A DNA stretch of 23,342 nucleotides from positions 1 through 23,342 of IMG/VR virus record IMGVR_UViG_3300018423_000069. One strand, given 5' to 3'. A program made the translations under genes and the position numbers. This stretch comes from a virus. Below are positions 1-23,342 of this stretch, one piece after another. Every line of letters starts with the position of its first letter. Position 1 is the first letter of the stretch. Under the pieces are notes generated by a model. That model searched no databases. It had not been told where the DNA came from and saw nothing but the letters and a program-made list of their open reading frames with translations.

Positions 1-202
1 CACCATCAATTCAGCCATTGCCAGCCGAATTGTCCAACGGGCTGCTGTCGGCCATGCAAAATATGGAACCACAATGGACCGGAATGACCTCACGGACGTG
101 GAGTGGATGCGGCATCTGCAGGAAGAACTGATGGATGCGGTGGTGTACTTGGAGAAGTTGATCAATTTGTCGCAGGAGGAGAAGCCCACCTCGCCCCAAT
201 AA
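1..202 (+). CDS. MazG-like phage protein, 3' end only
   Basis: This is an open frame (codons in phase from base 2) that enters from the left edge and stops at TAA 200-202, leaving 66 codons. The visible peptide contains KYGTTMDRNDLTDVEW followed by LQEELMDAVVYLEKL. The pattern 'KYG..xDR.DL....W..H..EELMDA..YLEKL' is familiar from phage proteins related to MazG nucleoside-triphosphate pyrophosphohydrolases. In MazG proteins the paired Glu residues of an EExxD-type helix bind Mg2+. The family call is from memory of the motif; the true start lies outside the window. The gene is tail-to-tail with the primase gene and overlaps its 3' end by 41 bases, so opposing transcripts meet here. No start codon is present in the window. 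Confidence 0.7.
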   Translation, partial: TINSAIASRIVQRAAVGHAKYGTTMDRNDLTDVEWMRHLQEELMDAVVYLEKLINLSQEEKPTSPQ

Positions 203-2573
203 ACCGCGAAGTCTTGGAAACGCCTTCCCCTTCGATGGCGTGAACGATCTCCCCACCCTCAACCAACGTCTCCAAATATTCCTTCATCCTTGCCCGATCA
301 ATTCCTCTGAACCGATTCGTCAGTTCACTCTTCGTTCTTCCCTTCTTCCGCTGCTTACTGATGTAGTTGACGATATCATTGAGATGACTGCCACGCTCTG
401 GATTGTTATCCGAAATCGTGGGTAGCATCGCCTCAACAACCTTCTCTGAATACCGCACCAGTTCCACAGCGTAGCGCATGATCTCGCCATCCACGGTGGA
501 ACGTTCGTCAGCCGCTGCAACAATCATTGCTACTTTCCTCACTTTCCATGCACTGCGGCCCAACAGATCCCCAGAACCTTCGCGATCCTTGTTCAAGGAT
601 TCCTTCCAATCGGCAATCTCTTCTTCAAACTGCATGTAGATCTTCTCCGCATCCCCATTGCCCATCATTGATCTGGCAACTCTGGGAGAAAAAGAAGCAT
701 CCTCTGCTGTAAACGGTACTTGCCCTGCCTGCAGGCCATCCTCCAACGACAATTCTTCCCAGCGTTTTGCCAACTGCACCAACTCCTCTGGGGGAGAAGT
801 CGCCATGAACGTACCATTCAAGGGCCGGTGAACTGGCGCGGGTTCCCAGCTACGAACGTGCAGGAAGCGGTTGATGTACCCATCGGAAAGATGTTCGGTT
901 TTGAGGATGCCGATGTAGTTCTTGGGCACAGTGGTCCCATAAATCGAAAGCACTGGAAACTTGATCGACACCGAATGCTTCCCCTTGCCCTTGCCAGGTT
1001 GACCATCTGCGTAGTGCTGACCATCGTAAGTCGAGTTGATCAACCCATCCATCTTCATGATTGTTCGTGCCAACGATTGTTGGAAGGAAGAACCACTGTT
1101 GCCACCAGACAAGATCGGCTTCATCGCCTGCCCAAACTCATCCACCAGCCACACCAACCGCCCTTGCCGGTTCTCCATTGCAATCTCCAACGCTCTGGAA
1201 CCAGACATCTCTCCATCTAAAAATCGATTCCCGATCCCTGCGGCATCGGCAATGTTCCGCAACACCGTGCGTGCGTGTTCCTTCCCTGTGCCGGTTTCCG
1301 CTAGCCCTACCACATAGATCTGTGGCCGTGCGCCGGACAGCCCTTGGTACGAATGCCCCAGCAACCCTGCTGCGAATGCCAATGAGGCTCCAACATGCAA
1401 GATAGGGATCGGGCTGGATGTACTCACGTTCATCCAGCGGACTAAGTCTCCTAGCTGCCCTGGCGGGTCTAACACCAACGGTGGAGGAACGATCCCCTTT
1501 TCCTTCGTTTCCTGCTTTCGTGCCACCTCTCGCATCTCCTCAACAGAAGGCTTCCCCTCTGATTCCACTTGGGCCTTGTACCTCCGATCAAAGTCCGTGT
1601 CGGCCTGCATGATTTTCTGAGCATATCCCTCCAGTATATCCTCGCCACCCAAGAACTTGATCAATTCATCACGGTCACTCAGGTGTTCACAATGCCCATG
1701 CAGGCACTTGAACCGTTGTCCACCCCTGTCTGTGCGGAGGATGACGGTGGAGGAAGTTCCATCGGTGTTCTTGGTGTGCTGGGCACGGTTCGGACAAAGG
1801 ACATAGACACTGTCCCCATTGTCTTGAATCACCTCCCCACGGGCACGGAACAGCGCGATGAAATCAATGGTCGAGTAATCGTAGTAGACTTTTTTTTCTG
1901 TGAATAGTGGTGGAGCGGTGGCCTTGAATAGAGGCTCCTCTTCCTCCTTTTTGCCTCCGGTGAATTTGGTTTTTTCTGTTTTGGGTTTGTACGAATACTG
2001 AAGTTGAGAATCTAAAACCACTGGCAATTGATCCCAGTTCTCATAAAGCCACTGGTATTCCTCCTTCGTTTCTGGATGAATTGACGGCGGAGCCACGCAC
2101 TGGGTTCCTGTGCCTTGAACTTCTCCACCGTGGGGGTTGCCGTTGTGTCCTTGGAACACAAACTTGCCTGGGTTATCACTCAAGACATAGTGATGCCTAC
2201 CGCCGGAGCCAGTGTGAACTGTTCCACTGTTTTCCAGCCAAGCATAGCCTTTCCCTGCTTCTGTTAATGTAATATGTCGATTCCATAATTCGGAATCATC
2301 ATAATCGATGATCCGTAAGTACTGCCCATTCTTCAATGGAATCCCTGCCAGCAAGCCAACGTTGTCGTTCGGAGCAAACATCCGCAGGACTTCCTCTACG
2401 TCTACCCCTTGGTACTTTTCCGGCTTATTCCAGCCTGTGTGGTATGGGATCTTCCCCCGTAACGGGATCGGGCAAAGTCCCAACTCATGATAATGTCGGA
2501 TGGCGGCATCACGTCGGAGCCGCCACCCTTCCATGTCCTCGACAGTGGAGATGGATGGTGGCTGTGGTGACAT
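162..2573 (-). CDS. Primase-polymerase / helicase fusion (prim-pol plus DUF3987-type ATPase)
   Basis: An 803-residue replication protein. Residues 20-190 look like a bifunctional primase-polymerase domain: the acidic pair in RIIDYDD (88-93), the SGG.HHY motif (123-129), and the third motif GGEV..T..VAPPSIHP (149-167) with a following YQW. Residues 258-297 hold a possible zinc module (C260, H266, C290, H294, C295, H297). The C-terminal half is a P-loop ATPase: Walker A AETGTGKE at 425-432 and Walker B RLVWLVDEF at 472-480, with a candidate arginine finger in GYINRF (565-570). This matches the DUF3987 helicase group. A winged-helix-like tail follows. Together these suggest it lays primers and unwinds DNA at the phage origin. 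It is the last gene of the early operon; ATG 2573 lies 4 bases past the previous stop, with an AAGAGAG Shine-Dalgarno inside that gene. Confidence 0.9.
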   Translation of the reverse strand: MSPQPPSISTVEDMEGWRLRRDAAIRHYHELGLCPIPLRGKIPYHTGWNKPEKYQGVDVEEVLRMFAPNDNVGLLAGIPLKNGQYLRIIDYDDSELWNRHITLTEAGKGYAWLENSGTVHTGSGGRHHYVLSDNPGKFVFQGHNGNPHGGEVQGTGTQCVAPPSIHPETKEEYQWLYENWDQLPVVLDSQLQYSYKPKTEKTKFTGGKKEEEEPLFKATAPPLFTEKKVYYDYSTIDFIALFRARGEVIQDNGDSVYVLCPNRAQHTKNTDGTSSTVILRTDRGGQRFKCLHGHCEHLSDRDELIKFLGGEDILEGYAQKIMQADTDFDRRYKAQVESEGKPSVEEMREVARKQETKEKGIVPPPLVLDPPGQLGDLVRWMNVSTSSPIPILHVGASLAFAAGLLGHSYQGLSGARPQIYVVGLAETGTGKEHARTVLRNIADAAGIGNRFLDGEMSGSRALEIAMENRQGRLVWLVDEFGQAMKPILSGGNSGSSFQQSLARTIMKMDGLINSTYDGQHYADGQPGKGKGKHSVSIKFPVLSIYGTTVPKNYIGILKTEHLSDGYINRFLHVRSWEPAPVHRPLNGTFMATSPPEELVQLAKRWEELSLEDGLQAGQVPFTAEDASFSPRVARSMMGNGDAEKIYMQFEEEIADWKESLNKDREGSGDLLGRSAWKVRKVAMIVAAADERSTVDGEIMRYAVELVRYSEKVVEAMLPTISDNNPERGSHLNDIVNYISKQRKKGRTKSELTNRFRGIDRARMKEYLETLVEGGEIVHAIEGEGVSKTSRFIGARWASPPATN

Positions 2574-2577
2574 GGCG

Positions 2578-2877
2578 TTAGTCCATCTCTCTTAAATTTT
2601 GGAGTTTCAATCTTCGGATTGCTTCCTTCGCAACCGAACGTGGAGGTTCTTCTTGATCTTCCTGTGGAACCACCAAAGGATTTTCCTCTGGTTCTGGGAT
2701 CATGTAAACCTGTCTGACCCAGTTGAATCCAGCGACCTTTGCGACGAGTGTGAAGAATTCTTCCAACTCCTCAGAAGAACCACTGTGATTCATTGCTACA
2801 GAAAACTTTTTCCCAGTCACGTCGGTCATCGTAAATTCGTAGCTGTCATATTCAAAAATCTGATCTCCGGCTGCCAT
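2578..2877 (-). CDS. Hypothetical acidic 99-residue protein
   Basis: No family recognised. The N-terminal part (about 1-60) reads as a small alpha/beta fold: IFEYDSYEFTM, GKKFSVAM, then an amphipathic helix with ELEEFF. The tail (62-99) is rich in Glu, Pro and Gln and ends in a basic helix. There is no signal peptide or membrane segment. A GGAG ribosome site sits 8 bases before ATG 2877, in the 15-base gap after dCTP deaminase. The stop is 4 bases from the primase start, so the two genes are probably translated together. Its place between nucleotide metabolism and primase suggests a replication accessory role, which is inference only. Confidence 0.75.
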   Translation of the reverse strand: MAAGDQIFEYDSYEFTMTDVTGKKFSVAMNHSGSSEELEEFFTLVAKVAGFNWVRQVYMIPEPEENPLVVPQEDQEEPPRSVAKEAIRRLKLQNLREMD

Positions 2878-2892
2878 AACCTACTCCATGTT

Positions 2893-3513
2893 TTAGTGGT
2901 CTTTGCGGTCAAGTCCACACCAGCGACAGAGTTCGCCACTGGCACGGGTATTTATTTCAAAGCCTGGACAGAATCTGGGCTTTGGGATTTGTTTTTTACT
3001 GGCAGCATTGTCTTGTTCCAGGCGCGAGGCTGTCGCACCAGACTGCTTCTGATATTTCCCTGCGTAGGGATGGTGAGCATGTTCCTGCAACACATGATAG
3101 GAGAGTTGGCATACTCTCCAGCCTGCACGGAGCATGATATCGTTGGAAGATTGATTGTGAAGTTCCAGTGTAATTTCGCCTTCAAAGCCTGCATCGATAA
3201 ATCCTGCATTCTGGATCTGCAAGCCCATCCGGCCTATGGATGAACGTCCGTGTACATGTGCGGCATATCCATTCGGCACCGTGATGGATTCCATCGTGGT
3301 TGCCAAAACGAATCCACCTGCCGGTAACCGGAAGCGGTCGGTTTCCACCAGCGTCGTCCTGCATGGCCAGTCGAAATGTTGAAGTTTTGTCACGTCCAAT
3401 GTGCGGAATTGTTTGCCAAGCCGGAGATCCACACTGCAGGGGCCAATGTGGACATCTCCAGGCAGGTAACCCCGCCTCACCAATTCATACAGCTTGTGGT
3501 CAGGCAGGATCAT
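2893..3513 (-). CDS. dcd: dCTP deaminase
   Basis: Deaminates dCTP to dUTP, feeding dTMP synthesis; a subset of the family also hydrolyses dUTP to dUMP. The 206 residues carry the trimeric dUTPase-fold signatures: HGRSSIGRMGL (88-98, the R-S-S-x-x-R substrate loop), the NAGFIDAGFEGEITLEL segment (102-118) with the likely catalytic Glu at about 117, and the C-terminal lid YAGKYQKQSGATASR (150-164). Length is close to the usual 190 residues plus a roughly 35-residue tail holding C182, C196 and C199, a possible zinc knuckle not typical of the family. A CCGGAG ribosome site lies 7 bases before ATG 3513, within the ParB-like gene, whose stop is only 2 bases upstream. Whether it is mono- or bifunctional cannot be read from the sequence. 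Confidence 0.92.
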   Translation of the reverse strand: MILPDHKLYELVRRGYLPGDVHIGPCSVDLRLGKQFRTLDVTKLQHFDWPCRTTLVETDRFRLPAGGFVLATTMESITVPNGYAAHVHGRSSIGRMGLQIQNAGFIDAGFEGEITLELHNQSSNDIMLRAGWRVCQLSYHVLQEHAHHPYAGKYQKQSGATASRLEQDNAASKKQIPKPRFCPGFEINTRASGELCRWCGLDRKDH

Positions 3514-3515
3514 GC

Positions 3516-4481
3516 TTAGACTCCGGCCACTTGTTCGCTGGAACTGCCACAGGAGTAGTCGTAGAAACCGATATTGGGGTTGGGATAATTCGCAGCAAAT
3601 TCATGCACATCTGCCTCACCATTCCTCTTTGCCTCTGCGGCATCAAAGAATTCCTTGAACATCCCACTCATCTCCTTGAGCAAATCCTGCGCTTCCCGAT
3701 CCGACATGCGAACCACCTGAGTGTCCCGATCCAATTGCTGGAAATGCTTGAACATGTATGCCGTTTTCCAGACCCTGGCCTTCGCAGAACCCAAGTCTGC
3801 AAACATACTGCTGGGGTTACGGAGGGCTCTGAGGATCGCATGGCCCCCACGCGAAATGTATTCAAAGTCCAGCGCGGTCAACGAATTGATTTCCAGAATC
3901 ACATGTGCCGGTTCAACCCCCTTATGGATCGCTGCAATCGCAGCCACCCGGACCGACGTGGGTGAAATCGTCTTGATCGTTCGTGGCAGCATGTCGTAGA
4001 TCCTGCCGAATTCTGACTCCATCAATGCTTCCACATCTTGGTGATTGGGCTTGATCCCATTCTGGTAGTAACTGCCAAGGTAAAAGTTGAAAGCCAGCCT
4101 GACCGTTGCCGCCAATTCGTTCGTAATGTTCATCTGATCTGCAACCGATCTCTTTGCTCCACCATCCAAGACCTTATACGTCTCTGGCGAAAATCCCTCT
4201 GCCACCAGCATCTTGATGGGCTTGCCTGCCTTGATGATTGCACTCAGCCGGTGCTGGCCGTTGAGTAGCGTCCCATCGTTCGCAATGCAGATCGCGTCAT
4301 TGTTCAACCTCCAAGCACCTTCGGTCATGTCCCTCGCCAATGTCGCCACATGGTCCCTGCGGAGATTCCGGTTGGAGGTGTTCTTCTCCAACAGTTTTTC
4401 CGCATATTCTGGTGTGATGATCTTGATCTCTACTTTCTCACGTTGCGTTGAAGCAACGGCGTTCGTCCTTGCTAGTTTCAT
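3516..4481 (-). CDS. ParB/sulfiredoxin-fold phage protein
   Basis: A 321-residue protein with the ParB N-terminal (sulfiredoxin-like) fold at about 18-120. Key motifs are LLNGQHRLSAI at 72-82, corresponding to the G-x-x-R nucleotide-binding box of ParB proteins, and LDGGAKRSVADQM (105-117), typical of this phage subgroup. The rest is helical with no second domain I recognise and no partner parA nearby, so a plasmid-type partition role is unlikely. Members of the subgroup are annotated as ParB-like nucleases or regulators, but function is mostly unproven. AGGAAGAGA precedes ATG 4481 by about 7 bases. Confidence 0.8.
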   Translation of the reverse strand: MKLARTNAVASTQREKVEIKIITPEYAEKLLEKNTSNRNLRRDHVATLARDMTEGAWRLNNDAICIANDGTLLNGQHRLSAIIKAGKPIKMLVAEGFSPETYKVLDGGAKRSVADQMNITNELAATVRLAFNFYLGSYYQNGIKPNHQDVEALMESEFGRIYDMLPRTIKTISPTSVRVAAIAAIHKGVEPAHVILEINSLTALDFEYISRGGHAILRALRNPSSMFADLGSAKARVWKTAYMFKHFQQLDRDTQVVRMSDREAQDLLKEMSGMFKEFFDAAEAKRNGEADVHEFAANYPNPNIGFYDYSCGSSSEQVAGV

Positions 4482-4518
4482 GGTGTCTCTTCCTATGAAA
4501 TGACGAAAAAAATGGCTC

Positions 4519-4818
4519 CTACTTGGGAGCCACGGTTATGGCCCTTTGGGCCAGTTGCTGAAGCTGGCGCACGTTCCATTCGGTGTCCTGTGCCCAGTCA
4601 ATTTCGTAAGCTAAAAACATTTGCAGCACGTCTCTGAACAAAGGCGCACAGGCGATCAGCCTTGCGTTCGCACGATCCCTTGCTGGAGATCGTCCTACCG
4701 TTTGGCAATCGGCAATTAGTTCACCGGACTTAGTCCGAATCTTGACTCCACCGTCACGGGTGTCTACCGCCCACGGCCCTGGAGTCGAGGCAACCGCCAA
4801 TGTCTTGTCGTAGGGCAT
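4519..4818 (-). CDS. Ea22/Ead-like phage early protein
   Basis: A 99-residue protein with the two hallmarks of a widespread phage early-region family: TPGPWAVD near the start (12-19) and RANARLIACAPL at 49-60. Between them is a short beta-rich stretch (VKIRTKSGELIADC). Members are usually encoded next to replication genes; their biochemical role is unknown. The start codon overlaps the stop of the preceding gene as TAATG (4820-4816), indicating translational coupling. Confidence 0.75.
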   Translation of the reverse strand: MPYDKTLAVASTPGPWAVDTRDGGVKIRTKSGELIADCQTVGRSPARDRANARLIACAPLFRDVLQMFLAYEIDWAQDTEWNVRQLQQLAQRAITVAPK

Positions 4819-5180
4819 TACGCCATCGCCGGTTCTTCTAAGTAGGAATTCGGTAGTAGAAAACTTGCGACCTCTTGAAACGGTGGAATCACCGCATACT
4901 CAATGATCCACTTGCCCTTCGTTACCCGCAACTTCGGCGGATTGTTCAGCACCCAACTCGCCAGATCACGGAGAACCTCTGGCCGAGCATTCGGCCAGTT
5001 GAACCGACGGCGCTTTCGGATGGCCCGAACGTATCCCGTCATGTAGGTTTCCAACGGGTACTGGCTGGCTGGCCGCAAGGCATACGCAGGCATTTCCCTC
5101 AGAATGAAAAGTTCCTCGTCACGCTGGGAGTACCTCGCCTTCGGAAGAACGTTTGGACCAACGGTGAAATCATATTCCAT
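4818..5180 (-). CDS. Hypothetical protein, 120 residues
   Basis: No family recognised. I chose ATG 5180 because GGAGAGA lies 9-15 bases upstream, whereas the longer reading from GTG 5246 has no good ribosome site and runs 77 bases into the neighbouring gene. The protein starts MEYDFTVG and has a basic, Trp/Arg-rich centre (RAIRKRRRFNW) followed by ARPEVLRDLASWVLNNPP, a helix-turn-helix-like stretch that could bind nucleic acid. With this start it overlaps the upstream zinc protein by 11 bases and shares TAATG with the downstream Ea22-like gene. Confidence 0.7.
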   Translation of the reverse strand: MEYDFTVGPNVLPKARYSQRDEELFILREMPAYALRPASQYPLETYMTGYVRAIRKRRRFNWPNARPEVLRDLASWVLNNPPKLRVTKGKWIIEYAVIPPFQEVASFLLPNSYLEEPAMA

Positions 5181-5472
5181 TTGCTTTCTCTCTCCAGATT
5201 CCGCCTTCGGCCCACTGCCGCTTGCATTGTTCTTTGACTCGCTCACTCTTTAAACAACCGCAGGACTTGGATCGTCCTGACTTCAAAGTTTTGCCTTGTA
5301 CTCTCGCTCTGTAGCCACATTCGCACAGGCACCACCACTGGATGTGACCCCAATCCAAGGTGTTATCCGCACGTCGGAGAACCGTCCATCGTCCGTACTT
5401 GCGGCCACTCAAATCCTCAAACTTGTTCTCAAACGTATGCCAAGGCTTTCTGCCAGATAGTCTACTTCCCAT
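5170..5472 (-). CDS. Zinc protein of the HNH/AP2-associated phage type
   Basis: A 100-residue protein from ATG 5472. It contains DLSGRKYGRWTVL (20-32), then CLCEC (48-52), TLKSGRSKSCGCL (62-74). The layout 'DL.G..FGR.TV...C.C.CG......L..G...SCGC' is a common small phage zinc-ribbon module found alone or fused to AP2/HNH homing-endonuclease-type proteins, so DNA binding is likely. Zinc ligands would be C50 and C52 with C71 and C73. The start is uncertain: the frame is open back to GTG 5607 (145 residues), but the extra N-terminus matches nothing I know. The purine run before ATG 5472 is too close to be a good ribosome site. A TTG at 5412 is a third option. Confidence 0.65.
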   Translation of the reverse strand: MGSRLSGRKPWHTFENKFEDLSGRKYGRWTVLRRADNTLDWGHIQWWCLCECGYRARVQGKTLKSGRSKSCGCLKSERVKEQCKRQWAEGGIWREKANGI

Positions 5473-5516
5473 ACCTCGTAATGGTTGAAGTTGGGGATGG
5501 CGGCATCGTAGGGCAT
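5409..5516 (-). CDS. Possible 35-residue ORF overlapping the zinc protein
   Basis: ATG 5516 opens a 35-codon frame (MPYDAAIPNFNHYEVWEVDY...) ending at TGA 5411-5409. The residue mix looks more protein-like than the overlapping frame in the same stretch, and its stop overlaps a TTG (5412) that would start the zinc module, the same TTGA arrangement seen at two other junctions in this window. There is no clear ribosome site. It may be a real small gene or the remnant of a longer frame-shifted gene. Confidence 0.25.
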   Translation of the reverse strand: MPYDAAIPNFNHYEVWEVDYLAESLGIRLRTSLRI

Positions 5517-5666
5517 TGGCGTGCCCAGTATTGATTTCTGGTGTATGAGTTATTGACTGTTCTCTTCCAGAAATACGCACACCCCGTGGTGTGGTGACAG
5601 CCTTCACCAGTTGACCGCCATCGTAAAATCAGTGGGGCGCAGCGTAGAAGTAGATAGCTAAATACT

Positions 5667-5876
5667 TCATTTTGCTTCGGGTGCCGACTCCCAATAATCC
5701 TTCCTGTTCCTAGCAGAAAGTTCGCGTGGAGTTGTCTTGCACATAGGATTGTGTCGGAGAGCCCAACAACTGCTTCTCCGAAAAGTCAGTCCGGTTACGC
5801 CCCATTCGGGATCGATGGAGAAATTCGCAGACAGCTTGGGTTGTATGCGGAAACCCTTATTGCTTTGGTGCGCCAT
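5667..5876 (-). CDS. Hypothetical protein, 69 residues
   Basis: An early-operon frame with no recognised family. It is basic and starts MAHQSNKGFRIQPK; the C-terminal half includes CWALRHNPMCKTTPRELSAR, with two Cys flanking a basic segment. No clear ribosome site precedes ATG 5876, and the 70 bases back to the DUF1064-like stop hold nothing else I can name. Its stop overlaps an ATG at 5670 (ATGA) that opens only 13 codons before TGA, which argues that the downstream partner is broken. An antisense frame here is also open, so confidence is limited. Confidence 0.4.
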   Translation of the reverse strand: MAHQSNKGFRIQPKLSANFSIDPEWGVTGLTFRRSSCWALRHNPMCKTTPRELSARNRKDYWESAPEAK

Positions 5877-5946
5877 GAAAACTTGGAGTCATTTTTTAGG
5901 GAGGAGACTCCGCGCCCTTGGCCTGCGATTCCCCCTTCGTTGAACA

Positions 5947-6270
5947 TTAGGCGACTTCTTCAATCTGCCAGCCGCCACGAGATTTGGTCACCAGAAAAAA
6001 TCTAGCCCAACGATGTGCGAATGCTGCTGTTCGGAGCCGGACCATACCGGCTTCCCGACGCTGCCCTTTGACTTCGTGGAACTGGATCTCTTCTGGGGTG
6101 ATTACCAAGAAATCTGGCGTGTAGACACCCTTGTCCGCGATGCGGAGTCGGACTGCCTCATACGCCCAATTCTGAATCGAACCCGCTTGTTTCTGTGCCT
6201 TCAGATGCTCCGAATACTGCTCCTCCCAGGAACTCCGGTAACCCAAAGGTCGATGAGCCGGTTTCGCCAT
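5947..6270 (-). CDS. PD-(D/E)XK endonuclease, DUF1064-like
   Basis: From ATG 6270 this gives 107 residues. The core is a compact nuclease fold: YRSSWEEQYSEHLKAQKQAG helix (11-30) with an acidic residue at 16-17, YTPDFLV (50-56) supplying Asp53, and FHEVKG (64-69) supplying the E-x-K pair Glu66/Lys68. This order (E, PDF, E.KG, then a helix and RFFLV strand) matches DUF1064-type phage endonucleases, some of which may act like Holliday-junction resolvases. The frame is open upstream to 6516, but homologous residues begin at MAKPAHRPLGYR. It overlaps the end of the zinc-protein gene by 113 bases in another frame, which is large for a phage overlap. Confidence 0.75.
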   Translation of the reverse strand: MAKPAHRPLGYRSSWEEQYSEHLKAQKQAGSIQNWAYEAVRLRIADKGVYTPDFLVITPEEIQFHEVKGQRREAGMVRLRTAAFAHRWARFFLVTKSRGGWQIEEVA

Positions 6271-6853
6271 ACCTACTGAATGAGAAAGATGATTGATTGA
6301 TGGTAGAGCAACTCTCCGCTGCCGAGGCCGGAAGGACTTGGACCTTCCCGCCTTTGGAAAGGAAACGATCAATTTCCTCCTTGAAATTCGTCTCGCCTGT
6401 GATCTGATCTGCCTCCTGCAGTCGTTCGCAAAACCGCTCACGGGAACGGATGTCTGCCAGATGAAGCCGATTGATGAGTTGCTGGTGCGATTCTCCAACG
6501 GTAGTTGGTGATTCAACTCTACGTTTCCTTGCTTCGATCTGCGTAACTCTGGTGATCTTCCGTTCGATACACTTTGGACAACGCTTCTGGCTCACTTTGG
6601 TTCGCATGAACTTTGTGCCACAGAAAAGACAAAGCCTTGGCTTCTTCAAGGTCTGCAGGCGTACCATCTGCCGCTCCAGCCTGCGGTTCTCCATCTGCCG
6701 CTGCGACTGCCGTTTGTAACGGCACTCCTGCGAACAAGTCACCTTCGTTCGGTTCGCGTTGAGCCAGAACGATTTCCCGCAGACCACGCAGGTACGCTCC
6801 TCCGTGTACGCCTTGTTGGAGCGGTGCGATTGGCGGATTTGATGATCTTTCAA
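6158..6853 (-). CDS. Two-module zinc-finger phage protein
   Basis: A 231-residue protein with two four-cysteine zinc modules: C22/C25/C40/C44 (CVVCGKSF...CSQEC) and C75/C78/C92/C95 (CLFCGTKF...CPKC). A basic helix rich in Arg/Gln separates them, and a long helical part follows. FLSKGGKVQVLP (about 168-179) is a motif seen in many phage DNA-binding proteins. Likely a nucleic-acid-binding regulator or recombination accessory; the exact role is unknown. The only sensible start is TTG 6853, which overlaps the previous stop as TTGA and has AGGA about 12 bases upstream. The last 37 codons overlap the nuclease gene and lose protein character, so the ending is less certain. Confidence 0.7.
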   Translation of the reverse strand: MKDHQIRQSHRSNKAYTEERTCVVCGKSFWLNANRTKVTCSQECRYKRQSQRQMENRRLERQMVRLQTLKKPRLCLFCGTKFMRTKVSQKRCPKCIERKITRVTQIEARKRRVESPTTVGESHQQLINRLHLADIRSRERFCERLQEADQITGETNFKEEIDRFLSKGGKVQVLPASAAESCSTINQSSFSFSRYGETGSSTFGLPEFLGGAVFGASEGTETSGFDSELGV

Positions 6854-7404
6854 AACGGCACGTCCTGCTCTTCATAGTTGCTTTGATCCGATTCCTCTGC
6901 GTCTGCGTTCGGATCTTTTTTGGGTGGAGATTCCTCTTCCTTGAAAGGAATGCTATCGGCGTGGATCTCGTCAGGGGTGATCCACCTATCAATGTTTACC
7001 CAATTGCCTTTGTGGACCACTTGGGCGTAGGCGGACATTCCGACCAAATCCTCCAGCGCAGAGATCTGCTTCACGCCTGCGGCATGGAGAAACGCACCTA
7101 CGAACTTCTTCGTTCGGCCTACCTTCGATTCCTTGTCCGTTGTGATCTGGGTCATCGGATCGTACACATCCTTGAGGATGCCAGCCCGGTCAGGGTAGTT
7201 GTCCGCTTCAAAGACAATGAGCAACTTGCGATCACCATCCCTGTCGGTGAAGTTTGTTCCATCCTTCTTGCCTTCCAGCACCCTTGCACACGTCAACAAA
7301 TGGCGACCTGGAGAGAGACGTGGCTTTTCTGAATAGCTGCCACCACTATTGGTGGACGGCTCCATCGCTACGAACATGACATCGTCATCGAATTCCATCT
7401 TCAT
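6850..7404 (-). CDS. Single-stranded DNA-binding protein, DUF669-like
   Basis: A 184-residue protein that should coat ssDNA during phage replication and recombination. An OB-like beta domain spans about 25-150 (HLLTCARVLEGKKDG, KLLIVFEAD, LVGMSAYAQVVHKGNWVNIDRW), followed by a disordered acidic tail that ends EEQDVPF (178-184). This tip closely resembles the acidic '...DDDIPF' end that bacterial SSB proteins use to recruit partners. DUF669-type proteins are commonly encoded next to Sak4/AAA_24 ATPases, as here. AAAGGT precedes ATG 7404; the gap to the ATPase stop is 7 bases. Confidence 0.75.
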   Translation of the reverse strand: MKMEFDDDVMFVAMEPSTNSGGSYSEKPRLSPGRHLLTCARVLEGKKDGTNFTDRDGDRKLLIVFEADNYPDRAGILKDVYDPMTQITTDKESKVGRTKKFVGAFLHAAGVKQISALEDLVGMSAYAQVVHKGNWVNIDRWITPDEIHADSIPFKEEESPPKKDPNADAEESDQSNYEEQDVPF

Positions 7405-7411
7405 TTGACCT

Positions 7412-8173
7412 TTATTGGTTACGGTTTTCGTTGATCAGTTTGAGGAGGTTGGTTGCATCCAATGGAATCTCCTGCGGCAGGTTGAATCGATTCTTTGCTT
7501 CGACTCCGGTCATGGGCTGGGTGTAAAGAATACGTTCGCCAGTTACCACACCTTGCGTCGTCTTCTTGCCGAAATCCCCCGTCTTCTTTTGTACGTTGGT
7601 CTTGATCGTCGCAAATAGAATCGCGTCCGCAGCTTCGTACAAATCCGCCGCGATGTGCTTGTGAAGTTTTGATGTGTAGAGATCGTAGGACTCGCCCAGA
7701 TGCGGTTCGTTTACACTGCGAATCGCAGCGTGGCAGGAGATCGCAATCCCAAAACCCTTCTGCTGCAATCGCTTCACATAACGCAGGAACTTCTGAAATT
7801 TCTCACGGGCATACATGTACCCCTTGCCGTATCCTGGCTCCTCGACTGAAGCCCAGCCGTGGTCCGTGCAAACCGCCTCATGAACCTTCGCCTCCATCTT
7901 GTCGGCGCTGTCGAAACAAACCCACTTGATATCATTGTTGCGTTTGGCTACCTGCTCCAACAACGAAAGCTGATCGTCAAATGTCTGATCGATCATGCTA
8001 ATGGATCGGGCATTCAACTCGCCCAATCCCATGTCGTAATCGAAGATGATGCTGTCCGGTAAATTCGTCAGCACCGTGGATTTTCCTACGCCTGGGCGTC
8101 CATTGATCACAAGAAACGGCTCTTGGTGCTGGAAGCCAGTCTTGATCAAATCATCCAATAATTTTACGGCCAT
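7412..8173 (-). CDS. Sak4-like RecA-fold ATPase (AAA_24)
   Basis: A 253-residue single-domain ATPase. Walker A is GRPGVGKST (25-33), and the Walker B strand is WVCFDSADKME (84-94). The EEPGYGKGYMYAREKF segment (111-126) is diagnostic for the phage Sak4 / AAA_24 nucleotide-binding group, and ISCHA (about 145) fits the sensor region. Sak4 proteins are RecA-core recombinases that promote ssDNA annealing with an SSB partner, matching the SSB-like gene immediately downstream. ATG 8173 lies 23 bases inside the previous gene. Confidence 0.85.
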   Translation of the reverse strand: MAVKLLDDLIKTGFQHQEPFLVINGRPGVGKSTVLTNLPDSIIFDYDMGLGELNARSISMIDQTFDDQLSLLEQVAKRNNDIKWVCFDSADKMEAKVHEAVCTDHGWASVEEPGYGKGYMYAREKFQKFLRYVKRLQQKGFGIAISCHAAIRSVNEPHLGESYDLYTSKLHKHIAADLYEAADAILFATIKTNVQKKTGDFGKKTTQGVVTGERILYTQPMTGVEAKNRFNLPQEIPLDATNLLKLINENRNQ

Positions 8174-8414
8174 CTTGATACTCCTTGAATTTGATGAGGG
8201 TTAATCGATACCCTCGTTTTCTCTCGTCCACCGTTCGGTATCCCTCCGGTAGACAGTCATTTTCCTCCAGCAGTGTTCGCTCCGATGGAGTTAACCAGCC
8301 GACGGAAGGTTCCCATACCATCTGCTGAGAGCGAGATCTCTGGATCTTCCGTCGAGACATAAGGTCGCGGTTGCGTTGGAAGAGGTCCAAGACCTTGGAT
8401 TCTCCGCCGCTCAT
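8151..8414 (-). CDS. Hypothetical basic protein, 87 residues
   Basis: No family recognised. It is rich in Arg and Lys, with a middle segment reading VGWLTPSERTLLEENDCLPEGYRTVDERKRGY that looks like two helices around a turn. There are no Cys clusters and no membrane segment. ATG 8414 overlaps the HTH gene stop as ATGA, and the gene's end overlaps the Sak4 start by 23 bases. Tight packing on both sides supports a real gene transcribed with the recombination module. Confidence 0.65.
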   Translation of the reverse strand: MSGGESKVLDLFQRNRDLMSRRKIQRSRSQQMVWEPSVGWLTPSERTLLEENDCLPEGYRTVDERKRGYRLTLIKFKEYQDGRKIIG

Positions 8415-8683
8415 TCATGAGCCTGTCGATTGTTTCCAGCCTCTTCACTTTCTGGATACGTTGGTCGTACAGAAACGTTGTAGGTTTTTTCAATTTTCTT
8501 GAGATACTCCGCGCCAGGGTTGACCTTGCCGTTGAGCCACTGATGAACCAGCCAGCGGCTGGTTCCCAGATCGTCAGCGAACTTGGTTTTTGTGATCCCC
8601 AAGCCCTTGATGAGCATGGAAATCGATTCCTTGTAGTTGCCACGCAGGGAGCGATGGCAGTGGGGGCATCGTTTCAAATTCAT
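8411..8683 (-). CDS. Zinc-ribbon / helix-turn-helix regulator
   Basis: A 90-residue protein from ATG 8683, chosen because it overlaps the upstream stop as ATGA (8683-8680). It starts with a CPHCHRSL half-ribbon (C6, C9), followed by an Xre/Cro-type helix-turn-helix at about 20-68: SMLIKGLGITKTKFADDLG, TSRWLVHQWLNGKVNPG, AEYLKKIEKTY. The NGKVNP turn is typical of HTH_3 recognition-helix ends. Probably a DNA-binding regulator of early genes; Cro-like activity is possible but not shown. Confidence 0.75.
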   Translation of the reverse strand: MNLKRCPHCHRSLRGNYKESISMLIKGLGITKTKFADDLGTSRWLVHQWLNGKVNPGAEYLKKIEKTYNVSVRPTYPESEEAGNNRQAHE

Positions 8684-9453
8684 GAGACGATTTCTGAATA
8701 AGGGATGAGGTGATCGCTGTGGCAGCGATACCAAAAAGCACAGTTTCGTTCGTTACAGAACTGTGAACTGCGGTTGGGTGGCCACCAATCCAATTCCAGA
8801 TAGCGTTGGATCTGGCTGGCGCGGAGGAAGATGTTGGAGAGCGATTCCACCGTGTGTTCCACTTCAAAAACCGAACACGATGGCTTGCTGCTCCGGTTCA
8901 AATAGATGATGCGGGTCCGAGGAAGGTAGGAAAGTCCTAGCGAGATCTTCGTTGCCAACGCATATACGCCCAACTGGAGTTGCCACTCCGGTTTGGGCTT
9001 CGTCAAGCGTGCGCTGGAAACCTTCGTGTCGTCAATGACAACCTCTCCTCCTTCCTCGCCCCGAAAGTCCAAGTAACCAATCACGGGGATCGGTAACTTG
9101 GTGGAGTGCAGGATGATCTTCTCCTGCGAACCCTTGAGGACGTAGTCCGAAGCAGGCTGGAATTGCTCGACGGCAGCAATTACACGGGCCACGTCCTCAT
9201 CAGCGGGGACATCCACGCCGGTTTCTTCACACCGGCGTTTGATCGTTGCCCACACCTCCGACTCCGCTAGGTGGGGGTGGTGGGTGCTGCTGTTGTGATT
9301 GCGAAGGATCGCTTCTACTCCCGCTTCTCCAGCGTCACCAAAAATTTGGTAGACGTTGTCGGGAGATTTGATTCCTTCGTTGTAGCGGTAGTTCAGCGAC
9401 GCCGGACAGTCACTATTGAGACGGCTTGCTGAAAGGAACTCCCAGTTAGACAT
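8680..9453 (-). CDS. Cas4-like PD-(D/E)XK exonuclease with Fe-S cysteines
   Basis: A 257-residue nuclease and the first gene of the early operon. The RecB/Cas4-type core shows GYLDF (126-130, Asp128), EVVIDDTKVSS (137-147, D142-x-K144), and the QLQLGVYAL helix (158-166). Four cysteines sit where Cas4 and AddB hold a [4Fe-4S] cluster: C16 near the N-terminus and C233, C238, C244 near the end (FCNERNCAFWYRC). The likely role is 5'-3' resection to make ssDNA for the Sak4/SSB pair; there is no CRISPR locus here. ATG 9453 follows the operator region; no strong ribosome site is visible. Confidence 0.82.
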   Translation of the reverse strand: MSNWEFLSASRLNSDCPASLNYRYNEGIKSPDNVYQIFGDAGEAGVEAILRNHNSSTHHPHLAESEVWATIKRRCEETGVDVPADEDVARVIAAVEQFQPASDYVLKGSQEKIILHSTKLPIPVIGYLDFRGEEGGEVVIDDTKVSSARLTKPKPEWQLQLGVYALATKISLGLSYLPRTRIIYLNRSSKPSCSVFEVEHTVESLSNIFLRASQIQRYLELDWWPPNRSSQFCNERNCAFWYRCHSDHLIPYSEIVS

Positions 9454-9485
9454 GCAGAACGTTACAAAAATTTTTCAGAAATACC

Positions 9486-9514
9486 TTGATCGTCTAGTGA
9501 AGAGTTAGTATCTT
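9486..9514 (+). promoter_or_regulatory. Candidate repressor-side promoter
   Basis: TTGATC (9486-9491), 17-base spacer, TATCTT (9509-9514), each 4 of 6 matches to sigma70 consensus. It overlaps one TAGAC-type site (9488-9500) and abuts another (9515-9527), which fits autoregulation of the repressor transcript. Confidence 0.35.
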
Positions 9515-9527
9515 ATTAGACGGTTAG
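9515..9527 (+). promoter_or_regulatory. TAGAC-type operator shared with the 18-kb promoter region
   Basis: ATTAGACGGTTAG here matches the minus-strand site at 18065-18053 at 12 of 13 bases. A weaker relative, ACTAGACGATCAA, lies on the minus strand at 9500-9488. Confidence 0.5.
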
Positions 9528-9543
9528 TCAATATTGTTGACTA
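9525..9543. promoter_or_regulatory. Palindromic operator
   Basis: TAGTCAATATTGTTGACTA: a perfect 7-bp inverted repeat around a 5-base centre, typical of a dimeric HTH repressor site, between the divergent early and repressor genes. Confidence 0.6.
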
Positions 9544-9558
9544 GCTTTGTCTAGACAA
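9530..9558 (-). promoter_or_regulatory. Candidate early-operon promoter
   Basis: On the minus strand, TTGTCT (9558-9553) is followed after 17 bases by AATATT (9535-9530), about 75 bases before the nuclease start. Its -35 box is half of one perfect palindrome and its -10 box is the centre of another, so a bound repressor would block it. Assigned by eye. Confidence 0.5.
9547..9558. promoter_or_regulatory. Palindromic operator
   Basis: TTGTCTAGACAA: a perfect 12-bp palindrome overlapping the -35 box of the early promoter. Another CTAGAC follows at 9561, and ATTAGACAATG lies at 9593. Confidence 0.5.
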
Positions 9559-9641
9559 TTCTAGACTCATTGTTCTTTTTTGCAACAACAAAATTAGACA
9601 ATGCGTTTAATTTTGTTAAAGCACTCATTTTAAAGGGTAAA

Positions 9642-9812
9642 GTGAAGTACTACAGACAACTTTTTAATAACAAGTATCTCTTTAAGTCTGTGGGGACAGG
9701 CTCAAAGAAGGAAATCCAAAAGACCGTCGAAGGTTTGCAGCCTGTTACCCGCAAGGATTATGTTCGTTGTGCCCAATTTTGGAAAAACACTATTCTTTTT
9801 GAGCCTTTATGA
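9642..9812 (+). CDS. Small basic protein coupled to the repressor
   Basis: A 56-residue frame from GTG 9642, preceded by AAAGGG 5 bases upstream. The frame is open further back to TTG 9570, but that start lies among operators and has no ribosome site. The peptide is basic and aromatic (VKYYRQLFNNKYLFKSVG...RKDYVRCAQFW). It is unlike any family I know. Its stop overlaps the repressor start as ATGA (9809-9812), so it is probably translated with the repressor and may modulate it or act as a lysogeny gene. Confidence 0.55.
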   Translation: MKYYRQLFNNKYLFKSVGTGSKKEIQKTVEGLQPVTRKDYVRCAQFWKNTILFEPL

Positions 9813-10543
9813 CTACAGTTTCTGAATCCGCTAGACGTGTCCGGTCTGTCCGCAAGGCGGTTGACCTATCTCAAGCCGAATTTGCAAAGAAAATCGGTAT
9901 CTCCCAACGGAAAATGTCTAGACTTGAAACCGCTCAAGATCTGGATCGTTCTACCGCTCGTCTCATCTCACATCTATTCTCTGTTAGCGAAAAGTGGTTA
10001 ATGTCTGGCGATGACGAAGAGCCTGACTGGGAAAAACTAACCGCTAACGCTGTCCGTGAAACCCTCCAAATCCTCGCGAATTCTGCTGTCCACGAAGAAC
10101 GCAACGGCAAGCCGATTGCCAGTGTGCCCGTCCCAATCTTCGATGCTGTCCCCAACATGGGTGGCGGCAACTTCGTGGAACAGGAAGGATTCATTACCGG
10201 ACATCTCCCCATCCCTTACAATATTTACCAATCGGGTTTCCGCAGGTTCGATCAAAACAAACTTGCCGCCTTTTGCGCTGAAGGCGATTCGATGTCTCCC
10301 ACGATTTCCAGCGGGGATTATGTCGTTGTCACGATGGATCAACAGTACCGAGGTGATGGGATTTATCTCATCCAGTTGTACGAATCCTTACTGATCAAAC
10401 GACTCCAGCGACAATTGGATAACAACATTCTTCTAATCAGTGACAACTCCCAGTATCGTGAACAAACTGTTACAGAAGCAGACGAAAATGCCTTTAGGGT
10501 TTTAGGTAGGTTACTGTGGGTTTCTCACATGTTGAGTTATTGA
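9809..10543 (+). CDS. CI/LexA-type phage repressor (HTH plus S24 peptidase domain)
   Basis: A 244-residue transcriptional repressor. Residues 8-66 form an Xre-type HTH (LSQAEFAKKIGISQRKMSRLE at 20-40). Residues 105-244 form a LexA/S24 domain with GDSMSPTISSGDYVVV (159-174) supplying nucleophile Ser161 and LLIKRLQ (194-200) supplying the base Lys197. This domain mediates dimerisation and, in LexA and lambda CI, RecA-stimulated self-cleavage. I see no clear Ala-Gly cleavage pair in the linker, where the sequence reads DAVPNMGGGNF, so induction could differ from lambda. It should bind the nearby palindromes, repress the divergent early operon and control its own promoter. The integrase starts 3 bases after its stop. 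Confidence 0.88.
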   Translation: MTTVSESARRVRSVRKAVDLSQAEFAKKIGISQRKMSRLETAQDLDRSTARLISHLFSVSEKWLMSGDDEEPDWEKLTANAVRETLQILANSAVHEERNGKPIASVPVPIFDAVPNMGGGNFVEQEGFITGHLPIPYNIYQSGFRRFDQNKLAAFCAEGDSMSPTISSGDYVVVTMDQQYRGDGIYLIQLYESLLIKRLQRQLDNNILLISDNSQYREQTVTEADENAFRVLGRLLWVSHMLSY

Positions 10544-10546
10544 CCG

Positions 10547-11623
10547 ATGGGAAGGGCACGCGAAGATGTGTTCTATGATGCCCGTCGCAAAATGTGGTGC
10601 GGACGCTTTTGGAGTTTGAAACAACCTGGAAAGCGTCCCCCCGTGCGGGATTTGATCGAAGACCATCCGTCTCTTTGCCGCTCAGATATCGACACATCCT
10701 ATCATCGTGTTGAATCTGCCCTGCGTACACAAATCTTGGGTGCGGCCAATGCTGAACCTGTGATGTTCTCCACCGCTGCCGAACGTTGGCTTGATGGATT
10801 ACAGAACCTGCTTGCTCCTCGTACCATCGTGGAATACCGGAGGGCAATGGCCCAGTGGGTCCAGATCAATGGCGATCACTCCATCAAATTCTTCGACAAT
10901 GACGCCAATCAACAGTTCGTCAACGTTCGTCTGAGCAACGGTGCCAGTGACGCCACGATTGCCAAGGACCAGCGGAGCCTGCAGGTCTTTGCCAACTGGC
11001 TCTACGATCAGAACCTGCTGGTCCGGCCCCTGCGTCTACGCAAGCGGAAGGTCACCCAACGGGAACCGGATGTCTACTCCATCACCGAACTGGATCGGCT
11101 GGAGGAGCGACTGACCAAGGCTGGTAATGTCGATTGGCTGCGGATCTACTGGCTGGCCCGATATGCGGTTATGCGTTCGGGTGAAATCTGGGCGCTGCCC
11201 CTCGCGAACGTTCGTACCGATTCCATCGTCGTCAACGACGTGGAGGATCTGCAGTGGACTGTGAAGACCCGCCAACAGCGCGAGATCCCGATGGGCCTCC
11301 GCCTACGGGAGTTGGTGGCGGCGGATCTGGACAATCGGGGGGAGAACGAACGCTGGTGGCTGGATGATGGTCATGGGAATCCAGCGTATGCTTCGGCATG
11401 GGCACTGACCCAGGTGTTCCGGCGTCGTTGCGCCGAACTGGGGATCAAAGGGCCAAAACCCCTGCATGGGATTCGTGCCGCAGGGATCACCAAGATGCTC
11501 TTGGAGTCCGGCGGCAGGGCGGAACTGGTCGCCAACGTCGCAGGGCATTCCGTCGCGGTGATGCTCAAGCACTATGCGATGATTACGTCGGACGATACCA
11601 AAGGGGTGGTGGATTTGCTTTAG
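10547..11623 (+). CDS. int: Tyrosine-family phage integrase
   Basis: A 358-residue site-specific recombinase. An N-terminal DNA-binding part (1-60) leads to a SAM-like core-binding domain (about 72-160: FSTAAERWLDGL, VEYRRAMAQW, ANWLYDQNLL). The catalytic domain shows the full active-site set: R210 (VMRSGEIWAL), K240 (WTVKTRQQREIPM), H307 and R310 (LHGIRAAG), H334 (AGHS), and nucleophile Y343 (KHYAMI). All residues are present, so it should be active for integration and, with a partner, excision. It forms one operon with the repressor (3-base gap) and ends 4 bases into the convergent zinc-type gene. No attP core could be identified without a host sequence. Confidence 0.93.
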   Translation: MGRAREDVFYDARRKMWCGRFWSLKQPGKRPPVRDLIEDHPSLCRSDIDTSYHRVESALRTQILGAANAEPVMFSTAAERWLDGLQNLLAPRTIVEYRRAMAQWVQINGDHSIKFFDNDANQQFVNVRLSNGASDATIAKDQRSLQVFANWLYDQNLLVRPLRLRKRKVTQREPDVYSITELDRLEERLTKAGNVDWLRIYWLARYAVMRSGEIWALPLANVRTDSIVVNDVEDLQWTVKTRQQREIPMGLRLRELVAADLDNRGENERWWLDDGHGNPAYASAWALTQVFRRRCAELGIKGPKPLHGIRAAGITKMLLESGGRAELVANVAGHSVAVMLKHYAMITSDDTKGVVDLL

Positions 11624-11913
11624 TCAAAGTTGCTGAACTTGACCTCGTAACCAAGACGGAACCACTTGGGGTCTGCACCCGCCTTGATCAAACGTCTCTT
11701 GCAGCTAGGGCCGATCAAGTGATCGCCCATTGAGGTTGTACTGTCTGATCCAACGTACTGAGACTCTGGCGAATCGGGTGGCAGAATTTCACCGTCGATG
11801 TTGAACTCAACCATTGACGCAGTGCTGATTTTCGTGATGCGCTTCTCGCACAGGATGCAGGCGTCTGGGTGACCGTGATCTGGTCCATCGTGCTGAAAAT
11901 CGTGGATGTTCAT
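11620..11913 (-). CDS. Hypothetical protein with CxxC motif, 97 residues
   Basis: No family recognised. CILC (19-22) and a later Cys71 in GPSCKRRL could bind a metal; the N-terminus is His/Asp-rich (HDFQHDGPDHGHPDAC). GAGGC lies 5 bases before ATG 11913, a leader related to those of the small-gene array further right. It converges with the integrase (4-base overlap). Three 10-bp direct repeats sit just upstream. Confidence 0.65.
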   Translation of the reverse strand: MNIHDFQHDGPDHGHPDACILCEKRITKISTASMVEFNIDGEILPPDSPESQYVGSDSTTSMGDHLIGPSCKRRLIKAGADPKWFRLGYEVKFSNFD

Positions 11914-11939
11914 TGTGCCTCGCTTTTACTGATGGGTTG

Positions 11940-11967
11940 AATGTTCGCCAATGTTCGGGAATGTTCA
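11940..11967. repeat. Three direct repeats at exact 10-bp spacing
   Basis: AATGTTC occurs at 11940, 11950 and 11960 (GAACATT on the minus strand), the first two continuing as AATGTTCG. A spacing of one helical turn puts all copies on the same DNA face, as in protein-binding iterons. It lies between two minus-strand genes. Confidence 0.6.
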
Positions 11968-11972
11968 GATCT

Positions 11973-12311
11973 TTATGTCTGGTCGTCCTTCATGCCTTCA
12001 TGAAGAAAACTCCAGAATCGTTCTGACCGTGCTTTCTGTTCAGCTTCATATGCCTCCTTTTCTGCTTTACGTTCGGCCAACAGTTCAGCACTCAGCGCCT
12101 CATTGCGCTTGTTCATTTGTCCACAAACACATTCCCATTCCAGTGCAATTGGCCTTCTTGTATGCCCGCAACTTGGACAGGTGTATTTGGTACCATCGGA
12201 AAACACGCTTGGGAACTGTTCCGAAAGGCTTGGTGCTTTGGCGAATTTGCCGCCTTTTCGGTAGACCATTCGTTTAGAATTTCGGTTTCGGTAGTATCCA
12301 CTTCTAGCCAT
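11973..12311 (-). CDS. Hypothetical zinc-ribbon protein, 112 residues
   Basis: The N-terminus is strongly basic (MARSGYYRNRNSKRMVYRKGGKF). A zinc ribbon is formed by C45/C48 (CPSCGH) and C61/C63 (CVCGQ), followed by a charged helix (ALSAELLAERKAEKEAYEAEQ) that could form a coiled coil. A nucleic-acid-binding role is likely but unproven. GAGAGG precedes ATG 12311 by 6 bases. It lies downstream of the serine recombinase terminator, so it probably has its own promoter in the AT-rich spacer. Confidence 0.7.
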   Translation of the reverse strand: MARSGYYRNRNSKRMVYRKGGKFAKAPSLSEQFPSVFSDGTKYTCPSCGHTRRPIALEWECVCGQMNKRNEALSAELLAERKAEKEAYEAEQKARSERFWSFLHEGMKDDQT

Positions 12312-12630
12312 AATAACCTCTCACTTGTAATTCTTTAGTTGTAAAATTGTTTAATTGTAAAAACGCTGCAGCCCAGACGGATACTGGGCTAGCGGTTACT
12401 TGTTACAATTATAGGGGGTATGGAGGGGGGGGGGGGAGGATGGTGTAAATTTTTTTTCCTTCGTGCAAGCCTCTCGCGTATACGCGTGTACATATATATA
12501 ATTAATTAATTAATAATAATAATAATAATAATTGTAATACAATTAATATAATATAAGAAAGATAATAGATAGAATCTGGGCTAGCGGGTTTTTGTTGGGG
12601 GTAATGCTAACACTACAATTGTAGTACAAG
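12312..12630. repeat. Low-complexity intergenic spacer
   Basis: 319 bases without a gene. It holds a G12 run (12425-12436) after GGGGG at 12414, a T-run, the perfect palindrome CGCGTATACGCG (12475-12486), AT, ATTA and ATA microsatellites (12492-12532), the palindrome ATTGTAATACAAT (12531-12543), and a 12-bp direct repeat CTGGGCTAGCGG at 12384-12395 and 12576-12587. The neighbouring sequence has none of these features. Confidence 0.7.
12359..12394 (-). terminator. Rho-independent terminator after the serine recombinase operon
   Basis: On the minus strand CGCT-AGCCCAG, a 7-base loop, CTGGGCT, a two-base bulge and AGCG are followed directly by TTTTT (12363-12359). The stem is 11 bp. It ends the leftward small-gene/serine recombinase transcript. 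Confidence 0.7.
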
Positions 12631-13386
12631 TCAGTCCGAACCCCCATGCTGTCCGCAGGACTCGCGCCGCAAGGCCGCACGGTGCAGGGCGTGGAGCCTG
12701 CTGATGCTGATCGGTGTGCCTACCTCGCTGGTGAATCCCTCCTCCCAGAGTTGCGGGGGGATCACCGCCCACTTGAGTTTGCGCTCCTCACGGAGGTGGT
12801 AGATCCGCTCCGTGATGCCGGGGTAGCGTTCCTCCAAGGAGATCCGCCCCTCGCACTTGCCTACCCCAGCGCGGGTTAGCTTGCCGCTGGAACCCCGTGC
12901 CCTCCTTCGAGCCCCCCGCAGCTTGAGGACCGTTTGCGCCTTGTCCCATTCCCGTAAAGCGCCAAGGATCTGCCGGATCAGTTTGCGGGTGGGGTTCTCA
13001 TCATCGTCGCCCGTGAAGGATTCCGGTGCGTCCACGGGGATCAGTTGGATGCCGACGGATTGGAGGTAGGTGTGTCCTAGTTCCTGCACCATCAGATCCC
13101 TGCTGAAGCGAGAGGCGTCCTCCACCAGCAGCAGGCTGACCTCGTTCTTCGCCATCCAGTCGAGCAGGTCGGTCAGACCTGGACGAGTGTGGATCGGGTC
13201 ACTGCCACTGACGGCAGCATCGTATGCCCCACGCACCAGCGTGAGATCCTGCTGGAAGGCGTAGGCTTCGATGGCGGCCTTCTGCCGCACGTCGGAATCG
13301 CCACCAACGTTCGTGGCGCTGGAGGTGCGGAGGTAGTAGCAGGCTTCAGTACGTTTGTTCTTCGTCGTCGTCGTCGAGTTCTTCAT
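12631..13386 (-). CDS. Serine recombinase (resolvase/invertase family)
   Basis: A 251-residue serine recombinase. The N-terminal catalytic domain (about 14-155) shows YYLRTSS (17-23) with probable nucleophile Ser22, and EDASRFSRDL (89-98) supplying Arg93 and Arg96, followed by the E-helix-like IRQILGALREWDKA (137-150). The C-terminal part (160-251) is short and basic with an HTH-like stretch (LKWAVIPPQLWEEGFTSEVGTPISISRLHALHR). This is longer than a resolvase (about 185) but far shorter than large serine integrases. Roles could be resolution, inversion or cassette insertion. ATG 13386 has AAAGGAAA upstream and overlaps the previous gene by 41 bases. The same phage also has a tyrosine integrase. 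Confidence 0.85.
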   Translation of the reverse strand: MKNSTTTTKNKRTEACYYLRTSSATNVGGDSDVRQKAAIEAYAFQQDLTLVRGAYDAAVSGSDPIHTRPGLTDLLDWMAKNEVSLLLVEDASRFSRDLMVQELGHTYLQSVGIQLIPVDAPESFTGDDDENPTRKLIRQILGALREWDKAQTVLKLRGARRRARGSSGKLTRAGVGKCEGRISLEERYPGITERIYHLREERKLKWAVIPPQLWEEGFTSEVGTPISISRLHALHRAALRRESCGQHGGSD

Positions 13387-13705
13387 AGAATTTCCTTTCT
13401 TTTTCCTGTTCGGCTTCGATCTGTTTGATGAAATCTACAACGTTGGGATCTTTCCGTGTCTTGCCACGATGTTCGCCATACTCTTCACGATCCGGCCAGC
13501 TAAACCCGTCCTTGATCAGAACCTTGGCTTCGATGATCTCCGGTAGTGGCATAATGGCGGATGCCTGTCCTGCGTGATCCGATGCATCCATGAGGGAGAA
13601 GTGAACTTCATAATCAACTTCGCCGTCTTCTTCGTACTTGACGATCCAAGCCTTGACGGATTTGTATGTCCAGATTTTCATGGGTACGCAGTGTTGCAGA
13701 TTCAT
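13346..13705 (-). CDS. Hypothetical acidic protein, 119 residues
   Basis: No family recognised. The first half is beta-rich (KIWTYKSVKAWIVKYEED, VDYEVHFSLMDASD) and the second half is charged, ending in KFYEELDDDDEEQTY. The acidic tail is encoded by the same GAC-rich bases that encode Ser-Thr repeats at the start of the serine recombinase in another frame. ATG 13705 overlaps the preceding stop as ATGA. Confidence 0.65.
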   Translation of the reverse strand: MNLQHCVPMKIWTYKSVKAWIVKYEEDGEVDYEVHFSLMDASDHAGQASAIMPLPEIIEAKVLIKDGFSWPDREEYGEHRGKTRKDPNVVDFIKQIEAEQEKERKFYEELDDDDEEQTY

Positions 13706-13929
13706 GCCGTCTCCTTCGTGTTGAACGTTGGATCAACCCAGCCCTGCTGGGCCGGATCGATCTGGAAGAATTGCAGGTCTTCTGACTCAAACTCGCACAG
13801 CCATGCGGTGGTGTCGAGGGCTGGGTCATAGTGGACCTGACCTTGGATGGCGGCAGCTTCCGACCAGTCGGTGGTGTGGAAGATGGGCCGCAGGGGGCCG
13901 GAGGTTCCGGCGAAGACGAGGTAGTGCAT
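13702..13929 (-). CDS. Hypothetical protein, 75 residues
   Basis: No family recognised. MHYLVFAGTSGPLRPIFHTTDW at the start is beta-like, and the rest is acidic and aromatic (FESEDLQFFQIDPAQQGW). GAGG lies 5 bases upstream of ATG 13929, and the gene is coupled by ATGA to the next one. Confidence 0.65.
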   Translation of the reverse strand: MHYLVFAGTSGPLRPIFHTTDWSEAAAIQGQVHYDPALDTTAWLCEFESEDLQFFQIDPAQQGWVDPTFNTKETA

Positions 13930-13935
13930 GGGGCC

Positions 13936-14061
13936 TCACTTGATGGTGACTTCAAAAACTCGCATCCAGAACGTGATGCTGTTGAGGATACTGGGGACCA
14001 GCAGCAGGAAGGCGCAACTGGTCAGCAGCAGGAAGGTCAGGAAACGGAGGGTGGCGTCCAT
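13936..14061 (-). CDS. Small membrane protein, 41 residues
   Basis: ATG 14061 is preferred over the longer frame because AAAGGA precedes it and it sits one base after the previous stop. The peptide is a single hydrophobic helix (RFLTFLLLTSCAFLLLVPSIL, about 6-26) with a short basic end. LTSC (13-16) fits a lipobox, so either a transmembrane peptide or a tiny lipoprotein is possible. A holin-like or host-membrane role cannot be decided. Confidence 0.6.
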   Translation of the reverse strand: MDATLRFLTFLLLTSCAFLLLVPSILNSITFWMRVFEVTIK

Positions 14062-14062
14062 G

Positions 14063-14272
14063 TCAGATCCTTTCGCAACCAAAGGTGAAATAATCTTTCC
14101 GGTCATGCTCTTCAGCATAACCACGGTGGTAGCTGGCGATCTGGTCTGCCGTCATCTCTGAGGCAGGGATACGCCAGCCGTTGGAGTAGTAGTGGGGTTC
14201 CGGCCCACGCCAGTAGTAGGCATCGGCGGAGCCACGGTCATAGGGGCTCACGGTACGATGGCCAGCGGTCAA
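14063..14272 (-). CDS. Conserved phage protein of the 'PYDRGSADAYY' type
   Basis: A 69-residue protein whose core SPYDRGSADAYYWRGPEPHYY, ending in IPASEMTADQIASYHRGYAEEHDRKDY, matches a small protein I recall from many phage and prophage genomes; its function is unknown. Start TTG 14272 is chosen because AAGGAG lies 6 bases upstream and the codon overlaps the preceding stop as TTGA. GTG 14251 has no ribosome site. Confidence 0.7.
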   Translation of the reverse strand: MTAGHRTVSPYDRGSADAYYWRGPEPHYYSNGWRIPASEMTADQIASYHRGYAEEHDRKDYFTFGCERI

Positions 14273-14697
14273 GTTGTCTCCTTTGCGGTGGTTTCCAATG
14301 CGTTGTCCTTGAGGACGGTGAATTGCTTGGTGAATTGGCGGACAACGATGTCCCGCTGTTTCCTGGTGAGGTAGGTTTCGGCACGGTGGCCTTGGCTAGG
14401 GGATTGGGTGGTTCGATAGACGGACCTGAGATACCAGTCCCTTGTGCCGCGCTCCAGCAGGACACAGTGCGTTGAACGTTCGTGTCGGTAACGGTTGGGA
14501 ACCACGCTGCCGGAGTAGAAGGCGTGTTGCACGCCGGAGCGGTTGGCCTTGGGCAGCTTGATCTTGTCCAAGAGTTTTTCTGCCTGATTGGCGAAGTCTC
14601 GCATTTGGAAGATGGTCGTTCCGTGCGTGAGCCACTTCCCGATGGCAGCGTCGATCTTGGGGATGTCTGCTCGTTCCTTCGAGATATTCAGTTTCAT
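14269..14697 (-). CDS. Hypothetical protein, 142 residues
   Basis: No family recognised. It has an N-terminal helical part (MKLNISKERADIPKIDAAIGKW, FANQAEKLLDKIKL) and a basic, aromatic C-terminal half (YRHERSTHCVLLERGTRDWYLRSVYR, TRKQRDIVVRQFTKQF). ATG 14697 shares TAATG with the preceding stop, indicating coupling. Confidence 0.65.
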   Translation of the reverse strand: MKLNISKERADIPKIDAAIGKWLTHGTTIFQMRDFANQAEKLLDKIKLPKANRSGVQHAFYSGSVVPNRYRHERSTHCVLLERGTRDWYLRSVYRTTQSPSQGHRAETYLTRKQRDIVVRQFTKQFTVLKDNALETTAKETT

Positions 14698-14909
14698 TAC
14701 TCACTCCTAGTCAAATCGTCTAAGTTGAAAGGCGTCAATATGCCCATATGGATGCTCAGATCTGTCACTGTGGCAATTTCATAGTCTTGTCTATACCCAA
14801 GCATAGGTGGACCAGAAAAATCCTCTTCATGGCAGTTCTGAATGAAAGACTCCCAATCATCTGTCGGTGGGAGGTATCGTTGCGAAGGTTGTGCGGTCAG
14901 TTGGATCAT
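14697..14909 (-). CDS. Hypothetical protein, 70 residues
   Basis: No family recognised. Acidic, with no Cys cluster or membrane segment. GGAGAGGCAACC precedes ATG 14909, a variant of the repeated leader of this array. A hairpin (14933-14956) separates it from the gene upstream. Confidence 0.6.
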   Translation of the reverse strand: MIQLTAQPSQRYLPPTDDWESFIQNCHEEDFSGPPMLGYRQDYEIATVTDLSIHMGILTPFNLDDLTRSE

Positions 14910-14932
14910 GGTTGCCTCTCCTTGAAGGTTCC

Positions 14933-14956
14933 AGGCCGAGTGTTGCCACTCGACCT
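14933..14956 (-). other. Intergenic hairpin
   Basis: CGAGTG (14937-14942), loop TTGC, CACTCG (14947-14952), extendable past one mismatch by AGG/CCT. No T-run follows on either strand. Confidence 0.6.
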
Positions 14957-14972
14957 AGAGGTAGGGGGTTGG

Positions 14973-15242
14973 TCATAGCGTTGTCACCTCCACGCCGTGG
15001 CGTCGCAGGAAGTTGTTGGTTTCGTAGCCACCGCTGAAGCGGCTGTGTGGTAGGGGTTCTTCAAACTGCAGCTTGTGCGCTGTCGAAATGATTTTCTTTG
15101 GTGCAACATCTACCGTTTCACCGTTCAGTTTTGTGTGCTTGACAGTGTACTTCGTGGCGTTGGAGCGAATCCCATTCTCAGCGAGTGCTGAGATTGCCCA
15201 TTCAATGTACTGAGTACTGATTGCTTTTCGATTCGTGATCAT
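14973..15242 (-). CDS. Hypothetical protein, 89 residues
   Basis: No family recognised. Basic overall; it begins MITNRKAISTQYIEWAISALAENG (a helix) then strands (TKYTVKHTKLNGETVDV). Leader GGAGAGGCACA precedes ATG 15242. It lies between two intergenic hairpins and looks like one unit of the cassette-like array. Confidence 0.6.
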   Translation of the reverse strand: MITNRKAISTQYIEWAISALAENGIRSNATKYTVKHTKLNGETVDVAPKKIISTAHKLQFEEPLPHSRFSGGYETNNFLRRHGVEVTTL

Positions 15243-15297
15243 TGTGCCTCTCCTTGTTGGCGTTGTTGGTTACCCCACGTTGGAAGAACGCAGGCAA

Positions 15298-15317
15298 TCA
15301 CCCTCCGTGAAGGGTGA
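15298..15317 (-). other. Intergenic hairpin, repeated unit copy 1
   Basis: TCACCCT, loop CCGTGA, AGGGTGA. On the minus strand it is preceded by AACCCAGA-N2-GT and followed by CCTGCGTT, the same flanks as the unit at 15720-15776. Confidence 0.6.
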
Positions 15318-15329
15318 CGGTCTGGGTTC

Positions 15330-15692
15330 TTAGGGTTCTAGATTTATGGAGATGGTGTAGTAAGTCGGTTTCAAGCCCAGTGGTTCGATTTCCGTTGCGG
15401 TTGTTGCGTCACTTACGTCCGCCCAAGCATCTCCTGCTGGAGAGTAGGTATCGCCCAAGTGGAGGAAGGCGGTACGTTCAGCAAGCCATTCATTTGCAGC
15501 GATGACATACACTGTTTCTTGGATGCTGGTGTCGTGTTGGTTTTCAATGTCATCTTCGTCAAGTTGACCTTCGTAATTCCAGTCAATCTTTACACAAAAA
15601 AACTTGTAGCCAATGTGACGTAGTGTACGAACATCTACATCGTTGATGTGGATTGTTGAGTAGGTGTTAGTTGTCATGTCCCAATGAATCAT
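15330..15692 (-). CDS. Hypothetical protein, 120 residues
   Basis: No family recognised. Acidic and rich in Thr/Asp, with beta-like segments at both ends (IGYKFFCVKIDWNYEG, KPTYYTISINLEP) and a helical middle (VYVIAANEWLAERTAFLHLG). CTGGAGGC (15703-15696) lies 3 bases before ATG 15692, one of five exact copies of this leader. Confidence 0.65.
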   Translation of the reverse strand: MIHWDMTTNTYSTIHINDVDVRTLRHIGYKFFCVKIDWNYEGQLDEDDIENQHDTSIQETVYVIAANEWLAERTAFLHLGDTYSPAGDAWADVSDATTATEIEPLGLKPTYYTISINLEP

Positions 15693-15719
15693 ATTGCCTC
15701 CAGTAGTTGGTTGTTAATC

Positions 15720-15761
15720 CCTGCTTAAAACGCAGGTCGCTACGCTCTTTCTAAGAGCGTA
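15720..15761 (-). other. Double intergenic hairpin, repeated unit copy 2
   Basis: Two stems: CCTGC/GCAGG (15720-15736) and the perfect 9-bp TACGCTCTT/AAGAGCGTA with a 3-base loop (15741-15761). Flanks AACCCAGATTGT and CCTGCGTT match the unit near 15298. Confidence 0.65.
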
Positions 15762-15773
15762 ACAATCTGGGTT

Positions 15774-15941
15774 TTAGTAGAAGTGTTCTAGTTCTTCTTG
15801 GACTCCATCGTAGCCGAACTGGTCCAGTAGTTGTCTGTACACATTTCGCATTTCTGCTTCGGTGTGTCCGCCTTCTTCGCCTTCTTCGCACATCTGCACA
15901 TAAGTGGTGATGGCTTCTGTTCGTGTCATCTCCTCAAACAT
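15774..15941 (-). CDS. Hypothetical acidic protein, 55 residues
   Basis: ATG 15941 with GGAGGAG upstream opens MFEEMTRTEAITTYVQMCEEG and ends GYDGVQEELEHFY before TAA 15776-15774. It is strongly acidic and helical, with no known family. It overlaps the stop of the 38-residue gene by 8 bases. The good ribosome site and tight packing support it despite its length. Confidence 0.6.
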   Translation of the reverse strand: MFEEMTRTEAITTYVQMCEEGEEGGHTEAEMRNVYRQLLDQFGYDGVQEELEHFY

Positions 15942-16050
15942 TGGCGTTCTCCTCCGTAGGTTCTTCTTTTGGTATCCTTGCGAGGATACGATCCATCGCT
16001 TTTTCTCTCGCCTTGATCCATCGTTTACGGGCTAGTAGTTTCTGTTTCAT
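15934..16050 (-). CDS. Hypothetical basic peptide, 38 residues
   Basis: ATG 16050 overlaps the preceding stop as ATGA, with AGAGGC upstream. The peptide MKQKLLARKRWIKAREKAMD... is a basic amphipathic helix with an acidic end (PKEEPTEENANV). A basic peptide next to an acidic one (55 residues) could be an interacting pair; that is inference. Confidence 0.55.
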   Translation of the reverse strand: MKQKLLARKRWIKAREKAMDRILARIPKEEPTEENANV

Positions 16051-16322
16051 AGTGCCTCTATTAATTGCGCACAAGAGTGCGAGTTGATTACAATTCTGAT
16101 CTTGCCAACTACGTCGCGATTATCGCGGATTTGCTGCACCCAGTTTTCGATTTGTTCCGTTGTGGTCCGATACGGCGTGAACAAAATAATTTCCGCACCT
16201 TTGTCGCTGACTATTTGCGACCAAATGCGTGCGCCGTTGCCATTTAGCAACGCATCAGAATTCCGATATCTTTGGCAATCAGTTAGATTTGGTCGCGTGA
16301 CTAGGTAGTATTTGATTTTCAT
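16047..16322 (-). CDS. Hypothetical protein, 91 residues
   Basis: No family recognised. It reads as an alternating strand-helix fold: MKIKYYLVTRP, ARIWSQIVSDKGAEIILFTPYRT, EQIENWVQQIRDN, KIRIVINSHS. CTGGAGGC (16332-16325) lies 2 bases before ATG 16322, and it is coupled by ATGA to the next small gene. Confidence 0.65.
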   Translation of the reverse strand: MKIKYYLVTRPNLTDCQRYRNSDALLNGNGARIWSQIVSDKGAEIILFTPYRTTTEQIENWVQQIRDNRDVVGKIRIVINSHSCAQLIEAL

Positions 16323-16370
16323 ACGCCTCCAGATTGTTGTTCGTTGTCCTGCATCACCGTGATGTCAGGT

Positions 16371-16393
16371 CTAGACACCCCGTGGGTGTCTAG
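16371..16393 (-). other. Perfect 10-bp intergenic hairpin
   Basis: CTAGACACCC, loop CGT, GGGTGTCTAG, placed 14 bases after the GP88-like stop. A second small palindrome, CATCAC-C-GTGATG, follows at 16352-16364. No T-run on the minus strand. Confidence 0.7.
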
Positions 16394-16406
16394 GCATGGA
16401 TCTCAG

Positions 16407-17162
16407 TTATGCGATTGCCTCCGCTTTTTGTCGTTGCCAAGATGACTTCATATGCTTGTCAGTCGCATCGACAACGAAGCCAGTTGTGTCGTGCAGTGCC
16501 GTACCTTTTGCGACAACAGCGCGAACAGTATGCGATGGAGTGAGGAAGGTCAGATCGTCCTCGTCACCATCGATGACGGGATATCCAAGGAAGGAGAGTG
16601 GGAACCAGTCACGGAATACTACGTTGATGGTTCCACCACGTTGGAGAACAGTGCGGCAGTAGTCCTCGTTCTTCTCGCTTCGACTGAAGCAGAGCGAGTA
16701 GTTCGCAGGCCAGTGCTTGCTACCAGCAAGGTATGCATCCATTCGATGCTCCTGCTTGGTATAGTCGTAGTACTGGATGTCTGGGAAGTCGGAGAACAGC
16801 GCAGGGATCTGTCGTTCCCAAGAGATGTCGGACATCACGTTCAGTCGAATGACTGGAGTCAGTCCTTTGCGTTGTGCTTTGCGCCGGAACGCAGAGACTT
16901 CAGCATAGAGTTGCTCCTTGAATGGCAGTCGATCTTCAAAGAAGTTGATTGTCTTCTTGATTCTCGCATTCATCACAGACTTCATTTGTCCACGTCCTTG
17001 GTAGAGCAAGCAGACGTTGGAACAACCTTCGGATCTGCTAGGACATACCTCGTAGCCCGAAGTATCTGCTGCTGCTAGGTTTAGTCCGGCAGTCAGAAAG
17101 CCAAGTTGCTTGTTGTCACTCTTCTCAAGTTTTGGATTTCCGCTTGTGCTTAACAGTGCCAT
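16407..17162 (-). CDS. GP88-like phage protein
   Basis: A 251-residue protein matching, from memory, the mycobacteriophage 'gene product 88' family (GP88). Diagnostic parts are GFLTAGLNLAAADTSGYEVCP (21-41), the cysteine cluster C40, C47, C51 (CPSRSEGCSNVC), GRGQMKSVMNARIKKTINFFEDR (56-78), VIRLNVMSDISWE and QYYDYTK. Family function is unknown; the clustered cysteines and the later IQYYDYTK and LPANYS-like strands recall radical-SAM-like or metal-binding barrels, which is inference. CTGGAGGC (17173-17166) lies 3 bases before ATG 17162. It is the only long gene in the small-gene array. Confidence 0.7.
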   Translation of the reverse strand: MALLSTSGNPKLEKSDNKQLGFLTAGLNLAAADTSGYEVCPSRSEGCSNVCLLYQGRGQMKSVMNARIKKTINFFEDRLPFKEQLYAEVSAFRRKAQRKGLTPVIRLNVMSDISWERQIPALFSDFPDIQYYDYTKQEHRMDAYLAGSKHWPANYSLCFSRSEKNEDYCRTVLQRGGTINVVFRDWFPLSFLGYPVIDGDEDDLTFLTPSHTVRAVVAKGTALHDTTGFVVDATDKHMKSSWQRQKAEAIA

Positions 17163-17240
17163 ATTGCCTCCAGAAATTATTATTTTTAGGACACTACTGA
17201 ACGTAGTTGTCCCAGTGGCAGCAGGTTGGAAACCTACTAA

Positions 17241-17261
17241 CAGACTGCCGATAGCAGTCTG
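17241..17261 (-). other. Intergenic hairpin
   Basis: CAGACTGC, loop CGATA, GCAGTCTG: an 8-bp perfect stem 9 bases after the 73-residue gene. AGGTT-GGA-AACCT lies beside it at 17223-17235. Confidence 0.65.
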
Positions 17262-17270
17262 ATGCTAGGT

Positions 17271-17492
17271 TTACATTTTAAGCCACTCGTCGAATGTTAG
17301 CAGTGGCTTGCCAGTTGTTGAGTCGTTACCTTTCCCGTCGTTCGCAGCATATCGGTACGTTTCGTATCGATCACGCAATTTGCCTTGGGAAAAGTGGTCG
17401 AAGTCAATCTCACTTAGAGCATTCTCCATCTCAAGCAAGGAATCGAATTGTAATTTCTTGCCTTTTCTAATCACTGAGCAAGTGAATGACAT
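17271..17492 (-). CDS. Hypothetical protein, 73 residues
   Basis: Start ATG 17492 is chosen because CTGGAGGC (17503-17496) lies 3 bases upstream; the frame is open further back but there it runs into a large hairpin. Sequence MSFTCSVIRKGKKLQFDSLLEMENAL...LLTFDEWLKM, charged and probably globular. No family recognised. Confidence 0.65.
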   Translation of the reverse strand: MSFTCSVIRKGKKLQFDSLLEMENALSEIDFDHFSQGKLRDRYETYRYAANDGKGNDSTTGKPLLTFDEWLKM

Positions 17493-17526
17493 ATTGCCTC
17501 CAGAATTTTGGTTGTGGTGCATCGTT

Positions 17527-17575
17527 GTGAGTACACCAGTCAACGCACGATGGTGTGCGTTGGAACTGTACTCAC
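17527..17575 (-). other. Long interrupted hairpin
   Basis: Nested stems GTGAGTAC/GTACTCAC (8 bp), AGT/ACT (3 bp) and CAACGCAC/GTGCGTTG (8 bp), with a 6-base loop: 19 base pairs in 49 bases. The TGA stop of the upstream 39-residue gene (17574-17572) lies in the outer arm. Confidence 0.75.
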
Positions 17576-17691
17576 TTGCGTTTGCGTTTGTAGTACTTGA
17601 CACCACTTTCTAAGTGTTCCAATGGTGACATGCGCCACATTCGTAGGCGTTTGTACTGAGGAAATTGACTGACCACTAATTGCTTTCGCAT
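17572..17691 (-). CDS. Hypothetical basic peptide, 39 residues
   Basis: ATG 17691 with CTGGAGGC (17702-17695) 3 bases upstream, ending at TGA 17574-17572. MRKQLVVSQFPQYKRLRMWR...YYKRKRK is very basic with a Lys/Arg end, likely to bind nucleic acid or phospholipid. It carries the same leader as its longer neighbours, which is the main support. Confidence 0.6.
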   Translation of the reverse strand: MRKQLVVSQFPQYKRLRMWRMSPLEHLESGVKYYKRKRK

Positions 17692-17717
17692 GATGCCTCC
17701 AGAATAAGTTGATAATC

Positions 17718-17780
17718 GCCATGTTTAGTCATGGCCTACAGTCCACCTTGATGCACTCTAGGCCATGCCCGAAGGCATGG
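17718..17780 (-). other. Two hairpins, one with a UUCG tetraloop
   Basis: GCCATG-TTTAGT-CATGGC at 17718-17735, and CCATGCC-TTCG-GGCATGG (minus-strand reading) at 17780-17763. A C(UUCG)G loop is among the most stable RNA tetraloops. The second stem lies within the end of the 88-residue frame. Confidence 0.65.
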
Positions 17781-17995
17781 TTTCTGGAGGAGGCATAGAT
17801 CCACCACGCTTTCGCCCAACGTTGGACGTACTGTTTTCTGGTGAATCTTTTTGAACGGACTGCTTTGCTAGTCCGCCTAGTTTCAGCGTGAATCTTATTG
17901 ACTACCGTGGTTAGGCGTTCACGCTTTGAATTGTCGAAAATCTTTTGCAGGGCCGGAATGACGGATTTACTTACAACATCCTTGACCGGCAGCAA
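17729..17995 (-). CDS. Hypothetical basic protein, 88 residues
   Basis: The first gene after the strong minus promoter at 18045-18074. The frame has only a TTG (17995) near its start, but it is open and protein-like further back (SDKARQQARHEWLLPVKD), to within a few bases of the expected transcript start. An ATG at 18003 in another frame with AGGCAAGG before it opens only 10 codons (MSGCCRSRML), possibly a leader peptide. The protein is Lys/Arg-rich (RRTSKAVRSKRFTRKQYVQRWAKAWW), suggesting nucleic-acid binding. No family recognised; the start is unsure. Confidence 0.5.
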   Translation of the reverse strand: MLPVKDVVSKSVIPALQKIFDNSKRERLTTVVNKIHAETRRTSKAVRSKRFTRKQYVQRWAKAWWIYASSRNHAFGHGLECIKVDCRP

Positions 17996-18023
17996 CCACT
18001 CATGCCTTGCCTGCTGTCTTGCC

Positions 18024-18052
18024 TTGTCTGAATTGTTGAGTACTATTATACT
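18024..18052 (+). promoter_or_regulatory. Promoter for the packaging genes
   Basis: TTGTCT (18024-18029), 17-base spacer, TATACT (18047-18052). It points right toward the small terminase with a leader of about 130 bases. Its -10 box overlaps that of the leftward promoter. Confidence 0.65.
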
Positions 18053-18074
18053 CTAATCGTCTAATGAATGTCAA
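18045..18074 (-). promoter_or_regulatory. Consensus sigma70 promoter for the small-gene array
   Basis: TTGACA (18074-18069), 18-base spacer, TATAAT (18050-18045): both boxes are perfect. It drives leftward transcription with a start expected near 18038. A TAGAC-type operator occupies most of the spacer. Confidence 0.8.
18053..18065 (-). promoter_or_regulatory. TAGAC-type operator inside the leftward promoter
   Basis: ATTAGACGATTAG on the minus strand, 12 of 13 bases identical to 9515-9527 in the repressor control region. Confidence 0.55.
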
Positions 18075-18191
18075 ATCAACGCCTAACACTTTATAGAAAT
18101 AATGTTGATAGGATTTGATTTGCATCAGACTGGCTTGCTATTGCGTTGCCTTGTCTGATGTTGCAACCATTACATCACAAAACTGGCTAGC

Positions 18192-18608
18192 ATGTCAAAT
18201 GAAGTGCTAACAAAAAGAGAGATCATCTTTTGCCAATCATATTTGGCAAATGATTTCAATGGTTTGAAAGCATTAAAGATTGCAGGATACAAAGACGGGA
18301 ACCCAACTACTGCAATTCGACAGATACTAGAGCGACCAAAAATCCAAGCATACTTGAAGGAACTACAAGCAACAGCAGCAGCAGCAGCGACCTTGTCGAA
18401 AGCATGGGTTATCGGCGAAGCGATGAACCTATATAAAGAAGCGATGGCAGCGAAAGCATTCGCACCGGCTGCGAAAGTATTAGGAATGCTTGGCAGTGAA
18501 GTTGGAGCATTGCAGGAAAACAAACAAATAAATCAGACTGTTACGGTTGAACATATGCTTGGAAACATTCCAAAAGGAATAGAAGCACCATTGAAGCAAA
18601 TCAACTAG
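18192..18608 (+). CDS. terS: Terminase small subunit
   Basis: A 138-residue DNA-recognition subunit of the packaging motor. LTKREIIFCQSYLANDFNGLKALKIAGYKDGN (6-37) and AIRQILERPKIQAYLKEL (41-58) match the Terminase_2-type N-terminal HTH pattern ('LT.kq..F...Yl.d.Ng..Aa..AGY'). A helical Ala-rich oligomerisation segment follows, then a tail. It should bind pac or cos DNA and load the large subunit. The gene is noticeably richer in A and T than the terminase large gene, and no strong Shine-Dalgarno is visible before ATG 18192. About 190 non-coding bases follow before the next gene. Confidence 0.85.
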   Translation: MSNEVLTKREIIFCQSYLANDFNGLKALKIAGYKDGNPTTAIRQILERPKIQAYLKELQATAAAAATLSKAWVIGEAMNLYKEAMAAKAFAPAAKVLGMLGSEVGALQENKQINQTVTVEHMLGNIPKGIEAPLKQIN

Positions 18609-18673
18609 ATATTCCGTTTTCTCAAGAAATCAGGAAAAACCAGGTTATATGCAGAAAGTGAAATAAACAAATA

Positions 18674-18711
18674 TTTGAAGGTCTTGATATCCATATCTTT
18701 TGATCTTCAAA
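18674..18711. other. Inverted repeat in the terS-terL gap
   Basis: TTTGAAGGTC (18674-18683) and GATCTTCAAA (18702-18711) pair over 10 bp including one G-T. No T-run follows, so it is not a typical terminator. Confidence 0.45.
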
Positions 18712-18730
18712 CATTCAAAGACTGACCCCC

Positions 18731-18750
18731 CTGGACCTGGCCAGGTCCAG
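18731..18750. other. Perfect 20-bp palindrome between the terminase genes
   Basis: CTGGACCTGGCCAGGTCCAG, flanked on both sides by CCCCC and followed by a short AT alternation. It could be a protein-binding or packaging site, or an RNA stem without a loop. Clear in sequence; its function is unknown. Confidence 0.75.
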
Positions 18751-18800
18751 CCCCCATATATATATTAGGAGTCCCCTAGTCATTTCCACCCCCAACCTCC

Positions 18801-18998
18801 ATGAACAACCGATCTTATTGTCTTTGCACGGCGGCAGACTGCCCCCGAAGGGCATTTTGCGCCCGTCACGTCACGAACATTCCCACTTCCACATGGGGAG
18901 TCCCAGCGGATTTATCCTCCTGGTGTCGCCCGATGATGGGGGCAGCGGGATTCCTCCCCAAGAAATCCACTAACGATGGAACCAACGACGCAGCCTGA
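18801..18998 (+). CDS. Hypothetical Cys-rich protein, 65 residues
   Basis: MNNRSYCLCTAADCPRRAFCARH gives C7, C9, C14 and C20, a pattern of small phage metal-binding proteins, with a later WC pair. No family name is known to me. No Shine-Dalgarno is seen before ATG 18801 (the upstream bases are C-rich). The end overlaps the terL start by 23 bases. Confidence 0.55.
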   Translation: MNNRSYCLCTAADCPRRAFCARHVTNIPTSTWGVPADLSSWCRPMMGAAGFLPKKSTNDGTNDAA

Positions 18999-20880
18999 GT
19001 CCCACCCAGACTACGAAGCTCTCAAGCAGATCGTCACAACGGCGTACCATTTCCCGATGTGGTACTACCAGCACGCCTTAAAGGTTCAGCAGTTTGGCAG
19101 TGGCGAGTTAATTCCGTTCATCTTGAACCCGATCCAGTACATTTTGCACCGCATCGCGGAGCGTCAGTTACGCGAGCAGGGTCAGGTGCGGATGATCGTC
19201 CTCAAGGCCCGTCGGTTTGGTGTCAGCACTTGGGTCCAGGGGCGGTATTTCCAGCGTGCGGCAACGAGGGAGAACAAAAATGTGATGATCGTCACGCACT
19301 CCCGTGCGGCGACGAACAGCATGTTTGGGATGTCGAGGACGATGGAAGAACACTTACCGCCGATTTTGAAGCCGGAGGTCCGGTATTCGGGCAAGAACGA
19401 GTTGGTATGGGGCAAGTTGGGCAGTGAGTACGGTTTGGCGACAGTAGGAGGCCGTGAGGTACGGGGTTCCAAGACGGATTTCCTGCACTGTTCGGAGGTT
19501 GCCTTTTGGGGGGACGGTGGGGAGGACTACCTGACGGGCTTGTTGAACACGGTGGTGCAGGGGTACGAGACGGAGGTCATTTTAGAATCCACCGCCAACG
19601 GGGTAGGCGGAGTATTCTACGACATGTTTTGGGCTGCGGAGGCAGGGGACAGTGGTTTTGAGGCGGTATTCATCCCCTGGTACTGTTATTCGCACTACAA
19701 GAAGCCGTTTGGGACGTTGGAGGAGCGGCAGGCGTTTGCGGACATGGTAGGAACAGACGCGAGGTATGGGGGCGAGGAGGAGAAGTTGTTGTTGGAGCAG
19801 GAGATTTCCTTTGACGTAGGGGAAGATCCGTTAGCGGAGTTAGCTCCATCGGACATTACGATACCGGAGGTTCAGTCGGCATCCTCCACTACCGAGGAGG
19901 AAGCAGGAGAGAACCCGAACGAGTTCATATTTCGGGTAACGTTGGAGCATTTGCATTGGAGGCGGGAGTGCATTCGGACGCAGTGTCAGGGGGATTTGGA
20001 CAAGTTCCACCAGGAGTATCCGAGTTCGGCGAGGGAGGCGTTTGTCACAACGGGACGGGGGGTATTTGACCGGGAGGTATTGAACGAGTTGTACATGAAG
20101 TCGCAGAAGCTGATGCGGGAAGATCCGGCATGGCAGTACACGATACCGGTGAAGCGGAGGAAGCCGGATGGTCGCAATGCGTACTTGCTGGAGCCTGTGG
20201 AGGCGGCTGGAGAGAAGGCGGCAGAGTTGACGGTATGGCGGATGCCGAGGGCAGGTCGGGAGTATCGGATTGGGGCAGACGTATCGGAGGGGATAGAGGT
20301 AGGGACGCGGGACACGGACTACAGTGTTGCGGTGGTTTTGGACGCAGAGACGTATGAGGAGTGTGCGACCTTGAGGACAAAGATCGACCCGGATTTGTTT
20401 GCATGGCAGTTAACGGCCTTGGGCCGTTGGTACAACGAGGCGTTACTGACGGTGGAGAGCAACAACCACGGGCTGGTAACGCTCAAGTTCCTGCAGGAGT
20501 TCCACAACTACCCGAACCTGTACTTTGACAAGACGTTGGACGAGAGGTCGAACCGGGCGACACGCAAGATTGGGTTCAAGACATCGGTAAAGACGAAGCC
20601 GGTGTTGGTGGACTACTTACGGGAGTTAATCCGTGAGCGTGAACTGGTCGTACACAGCCCACGGGTGATTGACGAGTTACAGACGTTTGTTTTTTTACCG
20701 AACGGCAAGACGGCAGCGCAGTTGGGATCGCACGATGACTGTGTGATGGCGTTGGCGTTAGCAGCATTATCGTGCAAGTTGCACCCCTGGAGCAGTGCGC
20801 CGAGTCGTGGGGACACTTGGCATGGTGCCCCAGCGTACCAACAAACCAAGTGGGGGGTTTACATTCCGCCGAGCATATAG
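18976..20880 (+). CDS. terL: Terminase large subunit
   Basis: A 634-residue packaging motor. The ATPase half has an unusual Walker A, KARRFGVST (78-86 region, with Arg-Arg-Phe in place of the common glycines), and the Walker B strand TDFLHCSEVAFWG (167-179) with catalytic Glu174. The nuclease half has RIGADVSEG (431-439, Asp435), LLTVESNNHG (490-499, Glu494) and GSHDDCVMALALA (584-596, Asp587/588), the RNase H-like acidic triad. It translocates and cuts concatemeric DNA at the portal. Residues 281-316 form an acidic insertion (TTEEEAGENPNEF at its end). No clear ribosome site precedes ATG 18976, which overlaps the preceding ORF. Confidence 0.93.
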   Translation: MEPTTQPESHPDYEALKQIVTTAYHFPMWYYQHALKVQQFGSGELIPFILNPIQYILHRIAERQLREQGQVRMIVLKARRFGVSTWVQGRYFQRAATRENKNVMIVTHSRAATNSMFGMSRTMEEHLPPILKPEVRYSGKNELVWGKLGSEYGLATVGGREVRGSKTDFLHCSEVAFWGDGGEDYLTGLLNTVVQGYETEVILESTANGVGGVFYDMFWAAEAGDSGFEAVFIPWYCYSHYKKPFGTLEERQAFADMVGTDARYGGEEEKLLLEQEISFDVGEDPLAELAPSDITIPEVQSASSTTEEEAGENPNEFIFRVTLEHLHWRRECIRTQCQGDLDKFHQEYPSSAREAFVTTGRGVFDREVLNELYMKSQKLMREDPAWQYTIPVKRRKPDGRNAYLLEPVEAAGEKAAELTVWRMPRAGREYRIGADVSEGIEVGTRDTDYSVAVVLDAETYEECATLRTKIDPDLFAWQLTALGRWYNEALLTVESNNHGLVTLKFLQEFHNYPNLYFDKTLDERSNRATRKIGFKTSVKTKPVLVDYLRELIRERELVVHSPRVIDELQTFVFLPNGKTAAQLGSHDDCVMALALAALSCKLHPWSSAPSRGDTWHGAPAYQQTKWGVYIPPSI

Positions 20881-20882
20881 TA

Positions 20883-20917
20883 TTGAGGTCTTAGACAAAT
20901 TAAGTCATAATGTCTAA
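20883..20917 (+). promoter_or_regulatory. Candidate internal promoter with flanking inverted repeat
   Basis: TTGAGG (20883-20888), 17-base spacer, CATAAT (20906-20911). TTAGACA (20891-20897) and TGTCTAA (20911-20917) form a perfect 7-bp inverted repeat around the -10 box, resembling the TAGAC operators elsewhere. Confidence 0.4.
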
Positions 20918-21059
20918 AAAAAAGAAAAAACCATGCATCAAACGCAAGAAACCAGTAGCCAGACGGTGGACCGAGGCCGAGCCGCCAGCCCCCGTCAGGT
21001 GGGTTATCGGATGCCCAAGAGATCTAAAAAAGCCATCGCGACAAGGGGCTACGGTCTAA
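20910..21059 (+). CDS. Hypothetical basic protein, 49 residues
   Basis: ATG 20910 to TAA 21057-21059. MSKKKKKPCIKRKKPVARRW is extremely basic, followed by TEAEPPAPVRWVIGCPRD. Such Lys/Arg-rich peptides beside portal genes are seen in other phages. There is no good ribosome site, and the ATG lies in a candidate -10 box, so it may not be translated. Confidence 0.4.
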   Translation: MSKKKKKPCIKRKKPVARRWTEAEPPAPVRWVIGCPRDLKKPSRQGATV

Positions 21060-21106
21060 GCGCGTTGGAAATCGGAGCCTGTGGGTGTTGCACCCCAGCC
21101 AGGTAA
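21011..21106 (+). CDS. Possible 31-residue peptide
   Basis: ATG 21011 with AGGTGGG about 8 bases upstream opens MPKRSKKAIATRGYGLSALE and ends in a CGCC motif before TAA. It overlaps the end of the 49-residue frame in another phase. It has a better ribosome site than that frame. Whether either or both are real is undecided. Confidence 0.35.
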   Translation: MPKRSKKAIATRGYGLSALEIGACGCCTPAR

Positions 21107-21143
21107 TCACCATCAACCCCAACGAACGTAGGAGTAGAAGGCC

Positions 21144-21260
21144 ATGTACGGAAAAAAAATGATGAAGAAGCCTGCCGGGAAGTCGGCAAAGAAGATGTCT
21201 CCGGCGATGCAGAAGCAAATGATGATGATGAAGGCCAAGAAGGGGATGAAGAAGAAGTGA
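21144..21260 (+). CDS. Small Lys/Met-rich 'MYGKK' protein, 38 residues
   Basis: ATG 21144 to TGA 21258-21260, preceded by AGGAG and AAGG. The peptide is almost only Lys, Met, Gly and Ala (MYGKKMMKKPAGKSAKK...). I recall similar tiny 'MYGKK' proteins next to portal genes in phages of aquatic bacteria; their role is unknown. A run of eight A's (21152-21159) lies at codons 3-5, and the -1 frame after it stays open for 86 codons through the next gene. Confidence 0.6.
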   Translation: MYGKKMMKKPAGKSAKKMSPAMQKQMMMMKAKKGMKKK

Positions 21261-21415
21261 CCCCGGAGAACGAAGAAAACTACGACGTGATCGTAGTAGA
21301 CATGGACCCGTTGGTAGATGAACTGGTGGAGATCCGGGCGTTGTTAGAGCGTCTGGTCTACCACGTTGAGGAACGTGGAAAAGAAAAGGAAGATTTTTGG
21401 GAATACGTCAAGTGA
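21257..21415 (+). CDS. Hypothetical acidic protein, 52 residues
   Basis: GTG 21257 overlaps the preceding stop as GTGA, and the frame ends at TGA 21413-21415. The peptide is an acidic amphipathic helix, NYDVIVVDMDPLVDELVEIR then ALLERLVYHVEERGKEKEDF, likely a coiled coil. The same frame is open upstream through the whole Lys/Met-rich gene without another start codon, so it could also be reached by slippage on the A8 run. Confidence 0.55.
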   Translation: MTPENEENYDVIVVDMDPLVDELVEIRALLERLVYHVEERGKEKEDFWEYVK

Positions 21416-21645
21416 CCAAAAGATCTCGCAACTACCGCAAGGAGTACGATGACTACCACGGAACAGCAGCGCAGAAGAAGGCCCGTGCCGCAAGGAACAC
21501 GGCCCGTCGGCGCATGGTGGGAGCGGGACGCCTTACGAAGGGGGACCGGAGTAAGGAAGTGGACCACCGCGATGGAAACCCAAGAAACAACAAATCAAGC
21601 AATTTGCGAGTAATCAGCAAGACGGCGAACCGAAAGAAGCAGTAA
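21412..21645 (+). CDS. HNH-like phage protein, 77 residues
   Basis: GTG 21412 overlaps the previous stop as GTGA. The peptide has a basic helical front (SRNYRKEYDDYHGTAAQKKARAARNTARR) and an HNH-type end: EVDHRDGNPRNNKSSNLRVIS, then KTANR. The D-H...N...N-L...N-R spacing fits compact HNH/His-Me finger nucleases often encoded beside terminase and portal, where they help DNA packaging; that role is inferred. The frame is open to TTG 21397 but the GTG fits the overlap pattern of this operon. Confidence 0.75.
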   Translation: MTKRSRNYRKEYDDYHGTAAQKKARAARNTARRRMVGAGRLTKGDRSKEVDHRDGNPRNNKSSNLRVISKTANRKKQ

Positions 21646-23342
21646 TGGCAGTAGCCCCAGGAATGACGGAAGAAGAAATTCTAGCCCAGGAAGGAGGTGA
21701 TCCAGATCTGCAGTCATTTGATGACGAGATGCCATCGGAAGTGGAGGTAGAGGTCAAGGTTGTGTCGGCCCCACTGGACGACATTGGCAAGGCGGTTCGG
21801 GAGTTGTTTGAGAAGAGCAAGGAGTACCGTCAGGAGAACGAGTTGATCTGGCGGGACGCCTATGATGCGTACCGTGCGAAGTATCCAGAGAAGATCAGCA
21901 GTGCTGCTGGGGACAACGTTGCCGCGAGGAGGGGGATTTTCATCAACCAGACTCGCCGCAAGGTCAACAGTGCGAAGGTCAAGATCGGCAGTCTCCTCTT
22001 TGACGATGGAAGAATCCCATTTTCGGTAACCCCTTCCAGAAAGCCGAGGTACTTGCCTCCGGACTTGGTACAGCAGGGGTTGCAGGGCTATCAACTGCTG
22101 GACGCAGTGCAGCAGAGAGCGCAGAACATGGAGGATCGGATACGGGATGTGCTGGACCAGACGCACTACTTGGATTCGTTGCAGGACGCAGTACATGAGC
22201 TTTGCTTGTACGGCACCTGTGTCACGAAGTCCCCGATGCTGGAGTACATCAACTATCCGGTATACCAGACAAGCCAAGTGATGGACCCGATGTCGGGCCA
22301 GTTCATGGAGCAGATAGAGGCTCAGATTGAATCGGAACTGGTTCCATCGGTGGACTATGTAAGCATTTGGAACATTTTCCCAACACCAGAGGCCAGCAGC
22401 GCAGAAGACGCGGAGTACATCATCCACCGGAGTTTCCTTTCATCGATTCAGTTACGGGAGTTGGGAAAAAGCCAGGAAGGGTTCTTGCCGGAGGTCATCG
22501 ATGAGGTGATCAGTGACAACATTGGCAGTGTAGAGGGGCAGGACCAGAGTGAGCATCCGAAGACGTTGGACGAGACGAACTCGCACCGGGTGAAGAAATT
22601 TGAGGTGCTGGAGTTCTGGGGCAAGATGGACGCGGATGATCTAAAGGCGCATCTACCGATAGAGGACGACTTCACAGGAACGTTGGACATTGTCTGCCAT
22701 GTGGTCGGCCACAAGGTGATCAAGATGGCGATCAACCCGTTTGATGGCCGCAAGCCTTATGATTTTGCGTACTGGCAGCGGAATCCGGAGAGCATTTGGG
22801 GCGATGGAATCTACTACGCGATTCGGGACATCCAGCATTTAATCAACTTCAGTTACGCGATGTTGGTCGAAGGGAAGGAATTATCGGCAGTCCCGATGAC
22901 GGTGGTCAATCCGGCAGCATTTGAAAGTGGCAGTGACCTGGAGTCAATCCGCGCAGGCAAGCAGTTCAAGGTCAGATCGGGGATGAGTGTGCAGGACGCT
23001 TTTTCTTCGGTAGTGATTCCGGACGTAACCAACGGGTTGATCAACCTAATCCAAGTCTTGGAGAAAGAAGCAGACCTCGACAGTGGTCAGACGGCGATTG
23101 GGTATGGGGACATGTCTCCGGCGCAGACCCGCACAGCGACAGGGATGAGCATCCTCAACAGCAACGCGAACAAGCAGACGGCGGATGTTGTTCGTTCGGT
23201 TTCAGACATGATCACTCGCAACATTGAGGCGATCTACCGTTGGATCATGGTAGACAGTGGGGACATGAGTCTGAAGGGGGACTACGAGGCGATCTGCACA
23301 GGCTGGACGCAGTATGTAGCAAAGGAAGTCCACAACACGCAA
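21645..23342 (+). CDS. Portal protein, 5' part (runs off the right edge)
   Basis: ATG 21645 shares TAATG with the HNH gene stop, and the frame is open for 566 codons to the window end. The portal is the dodecameric ring at one head vertex that docks terminase and tail. Features: an acidic N-terminal stretch, a helical region around VREQ-like NELIWRDAYDAYRAKY, DPMSGQFMEQIEAQIESEL, WNIFPTPEASSAEDAEYI (a hallmark segment of podovirus-type portals), EFWGKMDADDL, YWQRNPESIWGDGIYYAIRD leading to QHLINFSYAMLVEGKEL, and SPAQTRTATGMSIL. The arrangement 'NPES..G.G....I.D.Q..IN' is typical of portals. It follows terL with only small genes between. Confidence 0.85.
   Translation, partial: MAVAPGMTEEEILAQEGGDPDLQSFDDEMPSEVEVEVKVVSAPLDDIGKAVRELFEKSKEYRQENELIWRDAYDAYRAKYPEKISSAAGDNVAARRGIFINQTRRKVNSAKVKIGSLLFDDGRIPFSVTPSRKPRYLPPDLVQQGLQGYQLLDAVQQRAQNMEDRIRDVLDQTHYLDSLQDAVHELCLYGTCVTKSPMLEYINYPVYQTSQVMDPMSGQFMEQIEAQIESELVPSVDYVSIWNIFPTPEASSAEDAEYIIHRSFLSSIQLRELGKSQEGFLPEVIDEVISDNIGSVEGQDQSEHPKTLDETNSHRVKKFEVLEFWGKMDADDLKAHLPIEDDFTGTLDIVCHVVGHKVIKMAINPFDGRKPYDFAYWQRNPESIWGDGIYYAIRDIQHLINFSYAMLVEGKELSAVPMTVVNPAAFESGSDLESIRAGKQFKVRSGMSVQDAFSSVVIPDVTNGLINLIQVLEKEADLDSGQTAIGYGDMSPAQTRTATGMSILNSNANKQTADVVRSVSDMITRNIEAIYRWIMVDSGDMSLKGDYEAICTGWTQYVAKEVHNTQ

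Follow-up and report, generated by a model that had tools for sequence, protein, structure and literature searches.

A modular phage operon of small genes with hairpin-bearing linkers, a near-fixed ribosome-binding site and a folded 5′ leader

INTRODUCTION

In the early genes of phage T7, RNase III sites are imperfect intercistronic hairpins with internal loops, carried on one transcript. Cluster K mycobacteriophages possess the start-associated sequence (SAS), a 13-bp motif (GGGATAGGAGCCC) near the start of many of their non-structural genes, which belong to unrelated families; it combines a Shine-Dalgarno (SD) core with extra conserved non-SD bases and stands a few nucleotides before the ATG (PMC3203893). 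About half of the SAS have an imperfect inverted repeat just upstream, and the extended SAS (ESAS) are 17-bp inverted repeats with a shared consensus, whose pairing as RNA received little support in that study (PMC3203893). In T4-like phages, PeSLs are linkers made of a promoter and a stem-loop that are thought to drive gene shuffling (Arbiol 2010; Comeau 2014; as cited in PMC4503421). A pseudoknotted 5′ leader controls initiation in the phage mRNA of T4 gene 32 (PMC3014915), the HK022 put RNA is a precedent for an antitermination RNA (PMC9378689), and integron CALINs occur in phages (PMC9892861).

Here, we analyze an operon of small genes located in a 23,342-base virus record (IMGVR_UViG_3300018423_000069), the whole of which is called the window below. 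An earlier examination of its letters, referred to as the sequence-only reading, knew of no described phage system with such a layout; this part of it has to be withdrawn, as the SAS/ESAS (PMC3203893) and the T4 PeSLs are close analogues. Like the SAS, the window presents an asymmetric start-linked sequence with conserved non-SD bases in front of unrelated gene families. Its ribosome-binding sites (RBSs) are CTGGAGGC and GAGGC variants rather than GGGATAGGAGCCC and its stems, unlike the ESAS, lack a common consensus and yet pair well. The available text on SAS and ESAS describes no anti-SD leader, whereas the window leader has a predicted one. As with the T4 PeSLs, stem-loop linkers lie between small genes exchanged among relatives; unlike PeSLs, in which the stem is terminator-like and comes with an early promoter, the window gaps are free of strong promoters and of T-runs longer than 4 nt. 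Four of the window hairpins (H1, H2, H3 and H5) resemble T7 RNase III sites in being intercistronic and imperfect, and their cleavage is conjectural. The leader is pseudoknotted and located 5′ in a phage mRNA, as is that of T4 gene 32, and would likewise control initiation according to prediction; unlike gene 32-type leaders, it has an anti-SD predicted to close a domain of several hairpins that surrounds the first SD. Finally, small genes are separated by hairpin-forming sites as in phage integron CALINs (PMC9892861), but all seven gaps lack the RYYYAAC and GTTRRRY boxes of integron attC arrays.

The modular, RNA-rich phage operon is real. We consider it probable that it constitutes an accessory small-gene operon transcribed from one strong promoter, with linkers that are composed of a hairpin and CTGGAGGC and at which genes are swapped, stems operating post-transcriptionally and a folded leader that locks gene 1. 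Such a locus provides a compact case, outside the mycobacteriophages and T4, for the joint study of phage gene exchange, a fixed RBS linker and intercistronic RNA structure.

THE PHAGE, ITS OPERON AND ITS RELATIVES

The window encodes a tyrosine integrase (10547-11623, plus strand), an S24-type repressor (9809-10543, plus strand), a serine resolvase (12631-13386, minus strand), a terminase small subunit (at 18192, plus strand) and, by similarity, the large subunit (at 18976, plus strand). This set of integrase, repressor, resolvase and terminase genes makes a temperate phage the most likely source of the window. Bacterial genomes searched with GP88 or the terminase yielded no host or prophage; among isolated phages and plasmids, the DNA matches none and the proteins have distant matches only.

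The small-gene operon occupies the minus strand, runs leftward and diverges from the terminase genes. It was compared with the relative L007 (IMGVR 3300040806_002135), whose GP88 is 73% identical and which shares 92-97% DNA identity in several neighbouring genes. Another contig, L034, equals L007 at 100% identity over the shared 8 kb, so that the whole-operon comparison rests on one independent relative; a third, L041, covers the leader only. The promoter and genes are as follows.

18045-18074, minus strand: sigma70-type promoter TTGACA-18-TATAAT, conserved in both L007 and L041; no other sequence of the region matches at 12/12
17572-17691, minus strand: gene 1, 39-aa basic peptide, common to L007 (72%)
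17271-17492, minus strand: 73-aa gene, not in L007, which has a 103-aa gene in the corresponding interval
16407-17162, minus strand: GP88 family protein of 251 aa (PF17338, 1.7e-41)
16047-16322, minus strand: 91-aa gene, with an unrelated 47-aa gene in its place in L007
15934-16050, minus strand: 38-aa gene, common to L007
15774-15941, minus strand: 55-aa gene, missing from L007, its junctions being the SD and the stop codon
15330-15692, minus strand: 120-aa gene, 98% identical in L007
14973-15242, minus strand: 89-aa gene, missing from L007, which has a 61-aa gene
14697-14909, minus strand: 70-aa gene, directly preceded in L007 by an additional, inserted 224-aa gene

The gaps lack a strong promoter, the best gap match (15717-15688) reaching 10/12 and overlapping an RBS, and the total of promoter matches in the region stays at the shuffled level.

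THE SHARED RIBOSOME-BINDING SITE

Five exact copies of the octamer CTGGAGGC exist in the 23,342 nt, all of them on the minus strand and each 2-3 nt before an operon ATG, against none on the opposite strand and none for the reversed pattern. They precede the very starts for which the sequence-only reading had claimed them (15692, 16322, 17162, 17492 and 17691), and its further claims were confirmed as well: three copies are extended to TTCTGGAGGC, and variants stand before the starts at 14909 (AGGAGAGGCAACC), 15242 (AGGAGAGGCACA), 16050 (ATAGAGGCACT) and 11913 (GCGAGGCACA).

17695-17702, minus strand: CTGGAGGC leader of gene 17691, predicted to be sequestered (P = 1.0)
17496-17503, minus strand: CTGGAGGC leader of gene 17492
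17166-17173, minus strand: CTGGAGGC leader of gene 17162
16325-16332, minus strand: CTGGAGGC leader of gene 16322
15696-15703, minus strand: CTGGAGGC leader of gene 15692

GGAGG is the Shine-Dalgarno core, and the flanking CT and C have no complement in the usual 16S tail. Of 180 GGAGG-type starts retrieved with other phage loci, just five combine a preceding CT with a following C; given the rarity of these flanks among control starts, the sharing of the octamer exceeds mere SD strength. GAGGC precedes 10 starts of this operon versus 0/7 starts of the left operon. In its version of the operon, L007 also has five exact octamer copies ahead of ATGs, from which they are separated by different spacers; four further copies in L007 adjoin no ATG. 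The linker between one gene and the next runs, in order, from the stop codon through one or two hairpins and an A/C-rich spacer to the near-fixed RBS CTGGAGGC. As a finder of relatives, the 16-mer TTCTGGAGGCAATATG was discarded since its 12 matches in viral contigs are close to the chance level for the estimated collection size. Two relatives already found by protein searches are among these matches.

HAIRPINS IN THE GAPS

Strong, sequence-unrelated hairpins without a T-run had been announced for most gaps, and the folding analysis bears this out. All seven window gaps fold well under dinucleotide-shuffled controls (z −2.5 to −5.1), as do those of L007 (z −1.9 to −5.7), stem sequences are mostly unrelated from gap to gap, and T-runs do not exceed 4 nt. 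The search for terminator-like matches gave a single, weak one in the gaps, at H1, and no enrichment of the region over shuffles.

17528-17574, minus strand: H5 stem SL1, with the alternative SL2 at 17516-17537
17230-17273, minus strand: H3 stem SL1, with SL2 at 17221-17237 and a third hairpin at 17188-17213
16372-16392, minus strand: H4 stem, with SL2 at 16348-16369
15726-15776, minus strand: H1 stem SL1 with 24-nt arms, SL2 at 15720-15736
15284-15331, minus strand: H2 stem SL1 with 21-nt arms, SL2 at 15274-15294
14930-14959, minus strand: H6 stem with a GCAA tetraloop

From H1 to H5, the sequence just past the inner stem can form SL2 by re-using part of the SL1 3′ strand or its flank. Summed over the five SL2 tails, the folding amounts to −60.2 versus −31.7 ± 4.8 in shuffles (0/1000); individually, the SL2 of H2 is no better than shuffles (p = 0.45). 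An RNA-sense bias of the stems was sought and rejected: the antisense gap strands fold equally well (sums of −443 kcal/mol for sense versus −458 kcal/mol for antisense), so gap folding alone is no proof of a role of the stems at the RNA level. The idea that each stem acts as a local anti-SD lock on its own gene was likewise abandoned, the other SDs being paired on average at or below shuffled levels. We infer that the stems most likely act post-transcriptionally, a possibility that the sequence-only reading had raised too, through mRNA processing or the stabilization of ends, which would separate the fates of the cistrons.

GENE EXCHANGE WITH A RELATIVE

From the leader to 13.9 kb, gene content differs between the window and L007 at six places. 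The 73-aa gene of the window is exchanged together with stem H5 for the 103-aa gene and a different stem; L007 is devoid of the 55-aa gene, has swapped the 89-aa gene for its 61-aa gene, and has gained insertions of the 224-aa gene and of an 80-aa gene. A start or stop codon lies no more than 10 nt away from 10 of the 14 alignment ends (random fraction 0.11) and no more than 20 nt away from 12 of them (random fraction 0.20), in a binomial test that leaves aside the selection purging junctions inside genes; the remaining two are located in stem H3. The sequence-only reading had suggested a modular gain of genes and expected cassettes to swap between leader and stem when related phages are compared. 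Gain and loss are indeed observed at the six differing positions, with breakpoints at the linkers, and the 12/14 breakpoints lying at most 20 nt from a start or stop agree with the expected swap. The exact place of the junction varies, being the SD, the stop codon or the inside of a stem.

The sequence GGAGGTGACAACGCTATGACC, which comprises the RBS and the start of the 61-aa gene in L007, persists at the end of the 89-aa gene of the window, and this remnant is the pattern that a deletion between SD sequences would leave. Short homology together with selection for intact genes suffices for the exchange, which calls for no special mechanism. It would proceed by ordinary illegitimate or short-homology recombination followed by selection, with the recurring linker as a help and no dedicated recombinase. 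The swap sites point out the functional plug-ins among the small genes. Phage mosaicism in general also leaves its breakpoints at the ends of genes.

THE FOLDED LEADER

The leader with its anti-SD is the least ordinary part of the operon and an undescribed structure, which had escaped the sequence-only reading. It comprises the following elements.

17692-18040, minus strand: structured 5′ leader RNA, untranslated, about 350 nt
17874-17923, minus strand: pseudoknot formed by CGTGAA/TTCACG and CGCCTA/TAGGCG, with four of the six pairs of the first helix changed on both sides and none broken
17858-17873, minus strand: hairpin GACT/AGTC with invariant pairs
17798-17847, minus strand: arm GATTCACC/GGTGGATC with an inner CGTCC/GGGCG helix, five pairs changed on both sides and none broken
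17782-17796, minus strand: anti-SD ATGCCTCCTCCAGAA, the complement of TTCTGGAGGCAT with a 3-nt bulge, identical in the window, L007 and L041
17718-17780, minus strand: H0, three hairpins enclosed by the anti-SD/SD pairing

The 88-aa ORF at 17729-17995 is not accepted as a gene, since its frame is broken by a 1-nt indel between the relatives while the RNA pairs persist; with the frame unconserved, this interval is better read as part of the untranslated leader. All 29 leader pairs form in the window, L007 and L041. Nine of them are changed on both sides, versus 3.0 ± 1.4 in shuffles (0/500 reach this number), a count somewhat inflated by the structure having been drawn from the same three sequences; sliding the partner destroys the signal. 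At the level of sequence comparison, covariation shows the leader to be a conserved folded RNA.

The anti-SD ATGCCTCCTCCAGAA contains the only complement of TTCTGGAGGC of at least 8 nt in the operon transcript. Pairing of the gene 17691 SD with it is predicted with P = 1.0 in both the window and L007, a value attained by 3% of shuffles. The SDs of the other operon genes have a mean accessibility equal to or above that of shuffled sequences, so that the predicted lock is confined to gene 1, whose start site is the only one that the leader anti-SD closes in the folding model. With the anti-SD closing a helix with the first SD, as predicted, gene 1 would probably be translated only once the leader opens. 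If the leader is a switch, it would enlarge the small set of known phage translational leaders by a new structured RNA. In an Rfam search, it fits no family at the gathering score, the best score for the window being PhotoRC-I with 19.8 bits (cut-off 45). L081-L083, which match the leader pattern, were set aside as unrelated, and a second leader pattern returned already-known contigs only.

ALTERNATIVE EXPLANATIONS

The stems may be RNase III sites as in the T7 early genes, with the cut in SL1 freeing its 3′ strand for an SL2 that would shield the new 5′ end. Imperfect arms of 20-24 nt, spanning about two helical turns and interrupted by internal loops, are present in H1, H2, H3 and H5, the five SL2 regions taken together outdo their shuffles while re-using the SL1 3′ strand or flank, and the gaps have no long T-runs. 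H4 and H6, however, have no such stem and lack a convincing long outer one (the outer arm of H4 is weak, p = 0.69), and both the unremarkable SL2 of H2 and the equal folding of the antisense strands speak against cleavage; we entertain this possibility tentatively, as credible and short of probable. It is unlikely that the stems are remnants of terminators or attenuators which RNA polymerase would pass thanks to an antitermination leader comparable to HK022 put. A long structured leader does come right after the sole promoter and before many hairpins, but these have no T-runs, and the geometry of the anti-SD and of the SD lock indicates translation. We regard as equally doubtful the bolder proposal of the leader as an undescribed class of regulatory RNA, whose pseudoknot would sense a protein, a small molecule or an RNA in trans and thereby open the lock, upstream of a plug-in array in which stems would be cut and refolded from SL1 to SL2, providing every inserted gene with an insulated message of its own.

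A role of the anti-SD beyond the first gene is very improbable. Pairing in trans with all cassette RBSs, it would repress the whole operon and account for the conservation of the extended SD, and the pairing energies between the leader segment CTATGCCTCCTCCAGAAAC and the octamer RBSs do range from −14.0 to −16.8 kcal/mol. The mean for the 180 GGAGG starts taken as controls from other phage loci is −14.4 (sd 2.2), however, so the fit between leader and RBS is mostly that of any strong SD; moreover, the predicted fold already engages the anti-SD in cis. The least probable reading of all takes the hairpins for the DNA recombination sites of a cassette system, either integron-like attC sites or those of another recombinase. 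In its favour are the variable sequence of the hairpins at the junctions, the precision of these junctions, the proximity of both a tyrosine integrase and a serine resolvase, the phage-borne CALINs (PMC9892861) and the similar folding of both gap strands. Against it, the absence of both boxes from the gaps (0/7) largely refutes attC, and the place of the junctions is inconsistent. The tyrosine recombinase at 10547, for its part, matches generic phage models weakly and Xer and integron-integrase models weakly, below the cut-off. The probable reading stays that of an accessory operon with genes swapped at the linkers, post-transcriptional stems and a leader locking gene 1.

Hairpins also lie upstream of some genes of the left operon, at 8173 (z −3.0) and 4481 (z −3.3).

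Modular leader and other features

The structured 5' RNA between the operon promoter and its first gene (the leader) was compared among the window and two relatives, L007 (IMGVR 3300040806_002135) and L041. The features considered are as follows.

L041 1-330 (-); L007 645-800; window 17940-18030 (-): leader 5' domain
18019-18031 and 18146-18158 (-): two exact copies of TCAGACAAGGCAA, one on each side of the operon promoter
4482-4590 and 8174-8265 (-): hairpins 5' of left-operon genes
L007 3529-4203: inserted 224-aa gene
Window 12436-12560; L007 6800-6930: AT-rich microsatellites (TAA, TAAT units)

In the three-way alignment, the 5' domain is common to the window and L041, but L007 has another hairpin in its place, which indicates that the leader itself is modular. 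Searching the window for TCAGACAAGGCAA with at most two mismatches returned four matches against 0.97 expected, and the S24-type repressor encoded at 9809 may use the pair as its operator. In the left operon, a separate gene group, the hairpin preceding 4481 has a T-run directly behind it, giving it the appearance of a real terminator.

The inserted L007 gene product matched no family in the libraries searched; judging from its sequence, with the stretches ACESSGTVRDAF... and AHPPCTYL, it may be a DNA methylase.

Within a 69-aa ORF (14063-14272), the stretch 14100-14189 (-) folds very strongly, with a z near -6. Between the serine resolvase gene and the 11973 gene, a homopolymer C tract adjoins the AT-rich microsatellites, and L007 carries a different AT microsatellite at the corresponding place. 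Such a hypervariable tract (12436-12560) is unusual in a phage.
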